Shown here piece after piece: positions 1 through 61,068 of a stretch of DNA of 61,068 nucleotides; within the stretch, counting starts at the first letter, position 1, and every line of letters begins with the position of its first letter. The notes under the pieces are model-generated. The model made no database searches. It was not told the origin of the DNA and saw nothing but the letters and a program-made list of their open reading frames with translations. The stretch spans positions 1-61,068 of the forward strand of contig JAUZPB010000015.1 in NCBI GenBank assembly GCA_030706145.1, in the 5' to 3' direction. The translations under genes and the position numbers were made by a program. The stretch comes from Bacteroidota bacterium (GTDB lineage: Bacteria > Bacteroidota > Ignavibacteria > Ignavibacteriales > SURF-24).

Positions 1-9
1 ATCTAACAT
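1..9 (-). CDS. First three codons of a gene running off the window
   Basis: On the minus strand an ATG at 9-7 (Met-Leu-Asp) is preceded by AAGGA at the expected distance, just after the leuS stop codon. This looks like the start of the next gene of a leuS-led transcript, cut by the window edge. Nothing can be said about its product. Confidence 0.3.
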
Positions 10-20
10 ATTTTCCTTCT

Positions 21-2489
21 CTATTTAACTACAATATTATAAATTTTGTTTTTGACGTATATTTCTTTCACTACTGCTTTACCGTCTGTGTGCTTATTAA
101 CACTTGGATCATTAAATACAACGTCCTTTACAAAGGCTTCTTCACTATTGTTCGGAACCTCAATCTTTGCCCTTAATTTGCCATTTACTTGTACGGCAAT
201 TGTTACTTTGTCTACAGTAAGAGCGTCCTTATCGACATCAAACCACTTCTGCCCCGCAAAGATTGATTCTTCCATTCCTAGAAGTTTCCAGCATTCTTCT
301 CCTAAATGAGGTGCAATAGGAGCTAAAAGCATAACAAATCTTTGCAATGTATAACTCTGAAGTTCGGCTCGGCATTTCTCTAGGTTTTTGCTTAGCTCAT
401 TTATAAGCTCCATTAGTGATGCTACTGCAGTATTGAACCTGAAATTATTTATTTCTTCGTCAAACTTAGTTATTGTTTGGTTTATTTTTCTGTATACACT
501 TTTCTCTTCTTCACAAAGTGCGCTAATATCAAACTTCTCAGGGGCCTGTTTTGTTTTTGTAATATTCTCATATCTAGTAAATATATCATATGACCTCTGG
601 ACAAACCTGTCTACTCCAACAATTCCAGCATCACTCCAGTCACCTCCCATTTCATATGGACCCATGAACATCAGATAAATTCGGAAAACATCTGCACCAT
701 ACTTCTCAATAAAGATATCAGGATTTACAACGTTGCCTCTGGATTTTGACATCTTGGCGCCCTGATTTGTAATTGTCCCCTGATGTATAAGTGTTGAAAA
801 TGGTTCGTCACTTTTTGTAAGTCCAAGATCGCGTATAAACTTGTGAATAAACCTTGCATATAAAAGATGCATTGTTGCATGCTCAGCACCTCCTACATAC
901 ATATCCACCGGAGTCCAGCTATCTGCAAGTTCGGTGTTAAACATCATCTCTTTTTTATGTGGATCAAGATACCGGAAGTAATACCATGATGAATCAACAA
1001 AAGTATCCATCGTATCAGGATCTCTCTTTGCATCTTCTCCGCACCTTGGACATTTGACATTCATAAATTCCGGATTTGTTGTCAGTGGAGACTGCCCAGA
1101 TGGCTTAAACTCAACTTCATATGGAAGTTCTACCGGAAGATTTGCTTCATCAACTGGAACCTCACCACACTTAGGACAGTGTATTATTGGTATCGGTGTT
1201 CCCCAGTATCTCTGTCTTGAGATCAACCAGTCTCTTAATCTATAATTAACTTTTCTTTTTCCTATTCCCTTACTTTCAAGGTAATCTGTAATTTTGTCAA
1301 TCCCTTCTTCTGAATAGGTACCCGTAAACTCTCCTGAATTTACCATTGTACCTGCTTCGGTGTATGCTTCTTTTAATTCATCATCTTCTTTTGTACCTGG
1401 CTCTAAGATAACTTTATGTATAGGAAGAGAGAACTTCTTTGCAAATTCAAAATCACGCTCATCATGCCCAGGTACTGCCATTACACATCCTGTTCCGTAT
1501 GTCCCTAGTACATAATCTGCAATCCAGATAGGTACTCTGTCTCCATTTACAGGATTAATTGCATAAGCTCCTGTTGGAACTCCTGTCTTTTCTTTTGTGG
1601 TCGATGTACGGTCAATTTCCGAGAGTGATTTAATAGAATCTTTGTACTGATTTACTTTTTCTATATACTCAGCCTTTGTAATTTTTTCGACTAATGGCTG
1701 CTCTGGTGCAAGTACTACATAAGTTACGCCAAAAAGCGTATCAGGTCTGGTTGTAAATACTGTCATTTCTTCATCATGACCTTCTATCTTAAACTTGACC
1801 TCTGTCCCTGTACTTTTTCCTATCCAATTACGCTGCATCAATTTTGTTTTTTCTGGCCAGTTTATCTTCTCTAATCCTGAAAGAAGTTCTTCTGCATACT
1901 CTGTTATCTTAAAGAACCACTGAGTTAGATTTTTATGTATAACTGTTGACCCGCATCTTTCACATGTCCCATCTGAAAGTACCTGCTCATTTGCTAGTAC
2001 AGTCTGGCATGAAGGACACCAGTTTACAGGTGCATTTTTCCTATAGGCCAAACCCTTCTTATATAATTGAAGGAATAACCACTGGTTCCATTTGTAGTAT
2101 TCAGGAACACAAGTCATAAGCTCTGAATCCCAATCATACATATTACCCATATTCTTCAGCATTACACGTATATCTTTTATATTTTTCATCGTGCTGTCAT
2201 ATGGATGAATTCCGGTCTTAATTGCATAGTTCTCAGCCGGAAGTCCAAAGGCATCATAACCAATGGGTTCAAATACATTAAATCCCTTTAACTTTTTGTA
2301 CCTTGCCCATGAGTCTGTGGGTCCATAGTTGTACCAATGCCCAATATGCAGCTTTGCCCCGGAAGGATAAATAAACATTACTAAACAATAGAGTTTATTG
2401 TCTGTTTTCTTCAAATCGGTCTTATAAATCTTATTATCTTCCCAATAAGATTGCCATCTCTTCTCTACTTCAGAATAAGGATATTTCAT
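21..2489 (-). CDS. leuS: Leucyl-tRNA synthetase
   Basis: Cytoplasmic class I aminoacyl-tRNA synthetase that charges tRNA-Leu with leucine. The 822-residue length is normal for bacterial LeuRS. The HIGH signature is at residues 48-51 and KMSKS at 579-583. Between them lie two Cys-rich zinc-ribbon motifs (CPSC at 158-161 with CERCG near 176; CPKCG at 438 with CPRCG near 480). The CP1 editing domain shows the TTRPDT motif near 246 and GHDERD near 341. The C-terminal anticodon-binding and LeuRS tail domains follow. The ATG start at 2489 gives the usual N terminus. It is divergent from the reductase gene at 2770, with about 280 bases between them, and probably leads a minus-strand transcript that leaves the window. 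Confidence 0.97.
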   Translation of the reverse strand: MKYPYSEVEKRWQSYWEDNKIYKTDLKKTDNKLYCLVMFIYPSGAKLHIGHWYNYGPTDSWARYKKLKGFNVFEPIGYDAFGLPAENYAIKTGIHPYDSTMKNIKDIRVMLKNMGNMYDWDSELMTCVPEYYKWNQWLFLQLYKKGLAYRKNAPVNWCPSCQTVLANEQVLSDGTCERCGSTVIHKNLTQWFFKITEYAEELLSGLEKINWPEKTKLMQRNWIGKSTGTEVKFKIEGHDEEMTVFTTRPDTLFGVTYVVLAPEQPLVEKITKAEYIEKVNQYKDSIKSLSEIDRTSTTKEKTGVPTGAYAINPVNGDRVPIWIADYVLGTYGTGCVMAVPGHDERDFEFAKKFSLPIHKVILEPGTKEDDELKEAYTEAGTMVNSGEFTGTYSEEGIDKITDYLESKGIGKRKVNYRLRDWLISRQRYWGTPIPIIHCPKCGEVPVDEANLPVELPYEVEFKPSGQSPLTTNPEFMNVKCPRCGEDAKRDPDTMDTFVDSSWYYFRYLDPHKKEMMFNTELADSWTPVDMYVGGAEHATMHLLYARFIHKFIRDLGLTKSDEPFSTLIHQGTITNQGAKMSKSRGNVVNPDIFIEKYGADVFRIYLMFMGPYEMGGDWSDAGIVGVDRFVQRSYDIFTRYENITKTKQAPEKFDISALCEEEKSVYRKINQTITKFDEEINNFRFNTAVASLMELINELSKNLEKCRAELQSYTLQRFVMLLAPIAPHLGEECWKLLGMEESIFAGQKWFDVDKDALTVDKVTIAVQVNGKLRAKIEVPNNSEEAFVKDVVFNDPSVNKHTDGKAVVKEIYVKNKIYNIVVK

Positions 2490-2769
2490 AACTTTACTAA
2501 TTTATTTGTGAAAAATTAACCTTAAAATTATCGAAAAAGCCGACCTATATCAAGGAGAATGCCAATTTTGAATAATAATTGACTTATTTGGCCGCTTCCT
2601 TTAGCTATTTCTCTGAAAGGACATTTAATCCGAATTTGAAGATTCAGTCCATTTTTGTTATACTCAATTAATATATATCCAGATGATCTTTTTGCCAGAT
2701 TAAGCGAAAATTATCATTCTTAGGAGTTTTATTAAAAAAGTTTTTGTAAACAAGATTTTGGAAGAAAAC

Positions 2770-3633
2770 ATGAAAGTATCAGTTATTGGTACAGGCCTAA
2801 TGGGCTCACCGATGGCAGAAAAGCTATTGGAAAAGGGCCACGACGTTTATGTATACAATAGAACATTGGACAAGACAATTCCTCTTAGGGAAAAGGGAGC
2901 TAAGGTTGCTGTCTCTTCTTTTGAGGCTCTGCAGCTCTCTGAAGTAATTATTACTATGCTGGCCGATGGTAAAGCCGTAAAGGACTCTTTATTTAGAAAA
3001 GATGAGGTTCAGAGGTTTACAGGTCAAACTATCATTCAGATGAGTACTATCTCTCCAAAGGAAAGCAGAGAAATTATGCACCAGGTTGAAGAACTAAATG
3101 GCCATTATATTGAGGCTCCTGTTCTGGGCAGTATTACACAGGTAAAAGAAGGAAAGCTCATTGTAATGGTAGGTGGAAACAAAGATGATTATGAAAGGTG
3201 TAAACCACTTCTTTCTGCATTTGGACCTGATATAATGTATATTGGTGAGGTTGGCAAAGCCGCTGCTGTAAAAATTGCACTAAACCAGATGATTGCTTCT
3301 CTTACGGCTTCGTTTTCTTTAAGCCTAAGCATTATTATGAAGGAGAACATAGATGTAGAACAGTTTATGTCAATACTTAGGAAAAGTGCGCTTTATGCAA
3401 AAACCTTTGATGCTAAACTTGATAATATGATTAATAATAACTTCTCAAAGGTGAATTTTCCTGCTAAACATCTGTTGAAGGATATTAACCTTGCTTTAGG
3501 AGAAGCTGAGTCACTTGACATTGAAACAGCTGTGCTTAAGGCTGTTAGAGAAGTAGTTAAAAGAACTTTTGATTCAGGCTCATCCGATAAAGACTATTCC
3601 GTTATGTTTAATGAAATATATAAGATGACTTGA
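2770..3633 (+). CDS. NAD(P)-dependent oxidoreductase, 3-hydroxyisobutyrate dehydrogenase family
   Basis: A beta-hydroxyacid dehydrogenase of 287 residues. The N-terminal Rossmann fold shows GTGLMG a few residues after the start. The substrate-binding EAPVLGS motif is near 115-121 (DAPVSGG in most relatives). The catalytic Lys is K168 with Asn N172 four residues on, in the usual GxxxxxKxxxN arrangement. The exact substrate cannot be read: glyoxylate/succinic-semialdehyde reductases and 3-hydroxyisobutyrate dehydrogenases share this fold. An upstream in-frame TTG at 2758 exists, but the ATG at 2770 has GGAAG five bases upstream and begins exactly at the Rossmann strand, so I chose it. It appears monocistronic. 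Confidence 0.85.
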   Translation: MKVSVIGTGLMGSPMAEKLLEKGHDVYVYNRTLDKTIPLREKGAKVAVSSFEALQLSEVIITMLADGKAVKDSLFRKDEVQRFTGQTIIQMSTISPKESREIMHQVEELNGHYIEAPVLGSITQVKEGKLIVMVGGNKDDYERCKPLLSAFGPDIMYIGEVGKAAAVKIALNQMIASLTASFSLSLSIIMKENIDVEQFMSILRKSALYAKTFDAKLDNMINNNFSKVNFPAKHLLKDINLALGEAESLDIETAVLKAVREVVKRTFDSGSSDKDYSVMFNEIYKMT

Positions 3634-3786
3634 AAAAAGTGAATTTGCACTTTGAAACTTCGAAGTTGTTAACAGGTTTGTTCAATAATAATTGATCCCT
3701 TGTACCTATTTTTATTTTTCTGCATCATATTTATATTCACATAGTTTTAAGAATATATTATTAGAATATATTAAAGGAGAATGCAG

Positions 3787-4173
3787 ATGAGTTATTATAA
3801 CACGAAAATTGTTGAACTTACCTTTAATGATGCAATTACTAAAGTCACAGAGGAGTTAAAAAAAGAGGGATTTGGAGTTTTAACCGAGATCGATGTCAAA
3901 GAAACTCTAAAGAAAAAACTTGATGTTGACTTTAGGCAATATAAAATTCTTGGAGCATGTAACCCTCCTTTTGCCTATAAGGCTCTTCAGGCTGAGGATA
4001 AAATAGGAACAATGCTTCCATGTAATTTTATAGTTCAGGAAAGAAGTGATGGAAAAGTCGAGGTCTCTGCAATTAATCCTCTTGTATCAATGCAAACTGT
4101 TAAAAATAAAGAACTTGAATCAATTGCTGCTCAGGTAGTTGAAAAGATCAACAAGGTTTTGGATTTAGTTTGA
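3787..4173 (+). CDS. DUF302 domain protein
   Basis: A 128-residue single-domain protein with the DUF302 pattern: an amphipathic helix, a beta hairpin after 'FGVLTEID', and the conserved ILGACNPPFAYKAL stretch containing a lone Cys. DUF302 proteins are small soluble dimers of unestablished function. An ATG at 3781 lies only one base from the AGGAG Shine-Dalgarno element (3775-3779), while the ATG at 3787 has ideal spacing and was chosen. No signal peptide. It stands alone between a reductase and a methyltransferase gene, closed by its own terminator. Confidence 0.85.
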   Translation: MSYYNTKIVELTFNDAITKVTEELKKEGFGVLTEIDVKETLKKKLDVDFRQYKILGACNPPFAYKALQAEDKIGTMLPCNFIVQERSDGKVEVSAINPLVSMQTVKNKELESIAAQVVEKINKVLDLV

Positions 4174-4211
4174 GCAGATAGGATATTGCTGAGATAAATA
4201 ATTATTAGAAA

Positions 4212-4235
4212 AGCCGCATCTTTTGCGGCTCTTTT
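4212..4235 (+). terminator. Intrinsic terminator after the DUF302 gene
   Basis: A perfect 7-bp inverted repeat AGCCGCA (4212-4218) / TGCGGCT (4224-4230) with a 5-base loop is followed by CTTTT. It lies 39 bases past the DUF302 stop codon. Confidence 0.85.
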
Positions 4236-4377
4236 AATTAGATAAGCAAAAAAATTTTGCTCTATTATTTTATACCTCATAATCATATCATTTGCCCGCC
4301 ATGTTTTTTATTTAATTTCTTACCTGGAATTTGGTTATCTTTAAAATTGTTTTTAGAGATAATTTAAGTAGGAAATT

Positions 4378-5568
4378 ATGCTGCCAAAACTTTTTTTAAG
4401 GAAAAATGAAGAATTCAGGATAAAAAACGGACATCAGTGGATATTTAGCAACGAAATTGCAAAAATTGAAGCAGAGGCCGGAAATGGTGATTTGGTCGAA
4501 ATCTACGACTGGAAAAATAATCTGCTGGGAACCGGCTTTTATAATAAAAATTCCCTCATCTCTTTTCGCCTCCTGAGTCATGGTAAAATTAATGACCTTT
4601 CCGAACTTATCTATGAAAGAATTCAAACTGCATATAAGCTTAGAAAAGAACTCTACCCAAAAAGAAATTCCTTCAGACTTGCCTTTAGTGAAAGTGATTT
4701 CCTTCCGGGAGTAATAATAGACAAATATAACGATAGCTGTGTCCTTCAGGTTTATTCTGCGGGAATGGAGAAAAATATAGATCTGATTGTAAAGGCTCTT
4801 GATCAGGAAGTCAAAGCTGTAAATATTTTTAGTAAAAATGAAGAATTTTTTAGAAAACTTGAAGGGCTTCCTGCTGAAGATACTATCTATTTAGGCCAGA
4901 TGACAAAGGAAGTAATTGATGATGGATCGGTAAAGTTCAGAATCGACTTTGAAAAATCCCATAAAACGGGATTTTATTTTGACCAGTGCGATAATAGAGC
5001 CTTTATTGAAAGAATAGTAAAAGGGAAAAAAGTAATAGATGCTTTCTGCAATTCAGGTGGATTTGGTCTTCATGCCTGTATAGCTGGCGCTTCTTCTGTT
5101 ACTTTCCTTGACAGTTCTTCAAATGAAATTGAAAATGTAAAGGAAAATATCTCCTTAAACTCACTGGAAACAAATTGTGAGTTTGCTGTAGACGATGTAT
5201 TTGACTACTTTGAAAAAGCACTCCAAAAGGGAATAAGCTATGACGTAGTTATGATTGACCCTCCGGCGTTTGCTAAAAATAAAAAGAGCCTTCCTATAGC
5301 AAAAAAAGGATATGAAAAATTAAATCGCCTGGCTTTAAGTCTTGTCAATAAAGATGAAGGCTTTCTTGTGACTTCCTCCTGTTCGCATCACCTTAAGAAA
5401 GAGGAATTCATAGATATGATAAATACTGCAGCTGCAAAATCTGGGAGGACTGTGCAGCTAATACATTTTAATAATGCTTCTTTGGATCATCCGCAGCTTC
5501 CTTCTATGGAAGAGACGGTTTATCTGAAATTTGCCGTGCTAAAGGTCTCTAAAAACAAATCAGTTTAA
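4378..5568 (+). CDS. Class I SAM-dependent rRNA methyltransferase, RlmI/YccW-like
   Basis: A 396-residue protein with the layout of RlmI, which methylates C5 of a cytosine in 23S rRNA. Residues 1-70 form the PUA RNA-binding domain (WIFSNEI near 21). The central EEHEAD-like region follows, then KTGFYFDQCDNR at 196-207. The Rossmann methyltransferase domain has motif I VIDAFCNSGGFG at 219-230 and motif IV DPPAF at 294-298. TSSCS near 344 supplies the motif VI cysteine. The start ATG directly precedes the PUA fold. The target nucleotide is inferred from the family. Encoded alone. Confidence 0.9.
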   Translation: MLPKLFLRKNEEFRIKNGHQWIFSNEIAKIEAEAGNGDLVEIYDWKNNLLGTGFYNKNSLISFRLLSHGKINDLSELIYERIQTAYKLRKELYPKRNSFRLAFSESDFLPGVIIDKYNDSCVLQVYSAGMEKNIDLIVKALDQEVKAVNIFSKNEEFFRKLEGLPAEDTIYLGQMTKEVIDDGSVKFRIDFEKSHKTGFYFDQCDNRAFIERIVKGKKVIDAFCNSGGFGLHACIAGASSVTFLDSSSNEIENVKENISLNSLETNCEFAVDDVFDYFEKALQKGISYDVVMIDPPAFAKNKKSLPIAKKGYEKLNRLALSLVNKDEGFLVTSSCSHHLKKEEFIDMINTAAAKSGRTVQLIHFNNASLDHPQLPSMEETVYLKFAVLKVSKNKSV

Positions 5569-5585
5569 CTACTCTGCCTTGGAGA

Positions 5586-5601
5586 GCTTTTGTACAAAAG
5601 C
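5586..5601. promoter_or_regulatory. 16-bp perfect palindrome upstream of the Bat operon
   Basis: GCTTTTGTACAAAAGC is fully self-complementary and lies about 105 bases before the moxR start. A second short dyad (TTTACA-T-TGTAAA, 5658-5670) lies closer to the gene. Both could be operator sites. No matching regulator is encoded nearby, and there is no T-run to suggest a terminator. Confidence 0.35.
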
Positions 5602-5705
5602 ATTCTTGGAAGCATAAAACTGAATTTTTAGCCCCCTTTTCTGAAACCTAAGATGCATTTACATTGTAAAAAAAATGTTTTTAAAAATAAAATGAGGGTA
5701 AAGCC

Positions 5706-6692
5706 TTGGATATTACAGAACTGAACGAAAAGATAAAGAATGAAAGTGCCTTCGTTGATTTACTATTCAATGAGATCGGTAAGGTTATTGTCGGTCAGAA
5801 AGCCATGGTTGAACGTCTGGTAGTCGGCCTTCTTGGAAATGGACATATTTTACTTGAGGGTGTTCCAGGATTGGCAAAAACATTGGCCATAAAATCTCTG
5901 GCTGCCGCTATGAAAGCTAAGTTTCAGAGAATTCAATTTACTCCGGATCTTTTGCCAGCAGATCTTATAGGTACAATGATCTATAACCAGAAAGACGGCA
6001 ACTTTTTTATTAAAAAGGGCCCTGTCTTTGCTAACTTCATTCTCGCAGATGAAATTAACCGTGCCCCCGCCAAAGTTCAAAGTGCTTTGCTAGAAGCCAT
6101 GCAGGAAAGGCAGGTAACAATAAGCGAAGATACATTCAAACTTCAGGAACCTTTCCTCGTCTTAGCAACTCAAAATCCTATTGAGCAGGAGGGGACTTAT
6201 CCATTACCTGAAGCACAAGTAGATAGGTTTATGCTTAAGGTTAAGATTACTTATCCCTCAAAGGAAGAGGAACTAAAGATCATGAGGCAGAACCTGAATA
6301 ATGTTTCTGATGGCAAAATTCAACCTGTGATCTCTCCTGAGGATATTATTAGAGCTAGAAATCTGATTCAGGAAATATATGTTGATGAAAAGATCGACCG
6401 CTATATCCTTGATATTGTATTTGCAACAAGAAATCCTAAAGAGTATGGAATGCCCGGACTAACTGACCTTATTAGCTATGGGGCCTCCCCTAGAGCTACA
6501 ATCAACCTTGCCCTTGGCGCCCGTGCTATGGCCTTCATTAGAAGAAGAGGCTATGTAATACCTGAGGATGTAAGAGCAATTGCAATGGATGTTCTAAGAC
6601 ATAGGATTGCCGTTACTTATGAGGCAGAGGCTGAAGCTATTACAACGGAACATGTAATTCAGGAGATACTTAATAAGATCGAAGTGCCTTAA
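5706..6692 (+). CDS. MoxR-family AAA+ ATPase
   Basis: A 328-residue AAA_3/MoxR ATPase, thought to act as a chaperone for assembling von Willebrand factor A (VWA) protein complexes. Walker A is EGVPGLAKT (51-59), Walker B ILADE (112-116), followed by the NRAPAK element typical of MoxR and sensor 1 'ATQNP'. The start is a TTG with GAGGG about eight bases upstream. First gene of the moxR-DUF58-bat operon. The order moxR, DUF58, small Ig/TM protein, batA, batB, batC, batD, batE matches Bacteroidota operons linked to aerotolerance and stress resistance. Confidence 0.93.
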   Translation: MDITELNEKIKNESAFVDLLFNEIGKVIVGQKAMVERLVVGLLGNGHILLEGVPGLAKTLAIKSLAAAMKAKFQRIQFTPDLLPADLIGTMIYNQKDGNFFIKKGPVFANFILADEINRAPAKVQSALLEAMQERQVTISEDTFKLQEPFLVLATQNPIEQEGTYPLPEAQVDRFMLKVKITYPSKEEELKIMRQNLNNVSDGKIQPVISPEDIIRARNLIQEIYVDEKIDRYILDIVFATRNPKEYGMPGLTDLISYGASPRATINLALGARAMAFIRRRGYVIPEDVRAIAMDVLRHRIAVTYEAEAEAITTEHVIQEILNKIEVP

Positions 6693-6737
6693 GGAAAAAT
6701 CCTGCAATTATAAATCATAGAGAATAATAGATAAAAA

Positions 6738-7613
6738 ATGCAAACAAAAGAACTGCTAAAACAAGTTAGACAAATAGAGATAAGGACCCGCGGCGTAGTT
6801 AACCAGGTCTTTTCTGGTGAATATCATTCCGTCTTTAAGGGCAGGGGAATGGAATTCTCAGAAGTCAGGGAGTACCAGTTTGGCGACGATATTAGAAACA
6901 TTGATTGGAATGTCACTGCAAGGTTCGGCCACCCTTTTATTAAGGTCTTCGAAGAGGAACGTGAACTTACTGTCATGCTCATGGTTGATCTGAGCGGCTC
7001 TCTAATATTTGGAAGCCTGGAAAAAACAAAGCAGCAGATTGCTGCCGAACTTAGCGCTATTTTGGCTTTCTCTGCTATGAAGAACAATGATAAAGTGGGA
7101 CTTATTCTCTTTAGCGATAGAATTGAAAAGTTCGTTCCTCCTAGAAAGGGAAGAACACATGTCCTAAGGATCATTAGCGAGCTCCTTAGCTTTGAACCAC
7201 AAGGAAAAGGCACTAACATCAAAAAAGCTTTGGAATATATGAATAATGCTATTAAAAAAAGAAGCATCGTATTTCTGATTTCTGACTTTTTTGATTCAGG
7301 TTATGAAAAGATCCTTAGGATCGTCGGTAAAAAACATGACTTTGTCGGAATTGTACTTTCAGATGAAAGAGAAAAATCACTTCCAAAGGTCGGACTTGTC
7401 AAATTCCAGGATGCAGAGACGGGTGCCGTTAGATATATTGATTCAAATAATCCCCAGTTGCAGAAATGGTTTGTTCAATCTCGACAGGAATATCTGCAGA
7501 AAAGAAAGTCTCTTTTTATTAAGAGCAGACTCGATTCTATCGAAGTTCAAACTAATCAATCATATATAAAACCTTTAATTGAATTTTTTAGGTTACGCGA
7601 AAGAAGATGGTAA
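6738..7613 (+). CDS. DUF58 domain protein
   Basis: A 291-residue soluble protein of the DUF58 family that always accompanies MoxR. The hallmark GRGMEFSEVREYQFGDD with NIDW occupies residues 35-57. A VWA-like fold follows with a DLSGS metal site at 84-88, so the MIDAS-type residues are preserved. No membrane segment. Probably works with the MoxR ATPase and the VWA proteins downstream. It overlaps the next gene by seven bases, implying translational coupling. Confidence 0.92.
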   Translation: MQTKELLKQVRQIEIRTRGVVNQVFSGEYHSVFKGRGMEFSEVREYQFGDDIRNIDWNVTARFGHPFIKVFEEERELTVMLMVDLSGSLIFGSLEKTKQQIAAELSAILAFSAMKNNDKVGLILFSDRIEKFVPPRKGRTHVLRIISELLSFEPQGKGTNIKKALEYMNNAIKKRSIVFLISDFFDSGYEKILRIVGKKHDFVGIVLSDEREKSLPKVGLVKFQDAETGAVRYIDSNNPQLQKWFVQSRQEYLQKRKSLFIKSRLDSIEVQTNQSYIKPLIEFFRLRERRW

Positions 7614-8563
7614 AAAATAAAGCATCTGTGTTATTAGTTTTCTGGATAGTGTTTTCACTTATTTGCCATGCACAGAATATTTCTGTAAAGGCAAAAGTTG
7701 ACTCTGCACATTACCAGATTGGTGACTATATTAATTACAGCATTACTGTTACGACTCAGAAGGGAGTTACTGTATTTTCACCTTCACTAAAAGATAGTCT
7801 GAAGGGTGTTGAACTCCTTAAGTCTGAATCACCTAAAAGTGAACAGAAGGACAATCAGACTGTAATTACTTATAACTTTGTACTTGCTAAGTATGATTCA
7901 GGTGATGTGCATATTCCAAAGATTCCTGTCTTTTATAATACTAAAGAAGACACAGCAAAAAAAACAGCTCTATCAAATGAGATAAATCTTACTGTAAGCT
8001 CTTTGAATATTAAGCAAGGTGATGAAATAAAGGATGTTAAGGATCCAATAAAGATTTCTCTTGATTGGAAAATTGTGCTATTATGGATATTGCTTGGCTT
8101 AATCATTATTGCAACTATTTACTATGCTATTCGCTATTACAGGAAAAAGAAAGCCTTAAAGGCTGGTATTATAACAGTTGTTAAAAAAGAACCTCATGAG
8201 ATCGCACTCGATAATCTGAAGGTATTAGAGGAGAAAAAGCTCTGGCAGTCTGGAAGAATTAAAGAATATCACTCCGAAATTACAGAGATTATCCGCCGCT
8301 ACTTTGAAGATAGATTTAATATAAAGGCAATGGAAAGTACGACAAACGAACTAATCGATTCTTTGAGACAATCTGATGGTACTATAAAAATTGCCGGGAT
8401 TTCTCTGGATTTCTTTAATAATGCTGACCTTGTTAAATTCGCTAAATTCGTTCCTATGAATGATATAAATGAAGAAATGATGAGACAGGCCTACACAATT
8501 GTAAATCTGACTGTGCCGCAGAAAGTCGATCCAATGGATAAGCAGGAGAGTACAAATGTTTAA
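7607..8563 (+). CDS. Bat-operon membrane protein with Ig-like domain (short BatD/DUF4381-like)
   Basis: 318 residues. The signal peptide ends near residue 22 (...ICHAQ). A periplasmic beta-rich domain follows with the 'VDSAHYQIGDYINYSITV' pattern shared with BatD proteins. A transmembrane helix spans about 153-175 (IVLLWILLGLIIIATIYYAI) and a Lys-rich stretch follows it. The cytoplasmic tail contains a KLWQSGRIKEYHSEITEIIRRYFEDRF helix region typical of DUF4381-type proteins. It overlaps DUF58 by seven bases and batA by eight. Likely a membrane partner of the VWA proteins. The gene name is left open because full-length BatD is encoded separately downstream. Confidence 0.8.
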   Translation: MVKNKASVLLVFWIVFSLICHAQNISVKAKVDSAHYQIGDYINYSITVTTQKGVTVFSPSLKDSLKGVELLKSESPKSEQKDNQTVITYNFVLAKYDSGDVHIPKIPVFYNTKEDTAKKTALSNEINLTVSSLNIKQGDEIKDVKDPIKISLDWKIVLLWILLGLIIIATIYYAIRYYRKKKALKAGIITVVKKEPHEIALDNLKVLEEKKLWQSGRIKEYHSEITEIIRRYFEDRFNIKAMESTTNELIDSLRQSDGTIKIAGISLDFFNNADLVKFAKFVPMNDINEEMMRQAYTIVNLTVPQKVDPMDKQESTNV

Positions 8564-9551
8564 GAACGTTACTTTTGCATATCCCTGGGTACTCTATGGA
8601 TTAGTTATTGTTCCTCTTCTGGCTATTTGGTATTGGCTGAAAGGAAGACATAAACCCGCTCCTATTACTTTCTCATCTCTTGGTATTTTTAAGGGGTTTA
8701 CCCCAACAATGCGTGAGAGATTTTTACACCTGCCAGCTGTTCTTAGGCTTTTGGCAATAGCTCTTTTGATCGTTGCATTGGCAAGACCACAGAGTTTTAC
8801 CTCCGGTGAAAATATTTATACTCAGGGAATTGATATCGCAATTGTGTTAGATATTTCAGGCAGTATGCTTGCTGAGGATTTTAAGCCTAATAGAATAGAG
8901 GCTGCAAAACATGTCATTGATGATTTCATTCAGGGCAGAGAAACTGACAGAATTGGACTTGTCATTTTCTCTTATGAAAGTTTTACACAGTGCCCTTTGA
9001 CTATTGATTATTCGGTCCTGCGGGGCCTTTTGAAAGAGGTCAAATCGGGAATGATTCAAGATGGTACAGCAATTGGTACTGCCCTTGCAAACGGTGTGAA
9101 CAGACTTAAAGATAGTAAATCGACGAGCAAAGTTATTATTCTGCTTACCGATGGTGTTAATAATGCAGGAGAAATTGATCCTCTTACTGCTGCTCAAATT
9201 GCAAAAACCTTTGGAATAAGAGTCTATACCATTGGTGTCGGATCCATCGGAGAGGCACCTTATCCTTTTCAGACACCTTTTGGAATCAGATACCAGAATA
9301 TGCCTGTTGAAATCGATGAGGCTCTCTTAAGAAAAATTGCTAGCATGACAAATGGCAAGTATTTCAGGGCTACTAATAATAAAAAACTTGGAGATATTTA
9401 CCAGGAAATTGATAGACTCGAAAAGACAAAAATTGAAGTGACCTCATACCGTAATGCAAAGGAACTCTTCTATCCATGGCTTGGTATTGGACTAGTTCTT
9501 CTTTTAATGGAACTGTGGCTTTCAAAAACTGTCTTCAGGAAAATACCTTAA
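8556..9551 (+). CDS. batA: BatA-type VWA membrane protein
   Basis: 331-residue inner-membrane protein: transmembrane helices at about 8-28 and 61-79, then a VWA domain with a complete MIDAS motif DISGS at 99-103, a TAIGTAL threonine segment near 172-178, and LTDGVNNAGEID near 207-218. A final helix near 308-325 anchors the C terminus. The arrangement is diagnostic of BatA/BatB. Its start overlaps the preceding gene. Known Bat proteins form membrane complexes connected with aerotolerance; the precise activity is not established. Confidence 0.9.
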   Translation: MFKNVTFAYPWVLYGLVIVPLLAIWYWLKGRHKPAPITFSSLGIFKGFTPTMRERFLHLPAVLRLLAIALLIVALARPQSFTSGENIYTQGIDIAIVLDISGSMLAEDFKPNRIEAAKHVIDDFIQGRETDRIGLVIFSYESFTQCPLTIDYSVLRGLLKEVKSGMIQDGTAIGTALANGVNRLKDSKSTSKVIILLTDGVNNAGEIDPLTAAQIAKTFGIRVYTIGVGSIGEAPYPFQTPFGIRYQNMPVEIDEALLRKIASMTNGKYFRATNNKKLGDIYQEIDRLEKTKIEVTSYRNAKELFYPWLGIGLVLLLMELWLSKTVFRKIP

Positions 9552-9608
9552 ATGTATAAAGGAAATTTTTATTTCATAAATGAAAAAGATTTTGGGGAAG
9601 CATATTAA

Positions 9609-10649
9609 ATGTTTCGATTTGCACATAAAGAATTTTTACAGGCTCTTTATTTATTACCTCTTATAATATTTTTCTTCTGGTGGGTGTTTAATAATCAGAA
9701 AAAGCTGCTTGCAAAGTTTTCTGAGGCTAAGCTTCTTAAGGTGCTTGCTCCAGAAAAAAGCAGGGCAAAATATATATTAAAAAGTAGCATATTTGTCTTT
9801 ACTCTTTTGCTTCTGATTCTTGCCCTTGCAAACCCACAGGTTGGGACTAAGTACGAAGAGGTAAAACAAACGGGTATTGATGTCTATATTTTGCTTGATG
9901 TATCTTTAAGCATGAAGGCTGAGGATATAAAACCAAACCGCTTGGAAGAAGCCAAGCATTCCATCGCTAATTTGATCCAAAAGCTAAGAGGCGATAGAAT
10001 TGGATTAATTGTTTTTTCTGGCGAGGCTTATGTTCAATTTCCGTTGACTACTGATTACGCTGCCGCTAATTTGCTATTAAATGCAGTAAACGTTAATACT
10101 GTCCCACAACCTGGTACTGCAATTGGTTCAGCTATTAAACTCGCTACAAAATCTTTTAAGGAAGAAGTTAAAACCCAAAAAGTAATAATAGCCATTACAG
10201 ACGGTGAGGATCATGAAGGCGATGTAATAGATGCTGTAAAAGATGCTGTAGATAAAAACATCTCGATCTATACTATAGGTTTGGGTTCACCTGAAGGTTC
10301 TCCTATTGTTCTTTATGATCAGAACAAACACCCGATTGGTTATAAACTTGATAAGGATAACAAAGTCGTTCTTACTCGACTTGATGAATCAATCCTTCAG
10401 CAGATCGCTCGTGAGGGTAAGGGAAAGTATTACAGGGGATCTAATTCGGAAAATGAACTTGAAATGATCTATCAGGATCTTTCAAAAGTAGAAAAGACAG
10501 AGTTCGGTACGACAAAAATAACAAGTTATGAGGATAGGTTCTATTATTTACTGGCTCCTGCTATATTATTATTGATCCTGGAGTTTTTTATTTCCGATAG
10601 AAAATCCTCTCTGTGGAAAAAGTTTTACAGCAGGCTTGGTATTGATTAA
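9609..10649 (+). CDS. batB: BatB-type VWA membrane protein
   Basis: 346 residues, paralogous to the preceding BatA. N-terminal helices at about 10-28 and 58-75, MIDAS motif DVSLS at 97-101, TAIGSAI near 177, ITDGEDHEG near 196-204, and a C-terminal helix near 317-333. The second MIDAS serine context (DVSLSM rather than DISGSM) is the usual BatB form. Separated from batA by 57 bases. Expected to pair with BatA in the membrane. Confidence 0.9.
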   Translation: MFRFAHKEFLQALYLLPLIIFFFWWVFNNQKKLLAKFSEAKLLKVLAPEKSRAKYILKSSIFVFTLLLLILALANPQVGTKYEEVKQTGIDVYILLDVSLSMKAEDIKPNRLEEAKHSIANLIQKLRGDRIGLIVFSGEAYVQFPLTTDYAAANLLLNAVNVNTVPQPGTAIGSAIKLATKSFKEEVKTQKVIIAITDGEDHEGDVIDAVKDAVDKNISIYTIGLGSPEGSPIVLYDQNKHPIGYKLDKDNKVVLTRLDESILQQIAREGKGKYYRGSNSENELEMIYQDLSKVEKTEFGTTKITSYEDRFYYLLAPAILLLILEFFISDRKSSLWKKFYSRLGID

Positions 10650-10681
10650 TTGTTCCGGATACCTCGGAGCCGGGCAATAAT

Positions 10682-11551
10682 ATGGTAAAACTAATTATGA
10701 TAAAATTTAAATTTTATAAAGCTAATCAAATGTGTACGCTTAAAAAAATATCTTATATATTTCTTGCAATTTTTGTTTTTTCTTCTTTCCCTCTTATGGC
10801 ACAGAGTGCCCGTAGCCTTATAAATAATGGGGTAGATCTTTATAAGAAGAAAAATTATTCTGATTCCGAAGTTGATTTTAAAAAGGGTATGGAAAAAGTA
10901 CCTGAAAGCTTTAACGCCTATTTTAACCTTGGCGATGCACAATATAAACAACAAAGATATGACGAAGCCGTAAAATCTTATCAGAAATCACTAACAAAGA
11001 CTAATGATAATTTACTAAAGGCTAAATCATTTCATAATATTGGTAATGCACTTCTCAAAGCTCAGAAGATCCAAGAGGGGGTTGATGCCTATAAAAAGGC
11101 CCTGCGCCTTAATCCCAAAGACGCGGATACAAAATATAATCTTTCTTATGCCTTAAATCTGCTGAAACAGCAAAACAATCAGCAGAAAAACAACAAAGAC
11201 AATAAACAGGATAAGAATAACAAGAATAACCAGAATAAAGATAACCAGAATAATCAGGATAAAAACAAGGATCAGAACAAGCAAAACAAGGATCAGAATA
11301 ATAAGGATCAAAACAATAAAGACCAACAGAATAAAGATCAAAATAAACAGAACCAGGATCAGAACAATAAAGATCAAAACAACAATAACAACAATCAGAA
11401 TAAACCGCAGCCGCAACAACAGGACAAAGATAAAATGTCAAAGGATGAGGCTGAAAGAATTCTTAATGCAATAAAAAACAATGAACAGGATCTACAGAAT
11501 AAACTTCGTAAACATGAGGGTAGACCTGTAAAGACAGATAAGGATTGGTAA
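10682..11551 (+). CDS. batC: BatC-type TPR protein with Asn/Gln/Lys/Asp-rich tail
   Basis: 289 residues. A signal peptide is followed by about three TPR repeats (residues 38-160: 'FNAYFNLGDAQYKQQRYDEAVKSY', 'KSFHNIGNALLKAQK', then 'KDADTKYNLSYALN'). A low-complexity segment of almost only N, Q, K and D runs from about 164 to 250, with a short amphipathic tail. BatC proteins normally combine TPRs with such a charged linker. The start is uncertain: ATGs at 10682, 10697 and 10730 are in frame, and the last would give a textbook signal peptide (MCTLKKISYIFLAIF...). A GGAG is 12 bases before 10682. Confidence 0.87.
   Translation: MVKLIMIKFKFYKANQMCTLKKISYIFLAIFVFSSFPLMAQSARSLINNGVDLYKKKNYSDSEVDFKKGMEKVPESFNAYFNLGDAQYKQQRYDEAVKSYQKSLTKTNDNLLKAKSFHNIGNALLKAQKIQEGVDAYKKALRLNPKDADTKYNLSYALNLLKQQNNQQKNNKDNKQDKNNKNNQNKDNQNNQDKNKDQNKQNKDQNNKDQNNKDQQNKDQNKQNQDQNNKDQNNNNNNQNKPQPQQQDKDKMSKDEAERILNAIKNNEQDLQNKLRKHEGRPVKTDKDW
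11170..11425 (+). repeat. Degenerate AAN/CAR/GAY codon repeat inside batC
   Basis: About 250 bases made almost only of AAT/AAC, AAG/AAA, CAG/CAA and GAT codons, with recurring GAYCARAAYAAR blocks. It encodes the disordered tail of BatC. The strong strand bias creates long spurious frames on the opposite strand. Confidence 0.85.
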
Positions 11552-11597
11552 GATCAATAATATAGTATTTTCACGACTAAATAAAATAAAAACTAGT

Positions 11598-13454
11598 ATG
11601 TCAAAATTAAAACTGAATTTATTATTCCTTTTATTTTTCAGTATTCTGGCGGCTCCAGCTCTTAAAGCACAAAGTTTTAGTGCTTCTGTCAATAGTACCA
11701 CTGTTGGGGTGAATGAGCCGTTTCAGATCTCTTTTCAGTTTAATGGGGATGATATTAACAGCATAAGAAATTTTAAAGCCCCTGACTTTAAGGGTTTCCG
11801 TGTCCTTTCAGGACCTAATCAGTCACAAAGTATTCAGATTATTAATGGCTCAATGTCAGCTTCACTATCTTTCTCTTATTATATCCAGGCAACAAATCTT
11901 GGAACTAGTACAATTGGGTCTGCCTCACTGGATTATAAAGGGAAAAATTATAAAACACGTCCCATAAAATTTTCTGTTGTTAAAGGTTCTGCCCCTCAGA
12001 ATAATAATGGGCGTCAGGGCTCAGGTGGCGGCTCAGAAAAAGCAGTTGCTTCAAATATTTCTGAGAATGTATTTATACGAGCTGTTGCAGATAAACAAAA
12101 GGTAATGAAGGGTGAGCAGGTAACAGTAACATATAAACTTTATACCAGGTATGATATCTCGTCACCTCAAATATCAAAGCTTCCTACTTACCAGGGGTTC
12201 TGGTCCGAAGAACTTGATGGGGCGAACCGGATTAACTTTACTACTGAGGTTGTAAATGGAAAACAGTTTCATGTTGGTGTTCTTAAAAGGGCAGCACTCT
12301 TTCCAACTCAAACTGGTGAGCTTTCTGTTACTCCTTTTGAGTTAAAAATTCCAGTTGTCGTCCCAAAACAAAGAAGAAGAGGTGGAGGGGATATATTTGA
12401 CGAATTCTTTAATGATCCATTCTTTAATCAGGGAGAAACAGTTGAATATAACGCAAAGTCCAATACAATTAAGATAAGTGTTCTTCCTTTGCCTTCTGGA
12501 AACGTTCCTTCTTCTTTTTCAGGAGCTGTAGGTGAGTATAATTTTTATGCCTCGCTTGATAAATCAACTGTTAAGGCAAATGAACCTGTTACTTTGAAAG
12601 TCAATATCTCGGGTACTGGTAATGTCAACCTTATTGATCAGCCTCAGATAAAGCTTCCTTCAGGTTTTGAAAAATATGATCCAAAGATCAATACACAGGT
12701 AAACCGCTCTGGCGGAGCTGTAACTGGGCAGAAAACTTTTGAATTCCTGATGGTCCCGCGTGTACAGGGACAAACTAAAATTGAACCTGTGGAATTTACA
12801 TTCTATAATCCTAAGGCAAAAAGGTACGTTACACTCCGATCCCCTGAGTTTTCACTTAATGTGGAAAAAGGAGATGGAAGTGCTCAGGGTGTCGCTTCAG
12901 GCTTTAATAAGGAAGATGTTAAGCTTCTTGGAGAAGACATACGCTTTATTAAAACTTCTACTGATGATTTATCTCGTCAGGGTGGTTACACACTTTTCTC
13001 TTTTTGGTTCTGGACTATTTCTATACTCCCTCTTTTTGCACTTATTGGCGCAGTTATGTGGAAGAGGAACAATGATAGGTTATCTGGCAATCTGGAACTT
13101 ATGAAGTATCAGAGAGCAGAAAAAATGGCAAAGAATCGCCTTAAGTCAGCTAAGAAATCCCTTGAGGCTAACAGCCAAAAGAACTTCTATTCAGATATTT
13201 CTTTGGCTTTAATTGGTTATCTCGAGGATAAACTCCATATTCCAAAATCCCAATTTACAATTGATCACGCCCTCGAAGTGCTGAAAAAGAATAATGTAGC
13301 CCCCGAACTGATAGATGAAGTTAGAAATTCTGTCGAAAAATGCGAATATGCCCGGTTTGCTCCTGCTGCTGATGGATCATCTGCTATGCAGGGAATGTTC
13401 GACCAGGCTGTAAAGATAATTGTTGAAATTGAAAAGGGTAAGATTAGAGGATAA
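11598..13454 (+). CDS. batD: BatD oxygen-tolerance protein
   Basis: 618-residue exported membrane protein. The signal peptide ends near 25 (ALKAQ). Tandem beta-sandwich domains follow, with 'VGVNEPFQISFQFNG' and 'VKANEPVTLKVNISGTGNVNLI' marking the repeats. A transmembrane helix lies near 463-486 (LFSFWFWTISILPLFALIGAV), then a cytoplasmic helical tail with 'LIGYLEDKLHIPKSQFT'. A Gly/Asn-rich linker sits near 133-147. Length and layout match BatD of Bacteroidota. Encoded between batC and batE. Confidence 0.9.
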   Translation: MSKLKLNLLFLLFFSILAAPALKAQSFSASVNSTTVGVNEPFQISFQFNGDDINSIRNFKAPDFKGFRVLSGPNQSQSIQIINGSMSASLSFSYYIQATNLGTSTIGSASLDYKGKNYKTRPIKFSVVKGSAPQNNNGRQGSGGGSEKAVASNISENVFIRAVADKQKVMKGEQVTVTYKLYTRYDISSPQISKLPTYQGFWSEELDGANRINFTTEVVNGKQFHVGVLKRAALFPTQTGELSVTPFELKIPVVVPKQRRRGGGDIFDEFFNDPFFNQGETVEYNAKSNTIKISVLPLPSGNVPSSFSGAVGEYNFYASLDKSTVKANEPVTLKVNISGTGNVNLIDQPQIKLPSGFEKYDPKINTQVNRSGGAVTGQKTFEFLMVPRVQGQTKIEPVEFTFYNPKAKRYVTLRSPEFSLNVEKGDGSAQGVASGFNKEDVKLLGEDIRFIKTSTDDLSRQGGYTLFSFWFWTISILPLFALIGAVMWKRNNDRLSGNLELMKYQRAEKMAKNRLKSAKKSLEANSQKNFYSDISLALIGYLEDKLHIPKSQFTIDHALEVLKKNNVAPELIDEVRNSVEKCEYARFAPAADGSSAMQGMFDQAVKIIVEIEKGKIRG

Positions 13455-13494
13455 TATACCTTATAATTAATCATAAAAATATTAAATATATATT

Positions 13495-14256
13495 ATGAAA
13501 TACTTCGCTGTTATTACAATACTTTTTTTATCACTATTCAGGTCAATACCTGCTGCCACTGAAGCAGATGATTTGATGCATAAGGGAAACGTTCATTATC
13601 AAAATGGAAGGTACCAGCAGGCAATTGAGAATTATGAACAGATCTTGAAACTTGGCTTTTCTGGCAAAAGTCTCTACTATAACCTTGCTAATGCTTATTT
13701 TAAGACTGGCAGACTTGGTTATGCAATACTAAACTATGAGAAAGCTCTTAAACTGGATCCTAATGACGAAGATGCCCAATATAATTTGAAAATTGCAAAT
13801 GCTCGTACAGTAGATAAAATTGAAGTTATGCCCAGGCTTTTCTTCCTGCGCTGGTGGGATGCACTATTGAATATGTTTACGGTAAATGGGTGGACTATCG
13901 TTACCTTTTTAATTTACCTGTTCTTTCTATCCTGCATTGCTATGTATTTCCTGTCAAATCAGGCAGCTTTTCAAAAATTGTCTGTTTTTGCCGGCATTTT
14001 TACGCTTTTTCTGTTTTTGTGCTCGGTTTTATTCCTTTCTCTTAAGTTTAAAAACGATACCAATTTAAAATCGGGCGTTATAGTTGAAGCAGCAGCTACG
14101 GCAAAGCTTTCTCCTGATGAAAAAAGTGGAGATGCATTTATCATTCATGAAGGACTAAAGGTTGATCTGGAAGATAATGTATCTGACTGGGTAAAGATCA
14201 GACTTGCTGACGGAAAGATTGGCTGGATCCAAGAAAAGGATCTTGGCGTTATTTAA
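13495..14256 (+). CDS. batE: BatE-type TPR/SH3 membrane protein
   Basis: 253 residues. A signal peptide is followed by two clear TPRs (25-96: 'GNVHYQNGRYQQAIENYEQI', 'YNLANAYFKTGRLGYAILNY'). Two transmembrane helices lie at about 132-152 and 162-183, and a C-terminal bacterial SH3-like domain at 190-253 has 'WVKIRLADGKIGWI'. TPR-TM-TM-SH3 is the usual BatE architecture. Last gene of the operon, followed by a strong terminator. Confidence 0.88.
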   Translation: MKYFAVITILFLSLFRSIPAATEADDLMHKGNVHYQNGRYQQAIENYEQILKLGFSGKSLYYNLANAYFKTGRLGYAILNYEKALKLDPNDEDAQYNLKIANARTVDKIEVMPRLFFLRWWDALLNMFTVNGWTIVTFLIYLFFLSCIAMYFLSNQAAFQKLSVFAGIFTLFLFLCSVLFLSLKFKNDTNLKSGVIVEAAATAKLSPDEKSGDAFIIHEGLKVDLEDNVSDWVKIRLADGKIGWIQEKDLGVI

Positions 14257-14364
14257 TTTCAGAGTCCGGCAAAATATGCCGCAAGGCTAAATGCAGACGG
14301 AACTAAGTTTACAAAGAAGTAGAAAAAAACTGGCAGAAGCTAAAAAAAATCGTCAATGATACAG

Positions 14365-14401
14365 AAAAGGGAAGGCCGTTAAAGCAGCCTTCCCTTTTTT
14401 T
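14365..14401. terminator. Bidirectional terminator between batE and the DUF2461 gene
   Basis: A perfect 12-bp stem, AAAAGGGAAGGC (14365-14376) with GCCTTCCCTTTT (14387-14398), 10-base loop, flanked by T-runs in both directions. It ends the Bat operon on the plus strand and abuts the stop codon of the convergent minus-strand gene. Confidence 0.9.
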
Positions 14402-15134
14402 ATGCCAGGTGGCCAAACTCTTCTTCAAATGTGTCAATCATTTTCAGTGGTTCTGCGAATGCTGCAAAGCAGTAAAGGGGGAAAAGATTTGAAAAAACTC
14501 TTATTGCTTCTAAAATGAAGTCGGCCGAAAAAATGATCTCGCTCTCTTTAGGTCTCAGCGATTTTTGAATTAGCATCATAGGAAGCTCTTTTATTGTGTC
14601 AAAATGTCTCTCGCCTTCAAAGTCCTTGTCAAGAATAATGGGGCCCTTTTTTAGCTCATAGAGTTCATAGTTATGGTTTATTTCATATTTGTCAAGAATG
14701 TTAAGAAAATGATTTTTATATCTTTCAATATTTCTTCTAAAATAAAAATTCTTGTTTTCTCCTGAGTTGTTGATGAACAAACCATAGTCGAAACTTTCGG
14801 GCTCGAATGAAACGTAAAATTCACTGTCTAACTTGAACTTTCCGAAATGTACTAAAAAATAGGTCCTGTAAGGTTCTCCTTTGGAAAATCGCATGTCCTT
14901 ATTTAATCTCATCAACGTTTCATTGAACTTGGGCTCAGTGCGGATAGCAGGGTAAAGACGGTTAAAAAAGTCAGCCATTTCAACAACAAATGACCTTGCT
15001 GGCTGCACTAAAGAATTCTGATATCTTGCTCTGTTGGAACTGAACCATTCAACACTGTTATTATGGCTCAAATCAGTTAAAAAATTAAAAACATCGTCAG
15101 AAAACCCGTTAAATGGTCCAATTTGATCTTTCAA
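14400..15134 (-). CDS. DUF2461 domain protein
   Basis: A 244-residue soluble protein of the DUF2461/TIGR02453 family. The conserved features are NNSVEWFSSNRARY near 24-38, NETLMRLNKDMRFSKGEPYRTYF near 71-93, and the F-rich C-terminal half. The biochemical role of the family is not known. Its ATG overlaps the stop codon of the upstream gene by four bases, so the two are co-translated although their products look unrelated. Confidence 0.85.
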   Translation of the reverse strand: MKDQIGPFNGFSDDVFNFLTDLSHNNSVEWFSSNRARYQNSLVQPARSFVVEMADFFNRLYPAIRTEPKFNETLMRLNKDMRFSKGEPYRTYFLVHFGKFKLDSEFYVSFEPESFDYGLFINNSGENKNFYFRRNIERYKNHFLNILDKYEINHNYELYELKKGPIILDKDFEGERHFDTIKELPMMLIQKSLRPKESEIIFSADFILEAIRVFSNLFPLYCFAAFAEPLKMIDTFEEEFGHLA

Positions 15135-15772
15135 TACATTATTCCGAGATTAATTGTGATATATAAGCCTCCCAGATCCTTCATGAATTTCCCCTTTAGA
15201 CCCTCAACTCCATTGTTAAAAAAGTGGATCATATAATATCTGAGATTAATTCCTAAAAGGCTCGATTTATCCAGCCCGAAATTGGCCCCAAGTCCAAAGT
15301 AGCCGCCTAATGTATATTTGGCCTGCGCCTTGCCGAAGGAACTGAAGAATTCATAATCATATGGCGTGGTTACAACAATAGATGGACCAACACCTGCATT
15401 AATATAAGGACGAAGGTTATCTGTAATTGTGTTTTCAAAGAGTCTTTGCTGTATACCGAAATTTACTGGAAGAAGAAAAATACGGTTCTGTTTGCCGATT
15501 ACTACCGGTTGTCCAAAAATATCGTATCGCTCAATTTCGTTTTCATCCTTGGCTTCAGAAATTGAGAAATCTACAAAGCCAGATGTCGTGCTCGTAAAGT
15601 TGTGCCTGTAAAATGTCCCCAGGCCAAAACCTCCTTCACTGAACATGAAATCTACTCCCCAGGAATTTGCCGGAAAGGATTCAGGGGGCTTTTCCGGAGC
15701 CATTTCACCTATTTTTTGACCATGTAAGTAAAGAAAAGGTACAAATAGCATAATAGTGAGTATTGTTTTCAT
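15131..15772 (-). CDS. Predicted outer-membrane beta-barrel protein
   Basis: 213 residues with a clear signal peptide (MKTILTIMLFVPFLYLHG). Alternating hydrophobic and aromatic beta-strands follow, ending in 'GGLYITINLGIMY', a terminal aromatic as in outer-membrane barrels. Strand signatures include 'GGFGLGTFYRHNFTSTTSGFVDFSIS', 'NAGVGPSIVVTTPY' and 'GGYFGLGANFGLDKSSLLGINLRYY'. The size fits an 8-stranded OmpA/OmpW-like barrel. No specific family recognised. First gene of the pair with the DUF2461 gene. Confidence 0.65.
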   Translation of the reverse strand: MKTILTIMLFVPFLYLHGQKIGEMAPEKPPESFPANSWGVDFMFSEGGFGLGTFYRHNFTSTTSGFVDFSISEAKDENEIERYDIFGQPVVIGKQNRIFLLPVNFGIQQRLFENTITDNLRPYINAGVGPSIVVTTPYDYEFFSSFGKAQAKYTLGGYFGLGANFGLDKSSLLGINLRYYMIHFFNNGVEGLKGKFMKDLGGLYITINLGIMY

Positions 15773-16011
15773 ATAAATCTTCTTTTTAATTTAAATATTC
15801 TTCAAGGTCCAATAATTGTCAATATTATTATTAATAACTATATAATTTTAACCTGCTAAATTCAAATTAAGTTTCAACTATCTACTATCTCTATACAAAA
15901 TCTAAACTCTTCAAATATTAAAATTATTATATGGAAAGGCAATAAAATTTTGTAATTTTGAAGCGTTATATATTTATCTTTTTTACAAAATCTTAATTCC
16001 GGGAATTGGTT

Positions 16012-16527
16012 ATGCCTGTAAACCTTGAGATAAAAGTTAGACTGAAAAGCCATAAAAATGTAAAAACAATCCTGAATTCGATTGGGGCAGAATTTATGGG
16101 CATACTTAAGCAAAAGGATATCTACTATAAAGGCAAATCACAGCTCTTGAAACTGAGAATTCAAGGAAATAAAAACGAATTTATTAGATATAATAGGGAT
16201 GAAAGCGGTAAGACACGTTGGTCTAACTATGATATTATTGACATGCAGGGGAAAAAGATACCGGAATTCTTGCAAAGCATTCTGACTGTTGAAACAATAG
16301 TTGAGAAAAGGCGCGAACTCTGGTATTTTGATGATACAAGAATTCATCTCGATACGGTCAAAGGACTTGGCCAATTCCTCGAGCTTGAAACTCTTGTCCT
16401 TAAAAAGGGCCGGAAAGATGCTGAAAAAAGATTTAATTACATGGTAAATACATTGGATTTAGATGTTAAAGGGCAGATAAGATCCTCCTATAGGACATTG
16501 ATGCTTAAGATAAGCAAAAAGAAGTGA
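16012..16527 (+). CDS. CYTH domain protein (class IV adenylate cyclase-like/thiamine triphosphatase superfamily)
   Basis: 171 residues with the CYTH tunnel fold: the N-terminal 'NLEIKVRL' (form of ExExK), 'QKDIYYKG' with 'LKLRIQGNKNEFIRYNRD' strands, 'RRELWYFDDTRIHLDTVKGLGQFLELET' near 103-130, and a Lys-rich tail. The RIHLDTVKGLGxFLELE segment is typical of bacterial CyaB-like members. Substrate cannot be decided: some members hydrolyse triphosphates, others make cAMP. A TTG two codons upstream (16006) is in frame; the ATG fits the domain start. A possible -7 box TAATTTTG lies at 15953. Confidence 0.85.
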   Translation: MPVNLEIKVRLKSHKNVKTILNSIGAEFMGILKQKDIYYKGKSQLLKLRIQGNKNEFIRYNRDESGKTRWSNYDIIDMQGKKIPEFLQSILTVETIVEKRRELWYFDDTRIHLDTVKGLGQFLELETLVLKKGRKDAEKRFNYMVNTLDLDVKGQIRSSYRTLMLKISKKK

Positions 16528-16593
16528 TTTTTTCATTATAAGGTTTTTTTACTGCCAAAAAACACAAAAATTTCTTATTTTAATATTAAGTAA

Positions 16594-16622
16594 TTGACAA
16601 GTTAGGGTAATTTTAGTAGTTT
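16594..16622 (+). promoter_or_regulatory. Candidate greA promoter
   Basis: A perfect TTGACA (16594-16599) is followed after 17 bases by TAGTTT (16617-16622), a weak -10. A transcript would start around 16629, immediately at the base of the hairpin at 16630. Confidence 0.35.
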
Positions 16623-16629
16623 CAATTTG

Positions 16630-16657
16630 CCACTGCATCTGCGGTGGTATTTTTTTT
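16630..16657 (+). terminator. Hairpin plus T-run in the greA leader (terminator or attenuator)
   Basis: CCACTGC (16630-16636) pairs with GCGGTGG (16641-16647; one G-T pair) around an ATCT loop. TATTTTTTTTA follows directly. This has the form of an intrinsic terminator, but it sits only 27 bases before the greA ATG and about 100 bases after the CYTH stop. It may end the CYTH transcript, attenuate greA, or both. Confidence 0.7.
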
Positions 16658-16683
16658 ATATTTCAAAACTTAAAAGGTTGAAT

Positions 16684-17160
16684 ATGTCAGGCGCAAACTT
16701 TGTTTATTTAACAAAAGAAAGGCTAGTGGAATTAGAAAAAGAGCTACAAGAACTGAAGACTGTAGGAAGACAGCAAATAGCTCAGAAAATAGCAGAGGCT
16801 CGTTCTCATGGTGATCTCTCTGAAAATGCAGAATACGATGCAGCCAAGGAAGAACAAGGACTTTTTGAACTTAGGATTAGTAAACTTGAGAATATTTTAT
16901 CAAGGGCTAGAGTGATAGATACATCGAACCTTCCTCTCGATCAGGTACATATCCTTTCTAAAGTTGTTGTAAAAAACCTGACCAATTCAAATACTTATGA
17001 ATACTTGCTGGTCTCTCCCGAAGAAGCTGATTTTCAGGCTGGAAAGATATCAATTACTTCACCAGTTGGACAGGGATTAATGGGCAAAAAAGTTGGAGAT
17101 AAAGTAAAAGTCAAAGCTCCTGCTGGTATGTTGGAATTCGAAATTATATCCATAAAATAA
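16684..17160 (+). CDS. greA: Transcription elongation factor GreA
   Basis: 158 residues, the standard GreA size. An N-terminal coiled coil reaches into the RNA polymerase secondary channel and carries the acidic tip in HGDLSENAEYDAAKEE (about residues 39-54), whose Asp and Glu promote cleavage of backtracked RNA. The C-terminal FKBP-like domain ends 'VGDKVKVKAPAGMLEFEIISI'. An upstream extension in frame is possible, but the ATG at 16684 has AAAAGG seven bases before it and gives the normal N terminus. ribD begins eight bases after its stop. Confidence 0.96.
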   Translation: MSGANFVYLTKERLVELEKELQELKTVGRQQIAQKIAEARSHGDLSENAEYDAAKEEQGLFELRISKLENILSRARVIDTSNLPLDQVHILSKVVVKNLTNSNTYEYLLVSPEEADFQAGKISITSPVGQGLMGKKVGDKVKVKAPAGMLEFEIISIK

Positions 17161-17168
17161 CTCAAACA

Positions 17169-18257
17169 TTGACCGACGAATCATACATTAAATTAGCACT
17201 CGAAATAGCAAAAAAAGGACGTGGAAAAGTTTCCCCTAATCCTCTTGTTGGAGCTATTTTAGTTAAAGACGAAAAAATTATCGGTGCAGGCTTTCATGAA
17301 TATTTCGGCGGAAGCCATGCCGAAATTAATGCTTTTAATAATGCTAAACAGGATGTCGAAGGCTCTACGCTTTATGTAAACCTGGAACCTTGCTGCCACT
17401 ATGGGAAAACTCCTCCCTGCGTTAACACAATAATTGAAAAAAAGGTTAAACGTGTCGTTATTGGCACTCTGGATATGAATCCAATTGTTAGCGGTAATGG
17501 TGTAAAAGCTCTGATAGAAGCTGGTATTGATGTGAGAGTTGGAGTGCTTGAAGAAGAATGTGCTGCATTGAACAAGTTCTTCTTCAAACACGTTTCCAAA
17601 CATGTCCCTTATATTACACTTAAGGCTGCTCAGACATTGGATGGTAAAATTGCTGATCTTAGCGGCGATTCTAAATGGATTACTTCTCTTAGCTCCAGAC
17701 GTTATGTACATGAATTAAGGAGTAACTATGACGGTGTGCTCGTTGGTACTACAACCGTAAAAAAAGACGATCCAAGCCTTACTGTCAGATTTATTGAGGG
17801 AAGAAATCCCAAAAGAATTGTCATTGATTCTAGCTTAAAGTTAAACCTTAAATTAAAGCTCTTTGTTAACAACATTGATGATAATCTTATTATACTTACT
17901 ACAAAGAAAAGTGCGGCTAAGGTAAGAAAAATTAAAAAACTTGAGCAGTGTGGTGTGCAAATTCTCTTTATTGACGAAAATAAAGACGGTACAATTAACC
18001 TTAAATGTGCCCTTGAGGAACTTGGCAAAAAAGGAATTTCCTCTTTACTGGTAGAAGGTGGAAGAAAAATATATACATCTTTTATTAAAGAAAACTTATT
18101 CGACGAATTCCTGGTTTTCATTAGTCCTAAACTCCTCGGCGAAGGTATTCCTGTTGTCGAAGAACTTGGTTTACATTCAATTAGAAAGGCTCTGAAACTA
18201 AGAATAAAGACATTCGAAAAGATTGGAGATGATATATTACTCGAATTGATCCGCTAG
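17169..18257 (+). CDS. ribD: Bifunctional diaminohydroxyphosphoribosylaminopyrimidine deaminase/5-amino-6-ribosylamino-uracil reductase
   Basis: Catalyses the deamination and side-chain reduction steps of riboflavin synthesis. The 362 residues hold an N-terminal cytidine-deaminase-like zinc domain with HAE at 50-52 and PCCHYGKTPPC (Zn ligands C75 and C84). The C-terminal reductase domain contains 'LKAAQTLDGKIA' and 'SLLVEGGRKIYTSFI'. The start is a TTG eight bases after the greA stop, giving the usual MTDESYIKLAL N terminus. ribE follows after a 109-base gap containing a short tandem repeat. No FMN riboswitch is visible. Confidence 0.95.
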   Translation: MTDESYIKLALEIAKKGRGKVSPNPLVGAILVKDEKIIGAGFHEYFGGSHAEINAFNNAKQDVEGSTLYVNLEPCCHYGKTPPCVNTIIEKKVKRVVIGTLDMNPIVSGNGVKALIEAGIDVRVGVLEEECAALNKFFFKHVSKHVPYITLKAAQTLDGKIADLSGDSKWITSLSSRRYVHELRSNYDGVLVGTTTVKKDDPSLTVRFIEGRNPKRIVIDSSLKLNLKLKLFVNNIDDNLIILTTKKSAAKVRKIKKLEQCGVQILFIDENKDGTINLKCALEELGKKGISSLLVEGGRKIYTSFIKENLFDEFLVFISPKLLGEGIPVVEELGLHSIRKALKLRIKTFEKIGDDILLELIR

Positions 18258-18295
18258 TTTGTTCTCTTGATTAAAAATAGACCATTGTAACAGGT

Positions 18296-18329
18296 AAGTA
18301 AGTTTAATATATAAGTAAGTTTAATATAT
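18296..18329 (+). repeat. Two perfect 17-bp tandem repeats between ribD and ribE
   Basis: AAGTAAGTTTAATATAT occurs twice head to tail (18296-18312 and 18313-18329). A third partial GTAAGTA follows at about 18340. It lies just upstream of the ribE start. Confidence 0.9.
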
Positions 18330-18366
18330 ATCTTTATAGGTAAGTATAAGAAATTCGAAAGGCATT

Positions 18367-19002
18367 ATGTTTACAGGCTTGGTAGAAGAAGTCGGAAAAA
18401 TAAAGGCTGTAAAAGCTTCAGGCGGTGGAGCTAGACTGGTAATTTCTGCCTTAAAAGTGCTCGAGGATTGCAAGATTGGTGACAGCATAAGCATTAATGG
18501 TGTATGTCAGACGGTAACTGCCTTGGGAAAGGATCACTTCGAAGTTGATGCAGTCGAAGAAACTGTAAAAAAGACTACTTTAGGTAAGCTGAAAATTCAT
18601 GAAAAGGTTAACCTTGAACGCTCACTTACTCTAAACAGGCGCCTCGGTGGCCACTTTGTTCTTGGACATGTTGATGCGACAGGGAAAATACTTAATATCA
18701 GGAAGCTGCAAGATAGCTACCTGGTCAGCATTTCTTACCCGAAAGAATTTGAAAATTATATAGTAAATGTTGGTGCAATTGCAATCGATGGCATTAGTCT
18801 GACAATCGCAAGATCAGATGACCGCTCATTTATGGTTTCGATTATTCCCCATACATGGAATGAAACCAGCCTTTCTGACAGATCTGTTGGGGCTGAGGTT
18901 AATCTTGAGTTTGACGTGTTGGGTAAATATGTGGCCAAAATTCTTAAAAGGGATAAGGGAACGGGAATTAGCGAAGAATGGTTAAAACAGAACGGATTTT
19001 AA
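18367..19002 (+). CDS. ribE: Riboflavin synthase, alpha subunit
   Basis: 211 residues comprising two homologous lumazine-binding repeats. The first starts with the family signature MFTGLVEEVG; the second has 'GHFVLGHVDATGKI' near 96. It dismutates two 6,7-dimethyl-8-ribityllumazine molecules to riboflavin. Its last 25 bases overlap tilS. The lumazine synthase and 3,4-dihydroxybutanone phosphate synthase genes are not in this window, so the pathway is split. Confidence 0.95.
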   Translation: MFTGLVEEVGKIKAVKASGGGARLVISALKVLEDCKIGDSISINGVCQTVTALGKDHFEVDAVEETVKKTTLGKLKIHEKVNLERSLTLNRRLGGHFVLGHVDATGKILNIRKLQDSYLVSISYPKEFENYIVNVGAIAIDGISLTIARSDDRSFMVSIIPHTWNETSLSDRSVGAEVNLEFDVLGKYVAKILKRDKGTGISEEWLKQNGF

Positions 19003-20381
19003 GCAAAACTATTGATCAGAAGGTCCTTAATTTTATTGATCAGTATAACCTTCTGTCTAGGGGGGATAGATTACTAATTGCTCTTAGCGGCGGTCCTGAT
19101 TCTGTCTTCGCTCTTTACTTTTTTTATAAGTTTAAGAGAAAATTTCAGATTGATCTAGGTGCTGCACATATTAATCACTCTCTTCGTGGCCAAAATTCAG
19201 ATGAAGATGAGAGGTTCTGTAAAAATTTGACTGAAGAACTGGGAATCCCTTTCTTTTCGCAAAGAGTAGATGTAAAGAGCTTTTCTAAAGATAGTGGACT
19301 TTCTGTTGAGGAAGCTGCAAGAAACCTTAGGTATAACGTTCTTAAAAATATTGCCCGGGAGCAGAATTTTGGAAGAATTGTTACTGCTCATAATATGAGT
19401 GATAATGCTGAAACGGTACTTCTTAACCTTATTAAAGGAACAGGCTTAAAAGGCATTTGTGGAATACCTCCAAAAAGAGAAAACATTGTTAGACCTCTGC
19501 TTTCTCTAAGTAAGCAGGAAATTCTTGAATACTTGAAATTATCTGGAATCCCTTATAGAATTGATGAATCAAATCTCAGTAATGATTATCAAAGAAACTT
19601 TATTCGAAATGTTTTGTTGCCAGAGATTAAGAATAATCTGAATCCGGCTGTGGAGAATAATCTTTTTAATTCATCTGTGAATTTTCGAAATGCCAAAGAG
19701 ATAATTGACTTTCAGGTTTCCCAGATTATTCCCCATATAATTGTTTTAAGTGGTGAATCCTTGGAGATTAAACTTGAAGAGCCTCAATATATTTCTTCAC
19801 CTGCTTTGGGCGAGGTACTTAAAAAGGCTACTGAAGATAAGTTCAAGGTCGAGTTTTCTTTTGGAGATCTCCTAAAAATAAGATCACTTATCGAGAATCA
19901 GGCAGGAAGGAAGATTCTTTTATCTGATGGATTGGCTGCCTATCGTGAAAGAATTAGCATAATTATAAGAAACGATACAATTGAGGAGTTCAGCCCTGTA
20001 GAAATAAAAATAGGCGAAACCAAGAAAATATTGGGAAAGTACATCTCTATTAAGGACTACACGAAGAGTGAAACTTTTAAACTTGAAGATTTATTTGCCT
20101 ATAGTAATGGTTATCGTGAATTTATATCTTTCGATAGTATGGAAGATAATTTTGTAATACGCAGATGGCAGCCAGGAGATAAATTTATTCCCCTTGGAAT
20201 GCATTCTTATAAGAAAATTTCGGATTTTTTAACAGAACAAAAGTTACTAGTAAGTCAAAAGAAAAAACAATTGGTCTTGACTAACCGGGATAGAATTATC
20301 TGGATCCCCGGTCTTAGAATAGATGACAGATACAAAATAACAGAAAAAAGCAAAAGGATTTTGGAATTATGTCTCGAATAA
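18978..20381 (+). CDS. tilS: tRNA(Ile)-lysidine synthase
   Basis: Converts C34 of the CAU-anticodon tRNA-Ile to lysidine using ATP. 467 residues: PP-loop SGGPDS at 37-42, the 'AHINHSLRG' helix, 'TAHNMSDNAETVLLNLIKGTGLKG', then TilS substrate-binding domains with 'FVIRRWQPGDKFIPLGM' and 'KKISDFLTEQKL' near the C terminus. The ATG lies within ribE (25-base overlap) and the stop lies within hpt (13-base overlap), so ribE-tilS-hpt are translationally coupled. The tilS-hpt-ftsH order is widespread in bacteria. Confidence 0.95.
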   Translation: MVKTERILSKTIDQKVLNFIDQYNLLSRGDRLLIALSGGPDSVFALYFFYKFKRKFQIDLGAAHINHSLRGQNSDEDERFCKNLTEELGIPFFSQRVDVKSFSKDSGLSVEEAARNLRYNVLKNIAREQNFGRIVTAHNMSDNAETVLLNLIKGTGLKGICGIPPKRENIVRPLLSLSKQEILEYLKLSGIPYRIDESNLSNDYQRNFIRNVLLPEIKNNLNPAVENNLFNSSVNFRNAKEIIDFQVSQIIPHIIVLSGESLEIKLEEPQYISSPALGEVLKKATEDKFKVEFSFGDLLKIRSLIENQAGRKILLSDGLAAYRERISIIIRNDTIEEFSPVEIKIGETKKILGKYISIKDYTKSETFKLEDLFAYSNGYREFISFDSMEDNFVIRRWQPGDKFIPLGMHSYKKISDFLTEQKLLVSQKKKQLVLTNRDRIIWIPGLRIDDRYKITEKSKRILELCLE

Positions 20382-20944
20382 ATCTGGATAATTCAGAAGA
20401 GTTAATGATTGGAAATGAAAAATTTGTTTTATTTCTATCAGAAGAGGAAATTCAAAACAGGGTTAAACAGCTTGGTGAGCAAATAACAAAAGAATATGAG
20501 GATAAGGTCCCCGTATTTATTGGTTTATTAAATGGTTCTTTTCTCTTTATGGCAGACTTGATAAAGCATATTGCTTTGGATTGTGAAATAGATTTTATGA
20601 GGCTCTCTAGCTATGGCGATGCAAAGATTTCCTCGGGAAAAGTGACCATGGTCAAGGACCTAAACTGTAATATTACTGGAAGAGATGTAATTGTTGTTGA
20701 GGATATTGTTGATACAGGATTATCTATTAGCTATATTGAAAAACTAATGGAACATCACAATCCATCTAGCGTTAAAATAGCTTCATTGCTTTTGAAACCG
20801 GATAGTCTTAAATATGATGTAAAAATTGATTATATTGGATTTAAGATTCCTGATAAGTTTGTCGTTGGATATGGATTAGATTATGCACAGAAATTTAGAA
20901 ATTTACGTTCAATATACGTTTTAAGTGAAAATGGAGTTTTATAA
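20369..20944 (+). CDS. hpt: Hypoxanthine-guanine phosphoribosyltransferase
   Basis: 191-residue purine-salvage enzyme transferring phosphoribosyl from PRPP to hypoxanthine or guanine. The PRPP-binding loop VVEDIVDTG is at 109-117. The N-terminal 'VPVFIGLLNGSFLFMADL' (flexible loop region) and 'DFMRLSSYGD' precede it, and 'KFVVGYGLDYAQKFRNL' forms the C-terminal hood. The N terminus has about ten residues more than common Hpt proteins. Its start overlaps tilS. Confidence 0.95.
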   Translation: MSRINLDNSEELMIGNEKFVLFLSEEEIQNRVKQLGEQITKEYEDKVPVFIGLLNGSFLFMADLIKHIALDCEIDFMRLSSYGDAKISSGKVTMVKDLNCNITGRDVIVVEDIVDTGLSISYIEKLMEHHNPSSVKIASLLLKPDSLKYDVKIDYIGFKIPDKFVVGYGLDYAQKFRNLRSIYVLSENGVL

Positions 20945-20974
20945 TTTATGAATCAAAAATTTAGAGGGCTTTTT

Positions 20975-23065
20975 ATGGCGGACAACAGTAGTAATAAGCC
21001 TCCTATCAGAAGACCTAAAGGTAAGGGAAATGGGAACAATTCCCCTAATCCAGATGGCGATTTTGATTGGGGTAAAATTATTCGAAGCGTCTTTAGCTGG
21101 GGAGCGGTAATAGTTGCAGCTGTCATTGTCCTGCAATTCCTGCGCACAGGCTCTTCGAAGTTCGTGGAAATATCATATGGTCAGTATAGAACTTTTTTAA
21201 ATGAAGATAAAATTGAAGATGCAAGAGTCGTAAAAATTGATAATGATTATACCTTTGAGGGAGACTTAAAACAGGAGGAATCAGTAAACGTAAATGATAG
21301 GCTTGTACCTGTTAGAAAGTTTACTGTCTTTATTCCTAGTGATCTTCTTAAAGATAATGAACAGATATGGAACCAAAAGGGTGTTAAATACTCATTTAAT
21401 AAAGAATCAAATGAATGGTTGAATGTCCTTTTAAGCTTTATCCCCTGGATACTTATCATCGGCGTCTGGATCTTCATTATGAGAAGAATGCAGGCAGGAG
21501 CAGGTGGATCTAGAGGTATATTTAACTTCGGTAAGAGCAAAGCTAAGCTTATCTCTGAGGCAGCTTCAAAAGTTACCTTTAGAGATGTTGCAGGAGCAGA
21601 TGAGGCTAAACAGGAACTCGAAGAAATAATTGAGTTTTTGAAGGAGCCTTCGAAATTCCAAAAACTTGGTGGAAAAATACCTAGAGGAGTTTTGCTTTTA
21701 GGCCCTCCGGGAACCGGAAAAACTCTTTTAGCTAGGGCTGTTGCTGGCGAAGCTGGCGTTCCATTCTTCTCTATAAGCGGTGCGGATTTCGTCGAAATGT
21801 TCGTCGGTGTTGGTGCTAGCCGTGTTAGGGACCTTTTCGACCAGGGAAAGAAAAATGCTCCTTGTATCATATTTATTGATGAAATAGACGCTGTAGGTCG
21901 TCATCGTGGAGCAGGTTTAGGCGGCGGTCATGATGAACGCGAGCAGACCTTGAACCAACTCCTAGTGGAAATGGATGGATTTGAACAAAACAGCGGCGTT
22001 ATTATTATTGCCGCTACAAATAGACCCGACGTTCTCGATCCGGCTCTCTTAAGACCAGGTAGATTCGACAGACAGGTAGTCGTTGACCGCCCTGATGTAA
22101 AGGGTAGAGAGGGTATTCTTAAAGTACATACTAGAAAAATACCTCTGGAAAACGATGTTAACTTAACAACATTGGCAAAAGGTACTCCGGGCCTTGCTGG
22201 AGCAGAACTTGCTAATATGGTTAACGAAGCTGCTTTGCTGGCTGCAAGAAAAAATAAGAAGACTGTCTCTATGAGTGACTTTGAAGAGGCAAAAGATAAG
22301 GTCATGATGGGAATGGAAAGAAAGAGCATGATTATCTCTGAAGAGGAGAAGAAAGTAACTTCTTATCACGAGATAGGTCACGTCCTTGTTGCTAGAATGA
22401 TCCCTGAATCTGATCCTGTTCATAAAGTAACCATTATTCCAAGAGGACGAGCTCTTGGCGTTACTACCTATTTGCCGGTTGATGAAAAACATACTTATTC
22501 AAAAGAATATCTCGAGGCAATGATTACCTATGCTTTAGGTGGCCGTGCTGCTGAAAAGATTATCTTTAACCGTTATACCACTGGTGCAGGGAATGACATT
22601 GAAAGAGCAACTTCACTTGCTCGTAAAATGGTCTGCGAGTGGGGTATGAGTGAGACTATGGGACCGCTAAGTTATGGTACAAAAGAAGAAGAGATCTTCT
22701 TAGGACGCGAAATAACAAAGCACAAAGATTATAGCGAGAAAACTGCACAGGACATAGATAGTGAGATAAAGAGAATTATCACTACATGTATGGACAGGGC
22801 AGAAAAAATATTGCAGGATAATATTGAAGTTCTACATCGTCTTGCTTTGGTACTTTTAGAACGGGAAATCTTAGATTCGGAAGAAATTGATAAGATAATT
22901 CGTGGCGAAGAGCTTCCTCCATTAAGGAAGAATGGTTCGGTCGATAATGAATTAACTAATAAAGAACCCTCTAAAGCAGAAGATGAGATGCCCGACCATG
23001 TCAAAAAATTAATGGAAAAAAAGAAGCAAAAAGATTTCCAAGATAAAGATGACTCAAATCGATAA
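20975..23065 (+). CDS. ftsH: ATP-dependent zinc metalloprotease FtsH
   Basis: Membrane-anchored AAA+ protease that degrades misfolded and regulatory membrane proteins. 696 residues from the ATG at 20975, chosen because GAGGG lies six bases upstream; an ATG at 20948 would add nine residues. TM helices at about 38-56 and 149-169 flank a periplasmic domain. Walker A GPPGTGKT at 243-250, Walker B with D302-E303, and the HExxH site HEIGH at 465-469 (Ile where most have Ala), with the third zinc ligand Asp near 541 (AGNDIERAT). The C-terminal tail is Lys/Asp-rich. Confidence 0.97.
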
Positions 23066-23717
23066 AGGCACAATTTTATACAGAGATGAAGTACTTAGAA
23101 AGTCAATTCATCTCTGTTCTCTTTCTATTCCAATTATTTATTATTTTATTACAAGGCAGCTGGCGTTGATAATTTTAATCCCGCTTACGCTGCTTTCTGT
23201 AATTCTGGATTTGGGAAGACATTATTTACCCGCTCTGGGTAATTTTTTCTATATGACATTTGGCTTTATGTTACGCGAACATGAAAGAGACAGCAAAAGA
23301 AGAAACCTTAATGGCGCTTCTTATGTGTTGGTCTCAGCTTTGGTATGCGTATTGATCTTTCCTAAAATATTTGTACTTACTTCCTTCAGCGTTCTTATCA
23401 TTAGTGATACTTGCGCTGCTTTGTTTGGAAGAAAATTCGGCAGGCATAAATTCCTCTCCAAAAGCTTGGAAGGTACTTTGGCTTTCTTTATTTCAGCCTG
23501 CATTGTTGTTCTGTTCTCTCCCAAAATCGATGGTAGGTCTATAGAATATATTATCGGCTTTGTTGCTGTTGCTGTAGGAGCAATCGCTGAAAATATCTCC
23601 TACGGCTTTGCTGATGATAATCTTACAATCCCTTTATCCACAGGACTAACTATGTGGATTTTATATTACTTATTATTGCCAGGTGTGTCTTTGGTTATTC
23701 CAAATGTCCCGGTATAA
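23049..23717 (+). CDS. Dolichol kinase/phytol kinase-like membrane protein (SEC59/VTE5 family)
   Basis: 222 residues with about seven hydrophobic helices. The conserved CTP-dependent lipid-kinase motifs are visible: '[12 protein letters not shown]' at the N terminus, '[16 protein letters not shown]' with '[10 protein letters not shown]' in the middle, and '[19 protein letters not shown]' near the C terminus. Related enzymes phosphorylate polyprenols, phytol or diacylglycerol with CTP. The substrate here is not determinable. Its start overlaps ftsH by 17 bases, and the next gene follows within three bases. Confidence 0.8.
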
Positions 23718-23719
23718 AT

Positions 23720-24805
23720 ATGAAACAATTAACCTCGCTTTTTATAGCCTGTGTTCTTTCTCTATTTTTAATATCCTCATGCTCAAAGCAAAAACTTTCT
23801 TCTGCATTTGAAAATGAGGATAAAATTTATGTCATTGCCGATTCACTAGAGTTTATGCAGATCCAGCCCGCTTTGGATTCTGTTTTTCAAAAGGTCATTT
23901 ATACACCTCAGCCAGAGACAACCTTTTTCCTGCAAAGAAAAAATTTTAACGAACTTGATAACCTTAAGAACTTTCAAAAAATTATAATCGCTGCTCCGCT
24001 TAATTCAGGCTCTTCGGTCTCTAGCTACCTAAATTCTATTCTTGATGCTAAACTTAAAAATTCTGCTTTATCTGGCACCGATGAGAGTTTTAGTAAAGAT
24101 GACCTATGGACAAAAGACCAGCTCGTTATAATTCTAACTTCTAAAAATATTGAGGGACTTAGCAAAAATATTCTAAAAAATGGACCTGAACTTTATCAAC
24201 GTTTTCAAAAGATCTCAGACAAAAAATTTTATGAAAACCTGTATAATCCCGAATTTGAAAATAAATCTATTGAGGCAAAATTCTTAAAAGAATATGGCTG
24301 GATATTAAATGTTCAGAATGACTTTTCTCTCGTACTTGATAAACCGGAAGATAAATTTGTTTGGTTGAGAAGTATGCCTAAAAATGATCTGGCTAAATGG
24401 ATATTTGTGCACTGGATTGACAATGCTTCACCTGCTTTTCTAAACCCGGATTCGATTGCAAAAGAAAGAAATATGCTGACAAAAAAATATCTTAAACCTG
24501 CAGGGTCAGAGAATTTTGTGAAGATAACAGAAGAATTCAAAACCACATCTGATATGAATTTCCATGGAAACTACGCCTTGGCAATGCAGGGCCTTTGGGA
24601 AATGAGCGATAAAAGTATGGGAGGCCCATTTATTAACTATACACAATATGATGAAAAATCAAAAAGAATTTATATGATAGATGCTTCTGTCTATGCCCCT
24701 AACTATATTAAAAAAGGACTTATAAGACAGCTTGATATTTTACTTCAATCCTTTCAAACTACTGAGCAGGTCTCTGACTTACGTAAAAAAGAACTGCTCA
24801 GATAA
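23720..24805 (+). CDS. DUF4837 lipoprotein
   Basis: 361-residue predicted lipoprotein. The signal peptide MKQLTSLFIACVLSLFLISSC ends in a lipobox with Cys at residue 21. The mature part ('DKIYVIADS', 'YGWILNVQNDFSLV', 'KFVWLRSMPKNDLAKWIFVHW', 'GPFINYTQYDEKSKRIYMIDASVYAP') matches the DUF4837 family of Bacteroidota, whose function is unknown. Upstream in-frame codons lie inside the previous gene, and the ATG at 23720 gives the proper signal peptide. Last gene of the greA-to-DUF4837 run. Confidence 0.82.
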   Translation: MKQLTSLFIACVLSLFLISSCSKQKLSSAFENEDKIYVIADSLEFMQIQPALDSVFQKVIYTPQPETTFFLQRKNFNELDNLKNFQKIIIAAPLNSGSSVSSYLNSILDAKLKNSALSGTDESFSKDDLWTKDQLVIILTSKNIEGLSKNILKNGPELYQRFQKISDKKFYENLYNPEFENKSIEAKFLKEYGWILNVQNDFSLVLDKPEDKFVWLRSMPKNDLAKWIFVHWIDNASPAFLNPDSIAKERNMLTKKYLKPAGSENFVKITEEFKTTSDMNFHGNYALAMQGLWEMSDKSMGGPFINYTQYDEKSKRIYMIDASVYAPNYIKKGLIRQLDILLQSFQTTEQVSDLRKKELLR

Positions 24806-24878
24806 TATGACAATACTAGTAAAACTACAACAAGTACATAGATAGAGCTTCTCTAAACGATACTCTTTTCTTAATAGC

Positions 24879-26831
24879 TTAATTAAATACATTAGCTAGA
24901 TCATAAGGTATCTGGTAATCAGGAAGATCGGATTTTATTTTGTTTATATACACTCTGGCCCTATCGGACCTGTCAAATTTCATCTCATACATGGCTCTTC
25001 TAACTAGCATTGACCCCACAAAATTTTGAATATTTAGTATATATTGATTTTTATTCTTTGGCAGCCTTATCTTGAAATTTGGGTCGGCTGCGGGAATATA
25101 GCTGGTATCTTTTACAACTTTGAAAAGGAAAAGGTCAGGAATAAGATAGTAACCCTTGGGTAGGGTAAATTCTCCATGAGCCATTTCATTTTCTACTATT
25201 TCAGGTGCTATATAAACTGACCGGTCAGCCATGTTATCTGTGACCAGATGTGTCATCAGATCTCTATAAAGCCTCTCTAAAAGATTTGGATCAAATTTCT
25301 CATCCCGTTCAAATGGTCTTAGTGCCTGTTGGAATGGCGAAATAAAAGGTTGAAGCTTTCCTGCTATATCAGGATGATTTCTTTGAAGCTGATTATAATA
25401 CCATGAGCGTCTTAAGAGCTCTTTATCTATAACTGCAACATCTTTTCTGAAATTTTCAACGTTCTGAAAGTAATAGGTTTCTGAAACAAAATAATCCCAC
25501 TGGTATGAAAAGACAAGACTTTTTTTGTCAGTGCTCATCAAAAGTCCTTTTGTATAATCTTCAAAGCTTAAACATCCGCTGCGGTCAATGTCTTTGAAAA
25601 TTATGATTATCTGAAGTACAATGAGTACAGAGATAACCGAAAGTGGTATAACATATGAATTCTCATGCGATTTCAACACACTGAATAGTTTTAAGATTCC
25701 GAAGACCGAAATAAATCCCAGAGCTATGTAAGCAAGCAGAAAATATGAGTCAATATCAACTATATTATAGTTAATCGAATAAAGAACTGTGGAAAAAAAT
25801 GTTATAACAGAAAAGATAAAAAACTTTCTTGCAGACCTGAATGATTGAACCAAGCCAACTGCAATAAATAATAGAGAAATTATTGCATACTCTGAAGGAA
25901 GATTATTAATGAAATAACTAAACTGCTTTTGCGCTGAATCCATCGAGGAGAAAAGCCATACCTGATACTGCTTGCCTGAAACATGCCTTAAGATCCTTTC
26001 CATATCAATTGGATTTCCCCAGTTAATAACCGGATTCTGCGAGGCTCTAAGAGGCAAATAAGAATATATTGCTATTAGCAAAGGGAAAAAGCAAAGAAGC
26101 ATTATCAGCAATTTTTTATAGGAAACAGCTGAGAAACGGTTTTTGTCAAAATACAGATAGGCAATTCCAGGTAATAGCAAAATAGTCGTCATGTGATTCG
26201 AAAAACAAAGTGCCAGCGCCAAAGAAAAAACTATCCAATGTTTAATATCTCCATATACTGAGACACTTCTATATAAATAAGCTTTAACAAGAAAGTAAAT
26301 ATTTAATATCAGAAGAAAAATGTGCAGTGAATAAACCTCAACTGAAGTACTCTGATTCCAAAACGTCTTGCTAAAAGCAAGCACAAAGGCACCCAGAATA
26401 GATGCAAATATCTTCTTATCTTCTGTCAGTTCGTCTGCTTTTTTTATTTCTTTCGGACTGCTTGACTTTTTCTTATCCTTTTTTGCTGATCCATGTGACT
26501 TTTCATCTTTGGTTGCAAAACTGAACTTATCTAAGTTATCCAAAACAGTCTTAGCTGTTAGTGTAAAAAGCATGACTCCAAGACTGCACCATAATGCTGC
26601 AAGAAGATTCGCCATAAGGATCTTTGTAAATGGTGAGGGGAGCAGCAGGAACAGATATCCTAATATTGAAAATAATGGATAACCTGTAGGATGAGCAATA
26701 CCTAAAGTAGCCTGTACGGTTGCAAGTTCACCTGAATCAATTTCGACTACACTGGGAGCAAGGGTTAATAAATATATAAATAATGAAAATAAACCTGTAA
26801 AGATTACATAATACTTTCTAAAAATATTCAA
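24879..26831 (-). CDS. DUF2723 polytopic membrane protein (GT-C glycosyltransferase-like)
   Basis: 650 residues, with about 10-12 transmembrane helices in the first 420 residues followed by a soluble C-terminal domain. The N-terminal 'LAPSVVEIDSGELATVQATLGIAHPTGYPLF' is the DUF2723 signature; its first-loop acidic residues resemble the metal/phosphate site of GT-C protein O-mannosyltransferases. A Lys/Ser-rich cytoplasmic loop lies near 110-140. Probably transfers a sugar from a lipid carrier to an exported acceptor; the substrate is unknown. It starts 25 bases after glnE ends, so the two are likely co-transcribed. Confidence 0.85.
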   Translation of the reverse strand: MNIFRKYYVIFTGLFSLFIYLLTLAPSVVEIDSGELATVQATLGIAHPTGYPLFSILGYLFLLLPSPFTKILMANLLAALWCSLGVMLFTLTAKTVLDNLDKFSFATKDEKSHGSAKKDKKKSSSPKEIKKADELTEDKKIFASILGAFVLAFSKTFWNQSTSVEVYSLHIFLLILNIYFLVKAYLYRSVSVYGDIKHWIVFSLALALCFSNHMTTILLLPGIAYLYFDKNRFSAVSYKKLLIMLLCFFPLLIAIYSYLPLRASQNPVINWGNPIDMERILRHVSGKQYQVWLFSSMDSAQKQFSYFINNLPSEYAIISLLFIAVGLVQSFRSARKFFIFSVITFFSTVLYSINYNIVDIDSYFLLAYIALGFISVFGILKLFSVLKSHENSYVIPLSVISVLIVLQIIIIFKDIDRSGCLSFEDYTKGLLMSTDKKSLVFSYQWDYFVSETYYFQNVENFRKDVAVIDKELLRRSWYYNQLQRNHPDIAGKLQPFISPFQQALRPFERDEKFDPNLLERLYRDLMTHLVTDNMADRSVYIAPEIVENEMAHGEFTLPKGYYLIPDLFLFKVVKDTSYIPAADPNFKIRLPKNKNQYILNIQNFVGSMLVRRAMYEMKFDRSDRARVYINKIKSDLPDYQIPYDLANVFN

Positions 26832-26856
26832 GCCTCACCTGATTATTTGTTTTTCT

Positions 26857-29760
26857 CTATGTTACTTTATTGTTGAAGACTTCTTCAACCAGATTACTAT
26901 TTGTTTTTATTACTGCGTATAATTCCGATTCAAATTCCTTTGTATCTGCAAATCCCATTATTTTAGCAAGCAGCAGCCGCCTATTTGGATCTAAAGGCAA
27001 TATAGAATTGCTAATATTAAAAAGGATCTGATTCCAAAATTCAAGTGTCTTTAAGAATGAGTATCCCTTTTTCAGTGCAACAAAACTATGAAATTTCTCA
27101 GAAAACTCCAGCAGAAAGTTAATGATTTTTATTGCACTTCTTCCGTGAAGAGTATTATAAAGCTCAGGATCTGAGAGCAAGAGTTTCTGCAGCGCAAATT
27201 CAATATCTGTAATGCCGCCTCTGCTCTTCTTTATGTTAAAAAAATCATTAAAATGAGATTGCGGAGTTAATGAGAGCTGCTTGTCAATCTTCTTTCTCAT
27301 CTCGATGATCTCAGAGTTTAGTTTTTCATGATCAACAAAACCAATCTTTTGCCTTATTTTTTCATAAAATGTATCAAATAGCCCTTTATCACCACAAATA
27401 AAATTTAGCTTTGTTAATGACTGTATTTCCCAGGTTTGAATCCTTTTATCTATATATTCCATATAGTTCTTTATATCCCAAACCAATTGCCCGCTTTTGC
27501 CTTCAGGCCTTAGCCTGCCATCAAGCTCAAATGGACGAGCATTCATCTGCACTGAGTTAAATAACTTTTGAAAATCAAATTGAATTGAAGGAAAGTTATT
27601 TACATTTTCGGCTACTATTACTATATCTGCGTCTGATGAGAAGCTCATCTCTTCGGCGCTAAAACTTCCTAATCCAATTATAAAATATTTATATGGATAT
27701 ATTTGGTCTAAACATGTATCTGTAACTATTCTCTTTAACTGCTTTGCCAGATAGTATGATGCCTTATCATGAGAAATAAAGCCCAGAGCGAACTGAATAG
27801 ACAGCGTGAAAATAAGCTGATGTATGTTAAATAAGCTTAAATGTTCGGCTTCTTTTATAAATACGCTCCTGCTAAGCAAAAGGTCACCAAGAGACTTATC
27901 AAGTACTGTCATATCTACTGCTTTCTGGCAGCGCTCACATATCTTAAGAAAAGAAGTAAAGAATGCCGTATCACGGAACTCATGGTACCAGATAGAAGGT
28001 AAAGGTCTGGTCTTTATTATCCTCACAAAGTTTTCCAATAATAGATCGGGAGAAATTGAACTTTTAAGAAAATCTACTAAGACCTCTTCAATTTCTTGAA
28101 AAGCTGTAGTAGTCTGCCTGTCAAACTGCTTTTGCTCTAAAAGTCCATAACCACTTTGAAGATATTTGAAATTGTTTATTGCTTTCTTTGTATCGGTAAA
28201 TCCAATTTCTTCAAAGGAAGAAACTCTTGAGCTCTCTTTCTGGCCTGTAATTGAAATGAATACTTTCCTAACGGCTTTTCTTGTAGCTTCAACTTTCTTG
28301 AGAAAAGATTCCGCGTTCTTAAATTTCATGAATAAGGCGAGCTTTTCTAATGTCTCTCCCGACTTTGGAATTACATGAGTCTGTATATCATTCATTAATT
28401 GAAGATAATGCTCTATTTTTCTGTAGAATTCATATGCGGAAATAAATAAAGCAGCTTCATCACTTGTAAGCAACTTGCAATTAGTAAGAAGGTCAATTGC
28501 CTCTAGTGTATTTCCGGATCTGATTTCCTTTAGGTTTCCACCATTAAGCATCTGCAATGCCTGAACTGAAAACTCGATGTCCCTGATTCCTCCTGAAAAT
28601 AGCTTTACGTTTTCTTTGTCTCCAGAATTCTTTTCAATATTTGCCTTCATTTGAGCTATTTGCTCTAAGGGTGAGCTTGCAAAAGAATGCGGGTAAACAA
28701 AATTCTGTATATAATCTGAAAATGTAGAATATAACTTTTTGCTCCCTCCGGCAAAACTCATTTTTATGAGCATCTGCCTTTCCCAATCCTCACCCCGCGA
28801 TTCATAGTAGCGAAGATAATCTTTAAGAGTTCTGCATAAAGGTGAATTCCGCCCATCTGGGCGAAGCCTGAAATCAACTCTGTATATGTATCCCTTGTCA
28901 GTTATAGTATTGGATGTTTGAATAAAAAGATGTGTTGCTTCTGTAAGAAGTTCATAAAATTCGATCTTGCCATGTGTTGTGTTTTTATCAAAAAATAGAA
29001 TAAAATCTACATCTGAGCTGAAATTAAGCTCATTCCCTCCAAGCTTCCCTAAAGCTATCAGGCAGTACCTCGACTTTCCAGCCTTTATTCCATGGCGTTC
29101 TAGTAGTTCATTGTAGCATAAGTAAAAAAGTTCGTCATTTATTACTTTTGCCAGTATCGATAGTTGTTCTGTTGTTTCTTTTAGAGGCAGGTTTCCTAGT
29201 ATATCATTGACCCCGATCCTTAAAATCTCTCTTCTTTTTATTGCTCTAAGGAAGTTTACCTTTGCATTGAATGATCTGTACTTTGAAAGGCTTGTATGAA
29301 TACTTTTCCGCAAATATTCGTCTGTAATCCGTGCCTTTAGATTTTCAGGACTAATTATCCAATATAAATACTCAGGATTGCGTATTATAATATCTGTAAG
29401 ATAATTACTGTTTACAGCAATTGAGATTATGATCTGAATATAATGAGGAAACTTTACGGCATCACTAAGAAAGGATACTTTATCGAACAAAGAAAAGATC
29501 ATTCTATGCAGGTTTGCTTCAACTGAGGAAGAAAAATAAACTTTTGATATCTCTTCTTCAAACGCTTCAAGAAGCTTGTCAAAGATCTCAGCAGGAAGAT
29601 ATCCCGTTGTGGCTCTTCTTAATTCTTGAATAAAATTATCTGATAGTCTGTATTCTTTATTTTTCAATTTATAGCCAGTTTCTCTCAAAAAAATTATATA
29701 GGCAAATCTAATGATTACATGCCTTAAAAAAAATAGTTGCAAAACTGTGTCTTGGCCCAA
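26857..29760 (-). CDS. glnE: Glutamine synthetase adenylyltransferase/adenylyl-removing enzyme (GlnE-like)
   Basis: 967 residues with the two-lobed GlnE layout. The N-terminal nucleotidyltransferase has GKLGGNELNFSSDVDF at 238-253 with catalytic D250/D252, 'RVDFRLRPDGR' near 294 and 'GGIRDIEFSVQ' near 390. The C-terminal one has GLGSFSAEEMSFSSDAD at 696-712 (D710/D712 kept, but the KLGG glycines replaced by SFSA), 'ELDGRLRPEGKSG' and 'RGGITDIEFALQ'. GlnE adenylylates or de-adenylylates glutamine synthetase under P-II control, and glnB lies 5 kb away. The start is uncertain: a TTG at 29760 gives an odd hydrophobic leader, and TTGs at 29688 and 29667 would give a cleaner cytoplasmic N terminus. 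Confidence 0.87.
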   Translation of the reverse strand: MGQDTVLQLFFLRHVIIRFAYIIFLRETGYKLKNKEYRLSDNFIQELRRATTGYLPAEIFDKLLEAFEEEISKVYFSSSVEANLHRMIFSLFDKVSFLSDAVKFPHYIQIIISIAVNSNYLTDIIIRNPEYLYWIISPENLKARITDEYLRKSIHTSLSKYRSFNAKVNFLRAIKRREILRIGVNDILGNLPLKETTEQLSILAKVINDELFYLCYNELLERHGIKAGKSRYCLIALGKLGGNELNFSSDVDFILFFDKNTTHGKIEFYELLTEATHLFIQTSNTITDKGYIYRVDFRLRPDGRNSPLCRTLKDYLRYYESRGEDWERQMLIKMSFAGGSKKLYSTFSDYIQNFVYPHSFASSPLEQIAQMKANIEKNSGDKENVKLFSGGIRDIEFSVQALQMLNGGNLKEIRSGNTLEAIDLLTNCKLLTSDEAALFISAYEFYRKIEHYLQLMNDIQTHVIPKSGETLEKLALFMKFKNAESFLKKVEATRKAVRKVFISITGQKESSRVSSFEEIGFTDTKKAINNFKYLQSGYGLLEQKQFDRQTTTAFQEIEEVLVDFLKSSISPDLLLENFVRIIKTRPLPSIWYHEFRDTAFFTSFLKICERCQKAVDMTVLDKSLGDLLLSRSVFIKEAEHLSLFNIHQLIFTLSIQFALGFISHDKASYYLAKQLKRIVTDTCLDQIYPYKYFIIGLGSFSAEEMSFSSDADIVIVAENVNNFPSIQFDFQKLFNSVQMNARPFELDGRLRPEGKSGQLVWDIKNYMEYIDKRIQTWEIQSLTKLNFICGDKGLFDTFYEKIRQKIGFVDHEKLNSEIIEMRKKIDKQLSLTPQSHFNDFFNIKKSRGGITDIEFALQKLLLSDPELYNTLHGRSAIKIINFLLEFSEKFHSFVALKKGYSFLKTLEFWNQILFNISNSILPLDPNRRLLLAKIMGFADTKEFESELYAVIKTNSNLVEEVFNNKVT

Positions 29761-29838
29761 ATTTAGACTGTTAAATAAAATTTCCTTTTTTATTTGCTGC
29801 TATAATTATTCTTAAGTAAGAAGAGTAAATATTGAACT

Positions 29839-29873
29839 ATGTGTACACATAAACTCTAAATCCATTATCTTTG
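29839..29873 (+). promoter_or_regulatory. Candidate promoter with palindromic operator for the DUF4097 gene
   Basis: A Bacteroidota-type -7 box TATCTTTG is at 29866-29873, 49 bases before the ATG at 29923. A 12-bp perfect palindrome ATGTGTACACAT (29839-29850) covers the -33 region, as expected of an operator or activator site. Confidence 0.4.
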
Positions 29874-29922
29874 TATGTGACTATTTCACTATTGAGACAT
29901 TTAACGTTTATGCCATTGAACT

Positions 29923-31317
29923 ATGAAAAATTTACTGCTTTATCTTTTCTTTGTACTTTTCTTAACCACTGCCAATTTTGCAAAAATTAAATCTGTTGAA
30001 AAACACTTTTGTGTTAAACCTTTTCAGATGATTGAATTGCAGAACCTCGGAAGTTCCAGAATACACATAAAAGCCTGGGATAAAAATGAGATATATGTAA
30101 AGCTTAAATTCAACTTTTCATCTTCTGATTATGATTATGAATCTAAAGTAATAAGATCCTTTAATATCGTCTCTTCAGAGGAGGATTCCATTCTTCTAAT
30201 TAAACAAACCAGGATAAGTAGCGAGAGTTCCTATGCTAAATTTCTCGGAATAAAATTCAGATTTAGTTTTTATGAAAATAGTGATATTGAAGGTGAGATA
30301 TATGTGCCAAGATCCAACAGACTGAAATGTTTCCAGTCCTATAGCACAATTTCTCTTGAGAATATGAGAAATGAAATACAGTTTTATGGCAAAGGCAATA
30401 CTCTTTCTCTTACAAATTGTGCTTTACTTAGGATAATTGAAAATGATTATGGTAAAACTAATATTGAAAAAAGTTCAGGAAACCTCTTTATTAAAAATAA
30501 GAGTGGAACTGTGAAAATCTCTGACCATTCTGGTACTCTGTTTATTGAAGGTGAATACTCAAATATTACACTAAATAAAATAAAGCAGAAAGTGATCCTT
30601 AACTCAAAAAATGCAAAGCACATATTAACAAACTTAAAGAGCGATTTACTTGTAAATTCCGATTATTCTACAGTTGAGGTCGAAAATGTCTGTGGGGCTG
30701 CTTCGATAAATGATAGAAGTGGAAATATCTCTGTTAGAAACGCTGCGTCACTCGATATAAATTGCGATTACACAAAGGTCTATGCCTCTTCAATAAATGG
30801 TAATTCTGAAAAAAAGTGCAAAATAAAAGGAACTTCAGGGAAAATCACACTGGAGAATTCTTCTGCTAAGATCTATATTGAAAACTCCTTTTCAGATATT
30901 GTACTTAAAAATATTAAGGGTGATATTAACCTAAAAGGAAAAAGTTCTACCGTTTATGCTGAAAAGATCAAGGGAAAATGGGAGTCATCTTCAGAGTACA
31001 CAAGATTGACAGTCAAAGGACTTAATGGAAAATATGTAAAAGCTGCAAATAAAGGAGAAACAATAGAATTCGATCTTGAGTCTGTTCCTTCTATCGTTAG
31101 TATTATAAACGAATTGGGGGCTATTAAGGTCTCAGTTCCTCATGACTATTCAGGTATAGTTAACTTATCAGATACATCCGGCAAAATAGAGTCGAATATT
31201 CCTCTAAAAACTAAGCAAATTGGTAATGCTGCTATTGCCTCGGGAAGACTGGGCTCAGGCTATGGAAAGATAAACATTGAAAATAAATCGGGGGATATTA
31301 TATTTTCAAAAAAATAG
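29923..31317 (+). CDS. Exported DUF4097-type beta-repeat protein
   Basis: 464 residues with a signal peptide (MKNLLLYLFFVLFLTTANFA). About 20 short beta-strand repeats follow with the recurrent pattern [SNG]-G-x-[IVL]-x-[IVL]-x-N-x-S (for example 'SGNLFIKNKSGTVKISDHSGTLFIEG', 'SGKITLENSSAKIYIENS'). The end is 'GYGKINIENKSGDIIFS', typical of DUF4097 right-handed beta-helix adhesin-like proteins. Likely periplasmic or surface-located; the role is unknown. It stands alone between divergent glnE and downstream secA. Confidence 0.78.
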   Translation: MKNLLLYLFFVLFLTTANFAKIKSVEKHFCVKPFQMIELQNLGSSRIHIKAWDKNEIYVKLKFNFSSSDYDYESKVIRSFNIVSSEEDSILLIKQTRISSESSYAKFLGIKFRFSFYENSDIEGEIYVPRSNRLKCFQSYSTISLENMRNEIQFYGKGNTLSLTNCALLRIIENDYGKTNIEKSSGNLFIKNKSGTVKISDHSGTLFIEGEYSNITLNKIKQKVILNSKNAKHILTNLKSDLLVNSDYSTVEVENVCGAASINDRSGNISVRNAASLDINCDYTKVYASSINGNSEKKCKIKGTSGKITLENSSAKIYIENSFSDIVLKNIKGDINLKGKSSTVYAEKIKGKWESSSEYTRLTVKGLNGKYVKAANKGETIEFDLESVPSIVSIINELGAIKVSVPHDYSGIVNLSDTSGKIESNIPLKTKQIGNAAIASGRLGSGYGKINIENKSGDIIFSKK

Positions 31318-31460
31318 GCCGAAAAAGCCTCCAAAGCCATATAAAATATATAGCTTATGAAACTAATACTCCGAAAATAATGTATAATGGTTAAATTTGT
31401 AAGTATTGATCTGTGTGTACTCAGAAAAATACTTCTAATCCCGCAAAATATACTTTCCTG

Positions 31461-31468
31461 TAAATTTG
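31461..31468 (+). promoter_or_regulatory. Candidate -7 box for secA
   Basis: TAAATTTG matches the Bacteroidota TAnnTTTG box about 90 bases before the secA ATG. No clear -33 TTG partner is present. The rest of the 31318-31556 gap holds no other feature I can support. Confidence 0.25.
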
Positions 31469-31556
31469 GTATATTATTAGAATGCAATGGAAGTTCATTG
31501 TATTTATATCCCATTTTCTTTAATTTTGCTTTACTTAAACGGAGGAAAAGTTTTAA

Positions 31557-34500
31557 ATGTTAAATATTCTGAAAAAGATTTTCGGCGACAAACATACAAA
31601 GAACCTGAAAGAATTGTTACCAATTGTTGACGAGATCAATGAGCATTATGAGAAGCTGAAAGACCTTACAGATGACGAATTGAGGGCAAAAACAACAGCT
31701 TTTAAAGAAAAAATTCAAAATGAGACCGCTGAATTACGACAGAAAATAGATGAACTAAAAGAGACTCTGAAGACAGATAGTGGTGATGATGATAGACAAT
31801 CTATCTATGATGAACTTGACAAACTTGAAGAAGAATTAAACGACTTATATGAAAGCATTCTGGATGAAATACTTCCTGAAGCTTTTGCTGTAGTAAAAGA
31901 TACATGCCGCAGACTTGTAGGCCATAGCTGGGAAGCTGCAGGCAACAAAATTACATGGGATATGATCCCATATGACGTACAGCTTATTGGTGGAATTGTA
32001 CTTCATCAGGGTAAAATTGCAGAAATGGCTACTGGTGAGGGTAAAACCTTAGTTGCAACCTTGCCTATTTATTTGAATGCTCTTACAGGCCGCGGAGTAC
32101 ACCTGGTAACCGTAAATGATTACCTGGCAAAACGTGACAGCGAATGGATGGGTGAGATCTATAAGTTCCATGGACTTACTATAGGTTGTATTATTAATAC
32201 CATGAATCCTGATCAGAGAAAAGTGGAATACGAAAAGGATATTACCTATGGTACAAATAATGAATTCGGCTTTGATTACCTGCGCGATAATATGACAATC
32301 GACAAAGAAGGACTGGTTCAACGAGGCCATAACTATGCGATTGTCGATGAGGTTGACTCTGTACTTATTGATGAGGCTAGAACTCCTCTTATTATTTCTG
32401 GACCTGTCGGATCTAGTGAACATAAGTTTGACGAAATGAAGCCTAATGTTGAAAAACTCTTCAGACTTCAGACAAATCTTGTTGCTAAAATTGCCCAGGA
32501 AGCAGAAGAAATCCTGAACACTGATGAAAAAAATAAAGATTCTGAAGCAGGTATCCGTCTTCTTAGAGGCTATCGTGGTCTCCCTAAAAACAAGAAGCTA
32601 GCTAAACTTTTAAGCGAACCCTCATATAAAAAACTCATGCAGCAGACTGAACTTGAATATCTTAGAGAACAGGGCAAGAGGATGCATGAGATCGATGATG
32701 AACTCTACTTTGCAATTGATGAAAAGAATAATACAATTGACCTTACCGAAATGGGCCGCGAAGAACTCGCTAAAGGTAGTAAAGAGGGTAAAGAATACTT
32801 TGTCCTTCCAGATCTCGGTACAGAAGTCAGCCATATTGAAAATAATCCGGAATTAAGCACCGATGAGAAAATAAAGGCCAAAGATGCTCTTTATAACTTG
32901 TATGCTGAAAGAAGTGACAGGATCCATACAATTCATCAGCTCCTTAAGGCTTATGCTCTCTTTGAAAAAGACGTCGAATATGTAATTACTGAAGATAATA
33001 AGATTGCAATTGTCGATGAATTTACAGGCCGTGTACTTCCTGGAAGAAGATACTCTGACGGACTTCACCAGGCAATTGAGGCTAAAGAAAGCGTGAAGGT
33101 TGAAAGAGACACACAAACCCTTGCTACTATTACCTTGCAGAATTATTTCCGCCTCTATAATAAACTAGGTGGTATGACTGGTACAGCAGAAACCGAAGAA
33201 GGCGAATTTTACGAGATCTATAAACTCGATGTTGTTGTAATCCCAACAAATAAACCTATCATCAGAGATGATATGGATGATGCAGTCTATAAAACAAAGC
33301 GCGAAAAATATAACGCTGTTATTGAACAGATTGAAGAATTGCGCAAAGAACAAAGACCTGTCTTGGTTGGTACTACTTCTGTAGATGTTTCTGAAACAAT
33401 TAGCCGTATGTTAAAGCGAAAAGGTATTGCTCACAATGTCTTAAATGCTAAACAGCACCAGAGAGAAGCTGAAATTGTTGCCTTCGCAGGACAGCCAGGC
33501 GCTGTAACTATTGCAACGAACATGGCTGGCCGTGGTACGGATATTAAGCTCGGTGCAGGTGTAAAGGAAAAAGGTGGTCTTTTCATACTTGGTACAGAAA
33601 GACATGAAGCACGCCGTATTGACCGTCAGTTGAGAGGCCGTTCAGGCCGTCAGGGAGACCCTGGTACAACTAAGTTCTTCCTCTGCCTTGAAGATGATCT
33701 TATGAGACTCTTTGGAAGCGATAGAATTTCTTCTGTTATGGAAAGAATCGGCATTCAGGAAGGTGAGGTAATCCAACATCCTCTTATTACTCGTTCTGTT
33801 GAAAGAGCACAGAAAAAGGTGGAAGAAAATAACTTCGCTATAAGAAAAAGACTTCTTGAGTATGATAACGTAATGAATCAGCAAAGAGAGGTTATCTACA
33901 ACAGAAGAAGACATGCTCTTGAGGGCGAAAGACTTAAATCCGAAATATTGGACCTACTTGATGAATATATCTCTGAAATAGTGGATAAGTACTTTGAAAA
34001 CGCCGAGATAGAAGCAATGAAGGAAGAGATACTTCATAACCTTCTTGTCGATTTCAAACTTGAACCTGATGAATTTACTGGACTCGGTAAAGATGGTATA
34101 AAAGACAGGATCATGGAGGCTGCAAAGGAATTCTATAAGAGAAAAGAAGAAATGATGGGTTCTGACCTAATGGCCCGCCTCGAAAGATATGCCGTCTTGA
34201 GTGTCATCGACGACAAATGGAAAGAACATTTGCGCGAAATGGACGAACTTAAAGAAGGTATTGGTCTTAGAGCTTATGGACAGAAAGATCCTCTTATTGA
34301 ATATAAAGGCGAAGCATTCAATATGTTCGTCTCTTTGCTTGGACTGATTAGAAATGATATTATTTCCTTCTGCTTCAAATTCTGGCCACAGGCTCCGGAG
34401 GAGATCCAGGAAAGAAGAAAAAGACAACCGGTTCAGCGTATACGGGAAGTAAAAGCCGAAGCTACTAATATTGGAATTGCTGCTGGTGATGATGGACAAG

Positions 34501-34637
34501 CTGTCAATCAGCCTGGCGATGGAGCCGGTAGAGAAGGTATGAAACTTCAACCTGTACACGTTGAGGAAAAAGTCGGTAGAAATGACCCTTGCCCTTGCGG
34601 AAGTGGTAAAAAATTCAAAAATTGCCACGGAAAATAA
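31557..34637 (+). CDS. secA: Preprotein translocase ATPase SecA
   Basis: Motor ATPase of the Sec export pathway. 1026 residues, within the long Bacteroidota range. Walker A ATGEGKT at 158-164, DEVDSVLIDEARTPL near 265, 'VEYVITEDNKIAIVDEFTGR' (preprotein cross-linking/NBD junction), 'GTDIKLG' and 'ERHEARRIDRQLRGRSGRQGDPG' in NBD2, and a C-terminal SEC-C zinc motif CPCGSGKKFKNCHG (C1012, C1014, C1023, H1024). An extra coiled-coil insertion lies at about 52-100, common in this phylum. GGAGG at 31541-31545 is 11 bases before the ATG. Confidence 0.97.
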   Translation: MLNILKKIFGDKHTKNLKELLPIVDEINEHYEKLKDLTDDELRAKTTAFKEKIQNETAELRQKIDELKETLKTDSGDDDRQSIYDELDKLEEELNDLYESILDEILPEAFAVVKDTCRRLVGHSWEAAGNKITWDMIPYDVQLIGGIVLHQGKIAEMATGEGKTLVATLPIYLNALTGRGVHLVTVNDYLAKRDSEWMGEIYKFHGLTIGCIINTMNPDQRKVEYEKDITYGTNNEFGFDYLRDNMTIDKEGLVQRGHNYAIVDEVDSVLIDEARTPLIISGPVGSSEHKFDEMKPNVEKLFRLQTNLVAKIAQEAEEILNTDEKNKDSEAGIRLLRGYRGLPKNKKLAKLLSEPSYKKLMQQTELEYLREQGKRMHEIDDELYFAIDEKNNTIDLTEMGREELAKGSKEGKEYFVLPDLGTEVSHIENNPELSTDEKIKAKDALYNLYAERSDRIHTIHQLLKAYALFEKDVEYVITEDNKIAIVDEFTGRVLPGRRYSDGLHQAIEAKESVKVERDTQTLATITLQNYFRLYNKLGGMTGTAETEEGEFYEIYKLDVVVIPTNKPIIRDDMDDAVYKTKREKYNAVIEQIEELRKEQRPVLVGTTSVDVSETISRMLKRKGIAHNVLNAKQHQREAEIVAFAGQPGAVTIATNMAGRGTDIKLGAGVKEKGGLFILGTERHEARRIDRQLRGRSGRQGDPGTTKFFLCLEDDLMRLFGSDRISSVMERIGIQEGEVIQHPLITRSVERAQKKVEENNFAIRKRLLEYDNVMNQQREVIYNRRRHALEGERLKSEILDLLDEYISEIVDKYFENAEIEAMKEEILHNLLVDFKLEPDEFTGLGKDGIKDRIMEAAKEFYKRKEEMMGSDLMARLERYAVLSVIDDKWKEHLREMDELKEGIGLRAYGQKDPLIEYKGEAFNMFVSLLGLIRNDIISFCFKFWPQAPEEIQERRKRQPVQRIREVKAEATNIGIAAGDDGQAVNQPGDGAGREGMKLQPVHVEEKVGRNDPCPCGSGKKFKNCHGK

Positions 34638-34698
34638 ACTCTTTATTGAATTCCCTTTCTGGAATGCAGTTTTTCTGCATTCCAGATTACTAAAGAGT
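34638..34698. terminator. Nested hairpin downstream of secA
   Basis: An inner 12-bp perfect stem TCTGGAATGCAG (34658-34669)/CTGCATTCCAGA (34675-34686) with a TTTTT loop is enclosed by an outer 8-bp stem ACTCTTTA (34638-34645)/TAAAGAGT (34691-34698). It starts immediately after the secA stop. There is only a weak T-rich tail, so it may be a terminator or an mRNA 3'-end stabiliser. Confidence 0.6.
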
Positions 34699-34723
34699 CT
34701 TTATTATCATCTGCTAATTTCTG

Positions 34724-34752
34724 TTGACGTTTATTTCGGATTTGATTATATA
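34724..34752 (+). promoter_or_regulatory. Candidate glnB promoter
   Basis: TTGACG (34724-34729), 17-base spacer, TATATA (34747-34752): close to the general sigma-70 consensus. The glnB ATG is 62 bases downstream, preceded by AGAGGA. No NtrC/sigma-54 (TGGC-N8-TGC) element is visible. Confidence 0.45.
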
Positions 34753-34781
34753 TTAAAACCCTATTTAACCCGATTGTCTAA

Positions 34782-35153
<372 letters not shown>

Positions 35154-35195
35154 ATTATTTCTACCATTTACACATTCACTAACTTTGTCTTTGTC

Positions 35196-37601
35196 ATGAT
35201 TAAAACTTTTAAAGACCGGAAGGTCAGGTTTCTTATTTTAACCGTCCTCGCAATTCCTCTGTTTATGACCGGTTGCGGATTGTGGAGTGATTTTACAGCT
35301 TATTTTAACCTGTATTATAATGCCTCCAGGTTATTTAATGATACCGAACAGGAGCTTAATTCCCAGAGAAAAAATCTTTTTACTCTGCAGGACCCCAAAC
35401 CTTCTGGCAATGTAAGCCAGAACTTAACCAAGGTTATTGAAAAACTCTCCAAACTTCTTCAGTTTGATTCCAAATCTGGCTATGTAGATGATGCTTTGCT
35501 TATGATTGGAAAGTGCTTTTACTATCAGCAGGATTATCAAAAGGCCTTGCGTAAATTTACTGAGCTTATTTCTACTTTACCCAATAGCGATCTTGTTCTT
35601 GAGGATCAACTTTGGATCGGCAAAACTCAGCTAAGACTTAGAAATTATACTCAGGCAAATACAATTCTCGACCAGGTTAGACAAAAGGCAAAAGAGGGAA
35701 AAAATAAGGAAATTCTTATTCAGACCTACGTTGAACAGATAAGTTATTTGATCAACGTTGAAAAATATGATGATGCTATTGCTGCAGCGCAAGAGCTTAT
35801 TGCCTTCTGCGATGATGGTGAAATTAATGCTTTGGCTGTCTATGAGACAGGAAAACTTTATCTGAAGATCGATCAGCCTGAGAATGCTGCAAAAGCATTT
35901 GCCGACGTCAGGAATTATTCCCCTAATTTTGAAACAGAATACTTATCCAGACTGCAGTATGGTAAAGTCCAGAGAAAGCTTGGCAAAGCAGAATCTGCTC
36001 TCAATATTTTCGATAATATTGAAGATGAGGCAAAGTACAATCAATACCTGGATTCAACAAAATTGCAGGTCGCTCTTACATATATGGACCTTAAACGCTT
36101 TGATGAAGCTACAAAAGAATTTGCATATATAGATACTACTTTCAAGCAATCTCCTAATGCGGGTACTGCTTCCTACTATTTGGGTGAAATAATGGAGAAG
36201 CATTTGGGCAATTTTGATAGTGCGGCTTACTATTATAAAAAAGCAAGTTCTTCAACTGCACCCCTTGAGTTTACACAAAAGGCAAGTAGAAAACTGCAGA
36301 TCTTCACAAAGTATTCGACACTTCAGACAAATATTGCGCAGTATCAAAAGCAGTTGCTCTATTCTGAAAAACCATCCGAGTTTTTGAAAGATTCTTTGGC
36401 ATACGTTAAAGAAGTTGCTATCCGTGATAGCCTGGCTAAGGAAAACTTAAAACAAAAAGGTAACACTAATAACGAAGGTAATTCCGAGTATCAGGCTGCA
36501 AAAAGTAATCGCTCCGAAAGATCCGACCAGTCACTTGCTACAAATGGAAGTAACCCAATTGAACAGAAAAAAGTTAAAAATCTTGTCGCTCCTATTAGAC
36601 CTGTAATTGCGGCAGATTCAATAAAAATAATTTTGGCTAAAAATGAATATGAGCTGGGAAGCCTTTTCTTTACAGATCTGAACTATCCGGATTCAGTTTA
36701 CTATTATTATACTCATTTACTGAGCTATTACCCAAATAATTATTATACTCCAAGAACTATTTATGCTCTTGGCACTTATTACCAGACATTAAACGATAGT
36801 GTAAAGGCAGATAGTCTTTTTACGATTGTCTATGAAAGATATCCTAATGAGAGCCTGGTTAATGCCGCTGCAGATAAACTTGGTAAACCACTGATAAACC
36901 TTAAATATGATGCTGCTGAAGAACTATATGTAAATGCTGAAAAGAAAATGAAAGAGGATAATTTTAAGGGAGCTATTTCCGGCTTTGAAGAAGTTTATCA
37001 TAAATATCCCAAATCGCCTTTCGCTGTAAAAGCTTTGTATGCAAGTGGATGGGTTTTCGAAAATAAACTAAAGCTGTTTGATTCGGCTGCTGTTGTCTAT
37101 GATTCTGTTATTTCTAAATACCCTATGACTCAATATGCAAATTCAGTTAGAGGTAAGGTTACTGTCTATAAAGATGAGCAGAAAAGAATTAAAGCCGTTG
37201 AAGATTCAGCAAAAGCTAAATTGAATCCGCCGCCGGCTGCAGAAAAACAGATCTCTGATTCATTAAAGACCACTAATCCGCAAATTAATAATAATGCTTC
37301 TTCTGCTCAGCCTCAACAGCAGCAGGGAATTCATCCAAATGTTCCTGCCGGGGCTACAATGCAAAATGGTACTAATACTAGTTTACCTAAAGCAAATCAG
37401 GAAAAAGGTAATCAGGAATCCCAAAATAAAAAACCGGTAGAAAATAATAATTCTATCCAAAACAAGATTAACGCAGCTATTCAAAATAGGAATGCTCAAC
37501 AAGGTGTATCTGACTCAACAAAAAAGCTAATCCCGGCACCTAAGCCTAACGCTGTAAAGCCTGATTCATCAAAAGAACACAACAGAGCCCTTGAACGGTG
37601 A
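35196..37601 (+). CDS. Large TPR lipoprotein (SprE/PorW-like)
   Basis: 801-residue predicted lipoprotein: lipobox LFMTGC with Cys27, followed by 'FTAYFNLYYNASRLF', reminiscent of the start of SprE/PorW, a T9SS/gliding-associated lipoprotein. At least eight TPR units span about 80-690 (for example 'MIGKCFYYQQDYQKALRKF', 'YETGKLYLKIDQPENAAKAF', 'LGTYYQTLNDSVKADSLF'). Residues 410-450 and 690-801 are Asn/Gln/Ser/Pro-rich and probably disordered. The T9SS role is an inference from architecture plus the T9SS sorting domain elsewhere in the window. Encoded just after glnB and before the GT51 gene. Confidence 0.72.
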   Translation: MIKTFKDRKVRFLILTVLAIPLFMTGCGLWSDFTAYFNLYYNASRLFNDTEQELNSQRKNLFTLQDPKPSGNVSQNLTKVIEKLSKLLQFDSKSGYVDDALLMIGKCFYYQQDYQKALRKFTELISTLPNSDLVLEDQLWIGKTQLRLRNYTQANTILDQVRQKAKEGKNKEILIQTYVEQISYLINVEKYDDAIAAAQELIAFCDDGEINALAVYETGKLYLKIDQPENAAKAFADVRNYSPNFETEYLSRLQYGKVQRKLGKAESALNIFDNIEDEAKYNQYLDSTKLQVALTYMDLKRFDEATKEFAYIDTTFKQSPNAGTASYYLGEIMEKHLGNFDSAAYYYKKASSSTAPLEFTQKASRKLQIFTKYSTLQTNIAQYQKQLLYSEKPSEFLKDSLAYVKEVAIRDSLAKENLKQKGNTNNEGNSEYQAAKSNRSERSDQSLATNGSNPIEQKKVKNLVAPIRPVIAADSIKIILAKNEYELGSLFFTDLNYPDSVYYYYTHLLSYYPNNYYTPRTIYALGTYYQTLNDSVKADSLFTIVYERYPNESLVNAAADKLGKPLINLKYDAAEELYVNAEKKMKEDNFKGAISGFEEVYHKYPKSPFAVKALYASGWVFENKLKLFDSAAVVYDSVISKYPMTQYANSVRGKVTVYKDEQKRIKAVEDSAKAKLNPPPAAEKQISDSLKTTNPQINNNASSAQPQQQQGIHPNVPAGATMQNGTNTSLPKANQEKGNQESQNKKPVENNNSIQNKINAAIQNRNAQQGVSDSTKKLIPAPKPNAVKPDSSKEHNRALER

Positions 37602-37611
37602 GAAAAGAAAA

Positions 37612-38346
37612 ATGCAGTTCCCTGATAATGAATTTGGTACGTTATTCGGTCGTTATTTAGAAAAGGCCCACTATAAAAAATTCCGCTTTGGATTGTTATA
37701 CTTTATAGTGGTCCTTTATCTTTCTGTCCCTTCTTTTAACCTTCCGCTGCTCGAATATGGACATATCAGAATTTCTTCGGTTATGGAACAAAGAGCAATG
37801 GAGAATTTGTTGCTATTTTATCCTGGACAGTCATGGGTAAATCCCGGTAACATAAATCCTAACCTGTTAAGATCCGTAGTTTCCATGGAAGATGGGAAAT
37901 TCTTTAGACATAAGGGAATTGACTGGGAAGAGCTGGAAAAATCTATGAAGGTTAATAAAAAGAGAAGAAAAATGGCCAGAGGCGGAAGCACTATTACAAT
38001 GCAGCTGGCTAAAAACCTTTTCCTTAGAACTGATAAAAATGTGTTCCGCAAAGCAAAAGAAATTCTAATTGCTACAAGGATGGAAAAGGAAGTAAGTAAG
38101 GGCGCAATATTAGGAAATTATCTGAATGTAATTGAGCTAGGTGATGGGATCTTTGGAGTCAAAAAGGCTTCCGAAGAATTCTTTAAAAAAGATCCTAAAG
38201 ATCTTAGCCTGAACGAATGCCTGAGAATTGCGGCTGTTATTCCTTCACCGTTAGAACACAAACCTACCGATAATTCACCCTATGTACTTCGCCGGGTTTC
38301 ACTAATAAGAGAAAGGTATAATGATATTATACTGCCGAAATTATGA
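37612..38346 (+). CDS. Monofunctional peptidoglycan transglycosylase (GT51)
   Basis: 244 residues. One N-terminal membrane anchor (about 24-44) precedes a GT51 lipid II glycan polymerase domain without a transpeptidase domain, as in MtgA. Key motifs: EDGKFFRHKGID with the catalytic Glu, RGGSTITMQLAKNLFL, and 'KEILIATRMEKEVSKGAILGNYLNVIELGDGIFGV'. An in-frame TTG at 37591 lies within the previous gene, so the ATG at 37612 was preferred. The stop overlaps the start of the next gene (ATGA). Confidence 0.9.
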   Translation: MQFPDNEFGTLFGRYLEKAHYKKFRFGLLYFIVVLYLSVPSFNLPLLEYGHIRISSVMEQRAMENLLLFYPGQSWVNPGNINPNLLRSVVSMEDGKFFRHKGIDWEELEKSMKVNKKRRKMARGGSTITMQLAKNLFLRTDKNVFRKAKEILIATRMEKEVSKGAILGNYLNVIELGDGIFGVKKASEEFFKKDPKDLSLNECLRIAAVIPSPLEHKPTDNSPYVLRRVSLIRERYNDIILPKL

Positions 38347-39008
38347 AACGCAAGGAATTATTACAGATTATTGAAGAGGGGGAAAGCCTACAAACTGAAT
38401 TTAAGCTGAAATTTTCCTCCCATGAAAAAATTGCCAAAGAGATGATAGCCTTTGCTAACACAAAAGGTGGCTTTATAATCTTTGGAGTTGATGACGATAA
38501 GACTATTGTTGGAGTTGAAAGCGAAAAAGAAGCAGCAGAACTTATTGAGGAAGTATCTTCAAAGTACTGTGAACCCCCGGTAAAATATAATATCGAATAT
38601 ATCGATGTTTTCAATAAAGAACTTGTAGTTATTGAAGTGCCTGAATCTATGGAAAAACCCCACAGGCTGCAGGATTATCTTCCTGACTTCGATATTACAA
38701 AGGCAGCTGTCTATGTTCGTGTAAATGATAAAAGCATTCAGGCTAGTAAAGAAATGGTCCGCATTCTGCGAGCCTATGCTGCTGAAGCTGAACTAAAAAA
38801 ATATGTTATTGGAAAGAATGAGCAGATTGTCTTTGAATACCTGGATAAAAACGAAACCATTAATGTTAAACTTCTAAGTCAGCTTGCTAACATCTCACAA
38901 AGAAGAGCCTCAAGAACCTTGGTTAAAATGGTTCGCGCACGTCTGCTCTTAATACATACAAAGGATAATGGCGATGAGTATTTTACATATTCAGGTGCCG
39001 CTTACTAA
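38343..39008 (+). CDS. AlbA_2/Schlafen-like ATP-binding domain protein with winged helix
   Basis: 221 residues. The N-terminal AlbA_2 (divergent AAA-4) domain shows 'ESLQTEFKLKFSSHEKIAKEMIAFANTKGGFIIFGVDDDKTIVGV', 'KYCEPPVKYNIEYIDV' and 'KAAVYVRVNDKSIQASKE'. The C terminus (about 155-221) looks like a winged helix ('LLSQLANISQRRASRTLVKMVRARLLLIH'). Such proteins are usually annotated as DNA-binding transcriptional regulators, without a known target. Four-base overlap with the transglycosylase gene implies coupling. Confidence 0.8.
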   Translation: MKRKELLQIIEEGESLQTEFKLKFSSHEKIAKEMIAFANTKGGFIIFGVDDDKTIVGVESEKEAAELIEEVSSKYCEPPVKYNIEYIDVFNKELVVIEVPESMEKPHRLQDYLPDFDITKAAVYVRVNDKSIQASKEMVRILRAYAAEAELKKYVIGKNEQIVFEYLDKNETINVKLLSQLANISQRRASRTLVKMVRARLLLIHTKDNGDEYFTYSGAAY

Positions 39009-39026
39009 AGTTTTAAGTTTTAGCTG

Positions 39027-39057
39027 TTGAGTGTTTTCTCATAATCGGATATATTTG
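39027..39057 (+). promoter_or_regulatory. Bacteroidota-type promoter for pfkA
   Basis: TTG at 39027-39029, a 20-base spacer, and a perfect TAnnTTTG box (TATATTTG, 39050-39057), 21 bases before the pfkA ATG. Fits the -33/-7 pattern used by the Bacteroidota primary sigma factor. Confidence 0.5.
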
Positions 39058-39078
39058 TAGCCAAAATAAAGGCTTATT

Positions 39079-40185
39079 ATGAAACTTAAGACTAATATAA
39101 AGAGAATTGGAATCTTAACTGGCGGTGGCGATTGCCCTGGATTAAATGCTGTTATTCGTGGTGTAACTAAACCGGCTCACGACCTTGGAATGGAAGTATT
39201 TGGAATCGAAGACGGCTTCGAAGGATTTGTACAGGGGAAGGCCAGACAGCTTTATAATAAAGATGTTTCGGGTATATTAACTACAGGCGGTACTATACTT
39301 GGCTCATCTAATAAGGGTGACCCTTTTCACTGGCCCGAAGAAATTGACGGAACAATAAAGATATGTGACAGATCTAAAAATGCCCTGAAATACTATCAGG
39401 GTTGGAATCTTGATGCTTTAATTGCAATTGGCGGCGATGGCACAATGCATATCTGCGATAAGCTTAGCAAAATGGGAATGAACATTGTTGGCGTTCCCAA
39501 GACAATTGATAATGACCTTGAAGCTACTGACCAGACATTTGGCCACGACTCAGCTGTATATGTCGTATCAGAGGCAATTGACAGGCTACATACAACGGGA
39601 TCTTCTCATCACAGAGTTATGATTGTAGAAGTAATGGGAAGGTACGCCGGGTGGATAGCTTTGAACGGCGGACTTGCCGGAGGAGCTGATATCATACTTT
39701 TACCTGAATTTCCTTTTAGCTGGGAATGCATCTATAATAAGGTTGTACAAAGAAATATGCAGGGTAAAAGGTTCAGCATTATCTGTGTCGCAGAAGGTGC
39801 AAAACCTAAAGATGGTGAGATGGTCGTAAAAGCTACAGATATAAAAAGAACTGATCCGATTCAGTTAGGTGGAATTGGGGAGCTTATTGGTAAAAAGATC
39901 AGCGACAATACCGGACTTGAAACAAGAGTAACTGTACTTGGCCATCTGCAAAGAGGAGGGAGTCCAACTCCTTATGACAGAATATTGTCTACAAAGTTTG
40001 GTACTTTTGCAATTGATCTGGCATCAAAAGGCAAATTCGGCCGCATGGTTGCCTTAAAGGGTAATGAGGTTACTAGCGTTAAAATTGAGGATGCTATCTC
40101 AAAACAGAAACTTGTTAGCTCTTCAACACAGGCTGTAATTTCTGCCAAAGCTGTAGGTGTTAGTTTCGGTACAACTGAACTATAA
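39079..40185 (+). CDS. pfkA: 6-phosphofructokinase
   Basis: 368 residues catalysing phosphorylation of fructose 6-phosphate. GGGDCPGLNAVIRG at 15-28, GGDGT at 118-122, PKTIDND at 140-146, 'MGRYAGWIAL' and 'LGHLQRGGSPTPYDR' follow the PFK fold. The nucleotide-site Gly (GGDG, residue 121) suggests ATP use, while Lys (PKTIDND, K141) replaces the Gly of classic ATP enzymes. This Gly/Lys pair marks the mixed group III PFKs rather than E. coli-type enzymes. The classical allosteric site residues cannot be confirmed. The 215-base gap that follows (40186-40400) has only a small TCCGG/CCGGA hairpin (40352-40365). Confidence 0.93.
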   Translation: MKLKTNIKRIGILTGGGDCPGLNAVIRGVTKPAHDLGMEVFGIEDGFEGFVQGKARQLYNKDVSGILTTGGTILGSSNKGDPFHWPEEIDGTIKICDRSKNALKYYQGWNLDALIAIGGDGTMHICDKLSKMGMNIVGVPKTIDNDLEATDQTFGHDSAVYVVSEAIDRLHTTGSSHHRVMIVEVMGRYAGWIALNGGLAGGADIILLPEFPFSWECIYNKVVQRNMQGKRFSIICVAEGAKPKDGEMVVKATDIKRTDPIQLGGIGELIGKKISDNTGLETRVTVLGHLQRGGSPTPYDRILSTKFGTFAIDLASKGKFGRMVALKGNEVTSVKIEDAISKQKLVSSSTQAVISAKAVGVSFGTTEL

Positions 40186-40400
40186 AAAAAGATTTTATAA
40201 GTGAATTTTCTTAATAAAATACTTGATTTATTATAAAAATTTTGCTTTATTTGTTAACACATTTTAACTGACTTTGTGACGCAAAAACAAAGAAAAAGTT
40301 GAAAATTTGAGTAGATTTTGTTTAGGTTTTTGTTAAGTTGATAATAAATATTCCGGCCTGCCGGATGAGAAATTTGTTCTTAAATTAAGATTGAATAAAT

Positions 40401-40477
40401 GGGGTCGTAGTTCAGTTGGTTAGAACGCCTGCCTGTCACGCAGGAGGTCGCGAGTTCGAGCCTCGTCGACCCCGCCA
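40401..40477 (+). tRNA. tRNA-Asp (anticodon GTC)
   Basis: 77-nt tRNA with encoded CCA. Acceptor stem GGGGTCG (40401-40407) pairs with CGACCCC (40467-40473), discriminator G, CCA 40475-40477. Anticodon stem CCTGC/GCAGG, loop CTGTCAC with GTC at 40435-40437. T-loop GTTCGAG is intact. The 3' half is duplicated in damaged form at 42377-42425. Confidence 0.97.
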
Positions 40478-40479
40478 TT

Positions 40480-40518
40480 AAAAAAGCTTAAAGATGACTT
40501 GTCTTTAAGCTTTTTTAT
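40480..40518 (+). terminator. Terminator after tRNA-Asp
   Basis: A perfect 15-bp stem AAAAAAGCTTAAAGA (40480-40494)/TCTTTAAGCTTTTTT (40502-40516) with loop TGACTTG, ending in a T-run. It starts two bases after CCA. On the other strand it covers the junction with the integrase remnant. Confidence 0.88.
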
Positions 40519-40524
40519 TTTTAA

Positions 40525-40865
40525 ATCCATAGTTGTCCTAATATTCGAATGCCCAACAAGTTTCGAAACTACTGCAATGGGAATACCGTCCTGCTGTCCT
40601 CTTGAGATGAAGTCCTCCCTGAAAGTTCTCGGATTATAACCTTTTCCATTAAGGCCTATCTGGTTAAGGTAACGCCTGAATGCCAGTCCCATATTCCTTT
40701 CTTCTGTATCGCTAAAGACCTTTCCTTTATTCTTTCAGCAAGAAAAGATTTTTTAATCTCCGGGAACGGTTGTATGAACCATTTATCTATTTGGGGTGAG
40801 TAGAGCCGTATGGTTTGCTTTTCAAGATTGACCCTGTCGATTAAAAGTATTTTGCAGTTGTTCAA
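40525..40865 (-). pseudogene. Tyrosine recombinase (integrase) remnant, frameshifted and truncated
   Basis: Two out-of-frame pieces. The upstream piece begins at a TTG (40865) with AGGAG nine bases before it and reads 'MNNCKILLIDRVNLEKQTIRLYS'. At about 40680 the frame changes to a recombinase C-terminal segment: 'YNPRTFREDFISRG' (R of the RxxR-type box), then 'AVVSKLVGHSNIRTTMD'. The catalytic Tyr expected shortly after GHS is missing because the frame runs into the tRNA terminator hairpin. The N-terminal and most of the catalytic domain are gone, so it cannot be active. The gene points at the tRNA-Asp 3' end, the usual position for an integrase. Identity of the upstream piece is less certain. 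Confidence 0.6.
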
Positions 40866-41166
40866 TTTTTATTCTCCTTTTGGTTATCTCATTTCTTATA
40901 CCAGATTTTAGGAGAACAATAAGCTCTAAGGTTAATTACTGGAGTTTGGCCAGTTCTGGTTTCTTCTGCGAGTATTTTCAATTGGTGGTCTCCTTTATTG
41001 AAGCTAAACGTGTGTTTAACTCCTTATACCAGAAATACTTAAGGAGTCCTTGCTTCTGGAAAAGCAATTAAGTAATTTATTTCCAGATAAAGAGTATTCT
41101 TTACCATAATTTAACAGGGAGAGTCTATAACTTATCGATGCATTGCAGAATCATTATGAAAATACC

Positions 41167-41182
41167 GAATTAATATTAATTC
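41167..41182. promoter_or_regulatory. 16-bp AT-rich palindrome upstream of the island gene
   Basis: GAATTAATATTAATTC is fully self-complementary and lies 105 bases before the NAD(P)-binding gene. Its composition makes chance possible. The surrounding 40866-41286 stretch has no gene I can support; TTATACCAGA occurs twice in it (about 40896 and 41025). Confidence 0.25.
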
Positions 41183-41286
41183 TTTGTTAAACAATGGTTC
41201 CTGCAGATTTGGTGTAGAAGATATATTAAGTGTATGCAGTCTCTATAACGATTACAGTTGTATTACTCAATTTATAAGAGGTTCTC

Positions 41287-42012
41287 ATGAAAGTTTTAAT
41301 TCTTGGGGCAAGCGGAGCAACCGGTAAACAGGTTATAGCTCAATTAATAAAAAGAGGGATAAACTTAAGAATTGTCACCAGAAAGAATGCAGTTATTCCT
41401 GAAGAATTATGTAAAAATAATCTAGTAGAACAAATTACCGGGAATATAGCTGATTTTGATAGCATGGCAAACAAGACTCTTATTAATGAATGTGATGCAG
41501 TTGTTTTCTGTCTGGGACATAATATTTCTATCAAGGGAATACTAGGAAAGCCCCGGCTGTTGGTTTATCAATCGCTAAAGAATGTTTGCGAGGCAATTAT
41601 TCAGTGTTCATCAAAAAAGATAAAAGTAATCTTAATGAGTACGGTTGCCTATGATTATAAAAAAATAAATGAAGAGAGATCATTATCGGAAAGAATTATT
41701 CTTTCAATACTGACCTTATTATTGCCGCCACAGAAGGACAATGTATGGGCTGCAAATTATTTATCAGGAACCATTGGACAGAGTAATGAAAAGGTAGAAT
41801 GGATAGCCGTCCGTCCGGATTCTCTAATTGATAATGATGATGTAAGTCCATACGAAGTATTTGAATCAATACAACGAAACCCTATATTCAATCCTGGAAA
41901 GACAAGCAGGATAAATGTTGGCCATTTTATGACAGAATTGATAACGGATAATGAATTATGGGGAAAGTGGAAAAACAAGATGCCGGTTGTTTACAATAAA
42001 GAATTAATATGA
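41287..42012 (+). CDS. NAD(P)-binding atypical SDR-family protein
   Basis: 241 residues with an N-terminal Rossmann motif GASGATG at 7-13 (MKVLILGASGATGKQV), 'LRIVTRK' after strand 2, 'DAVVFCLGH' after strand 4 and 'VILMSTVAYDYKK'. These fit the NAD(P)H-binding/NmrA-like atypical short-chain dehydrogenase group. A classical YxxxK pair is not evident, so it may be a sensor or a non-canonical reductase. AGAGG lies six bases before the ATG. It is the only intact gene of the tRNA-Asp island. Confidence 0.8.
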   Translation: MKVLILGASGATGKQVIAQLIKRGINLRIVTRKNAVIPEELCKNNLVEQITGNIADFDSMANKTLINECDAVVFCLGHNISIKGILGKPRLLVYQSLKNVCEAIIQCSSKKIKVILMSTVAYDYKKINEERSLSERIILSILTLLLPPQKDNVWAANYLSGTIGQSNEKVEWIAVRPDSLIDNDDVSPYEVFESIQRNPIFNPGKTSRINVGHFMTELITDNELWGKWKNKMPVVYNKELI

Positions 42013-42116
42013 ATTCTATAGGTGTTATTTTTCCTAATAGTTCATCATAACCGGATTTTTAATAATAGAAAGACGGGTTTTGAAAAAATTCTTTGTCAGA
42101 GTCCTCTTAATAGTAT

Positions 42117-42350
42117 TTAGAGAACCTGGAAATTGTTGAACTTAATAAGCCTATTCCGAAGGATGATGAAGTACTAATAAAAATAATAGCAACAACTGTA
42201 CACATTGGAGATACTAAGATCCGTCGATTTGAACCAGGCTTAGGGCCCATTAAAGATTTTTTCTTCAAACCGATTATGCATAGCAAATATTTGAACAATT
42301 TAGACCAATTTGGACGATTTAGGGCCAAAAAATCTTCTAAAATGAGCTAA
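42117..42350 (+). pseudogene. Alcohol dehydrogenase/quinone reductase (MDR) N-terminal fragment
   Basis: The frame reads 'ENLEIVELNKPIPKDDEVLIKI' then 'ATTVHIGDTKIRRFEPG' and 'FFFKPIM', matching the GroES-like N terminus of zinc-independent MDR reductases (xVxKPxPxxxEVLIKIxATTVxxGDxxxR). The start codon and first strand are lost upstream of an in-frame stop. Homology ends at about 42285, where unrelated sequence brings a stop at 42348. No Rossmann domain follows. Confidence 0.7.
42297..42321. repeat. Dispersed repeat, copy 1
   Basis: AATTTAGACCAAT followed by TTGGACGATTTAG recurs at 50139 as AATTTAGACCAAT CCGGACGATTGAG, differing at about three positions in 25. This copy begins where alcohol-dehydrogenase homology ends, which suggests the footprint of a mobile element. 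Confidence 0.6.
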
Positions 42351-42376
42351 AAACGCGTTTTTATAAATCCTATTTA

Positions 42377-42425
42377 GCCTGTCACGCAGGAAGTCGTCCC
42401 GCTTAAGCGGGAAGCCTCGTCGACC
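42377..42425 (+). pseudogene. Displaced tRNA-Asp 3' half (candidate distal attachment site)
   Basis: GCCTGTCACGCAGG (42377-42390) is identical to the tRNA-Asp anticodon arm including anticodon GTC, and AGCCTCGTCGACC (42413-42425) to its 3' T-stem/acceptor. Between them the T-arm is replaced by a 16-bp perfect palindrome TCCCGCTTAAGCGGGA (42397-42412). No 5' half is present, so it is not a functional tRNA. Confidence 0.85.
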
Positions 42426-42439
42426 ACGCTTTTATAAAG

Positions 42440-42472
42440 CCTTGTAAAATAAATACTTACAAGGTCTTTTTT
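42440..42472 (+). terminator. Terminator beyond the tRNA remnant
   Basis: CCTTGTAA (42440-42447) pairs with TTACAAGG (42457-42464), 9-base loop, followed by TCTTTTTT. With no gene just upstream, it is best explained as the original terminator of tRNA-Asp before island insertion. Confidence 0.75.
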
Positions 42473-42684
42473 GTTTTAAACATATTATCGTCCTAATTCG
42501 AGATTACAAGAAGCTTACTTGCTTTTGCCTGAACCTTTACATCACCATTAAAAGCAAATCTGAATGTATTAAATAACTCCGAGTATTAAGTTATTCTAAG
42601 TTGCGAGATCAAAACTTACTAAAGTTTTAGATTTTATCTTAGACTAATGCTACATTTACAGATGAATAAAAAATTGGATTATTA

Positions 42685-43881
42685 ATGAAATGGTTATTGA
42701 CCAATGGAAATCTTGTTACTGGGGATTCCATTTTAGAAAATACAAATCTGGTTATAAATGAAGATAAAATAGAATCCATTGAAAAAGAAAGTAACATAAA
42801 TGAATTTGAAAATATCTTTGATGCTAAGGGGTGCTATGTGTTGCCGGGCTTTATAGATCTGCATTGCCATGGGGGACGTGGATCTGATGTGATGGATGGA
42901 AACCAGGAGGCACTCAGCACTATCAGCCGCTTTCACGCTGAAGGAGGTACGGCATACTTTCTTGCTACAACTGCAAGTGATTCGCTGGAAAACTTACTGA
43001 ATGTACTTCAGGTATTAAGAACAAATAAAAATGAAACAAGTGATGGTGCAAAAATACTTGGAGCTCATCTAGAAGGCCCCTATTTTGCACAGAAAAAGCA
43101 TGGCTGTCATCTGCCGGAATTTGTAAGAACTCCCTCAGAAGATGAGACATCGTTGCTGCTGGAATATAAGGATGTAATAAGATCTATCACTATTGCACCT
43201 GAGATACAAGGGGCTTTAAGGCTCATAAAAAGGTTTTCAGAAAATGGTATTGTTGTTTCACTTGGGCACACAGAATGCAGCTATGATGAAGCCTTAAGTG
43301 CAGTCGAAATGGGAGCAAGACATGTAACACATCTATACTGTGCTATGTCTGGTATTATAAAAAACGGCATTAGCAGAAAAGGCGGACTGATTGAAACCGC
43401 ATTACTTGAGGACAGGCTGACGGCTGAAATTATTGCTGATGGAATACATGTGCCCTCCGAACTGATCAGACTCGCAGTAAAGGCAAAAGGCATTGATAAG
43501 ATCTGTGTTGTTACTGATGCTATGCGGGGAGCCGGAATGCAGGATGGTATCTATACTTTTGGCTCATTGAGAGGACAGGAGGCAATAGTTAAGGATAAAA
43601 TGGCTGTAGTGAAAGAAGGAACTGGACTGGCAAGCAGCGTTTTTAAGATGAATGAAATGTTCTGTCATATGTTTAAGAATTTTGGTTATTCATATACTGA
43701 TCTGGCAAGGATGTTTTCATATAATCCAGCTTGTATATTATCAATGCAGGACAAAATTGGCAGCATTGAACTGGGGAAAATGGCTAGTTTTACAATTTTG
43801 AATCATGAACATGAAGTTGAAGCTACTATCGTACAAGGAAAATTGGTTTACTCAAGAAAAGCCGCTTTTAGTAAATATTGA
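42685..43881 (+). CDS. nagA: N-acetylglucosamine-6-phosphate deacetylase
   Basis: 398-residue amidohydrolase that removes acetyl from GlcNAc-6-P in amino-sugar catabolism and cell-wall recycling. Metal and catalytic residues are visible: H60 and H62 in DLHCHGG, E130 in HLEGPY, H195 in LGHTECSYDEA, H216 in HLYCAMS (HLFNAM in most), H255 in DGIH, and catalytic D278 in TDAMRG. The C terminus 'GSIELGKMASFTIL' is typical. No nagB or kinase gene adjoins. GH20- and GH123-type glycosidases 8-16 kb away could feed it. Confidence 0.94.
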   Translation: MKWLLTNGNLVTGDSILENTNLVINEDKIESIEKESNINEFENIFDAKGCYVLPGFIDLHCHGGRGSDVMDGNQEALSTISRFHAEGGTAYFLATTASDSLENLLNVLQVLRTNKNETSDGAKILGAHLEGPYFAQKKHGCHLPEFVRTPSEDETSLLLEYKDVIRSITIAPEIQGALRLIKRFSENGIVVSLGHTECSYDEALSAVEMGARHVTHLYCAMSGIIKNGISRKGGLIETALLEDRLTAEIIADGIHVPSELIRLAVKAKGIDKICVVTDAMRGAGMQDGIYTFGSLRGQEAIVKDKMAVVKEGTGLASSVFKMNEMFCHMFKNFGYSYTDLARMFSYNPACILSMQDKIGSIELGKMASFTILNHEHEVEATIVQGKLVYSRKAAFSKY

Positions 43882-44082
43882 AAAATGTAGTTGAATTTCG
43901 GTAGTTCAACCTCTTTGTGATCAGCATTTTGGTGAGCAAATGAACAAGTTTGAAATCTTATTTTATGCTTGCAATACTTTGATGTTAGTTTTATATTCAA
44001 TCTGATTTCAGATATTTTGAGGATGATTCATCATTTAAGATTTTTTTCATTATTAAACTCCTATTACTGGAAAAAAATTATA

Positions 44083-45540
44083 ATGAATTTCAAAAGTATT
44101 TTTCTGACAATCGCTATAGCTGTTTTTAGCCTTACAGTTATATCCTGTGACAAAGAGGTTAGTACAAGTCCTCCGCCGACACCTGTCCCAACCGGGTTTA
44201 TCTCATTTGAGTCAAATCCTTCGGGAGCTGCAATTTATCTCAACAATAAAAATACGGGTCAATTTACTCCCGACAGTATTTGCTGGCTTGAAGATGATGT
44301 TTACAAAATTACTTTAAAGATGAATCTATTCAGGGATACTACGTTTTATGCCCAAGCTGAGCAAAATAAAAAAACTAAGATCAGTATCGATTACTTCGGT
44401 AATCCACTTATGTTTGGATCAATTTCGTGCAGTTCAGTTCCATCGAATTCTCTTATTTTGATCAATGGTAAAGAAACAGATAAACATACTCCATTTGTTT
44501 TTAGTAATCTTAAGCCCGGGATATATTTAGTAGGTTATAAGTCTTTTGGCTGTAGACAGGATAGTCAGTTTGTAAGTGTAGAAAGTAATAAGACGAGTAA
44601 GTCATTTTTAGAACTTGTGGATACAACTGTATGGATGAATTTTAACAGTTCTAATTCAGCCTTTAGGGCATCATACTTAAGTTGTATTGCAATTGATGAT
44701 TATGATATAAAATGGATTGGAACAGATGGAGATGGACTTATCCGTTTTGATGATAACCAGTGGAATTATTATACACCTAAAAATTCTCCTATTCCAGGTT
44801 ATTCTGTAAATAGCATTGTCATTGATGGGAAAATTATCTGGATAGGAACTAATAATGGACTCGCAAATTTTGACGGAATAAGCTGGAAGGTTTATAGGAG
44901 TGATAATTCGCTTCTTCCAAATAATTTTGTTAGCTCAATATGCAGAGATCCTGTAACAGGAAATATATGGATTGGTACGTCAAGCGGATTAGCCAGAATA
45001 TCAAGAGTAGGCTTTGGGTTAAGCTGGACTGTTTATAATACCTCTAACTCCCAGCTGCCTGAAAATGCCATAAGCAAAGTTGCAGTTGAATATGGAAAAG
45101 TTTGGATAGGGACAAATACCGGTTACCTTGTGAATTTTAATGGAAATAAGTGGACAACAATTAAACGCTTGCCCGGAGAAATTACTGCCCTATGGGCAGG
45201 AGTAAGTTATGGCGGACTATGGGCTTCTTATCATGATTATATACGTGGAACAGGTGACATAGGAGGTGTTTATGTGTATGATAATAATACGCTGACAGAA
45301 GTTAAGGATCTGCCCAGCAAACAATTCAAGTGTATTGCTTCGCACTCTGATACTAAATGGATCGGAACTGTAGATGGACTGATAAAAATGAACGGTATGA
45401 ATTTTAGTGAACTATTTACCAGCAGCAATTCAGGCCTGCCAGAGAATTACATTAAAGACATAGCATTTGATTCAAAAGGAATAATGTGGATTAATACCTT
45501 CACAAAGGGAATAGTCAAGTATAAGATTAAAAAGAATTAG
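44083..45540 (+). CDS. Lipoprotein with two PEGA domains and a two-component-regulator-type propeller
   Basis: 485 residues. The signal peptide ends in a lipobox (LTVISC, Cys near 23), followed by a Pro-rich linker. Two PEGA domains are recognisable by 'GFISFESNPSGAAIYLNNKNTG' and 'GSISCSSVPSNSLILINGKETDKHTPF'. A beta-propeller of about six blades follows, each with a W-I-G-T signature (KWIGTDGDGL, IWIGTNNGL, IWIGTSSGL, VWIGTNTGY, KWIGTVDGL, MWINTFTKG). No histidine kinase or sorting domain is fused. An upstream extension in frame exists, but the ATG at 44083 starts the signal peptide. Probably an outer-membrane or periplasmic binding protein. Confidence 0.82.
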   Translation: MNFKSIFLTIAIAVFSLTVISCDKEVSTSPPPTPVPTGFISFESNPSGAAIYLNNKNTGQFTPDSICWLEDDVYKITLKMNLFRDTTFYAQAEQNKKTKISIDYFGNPLMFGSISCSSVPSNSLILINGKETDKHTPFVFSNLKPGIYLVGYKSFGCRQDSQFVSVESNKTSKSFLELVDTTVWMNFNSSNSAFRASYLSCIAIDDYDIKWIGTDGDGLIRFDDNQWNYYTPKNSPIPGYSVNSIVIDGKIIWIGTNNGLANFDGISWKVYRSDNSLLPNNFVSSICRDPVTGNIWIGTSSGLARISRVGFGLSWTVYNTSNSQLPENAISKVAVEYGKVWIGTNTGYLVNFNGNKWTTIKRLPGEITALWAGVSYGGLWASYHDYIRGTGDIGGVYVYDNNTLTEVKDLPSKQFKCIASHSDTKWIGTVDGLIKMNGMNFSELFTSSNSGLPENYIKDIAFDSKGIMWINTFTKGIVKYKIKKN

Positions 45541-45655
45541 ATGTTTTCTATATGTCTGTCCAAAAAGAATAAATAAACCAAAACTTAAAGGGTAAATAGC
45601 ATTTCTCTATTCAAAAGATTATTAATTAGTATGAACTTATTTTGAAGAAAAATAA

Positions 45656-45877
45656 CTTCTAAAATTACTGATCTTTAGTAGATATTTTCCCGGCTTTGTT
45701 AAGCTAAAAGTCTATGATATATTAGGCAAAGAAGTTGCCATTCTGGTAAACAAATACCAAAACGCTGGCAGTTATACAATTAAATTCGATGCATCTTCTC
45801 TTCCAAGCGGAATTTATTTATACAGACTTGAAGCTGGAAGCTTCATTGAAACCAGAAAACTAATCTTGATCAAATAA
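45656..45877 (+). pseudogene. Orphan T9SS type A C-terminal sorting domain
   Basis: An open frame without a start codon encodes the classic sorting domain: 'VKLKVYDILGKEVAILVN', then 'AGSYTIKFDASSLPSGIYLYRLEAG' and 'TRKLILIK' before a stop. Such domains end proteins secreted by the type IX system. The body of the host protein is absent; the preceding lipoprotein is in a different frame and has its own stop. It is a remnant of a deleted secreted protein. The remaining gap 45878-46162 contains only imperfect TCTGTTGTA direct repeats (about 45979-46008). Confidence 0.8.
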
Positions 45878-46162
45878 CGAAAACCTGTCCCAATTTTTAA
45901 TCAGGTCAAAATAAAATACCCGGAGAACTTTCGTAATTGTAACGATTGAGTTTAACGTGCTTTTCTCTTATAAAGCCTCTGTTGTAAAAAACATCTGTTG
46001 TAGAAACATGCGTAATTTAAAAATGATAATGAAGTGTTTTTTTTCTTTTTTTTTCGTTACGTTGTAAATGTTTCCTTGATTATTTTAAATGATCTGACTT
46101 TATATTACTGATCAAAGCTGCTGTTCTGTATAGTTGTCTTTTTTTACTGAAAAGGTAGAAAT

Positions 46163-48859
46163 ATGAAAAAAAATCCGATATTCTCGGAAGAGAAGCAAAA
46201 ACCTGGTATCGACACTTCCAACGAAAATGCCATCCCTGAGCAATGGGACCAGCCAAAGGCTAAGGTTGAAGAACGGTTCCCGGTTGTTGGTATCGGAGCT
46301 TCGGCAGGCGGCCTTGAGGCACTGGAACAATTTTTTACTCATGTGAATGAACCGAACGGAATGGCCTATGTCGTCATTCAGCATCTCGATCCGACGCACA
46401 AAGGTATGATGCCTGAACTTCTGCAGCGCTGTACAACAATGAAGGTATTTCAAGCAAAGGAGGGTCTAAAGATCAGGCCAAACTCGATCTATGTTATCCC
46501 GCCCAACAAAAGCATGTCTGTTCTTAATGGCTCGCTGCATCTGTTTGCACCAATTGAAACAAGAGGTTTAAGGCTGCCGGTAGATTATTTTTTCCATTCA
46601 CTTGCAGAGGACTATAAGGAGAATAGTATCGCTGTTATCCTTTCGGGTATGGGATCCGACGGATCGGCCGGGCTACGTTCAATTAAGGAGAAGGGGGGAA
46701 TTGTTCTTGTTCAGGATCCTGAAACTGCAAAGTACAGCGGTATGCCCCGCAGCGCAATCGAAGCCGTAGTGGCTGATATTGTGGCCCCAGCCGATGAATT
46801 AGTAGCAAAACTGTTGACTTTCTTAAAACATTTTCCGGCTGTTCATCCCATTCCCTCAACTGAGACAATTGACAGGAACGCACTGGACAAAATTATTATA
46901 CTCCTGAGGACAAAGACCGGACACGACTTTTCACCTTATAAAAAAAACTCAGTCCACCGGCGCATTGAACGCCGAATGGCTGTCCATAAAATCGATAAGA
47001 TTTCCCAATATGTCCGCTTTCTGCAGGAAAACCCTAAAGAATTAGATATCCTTTTTAAGGAGCTGCTCATCGGAGTGACCAGCTTTTTCCGTGATCCGGC
47101 CGTTTGGGAATTCCTTAAAGAAAAGGTTTTCCCTTCGCTTTTTGAAAGACTGCCAAACCGCTATGTGCTACGAGCCTGGGTGCCTGCATGCTCAACAGGC
47201 GAGGAAACTTATTCGCTAGCTATTATATTTAAAGAGGCTCAGGATTTATTTAAGCAGCATAATAAGAATTTTACCCTTCAAATATTTGCAACAGATCTTG
47301 ATGCCGATGCCATAAACAAGGCTAGAAAGGGTTTCTTCCCGGCCAACATTGCCACTGACGTTTCTCCTGAAAGGCTCAACCGCTTTTTTACTCCCGTTGA
47401 AGACGAGGGCTTCTGCATAAGGTCAGAAATAAGGGAAATGGTGGTCTTTGCACAGCAGAATGTGACAAAAGATCCTCCCTTTACAAAACTTGACATCGTT
47501 TCATGCCGCAACCTTTTAATTTACCTTGAATCGGAGCTGCAGAAAAGATTGATCTCACTTTTCCATTACAGTCTTAACCCCGGTGGAATATTGGTACTTG
47601 GAAGTTCTGAGTCCAACGGCGACAACAGAATATTATTTAACAGCATTGACGCTAAACTCAGGATTTATAGACGCCTGATTTCAACAACCCCCTCTTCCTC
47701 CAGGCAGGTTGAACTCTCAGCATCTGTCTTAAATATCAAAACAGATACTACCAAAAAAAACTTAACTATTAAAGTTACCGACAATATGGAAACTCTTGCC
47801 GATCAACTGCTCCTGCAGCAGTTTGCACCGGCCAGTGTACTTGTAAATAACGAGGGCGATATCCTTTATATTACCGGACGTACGGGAAATTATCTTGAGC
47901 CTGCCTCAGGTAAGGCAAACATGAACATCTTTGCTATGGCACGCCCCGGCCTCAGAAATGAGCTTCCAATTGTTTTCCATAAGGCGCTTCAGTGCTACCA
48001 AAAGGTTGTTCTCAGAAATATTAAAATAACAGATAATGAAAAAGTTAATTTTGTGGATCTTACAATTCAAAAAATTGAAAAGCCAGATGCGTTAAAAGAT
48101 TTGCTCATTGTTGTGTTTTCCGAAGTGTCTGCAATTCCGGAAAAGGATTCTCTGAAAGTTAAAGGCAGGAAATCTTCATCGGAGAAATCTGCAGAAAACC
48201 TTAATGATGAAGATCTGAGGCATGAACTGCAGAGACTCAAAGAGGAAATGCAAAGCTCATTTGAAATAATGCAGACCTCGCAGGAGGAGCTAAGATCAGC
48301 TAACGAGGAACTGCAGTCCACAAACGAGGAACTGCAGTCCACAAACGAGGAGTTAACAACTTCCAAAGAAGAAATGCAGAGCCTTAATGAGGAACTTCAG
48401 ACAGTAAACATAGAACTCCAGAGCAAGGTAGATGACTATACACTGGTTAATAACGATATGATCAACTTGCTCAACAGCACCGATATAGCCATACTATTCC
48501 TTGACAGAGAACTGCACATCCGCAGGTTTACAAAGCAGACGACAAAAATTTTCAAGCTGATACAAAGTGATATCGGCAGGTCCTTTACCGACCAGGTCTC
48601 CGATCTTAAATATCCGGAAATACTCAACGATGTAAAGGAAGTTTTACGAACACTTATCCTGGTAGAAAAAGATGTTGCCACCAACGATGGGCGGTGGTTC
48701 TCAGTACGAATTATACCTTACCGTACTGTTGATGACAGGATCGACGGGTTGGTAATCACCTTTTCCGATATAACAAAAGCAAAAAAACTGGAAACTGAAT
48801 TGAATAAAACAATTGCTATTCTCAGTTCACATAACCTGGATGGTCATGAAAAGCAATAA
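46163..48859 (+). CDS. CheB-CheR fusion with coiled coil and PAS domain
   Basis: 898-residue cytoplasmic protein. CheB methylesterase domain at about 38-220 (catalytic S47 in GASAGG, H74 in QHLDP, D166 in GMGSDG); no receiver domain precedes it. CheR methyltransferase at about 235-505 (helical 'HRRIERRM', SAM motif PACSTGEETY at 341-350, 'SCRNLLIYL'). A heptad coiled coil at about 672-756 (repeated NEELQST) and a C-terminal PAS domain follow. No chemoreceptor is encoded nearby; such fusions usually act in signalling with histidine kinases, as the next gene suggests. GC content and codon choice (GGC, CTG, CCG) are clearly higher than neighbours. Confidence 0.9.
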   Translation: MKKNPIFSEEKQKPGIDTSNENAIPEQWDQPKAKVEERFPVVGIGASAGGLEALEQFFTHVNEPNGMAYVVIQHLDPTHKGMMPELLQRCTTMKVFQAKEGLKIRPNSIYVIPPNKSMSVLNGSLHLFAPIETRGLRLPVDYFFHSLAEDYKENSIAVILSGMGSDGSAGLRSIKEKGGIVLVQDPETAKYSGMPRSAIEAVVADIVAPADELVAKLLTFLKHFPAVHPIPSTETIDRNALDKIIILLRTKTGHDFSPYKKNSVHRRIERRMAVHKIDKISQYVRFLQENPKELDILFKELLIGVTSFFRDPAVWEFLKEKVFPSLFERLPNRYVLRAWVPACSTGEETYSLAIIFKEAQDLFKQHNKNFTLQIFATDLDADAINKARKGFFPANIATDVSPERLNRFFTPVEDEGFCIRSEIREMVVFAQQNVTKDPPFTKLDIVSCRNLLIYLESELQKRLISLFHYSLNPGGILVLGSSESNGDNRILFNSIDAKLRIYRRLISTTPSSSRQVELSASVLNIKTDTTKKNLTIKVTDNMETLADQLLLQQFAPASVLVNNEGDILYITGRTGNYLEPASGKANMNIFAMARPGLRNELPIVFHKALQCYQKVVLRNIKITDNEKVNFVDLTIQKIEKPDALKDLLIVVFSEVSAIPEKDSLKVKGRKSSSEKSAENLNDEDLRHELQRLKEEMQSSFEIMQTSQEELRSANEELQSTNEELQSTNEELTTSKEEMQSLNEELQTVNIELQSKVDDYTLVNNDMINLLNSTDIAILFLDRELHIRRFTKQTTKIFKLIQSDIGRSFTDQVSDLKYPEILNDVKEVLRTLILVEKDVATNDGRWFSVRIIPYRTVDDRIDGLVITFSDITKAKKLETELNKTIAILSSHNLDGHEKQ
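48311..48352 (+). repeat. 21-bp tandem duplication in the CheB-CheR coiled coil
   Basis: CTGCAGTCCACAAACGAGGA plus one base occurs twice in tandem (last base A then G), encoding LQSTNEE twice. It inserts exactly one heptad, keeping the coiled-coil register. Confidence 0.9.
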
Positions 48860-50108
48860 TTATAATTCCCCAAAAGAAAATTTACTGCGCAAGAAAGCAG
48901 AAGAACAGCTAAAAAAACTGCAGGACAAACCTGGTAAGCCTTTATCTGAGGCCGATTCTCTGAAACTGTTGCATGAACTCCAGGTTCACCAGATAGAACT
49001 GGAAATGATGAACGAGGAGCTAAGGCTTGCAAGGGACAAAGCTGAAACAAACGAGGAAAAATATGCCGAACTCTATGATTTTGCTCCCTTTGGATATCTT
49101 ACGCTTATGCCGGATGCTACAATCAGCGAGCTTAACCTCAGCGCTGCAAGGTTGCTTGGAACAGAACGGTCTGTGCTGATAAACAGGAATTTTAATTATT
49201 TTCTTTACAGTGATTCCAAGCCCGTTTTTGATGATTTTTTGCGTAAAGTATTTGAAAACAATGAAAAAGCCTCCTGTGAATTGATGCTAAGGACTGAAGA
49301 CCACACTATGATGTATGTTTACCTTGAGGGTAAAAATATTGAGAATAGTGAAAGCTGTTTATTAACAATGATCGAAATAACTGAACGCAGGAAAGCGGAA
49401 AAAGCTTTAACGTATACATCCGAAGCCCTTAAAAGAAGCAATGCCGAACTCGAACAGTTTGCTTATGCTGTAAGCCATGACCTTCAGGAGCCATTGAGGA
49501 TGATATCGGGTTATATAAAGTTTCTGGAGGATAATTTAAGAGGTACCCTGGACTATAAGACCAGTAAGTATATGGACTATATTGTTGATGGCTCAAAGCG
49601 TATGTTCACCCTTATTAAGGATCTGCTTGCATACTCGCGTGTTGCTTCGCAAAAAGAAGAGACTGTCCCGGCTGATCTGAATAACGTAATTGAAGAGGTA
49701 TTAAAAGATCTTAAGCTTTCGATTGATGATACAAAGGCTGAGATCAAAGCTGATAAACTGCCCGTTGTCAGGGCAAACCCGGCTCTCATGCGCCAGCTCT
49801 TTCAGAACCTGATTGCAAATGCAATCAAGTTCAGAGGAAAGGAAAACCCGGTTATTTACATTACATTCGAGCGCAAGGCAGGCAACCTGGTTTTCTGTGT
49901 AAGAGATAACGGAATTGGTATAAATCCGGAATTCTCTGAACGTATATTCATGATCTTTCAGCGACTGCATGAAAGAGAAAAATACCCGGGTACTGGTATT
50001 GGACTAGCTTTATGCAAGAAAATAGTTGAGAACCACGGTGGAAAGATCTGGATTGAGTCTGAAGAAGGTAAAGGGGCTGCTTTTTATTTTACTCTTCCTG
50101 AAGAATAG
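48846..50108 (+). CDS. Soluble PAS-domain sensor histidine kinase
   Basis: 420 residues without membrane segments. An N-terminal coiled coil ('LLHELQVHQIELEMMNEELRLAR') precedes a PAS domain at about 72-180. HisKA follows with phospho-acceptor H211 in AVSHDLQEPLRMISGYI, then HATPase_c with N box NLIANAIKFR, G1 VRDNGIGI and G2 GTGIGLALCKKIVENHGGKIW. The gene overlaps the end of the CheB-CheR fusion, so both are co-translated. An ATG at 48840 is also in frame. No response regulator gene adjoins. Same elevated GC as the fusion gene. Confidence 0.9.
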   Translation: MKSNNYNSPKENLLRKKAEEQLKKLQDKPGKPLSEADSLKLLHELQVHQIELEMMNEELRLARDKAETNEEKYAELYDFAPFGYLTLMPDATISELNLSAARLLGTERSVLINRNFNYFLYSDSKPVFDDFLRKVFENNEKASCELMLRTEDHTMMYVYLEGKNIENSESCLLTMIEITERRKAEKALTYTSEALKRSNAELEQFAYAVSHDLQEPLRMISGYIKFLEDNLRGTLDYKTSKYMDYIVDGSKRMFTLIKDLLAYSRVASQKEETVPADLNNVIEEVLKDLKLSIDDTKAEIKADKLPVVRANPALMRQLFQNLIANAIKFRGKENPVIYITFERKAGNLVFCVRDNGIGINPEFSERIFMIFQRLHEREKYPGTGIGLALCKKIVENHGGKIWIESEEGKGAAFYFTLPEE

Positions 50109-50138
50109 ATGGTTGCTGCTCAGTAGCCAATCCTGGAA

Positions 50139-50163
50139 TAATTTAGACCAATCCGGACGATTG
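50139..50163. repeat. Dispersed repeat, copy 2
   Basis: Second copy of the AATTTAGACCAAT...GGACGATT element found at 42297, here in the intergenic space after the histidine kinase. Nothing else could be supported in 50109-50342. Confidence 0.6.
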
Positions 50164-50342
50164 AGCGACAATTAAACTTCAAACTGCTGCATCCTGGGCA
50201 TAAACTCATGCTCCCAATAAAAGATATAACAAGGTTAGCAGAAACAGCTTTTTTCCCTAAAACCATCGCTGCCCAGTTTGCATTTTAATGATTCCCAATG
50301 TAATTTAAGTTTAAATCAACTTGAATTTACTTGGTACATTCT

Positions 50343-50837
50343 ATGACAAGTCTTAATTACAAACAAATTATTGTAGTAGTTCTGGGCAGTATGTGCCTGG
50401 GCTTGTCTTATAACTATATTTCCGATAAAAAATTACCCGTATTTGGTTTTGATATTAAGAAATATGTCTCTGCCGAATTACTTAAAGATGATAGTAAAAA
50501 CTCATCTGTAAATGAACCGAAGCATATATCTCTCAAAGAAGCTCTAAAACTGTATCAGGCAAATGTAACTTTTATTGATGCCAGGGAAGAAGAAGACTAT
50601 CAAAATGGTCATATAAAAAACGCAATAAACATTCCATATGCAAAGCTTGAAAACTATAAACAAAAGCTTATTGGTATTTCTAAAGATGAACCCTTGGTCT
50701 CTTACTGCGGAGGATCTGACTGCGATCTGAGCATAATGCTTGGAAATAAATTGACTTCATTAGGTTACGACAAAGTTTTTATTTTTTTTGGCGGATGGAA
50801 TACATGGGAAAATGCAAATTATCCTGTTTCAAAATAG
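50343..50837 (+). CDS. Membrane-anchored rhodanese-like protein
   Basis: 164 residues. An N-terminal hydrophobic segment (about 9-24) directs export or anchoring. A single rhodanese domain at about 60-160 has 'TFIDAREEEDYQNGHIKNAINIPY' and active-site Cys in SYCGGSDCDLS; a second Cys sits four residues after the first. 'VFIFFGGWNTWENANYPV' closes the domain. It probably handles sulfane sulfur or acts in redox trafficking outside the cytoplasm. The ATG at 50343 was chosen over an upstream in-frame TTG (50331). The MauE gene follows six bases after its stop. Confidence 0.85.
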   Translation: MTSLNYKQIIVVVLGSMCLGLSYNYISDKKLPVFGFDIKKYVSAELLKDDSKNSSVNEPKHISLKEALKLYQANVTFIDAREEEDYQNGHIKNAINIPYAKLENYKQKLIGISKDEPLVSYCGGSDCDLSIMLGNKLTSLGYDKVFIFFGGWNTWENANYPVSK

Positions 50838-50843
50838 AGGAAT

Positions 50844-51293
50844 ATGAAAAGCATTCTAACTAAAAAATATTTACTTCTGATTGCAAGATTGATCCCTGGA
50901 GTTATATTTATTTTTGCAGGGATGGAGAAAATTTCTGACCCTACTTCATTTGCAAAAGCAATATATGATTACAAGATATTTCCTGAACTGTTAATCAACT
51001 TTTTTGCTTTGGCAATTCCATGGATTGAAGTCGTTTCAGGATTGCTTCTGGTTTTTGGGATATGGGTAAGAGAAAACGCATTTATATTAAATGCCTTATT
51101 ATTAGTATTCATAATCTTGATCTTAATTAGCATTCTTCGTGGCTTAAACATTGAATGTGGCTGCTTTGGAACTGCCTCGGGGAGCAGGGTGGGATGGAGA
51201 AAAATATTAGAAAATGTAGCTCTTCTAATCCCAGGAATCTACTTGACTTATTTTGAGAACATTCCTTTACAACAGGAGAATAGAAATGTTTAA
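50844..51293 (+). CDS. MauE/DoxX-family membrane protein
   Basis: 149 residues, four transmembrane helices, and the MauE/DoxX-like layout: 'LIARLIPGVIFIFAGMEKISDP' at the first helix and the conserved NIECGCFG cysteine pair after the third. MauE relatives take part in disulfide or cofactor handling of periplasmic enzymes. Between rhodanese and DUF1573 genes, with its 3' end overlapping the latter by eight bases, it is probably part of one extracytoplasmic redox cassette. Confidence 0.85.
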   Translation: MKSILTKKYLLLIARLIPGVIFIFAGMEKISDPTSFAKAIYDYKIFPELLINFFALAIPWIEVVSGLLLVFGIWVRENAFILNALLLVFIILILISILRGLNIECGCFGTASGSRVGWRKILENVALLIPGIYLTYFENIPLQQENRNV

Positions 51294-51996
51294 GAAATCC
51301 ATTTTTATTTTGTTTTTTGTTGCTGGTCTTATACTTGCTCAGCAAAATCCAAAAATTACTGTTAAACCATTGCATTATGATCTTGGAAATATTAAACAGG
51401 GAAAGATTGTAACAAAGATCTATCGCGTAAAAAATGAAGGCAGTGGTAAACTTATTATTAAAGACGTAAATGCTACATGCGGCTGTACTGCGGTAAAACC
51501 TATGAAGTATGAGTTGAAACCAGGCGAATCAACAGAACTTAAAGTTACCTTTAACTCGACAGGAAGAATGGGGAAGCAGGAAAAAACAGTTTATATTATA
51601 TCAAATGATCCTGTGAATAGTACACTTCCAATTACATTTTCTGCAAATGTTTTAGCAGAAAAAGAAGTTTCAAAAACACCCAAACTGTCTTTTACTGAAA
51701 GGTCTCATGATTTTGGACGGTTAAGTGAAGGCAAAATTGCCCAGTATAGTTTTGATTTTGTCAACTCAGGTGGTTCGACTCTTGAAATTGGCTATATAGT
51801 TTCTTCAGGTACACTCATTTCTGCACATGTCAGCAACCGCAGGATTGAACCCGGCGCAAAGGGGTCATTAAAGGTTGAACTTGATACTTCTAACATGCAG
51901 GGGAAAGTAACTCAAAATGTTAAAGTTGGTTGTAATGATCCTTCTGAACCGACACAAATCCTCTCTATAACAGCTGATGTAATTAAAAAGAATTAA
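51286..51996 (+). CDS. Exported DUF1573 protein (two Ig-like ASH domains)
   Basis: 236 residues: a signal peptide (MFKKSIFILFFVAGLILA) then two DUF1573/ASH-type immunoglobulin-like domains. The first (about 25-125) has HYDLGNIKQGK and the hallmark DVNATCGCT Cys pair. The second (about 130-235) has SHDFGRLSEGK but lacks the cysteines. AGGAG lies eight bases before the ATG, which decides this start over an upstream frame extension. Likely periplasmic; function of the family is unknown. Confidence 0.85.
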   Translation: MFKKSIFILFFVAGLILAQQNPKITVKPLHYDLGNIKQGKIVTKIYRVKNEGSGKLIIKDVNATCGCTAVKPMKYELKPGESTELKVTFNSTGRMGKQEKTVYIISNDPVNSTLPITFSANVLAEKEVSKTPKLSFTERSHDFGRLSEGKIAQYSFDFVNSGGSTLEIGYIVSSGTLISAHVSNRRIEPGAKGSLKVELDTSNMQGKVTQNVKVGCNDPSEPTQILSITADVIKKN

Positions 51997-52031
51997 AAAA
52001 GCAAATTTACTTTTTTAAGAAACAGATCTTT

Positions 52032-52071
52032 AAGTAAAAAGCCTCATAACTTTATATTTGTTATGAGGCTC
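52032..52071 (-). terminator. Terminator at the end of the minus-strand AmmeMemoRadiSam/GH123 block
   Basis: An 11-bp perfect stem AGCCTCATAAC (52040-52050)/GTTATGAGGCT (52060-52070) with a 9-base loop. The T-run (TTTTT, 52035-52040 complement) is on the minus-strand 3' side, so it mainly serves the minus-strand genes. It may also stop DUF1573 transcription. Confidence 0.82.
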
Positions 52072-52099
52072 TATCATAATATTATTGAAGATTTAATGG

Positions 52100-53785
52100 T
52101 CACTGGCTTAATAGTTCAAGTAACCATTGCCTTTTTTCTCTGAAGGACTTAATGCTGCAATCGAATCTTTCAAAATCTGCAACCATTGAATTAACTACCT
52201 CTTTTGCCTTTTCCGGCTTTTTTTCTCCCAACATCCTTAATAATTCATAATCCACTATTCCATCTCTCATTGCTTCTAAACGAATAGATCCATTGATCTC
52301 CATTTTGCCTGGATAGGCAATATGTGAGTCTCCTGCTGGAAGTACCTGACATCCTTCGAACATTCCCGATACATCTCCATATGGATCGTTGCCCCAGTAG
52401 TTATATCCCCAGTGCAGGTAACCAGTAATACCATATTTATAATTGATCCAGTGAAGTAGCCTGGTTTCAATTAGCGGCAGTTCAATAAATCGGTTAGGGT
52501 AATTTCCTTGTGGTTCCAGACATGTGTAAAACCATACTTCTTTTCCTTCTTTTATTTGCTGCTCATAGAAGCTTAAATCATTTTTTAGAAAATTCAGCTG
52601 AGGAACCCATATATCAATATTTCCAGCTATTCCTGTAGTCTGATCTGCATCAATTATCGGTGTTTTAGGAAGTCCCGACCGTACAAAACTAACCATTGCT
52701 TTATATGACTCTTTGTTAAATTCTATGGGCTCATCTGCAATGTGCTGAACATAAATCCTATCCCATCCTTTTTCTTTCAGATGCATATTAAAAGCAGGTA
52801 AAAACTGCCCATAAAATTCTTTAACCAGTGTGTCTTCAATAGAAAGAATCTTTGTGTATGTGCTGTCACCAATGAACATCGGCACCTGAAGTCCGAAGTC
52901 ACTTTTCCAACCGCCAAGCCTTCCGCCTAAATGACCACCCTCAATTCTCTTCATTCCTCCATTTTCCAAGAAGATGTTAACTGTTTTATCGAAGTTACTG
53001 AAATCAAAGCTATACTCTTTTCCATTTTTCTTAAAAAGCGTTAATTCCATTGGTGAGATCAAAACTACATTCTGCCTGTATTCTTTCATTTTCTCAGCAA
53101 ACAAACCAATGATCTTCCAGTACAAATCTGAGTATTTAGCAACATCTTTACCACCATTCAAAAGTTTTAATTTGTCTGAAGATGCGAACCACCAGTTTGT
53201 GACCCATAGCTTTTGTTCGGGAAGCTTGATATCGTAGACTTTTATGCTGATCTCTTTTTTTATTGAAAACTTTTTCCCGTCAGAATTGCCCGAGAAAACA
53301 ACATTTGTTTTATACAAACCGGGTTTTATATCCTCTGATATCTTTAAGCTTATCCAAACTGGCTGGTTGTCCAATGGCGCTATATCTCTTTTGCTGGCAG
53401 GGACAATTGGATCCGGATACCATCCACTAGGAGAGGGAATCCTGTCGCGTGAAGGATTAGGAGTGTTGCGCCCATTTTTTACATAATCTTCAAAGTAAAC
53501 CTTTGGAATTAGTCTGGAGTTTTCTGTGATAACAGGACTGACTGAAATACTTAAGCCTTCTGTTGCACTTGGATTCCTAAATACAAACTGGAAAGTTGCA
53601 TATTCTCCTTTACAAACATTTGCAAAGGCAGGTTGATCTGGAAAATAGCTTTGTTCTTTCATTATTTTCTCAAGCGGATCAACATACGAAATTATTATGT
53701 TTTTAGGGAAAGATGATGATTTCCCTAAAGTATATTGAAATGTGAGAATGAGAAGAGTAAAGCTTAGGACAATTTTTCTTTTCAT
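52100..53785 (-). CDS. GH123/DUF4091-type glycosidase
   Basis: 561-residue exported protein with a signal peptide (about 1-21). An N-terminal beta-sandwich (about 25-190) precedes a TIM-barrel with the family's Asp-Glu pair D351-E352 in HIADEPIE, the substrate-assisted catalytic pair of GH123 beta-N-acetylgalactosaminidases. The C terminus has 'GYLHWGYNYWGNDPY', 'IAYPGKMEINGSIRLEAMRDGIVDYELL', characteristic of DUF4091. Substrate is inferred. It is last in a same-strand block after the spermidine-synthase-like gene (85-base gap), so co-transcription is possible. Confidence 0.88.
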   Translation of the reverse strand: MKRKIVLSFTLLILTFQYTLGKSSSFPKNIIISYVDPLEKIMKEQSYFPDQPAFANVCKGEYATFQFVFRNPSATEGLSISVSPVITENSRLIPKVYFEDYVKNGRNTPNPSRDRIPSPSGWYPDPIVPASKRDIAPLDNQPVWISLKISEDIKPGLYKTNVVFSGNSDGKKFSIKKEISIKVYDIKLPEQKLWVTNWWFASSDKLKLLNGGKDVAKYSDLYWKIIGLFAEKMKEYRQNVVLISPMELTLFKKNGKEYSFDFSNFDKTVNIFLENGGMKRIEGGHLGGRLGGWKSDFGLQVPMFIGDSTYTKILSIEDTLVKEFYGQFLPAFNMHLKEKGWDRIYVQHIADEPIEFNKESYKAMVSFVRSGLPKTPIIDADQTTGIAGNIDIWVPQLNFLKNDLSFYEQQIKEGKEVWFYTCLEPQGNYPNRFIELPLIETRLLHWINYKYGITGYLHWGYNYWGNDPYGDVSGMFEGCQVLPAGDSHIAYPGKMEINGSIRLEAMRDGIVDYELLRMLGEKKPEKAKEVVNSMVADFERFDCSIKSFREKRQWLLELLSQ

Positions 53786-53870
53786 TATTTTTTGAGATGA
53801 TTATTGTTGGTTGTGCAATACTAAGTATTTAATGAATTATTATCAAGTGTCTTCTGCGTGAGAGAATTCA

Positions 53871-56054
53871 TTATAAACCCCATAGAAAAATAAGAGAAAA
53901 TATGGCTAAACCTGCCATGAATAAAGATGTGATAAGCATTCCATATATTGGAATAAATATTAAAGAAGCTGCCACTGAACCTAGACAGCCGCCAATTAGA
54001 TCGGCTGAATATAATGAGAGCATATCACCATGCTTGTTTAAATGACCACTAAGGCTTGCAAAAGAAAAAATGGCCGATACAAAAAATCCATCTATTATCA
54101 TTAATGCAGATGTAATGACTAATCCATCCATTATGTTAAATTTTATTAAATAATAAATCATAAGATTCATTACGGCAAACCCAAGGATAAGTAATATGCC
54201 AAGCATATAGCGTTTTTTAGTATGTATTTTTTGAGATGTTAGCAAATTATTTACAATATATGCTCCTAAGCTTAGCCCTGCCATAAATGTCATAAGGAGA
54301 ATTCCTATATCCCGGTAAAGTACACCGTTTTTACTCTGATAGTTCAATATAAGAATAGCTTCAGCTATCATTCCAATTAAGCCGAAGAGGGTTACTAAAA
54401 TAAAACGGTGAAGTTTTGAAGACCTTATTATTAATATGAGCATTGTAATTACTAGAGCAGACAACCATAGAATTTCCGAACCAAAGAAATCTTCTACGAC
54501 AATTAAATATCCTTCGGGTCCGGTAATTTTTGAATGAAAGAATTTTGACAGCCATATTGAGAGAGTATAACTATAGCATGCAGGTCTAATATCAGAATTA
54601 ATATTGTTCCTTTCTGAATTGTCTTTTCTTGTAAGTATTTCTCTGATCTCCGAAAACCTATCGTTTGTATATACATATTTAATATAATCTGGAGTAACAA
54701 GCTTTGCTGAAGGTTTCCTTTCATTAAACCTTGAAATAAGAGGAGCCGGATTACTGTTAAGAGGCTCTTTTGAAGCAATAAATATATTTTCTGTCCCCGG
54801 CAGAACAATTATGTTGCTGAAAACAGAATGAAGTGCGTTATATATGCTTTTGTTTCTTGCCACTAAATGACTTGTCCAAAGATTCTCTGAAGAGGGTATC
54901 TTAAAAACCAAAATTGCATCACTTACCATTCTGTAAGAACATTGCCTGAAAAATTCTTGCGTATAGAACCGGTTGCTTTGGGCTGAGGATGGTTCAGGCA
55001 TACATACAACAATAGCATTATAAAGATTTCCTTCACGTAAATAATCCCTTGGATCTCTGTAAATCAAATTTACTTTTTCGTCCTTTAGTTCCTCAATTGC
55101 TTTATTAGGCATACGATGTTTTAACACATTGATGAGTTCTTTATTGAGTTCTACATAATCAATTTTCTTTACTGGAAGTTTCAGTAACTCAGTAATAATT
55201 CCTCCAAATCCATTTCCTAATACAAGCACTTTATCAAGCTTTTCAACATGCAATGTAGAGATCTGTATGAATTCTTCTGCAGAGCTGCTTTCTGTTTCAT
55301 AACAGAGGGCCCCATCTTCAAATACCGATATCTGGTTTTCAAGTGACGTTATTATTAGCCGGTTAAATGGGGTATCTTTTGATTCAACAAGACTAGGATA
55401 ATTCCATTTTGTCATCCATCTGTCTGCTAATGGCGAAAAGAAAAGAAATATTATAAAAAGAAGAAGGCATAACGAGTAAATATTCTCTGAAGAGTTAAAA
55501 CTATTTTTAAGTGAAAAATATGTTATTACTCCAAGTGAGGTAATTGAGCAAATGACCGCAATGGAAAAGTTCTGCAGCCCGGCGTAAAGAAATAATGTTG
55601 AAGTTAGTCCACCTAAAATGCCTCCTAAACTCTCAATTGAATATGCCTTTGCAAGTGTACCATTTAAACTTATAAACCTTCTTGCAGTCCATTGAAATAA
55701 TAATCCCATAATTGTACTAAATGGAATTAGTGCAATTAGCATTGCAAGTATTTGCTTATAAAAAGAGAGATATCCTCCCGGTATTCCTTGAAAAAGAATT
55801 TGTATTAAACGTATGAAAATAACATCTGCAATTAAAAGAAAGGCGGAGATGAAGAAAAGTACCTGTATACTTGTTTCTTTAGGAATTGATTTTCTTCTTC
55901 CAAGTGAAGCTCCCACAGAAGTCCCAATAAGCCAGATACCTATTGACAGTGTGTATATAAGCTCAATTCCATAAAAGGCAACGCTAAGTTCACGTAGAAT
56001 TACTACCTGGCCTAAAATTGAAATAAAACCTACCGCAATTAGAAAGAGTAACAT
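53871..56054 (-). CDS. Integral membrane protein with spermidine-synthase-like domain
   Basis: 727 residues. An N-terminal bundle of about seven to eight transmembrane helices (1-215) is followed by a spermidine/spermine-synthase-like Rossmann domain with SAM-type motif VLVLGNGFGG at 276-285, 'IDYVELNKELINVL' and 'DPRDYLREGNLYNAIVVCMPEPSSAQSNRFYTQEFF'. A second helix bundle (about 520-727) ends the protein. The aminopropyl-transfer residues are not clearly conserved. A start at 56123 would overlap the upstream gene by 62 bases; the ATG at 56054 begins eight bases after that gene and has AAAAGGAA ten bases upstream. Confidence 0.82.
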   Translation of the reverse strand: MLLFLIAVGFISILGQVVILRELSVAFYGIELIYTLSIGIWLIGTSVGASLGRRKSIPKETSIQVLFFISAFLLIADVIFIRLIQILFQGIPGGYLSFYKQILAMLIALIPFSTIMGLLFQWTARRFISLNGTLAKAYSIESLGGILGGLTSTLFLYAGLQNFSIAVICSITSLGVITYFSLKNSFNSSENIYSLCLLLFIIFLFFSPLADRWMTKWNYPSLVESKDTPFNRLIITSLENQISVFEDGALCYETESSSAEEFIQISTLHVEKLDKVLVLGNGFGGIITELLKLPVKKIDYVELNKELINVLKHRMPNKAIEELKDEKVNLIYRDPRDYLREGNLYNAIVVCMPEPSSAQSNRFYTQEFFRQCSYRMVSDAILVFKIPSSENLWTSHLVARNKSIYNALHSVFSNIIVLPGTENIFIASKEPLNSNPAPLISRFNERKPSAKLVTPDYIKYVYTNDRFSEIREILTRKDNSERNNINSDIRPACYSYTLSIWLSKFFHSKITGPEGYLIVVEDFFGSEILWLSALVITMLILIIRSSKLHRFILVTLFGLIGMIAEAILILNYQSKNGVLYRDIGILLMTFMAGLSLGAYIVNNLLTSQKIHTKKRYMLGILLILGFAVMNLMIYYLIKFNIMDGLVITSALMIIDGFFVSAIFSFASLSGHLNKHGDMLSLYSADLIGGCLGSVAASLIFIPIYGMLITSLFMAGLAIFSLIFLWGL

Positions 56055-56061
56055 TTTATGG

Positions 56062-57621
56062 CTATTCCTTTTCGCTAAAGATATCAGCCTGAAATGTATA
56101 AAGCTCTGCTTCTTTCCAGTCACCTTTGTTGAGCCCTGCTTTTAAGGATAACTGGTCTAAAAATGTTTGCTTGTTCCATCCTGTTTCTGTAGCTACCTGT
56201 GGCAGAAATACAGCTTGATAGTTACCTTTCTTTAACAAAACTCCATCACGACCTAGTTGTATATCATCTGCACTGCCAATTCGCCTGAAAGGAGTTAGAA
56301 CTGATATTTCAATTCTTATCTTGGGCAGTTCTACAGGACTTAAAGGATCAAATCTATTATCCTTAAATGCTGCATTTAGTGTCATTGAACCTATAGTTGC
56401 ATAAATGGGAATATCTTCTGCCATATGTCCAATACAGCCTCTTAACTCTCCATTTAGCTTGAGAGTTACAAAAGCGCCCCGCTTTATCTTCATTAATGGT
56501 GTATTACCACCTCTTGGAATAGGCACAGTTTGCGTCCAAAAGAACTGAGCTAAAGTGCTGCGTGAATAAGTCAAAAGCTCTTCTTTATCTTTACTTGTTA
56601 AACTGTAAGTAGCCTGTTCCTCTAAGTTACCTATTATTGGAACATTGCTTTCTCCGTCTGAAGTGGAAGTATTTGTGCCAGTTGTATTAGAACCACATAT
56701 TGCAACTGCTCCATAACCGACTACTTTACTTATATCTCCAACTGGATTGTAACCTGAATTGCTGTAGCTTATTATTGTGCCTTGTTTTGCTCCTAAGTCT
56801 TTTGCAGTTGCTATGGCAGCTAGTACAGGTGCTTCACCACATGCACATGTCAGAAGATTTGCTACTTTTTTATCAAGCTGCGATCGCATCTCTGAACCAA
56901 TTTCATTTAAGTTAAGAGTTGTTATAGTCTTTAACGTCTTTCTATCGGTCTTTAATGCGTCATCAAAATTTGGATAATGCGATAGATCTGAACTTGCTAC
57001 TATAAGAGCCTTCTTATTCTTAAGTATAGATGAAAGGGCATTAGCCAGCTTAGTATATATTTCAGGGGATGATCCGCTTACAATTATAGGCAGTATCTTT
57101 GTCTCTGGAAATAAATATTTAATGAAAGGGACTTGTACTTCTATTGAATGCTCTTTTGCATGAACACTTAGGTCAGTTGTAAAAGAAGGATCCTTCTTTA
57201 GAAGAGCAGATGCAGTTTGTTCATCTATATCTGCATTGCCAATTGGAGTCCCAAATGCTCCTTTGGGATAGATTGATATACCTGTAAAATCAGCAGATGT
57301 ATGATTGGTACCTAGAATGACAATAAGATCATAACTGTTATTTTTTATTTGATTTAATGCGTCGGCTGCTATTTGTCCTGAAAATATGTACCCTGCATGG
57401 GGTATCACAATTGCTAATACATTTTTCAGTACAGGAGTTTTTGCCTGGGCAAAAAATGTTTTTAGTGTGTTGTTTAGTACCTTGGGATCTGATGGATAAA
57501 ATTCCCCGGCAAAAACCGGTTTTCTTACTTCTTCAGGCGGTATACTTCCGGAATCAAGTCTTTGACCTTTGCAGGAAGAAGCTATAAAAATAAGCACAAA
57601 ATATAATAAAAGCCTTTTCAT
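56062..57621 (-). CDS. Memo-AMMECR1 fusion lipoprotein (AmmeMemoRadiSam proteins B and A)
   Basis: 519 residues joining two members of the AmmeMemoRadiSam triad. A lipoprotein signal (IASSC, Cys17) is followed by a Memo domain at about 30-310. Metal-ligand positions equivalent to those of human MEMO1 are visible: H75 in PHAGY, H107 in GTNH and a Cys in TCACGEAP (259/261). 'SSDLSHY' is near 210. After a Ser/Thr/Gly linker, an AMMECR1 domain at about 335-519 has the hallmark LRGCIGH at 393-399. Biochemical function of either domain in bacteria is not established. It lies between the radical SAM gene and the membrane synthase-like gene. Confidence 0.92.
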   Translation of the reverse strand: MKRLLLYFVLIFIASSCKGQRLDSGSIPPEEVRKPVFAGEFYPSDPKVLNNTLKTFFAQAKTPVLKNVLAIVIPHAGYIFSGQIAADALNQIKNNSYDLIVILGTNHTSADFTGISIYPKGAFGTPIGNADIDEQTASALLKKDPSFTTDLSVHAKEHSIEVQVPFIKYLFPETKILPIIVSGSSPEIYTKLANALSSILKNKKALIVASSDLSHYPNFDDALKTDRKTLKTITTLNLNEIGSEMRSQLDKKVANLLTCACGEAPVLAAIATAKDLGAKQGTIISYSNSGYNPVGDISKVVGYGAVAICGSNTTGTNTSTSDGESNVPIIGNLEEQATYSLTSKDKEELLTYSRSTLAQFFWTQTVPIPRGGNTPLMKIKRGAFVTLKLNGELRGCIGHMAEDIPIYATIGSMTLNAAFKDNRFDPLSPVELPKIRIEISVLTPFRRIGSADDIQLGRDGVLLKKGNYQAVFLPQVATETGWNKQTFLDQLSLKAGLNKGDWKEAELYTFQADIFSEKE

Positions 57622-57706
57622 GATTCCCTCAATAGATCTTTTTGCTTTTGCCCTTTAATGGGGCCCAATGATTTTTGATACAGTTGTTTCTTATTCATAA
57701 TGTCTT

Positions 57707-58951
57707 TTATTGCCATACTCCTGCTATTGCTTGCCTGCAGTAGCGGCACTTCCCTTGTTCAATATGATTTTCCAGTGTAAACATACCGTTTCTTATGACA
57801 ATAGCTTTTTTGCAGGAAGGGCAGTATGTCGAATTTCCTTCATGATCTGGAATATTTCCTACATATGCATAGTGAATCCCTTTTGAGATGGCAATGTTTC
57901 TTGCTCTTTCTATTGTCGCTACTGGAGTAGGGGAGAGGTTTTGAAGTTTATAGTCGGGGTGAAATCTTGTAAAATGTATTGGTACGTCAGGCCCAAGTTC
58001 TCCATATATCCAGTCTACTAATCCATAAAGCATTTTATCAGAATCATTAAGCGTTGGAACAACCAGGTTTACTAATTCCAGATGTACTTTTGTTTTTGAT
58101 ATTTGCTTAATTGAGTTAAGTACTGGCCTTAGCTCTGCAGAGCATACCTTTTGGTAAAACTCTTCACTGTATCCTTTCAGATCTATCTTTATAGCATCCA
58201 GAACATTGCACATTTCTCTAAGAGGTCCATAGCTCATAAAACCGCAACTGACTAATGCAGTTCTGATACCTCTTTCTTTTGCTTCTTTTGCGATATCCAT
58301 TAAATACTCAAAAAATACGGTGGGTTCATTATATGTAAATGCAATGATTGGTGCATTTTGTGATTTTGCGCTTGTTACAATACTATTTGCCGGAATGTAT
58401 GAAGATGGAAAATCCTCTGGTTTTGACTGTGATATTTGCCAGTTTTGACAAAACTGGCATGAAAGGGGACATCCTGAAGTTGCCATAGAAAAGGCCTGAT
58501 GGCCTGGAAGAAAGTGATAAAAAGGCTTTTTTTCTATGGGATCAGTATGTATTGAGACTGGTCTGCCGTAGACTAGGCTTTTCAATTTCCCATCAATGTT
58601 CATTCTGGCCCGGCACTTACCCCGTTCATTTTCCTTAATTACACATCCTTGCGCACAAAGTAAGCATTTGACAGGTCTGCTATCATGGTTAAATTTGGTC
58701 AAACCTTTTATTTGAGCTGGATTATGGCAGGAAGTACACCTTGCCTGACTTGAATTTACCGGTATCCAATATTGCGCTTCAGGGGCGGTTTTATAAAGCT
58801 CTTGAAGATATTTGTTTTCTATACTGTTGCCAAAAAATGAAAAGAGATCTTCAAGGGTAGATGGAATAATCACTCCCGATGTGCATAAACAACCGAGAAA
58901 GAGTCCCGATCTGCCGATGAATTCTCTTCTTGAAAGTATTTGCCCTTTCAT
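57707..58951 (-). CDS. amrS: AmmeMemoRadiSam system radical SAM enzyme with Tat signal
   Basis: 414 residues from the ATG at 58951 (a GTG at 58963 adds four; residue numbers here follow the longer form). The N terminus has a twin-arginine motif SRREFIG at 11-17, a hydrophobic stretch and an LGCLC sequence at 23-27 that could act as a lipobox. A CTSCH (CxxCH) motif at 76-80 and the family's 'CLLCAQGCVI...GKCRAR' Cys cluster near 100-118 follow. Radical SAM CPLSCQFC supplies C165, C169 and C172. The C terminus has two CxxC pairs (YCPSCK, CRYCRQ). Product and substrate unknown. First gene of the minus-strand block. Confidence 0.92.
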   Translation of the reverse strand: MKGQILSRREFIGRSGLFLGCLCTSGVIIPSTLEDLFSFFGNSIENKYLQELYKTAPEAQYWIPVNSSQARCTSCHNPAQIKGLTKFNHDSRPVKCLLCAQGCVIKENERGKCRARMNIDGKLKSLVYGRPVSIHTDPIEKKPFYHFLPGHQAFSMATSGCPLSCQFCQNWQISQSKPEDFPSSYIPANSIVTSAKSQNAPIIAFTYNEPTVFFEYLMDIAKEAKERGIRTALVSCGFMSYGPLREMCNVLDAIKIDLKGYSEEFYQKVCSAELRPVLNSIKQISKTKVHLELVNLVVPTLNDSDKMLYGLVDWIYGELGPDVPIHFTRFHPDYKLQNLSPTPVATIERARNIAISKGIHYAYVGNIPDHEGNSTYCPSCKKAIVIRNGMFTLENHIEQGKCRYCRQAIAGVWQ

Positions 58952-59159
58952 TTGTTTATTCACTTAAATAGTGTTTAATCTCTGCTCTAAAGTAAAAAGT
59001 AATTCTTAAAAAGTAAAAGGTAAAAGAAATGTTCTGAATAACTATATTAAACAAGCTGGCTGGCAATTACTCCCTTTTAAATAAAACGAAATTTCTTAGT
59101 TTACTTTTTCCTATTTGGTTCTTAGTTTACACAATTAACTTTTAGGATTACGAGTTTAT

Positions 59160-60197
59160 ATGAAACAAATATTATACTCTGCAATAATACTAGGCCTTTT
59201 GTTCATCCCTTCGTGCGTTTCTGTCAAACAGATGCCAGTTGGACCCAAGCCGGGTGAAAAATGGAGAGCTATTCATCTGCTTAATTATACCAATGATGCT
59301 TTGTTGGATTCTCTGAGCAATAAAATTCCTCTTCTTGCAGAGAAAGGAGTAAATGTTATATTTCTGGAGGTAGATTATAGTTTCGACTTTAAATCCCATC
59401 CTGAATTACGCCAGGGACCTAGCTTTATTACAAAAAGCGGAGCTGAAAAATTCTCTGAGGTCTGCCGTGATAATAACATAAAACTGGTCATTGAGTTTCA
59501 ATGCTTTGGCCATCAGTCATGGGCAAAGAAAACTTTTCCTCTTTTAACAGTATATCCGGACTTGGATTTAACAAAAGGAGCTTATCCTAACAACGATAGC
59601 ATTTATTGCAGGGAGTGGGACCCATATAATCCAAAGGTTAATAAGATCGTTTATTCTCTTATCGATGAATTAGTAGATGCATTTGATGTAGATGGTATCC
59701 ATGTTGGAATGGATGAGGTCTTTTTAATAAATGATAAATTCGCGGCTTCTACTAAAGATAAAAATCCTGCAGAAGTTTATGCAAAGGTTGTTAATGATCT
59801 GTATGATCACATTACAAAACAACGCCATTTACAAATGTATATGTGGGGTGATAGACTCATCGATGGTACAAAACTTAATATGGGGGCTTGGGAAGCTTCT
59901 CAGAATGGGACTTATCCTGCTATTGATCTGATACCAAAAGATATTATTGTTTGCGATTGGCATTATGATTTAAGAGATGAGTATTCTTCAGTCCCGATGT
60001 TTCTTTCAAAAGGTTTTCGCGTACTGCCAACTAGTTGGAAAAACAAAGAAGCCTCAAACAAACTGATCGAATATTCAAAGCAATTTAACGATCCCAAAAT
60101 GCTTGGACATTTATTTTCTTTCTGGAATGGAAGTATCGATAGCATGATGAACTCACAGGCAATGAACGAAGGTCTTAAGTTGCTTGTAAAAAAATAG
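59160..60197 (+). CDS. GH20-type beta-hexosaminidase-like lipoprotein
   Basis: 345 residues with a lipobox (FIPSC, Cys19). A TIM barrel carries the GH20 catalytic signature HVGMDEV with D185-E186, 'VIEFQCFGHQSW' near 110-121, and an aromatic 'MYMWGDRLI' strand. It is shorter than typical hexosaminidases because the N-terminal GH20b domain is missing, so activity is probable but the substrate is uncertain. Divergent from the radical SAM gene; the spacer (58964-59159) shows no obvious regulator site. Confidence 0.83.
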   Translation: MKQILYSAIILGLLFIPSCVSVKQMPVGPKPGEKWRAIHLLNYTNDALLDSLSNKIPLLAEKGVNVIFLEVDYSFDFKSHPELRQGPSFITKSGAEKFSEVCRDNNIKLVIEFQCFGHQSWAKKTFPLLTVYPDLDLTKGAYPNNDSIYCREWDPYNPKVNKIVYSLIDELVDAFDVDGIHVGMDEVFLINDKFAASTKDKNPAEVYAKVVNDLYDHITKQRHLQMYMWGDRLIDGTKLNMGAWEASQNGTYPAIDLIPKDIIVCDWHYDLRDEYSSVPMFLSKGFRVLPTSWKNKEASNKLIEYSKQFNDPKMLGHLFSFWNGSIDSMMNSQAMNEGLKLLVKK

Positions 60198-60234
60198 AAA
60201 TTATTTTAAGAAGTATAAATCTGCCAAAGATATT

Positions 60235-60272
60235 AAGGGAATAAAAATGAGATTGCTCATCTTTATTCCCTT
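60235..60272. terminator. Hairpin after the GH20-type gene
   Basis: AAGGGAATAAA (60235-60245) pairs with TTTATTCCCTT (60262-60272). An inner ATGAG/CTCAT stem continues the helix after one A-C mismatch, with an ATTG loop. There is no clear T-run, so termination is likely but not certain. Confidence 0.6.
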
Positions 60273-60327
60273 GATAAAACATCTCGATAGTAAACATCAG
60301 GAAATAATATATTTCATTTGTGCTTCT

Positions 60328-60525
60328 TCATGCATTAGCCAAAGGTGGAATTAAAACTGGTTTTATGCAGTCATCCAGTTTTGCCGAAAACATGTGATAT
60401 GCATCTGCTACTTCTTCTAATGGGACCCTATGAGTAATAATTCCCTTAGGATTAAGAACCCCGGATTTAATATGTTCAATAAGCCTCGGCACCAGACGTT
60501 TTACTGAAGCCTGATTTGCACGTGT
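60328..60525 (-). pseudogene. Zinc-dependent alcohol dehydrogenase C-terminal fragment
   Basis: The frame ends with 'VKRLVPRLIEHIKSGVLNPKGIITHRVPLEEVADAYHMF' and 'DDCIKPVLIPP', the C-terminal hallmark of zinc-dependent alcohol dehydrogenases. About 300 N-terminal residues (zinc ligands, Rossmann core) are missing, and upstream sequence to 60811 shows no matching frame. A GTG gives a short open frame but no credible start. Confidence 0.8.
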
Positions 60526-60811
60526 AGAGTAAAAAATGCATTTGACTTTTTTAATATTTTTTGCAAATTGTGACACCGAAAATTGTATTTCGGAATAAGA
60601 TTCGATTAAAAAGGTTTATGGTTCGTATTTAGAATATTCTTTGTCTTCGTCTTAGATTGTGCTGAAATTTTGTTTAATCCTGTTGTCGTTTAGAAATAGA
60701 ACGTTTCTCATTAGTTTTCTGCTAAACCTGCAAATTGCTATCAAGATGCATCTGTACGGACCAATATTCTTTTCATAAATATATTTTTTAACTTCTACTA
60801 TAGGGAAAAAT

Positions 60812-60958
60812 ATGTCACTTTTGGGATCACTAAGTATTTTTATTTTCTGTACACTTGCAATTGGTATGGGTATTCATTTAGTATGTAAAATAGTAGATCT
60901 GCTTGCTTTGCCACTTAAGGTTGTTATTGGCAGTAAAAATAAGAATCAAAATGCGTGA
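60812..60958 (+). CDS. Small predicted membrane peptide (48 residues)
   Basis: ATG at 60812 with AGGGA about six bases upstream. It encodes one hydrophobic helix (MSLLGSLSIFIFCTLAIGMG...) followed by a second hydrophobic stretch and a basic tail (SKNKNQNA). No family recognised. The ribosome-binding site and regular hydrophobic profile support it, but a chance frame cannot be ruled out. The remaining bases to the end of the window hold nothing I can support. Confidence 0.45.
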   Translation: MSLLGSLSIFIFCTLAIGMGIHLVCKIVDLLALPLKVVIGSKNKNQNA

Positions 60959-61068
60959 GTAAGAAAATATTCTTTCTTTTTATAAATTAAAGCTTTTAGA
61001 AAGAGCACTAATAGCTCTGTTTTGGAGAGATGAAAGAACAGTGGAATAGAATTGATCTGGTCAAATAA

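What the first reader, a model, noticed from the sequence alone, without database searches (positions are those of the whole stretch)
52100..58951. Export-directed AmmeMemoRadiSam locus with a membrane spermidine-synthase-like protein and a glycosidase
The AMMECR1, Memo and radical SAM families form a widely conserved triad whose role is not established to my knowledge. Here the radical SAM protein has a twin-arginine signal and the Memo-AMMECR1 protein has a lipobox. They sit in one strand block with a polytopic SAM-motif membrane protein and an exported GH123-type enzyme. This suggests an envelope-located version of the system, perhaps modifying a lipid, glycan or polyamine at the membrane. 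Seen: domains, signals, order and strand. Inferred: common function.
Basis: partly seen in the sequence, partly recalled or inferred. Interest (0 to 1): 0.85.

Follow-up and report, generated by a model that had tools for sequence, protein, structure and literature searches.

The report
Exported haem-motif radical SAM gene triad
Three neighbouring genes, conserved together across many bacterial phyla, appear to place a radical SAM enzyme, a family thought to work only inside cells, on the outer face of the cell membrane; it carries a haem-attachment motif and comes with a metal-binding partner and a transporter-like membrane protein.

Summary
The - strand block encodes a TIGR04337 radical SAM protein with a twin-arginine signal, a Memo-AMMECR1 fusion with a lipobox, and a polytopic protein with a spermidine-synthase-fold domain. 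These three genes form a real unit. They recur across at least eight phyla, and the membrane gene and this radical SAM type occur in exactly the same genomes (5 of 59 relatives; 12 of 39 in another phylum). GH123 is not part of the unit.

The exported radical SAM protein carries an added CxxCH...H block, the signature of a c-type haem, in 40 of 42 clade members. It is absent from cytosolic paralogues and from a haem-less exported sister group. The membrane protein is predicted as two 7-TM halves, resembling an MFS transporter, around an outward-facing SAM-type domain. It has lost the acidic residues of spermidine synthases, so a polyamine role is unlikely.

Best reading: an extracytoplasmic AmmeMemoRadiSam system, with the radical SAM enzyme at the outer face of the inner membrane, wired by haem, and supplied with SAM by its membrane partner. 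Gene unit and export are well supported by sequence; haem binding is likely; SAM supply and substrate are inference.

The parts
57707..58951 (-). Exported AmmeMemoRadiSam-type radical SAM protein (TIGR04337), ATG start 58951 (alternative GTG 58963; residue numbers below count from the GTG)
   Evidence: TIGR04337 367 bits; AF2 model pLDDT 91.4 matches pyruvate formate-lyase activating enzyme 3cb8, Z 24.1, 225 residues, 2.1 A
58865..58951 (-). Tat-type signal region (SRREF + hydrophobic stretch)
   Evidence: R12, R13, F15 invariant in 20 exported relatives; RR in 41 of 41 clade members with N-terminus held; TatC in 35 of 36 such genomes including this one
58685..58738 (-). CTSCH...H block (C76, C79, H80, H93): c-type haem attachment motif with a candidate distal histidine
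   Evidence: invariant in A1; 40 of 42 clade members, with 33 different xx pairs; absent from cytosolic and haem-less exported relatives
58613..58666 (-). CxxCxxxC...C block (C100, C103, C107, C117) shared with all relatives, separate from the haem motif
   Evidence: invariant in 47 sequences including cytosolic ones
58448..58471 (-). Radical SAM CxxxCxxC (C165, C169, C172)
   Evidence: invariant in 47 sequences; Pfam Radical_SAM
56062..57621 (-). Exported Memo-AMMECR1 fusion lipoprotein, 519 aa
   Evidence: TIGR04336 + TIGR04335; alignment A3
57571..57621 (-). Lipoprotein signal peptide (MKRLLLYFVLIFIASSC, lipobox Cys17)
   Evidence: lipobox or hydrophobic N-terminus in nearly all relatives
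56707..57519 (-). Memo domain with metal ligands H75, H107, C261
   Evidence: aligned to MEMO1 H49, H81, C244, the Fe/Cu ligands of MEMO1 (PMC11081632); invariant in 21 relatives
56077..56568 (-). AMMECR1 domain with the LRGCIG motif
   Evidence: Pfam/TIGR04335; L393 R394 G395 C396 and G398 invariant
53871..56054 (-). 14-TM membrane protein with inserted spermidine-synthase-fold domain, 727 aa
   Evidence: AF2 model pLDDT 86.6, pTM 0.88; topology; co-occurrence
55407..56054 (-). N-terminal 7-TM half
   Evidence: resembles the C-terminal half (hhalign E 1.8e-5)
54540..55403 (-). Outward-facing spermidine-synthase / methyltransferase-fold domain
   Evidence: Z 26.2 to thermospermine synthase 6bq2; nucleoside site kept, amine-site acids lost
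53874..54521 (-). C-terminal 7-TM half
   Evidence: both halves together align to MFS transporter 6rw3, Z 18.7, 336 residues, 4.1 A

Best explanation
This is an extracytoplasmic, haem-bearing version of the AmmeMemoRadiSam system, made of three components. (1) A pyruvate-formate-lyase-activase-like radical SAM enzyme is exported folded, with its Fe-S cluster, by Tat and sits at the outer face of the inner membrane; its N-terminal CxxCH...H block binds one c-type haem that passes electrons between the periplasmic cytochrome pool and the radical SAM cluster. (2) A Sec-exported, often lipid-anchored Memo-AMMECR1 protein brings a mononuclear Fe (or Cu) site (2 His, 1 Cys) to the same place and acts on the same substrate or product. 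(3) A membrane protein, two 7-TM halves around an outward-facing spermidine-synthase/methyltransferase-fold domain, delivers or holds S-adenosylmethionine (or removes its products) on the outer side. Together they modify an envelope or periplasmic substrate that is not encoded beside them. Shown by sequence: gene unit, co-occurrence, export signals, motifs, conserved ligands, predicted folds. Inferred: haem binding (about 0.75), outward orientation of the SAM-type domain (about 0.85), SAM supply by the membrane partner (about 0.35), use of haem in electron transfer (about 0.5), common substrate (about 0.8).
For: Gene unit: the three genes are adjacent in most loci with enough flank, across at least eight phyla. 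In a haem-less sister group the same three genes are kept in other orders (L131-L137). Exact co-occurrence: full-strength membrane-gene matches fall in the same 5 of 59 relatives and the same 12 of 39 genomes of another phylum as the haem-motif radical SAM; in several of these the genes lie on different contigs. Correlated divergence of the three proteins (r 0.63-0.76, none of 1000 permutations). Export: RR in 41/41, Memo-AMMECR1 signals, TatC. Haem block: invariant C, C, H, H with free residues between; predicted as short helices; the clade is supported 100/100, with one later loss of the whole block. All 47 genomes tested (haem and haem-less carriers) have a cytochrome c assembly protein. 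Topology: loops predicted inside average 1.0-2.6 K/R, those outside 0-1.0. Fold of TM part like MFS; halves related. Precedent for a 7-TM protein with a spermidine-synthase-like methyltransferase domain, localised to the ER and acting on secreted proteins: fungal NHMT (PMC10349129), which also lacks the GxG(D/E)G acid. The genomes also keep a cytosolic-length radical SAM and, here, separate Memo and AMMECR1 genes, so the exported set is an addition.
Against: No radical SAM enzyme is known to me to work outside the cytoplasm; SAM and low-potential electrons are not known there. A bis-His c-haem is usually too positive to reduce a radical SAM cluster directly, so it may instead accept electrons. 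The haem block is dispensable (L078, L079, and the haem-less exported group). Cytochrome c assembly genes are almost universal in these phyla (38 of 39), so their presence does not discriminate. No Pfam cytochrome family matches the N-terminal block over its cut-off. The MFS match rests on a predicted model. Almost all carriers are uncultured genomes.
Confidence: 0.55

Rival explanations
1. The CxxCH...H block is a zinc site (CCHH), a structural addition to the exported enzyme, and no haem is involved. The rest of the exported-system model stands.
For: Four conserved ligands C, C, H, H would also bind zinc; the weak sub-threshold Pfam hits to this stretch are mostly zinc ribbons or cysteine-rich peptides; other Cys pairs in the protein probably bind metal.
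Against: The His directly after the second Cys is invariant, as haem c needs; the CxxC lies in a predicted short helix, not a strand-turn knuckle; spacing to the distal His varies widely; the protein is exported and the genomes hold cytochrome c assembly genes.
Confidence: 0.2
2. The radical SAM protein does its chemistry in the cytoplasm, and its Tat-type N-terminus only targets or exports it afterwards, so no extracytoplasmic SAM is needed.
For: SAM and reductants are in the cytoplasm; Tat exports folded protein, so a reaction could happen first; no clear cleavage site is seen by eye in the window protein.
Against: The partner Memo-AMMECR1 is exported by Sec and the synthase-fold domain is predicted outside, so all three meet outside; a CxxCH haem is attached outside; a cytosolic paralogue already exists in the same genome.
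Confidence: 0.15
3. The radical SAM protein is an activase of the PFL-AE kind that modifies the AMMECR1 domain itself (for example its invariant LRGCIG-type motif) or Memo, making a radical or altered residue used as the catalyst.
For: Closest solved fold is PFL-activating enzyme, Z 24.1 with 22% identity; LRGC-G positions invariant; partners co-diverge.
Against: Eukaryotic and many other AMMECR1 proteins keep LRGCIG without a radical SAM partner (own knowledge); no glycyl-radical enzyme is encoded nearby.
Confidence: 0.12
4. One reading: an envelope polyamine, lipid or glycan pathway in which the membrane protein makes a polyamine and GH123 trims a glycan.
For: Spermine_synth Pfam hit; GH123 and a GH20-like lipoprotein flank the block.
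Against: Acids needed for decarboxylated SAM and amine binding are lost (GGGDG to GGGVEG; DSTDP to AMPEP); GH123 is absent from every other triad locus.
Confidence: 0.05

Closest known systems
AmmeMemoRadiSam system (TIGR04335, TIGR04336, TIGR04337)
   Same: All three defining protein families, over cut-off.
   Different: Exported rather than cytosolic; Memo and AMMECR1 fused; radical SAM has a Tat signal and a CxxCH...H block; constant membrane partner.
Pyruvate formate-lyase activating enzyme (3cb8)
   Same: Radical SAM core fold and CxxxCxxC, Z 24.1.
   Different: Extra N-terminal signal, haem-motif block and two Cys-rich parts; no glycyl radical enzyme beside it.
Fungal NHMT (AN4663), seven-transmembrane N-terminal-histidine methyltransferase (PMC10349129)
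   Same: 7-TM part followed by a spermidine-synthase-like SAM domain, located to the ER, acting on secreted proteins; acid of the GxG(D/E)G motif lost.
   Different: One 7-TM part instead of two; fungal; homology of the TM parts not tested.
Human MEMO1 (7kq8)
   Same: Memo fold; Fe/Cu ligands H49, H81, C244 all conserved.
   Different: MEMO1 is cytosolic and has no AMMECR1 fusion or radical SAM partner.
Spermidine synthases / PRK03612-type membrane polyamine aminopropyltransferases
   Same: Fold of the soluble domain (Z 24-26); match to PRK03612 over residues 30-408, TM part included.
   Different: Far below the family cut-off (99 vs 472 bits); catalytic acids lost; second TM half.

Membership tests
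AmmeMemoRadiSam system | Radical SAM (TIGR04337), Memo (TIGR04336) and AMMECR1 (TIGR04335) encoded together | tested here: met
   367, 243 and 160 bits, all over cut-off; adjacent genes
Radical SAM superfamily | CxxxCxxC and partial TIM-barrel fold | tested here: met
   C165/C169/C172 invariant in 47; Z 24.1 to 3cb8
Radical SAM superfamily | SAM cleavage to 5'-deoxyadenosine | not testable with these tools
   needs biochemistry
Tat substrate | RR motif before a hydrophobic stretch, conserved in homologues; TatC in genome | tested here: met
Tat substrate | Actual translocation | not testable with these tools
   reporter fusion needed
c-type haem protein | CxxCH in an exported protein, with cytochrome c assembly genes in the genome | tested here: met
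c-type haem protein | Match to a known cytochrome c family | tested here: inconclusive
   no Pfam hit over cut-off for seven N-terminal segments
c-type haem protein | Covalent haem | not testable with these tools
   needs mass spectrometry or haem stain
Spermidine synthase | Fold | tested here: met
Spermidine synthase | Acids binding decarboxylated SAM and amine (GGGDG, DSTDP) | tested here: not met
   position 283 acidic in 1 of 18, position 351 in 1 of 18; alignment to 1inl
MFS transporter | Two related TM halves in MFS arrangement | tested here: inconclusive
   Z 18.7 over 336 residues to 6rw3, halves related E 1.8e-5; 7 TM each, no Pfam MFS hit
Memo | Metal ligands His, His, Cys | tested here: met
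   H75, H107, C261 invariant, aligned to MEMO1 ligands

The most novel reading that the evidence does not exclude
A radical SAM enzyme that works outside the cytoplasm, drawing electrons through a covalently bound c-type haem in its own chain and SAM through a dedicated MFS-like membrane partner with an outward SAM-binding domain.
Probability: 0.3. Interest if true: 0.95.

Novelty: new variant of a known kind. Interest (0 to 1): 0.78.

Why it matters
The Memo and AMMECR1 families are conserved from bacteria to man, and together with this radical SAM family they have no established reaction. An exported version narrows the question sharply: the substrate must be in the envelope, the three partners are fixed, and haem would give a spectroscopic handle. 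If it works outside, it would break the rule that radical SAM chemistry is cytoplasmic and would imply SAM in the periplasm.

Tried and rejected
GH123 as part of the system: no homologue in any other triad locus. A fourth conserved neighbour: none in 3 or more loci with a plausible link. Co-occurrence with cytochrome c assembly as a test of haem: uninformative because it is nearly universal; the two genomes whose radical SAM lost the block (G461, G561) still have it. Known family for the N-terminal block: none over cut-off; the fold comparison covered residues 133-418 only. Coordinates of models were not available, so haem versus zinc geometry could not be measured. The literature library has no paper on an exported AmmeMemoRadiSam system; the key Memo survey (doi 10.1074/jbc.RA119.007595, known to me from memory) is not held, so it may describe parts of this. 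Absence from this library is not proof of novelty.

Full report
What is there. The - strand of 52100-58963 carries four ORFs in a row: a radical SAM protein, a Memo-AMMECR1 fusion, a polytopic protein with a spermidine-synthase domain, and a GH123 enzyme. Pfam and NCBIfam confirm each. The radical SAM, Memo and AMMECR1 parts all exceed the NCBIfam cut-offs for the AmmeMemoRadiSam system. The first three genes are close together (85 bases, then 7 bases if the membrane protein starts at the ATG 56054, where relatives start).

The unit. One scan of genome contigs with the Memo-AMMECR1 protein brought 24 loci from Latescibacterota, Myxococcota, KSB1, Electryoneota, Acidobacteriota, Aminicenantota, Gemmatimonadota, Desulfobacteraceae, Ignavibacteriota and others (phylum names also). 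Where the flank suffices, the order is mostly radical SAM, Memo-AMMECR1, membrane protein, with short gaps. No other gene recurs. GH123 is found in no other triad locus. In 59 relatives, 5 genomes hold the full-length radical SAM form and the same 5 hold the strong membrane-gene match. In 39 genomes of another phylum the two sets are again identical, 12 and 12. By simple counting such agreement has a chance of about 2e-7 and 3e-10 (not corrected for ancestry). In G421, G935, G925 and G418 the two genes are on different contigs, so co-occurrence is not only linkage, though contig breaks contribute. Distances between the three proteins correlate.

Export. R12, R13 and F15 are invariant in 20 relatives, and RR is present in all 41 clade members whose N-terminus is held. 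Cytosolic paralogues lack the extension altogether, and the window's own genome has one, plus separate Memo and AMMECR1 genes. Tat export fits a protein whose Fe-S cluster is inserted in the cytoplasm. Memo-AMMECR1 relatives nearly all have a hydrophobic N-terminus and about half a lipobox. TatC is found in 35 of 36 genomes.

The haem motif. Between the signal and the conserved core lies CxxCH, then a stretch of variable length, then His, then the CxxC of the core. C76, C79, H80 and H93 are invariant in 20. In a class defined by similarity only, 40 of 42 have the block, with 33 different xx pairs. This pattern, fixed ligands in free surroundings, is that of a c-type haem with a distal histidine. 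A tree puts all 42 in one clade (100/100) inside the exported group; the two exceptions, L078 and L079, are sisters nested within it and have lost the whole block. So the simplest history is one gain and one loss. All 47 genomes tested have a cytochrome c assembly protein, but so do almost all relatives, so this is only a consistency check. Zinc is the main rival.

The membrane protein. The AlphaFold2 model (pLDDT 86.6, pTM 0.88) has seven helices, a soluble domain (218-505) and seven more helices. The positive-inside rule is met with the N-terminus inside, which puts the soluble domain outside. The soluble domain has the spermidine synthase fold (Z up to 26.2), but the acids for decarboxylated SAM and amine are lost while the nucleoside-binding Gly-rich loop and Glu302 remain. 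The two TM halves are related and together align with an MFS sugar transporter, Z 18.7 over 336 residues. A fungal protein of similar build, NHMT, is located in the ER and methylates secreted LPMOs (PMC10349129); it too has lost the acid. This makes a SAM-handling role on the outer face plausible and a polyamine role unlikely.

Memo and AMMECR1. H75, H107 and C261 match the iron/copper ligands H49, H81 and C244 of MEMO1, and D212 and H215, near the site, are also invariant. AMMECR1 keeps the LRGC-G positions.

The wider family. In Desulfobacterota about a third of 297 genomes carry a radical SAM protein of this type, most with an N-terminal extension; of those read, nearly all have a Tat-type motif and most lack the haem block. 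Several of these sit with the same two partners in other gene orders. Thus the exported AmmeMemoRadiSam system is a broad class and the haem form one clade within it. In the window's phylum it is rare (6 of 395 genomes, three of them the haem form).

Interpretation. The best reading is an envelope-facing radical SAM system: exported enzyme with haem, exported metal-site partner, SAM-handling membrane partner. The gene unit, its signals and its motifs are shown by sequence. Outward orientation, haem binding, and SAM supply are inferred in falling order of confidence, and the substrate is unknown. To my knowledge no radical SAM enzyme has been shown to work outside the cytoplasm; the searched papers gave none.

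Verdict.

Noticed in passing
G000:C14:2751-3452 (L003, L040:2574-3665): A third, divergent Memo-family protein in the same genome, with a signal-like N-terminus and no AMMECR1 or radical SAM neighbour in the fetched stretch.
   Followed up: no
Desulfobacterota genomes G571:C91, G646:C13, G438:C31, G476:C12, G524:C42, G553:C6: Tandem pairs of haem-less, N-terminally extended radical SAM proteins of this family.
   Followed up: no
L098:1731-2786, L094:2753-3802, L087:3-977: A second kind of radical SAM-like protein with a Tat-type start (PflX-like Cys-rich region) next to the exported AmmeMemoRadiSam enzyme.
   Followed up: no
L078:1459-2694 and L079:1501-2694: Two sister proteins that lost the complete CxxCH...H block but kept the rest of the triad and the Tat signal: natural haem-less controls.
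   Followed up: partly
59160-60197: GH20-like lipoprotein divergent from the radical SAM gene; with GH123 on the other side two sugar hydrolases flank the triad in this genome.
   Followed up: partly
50331-51996: Exported rhodanese, MauE/DoxX-type membrane protein and DUF1573 protein in a row on the + strand, converging on the triad block; possibly a periplasmic thiol-redox set.
   Followed up: no
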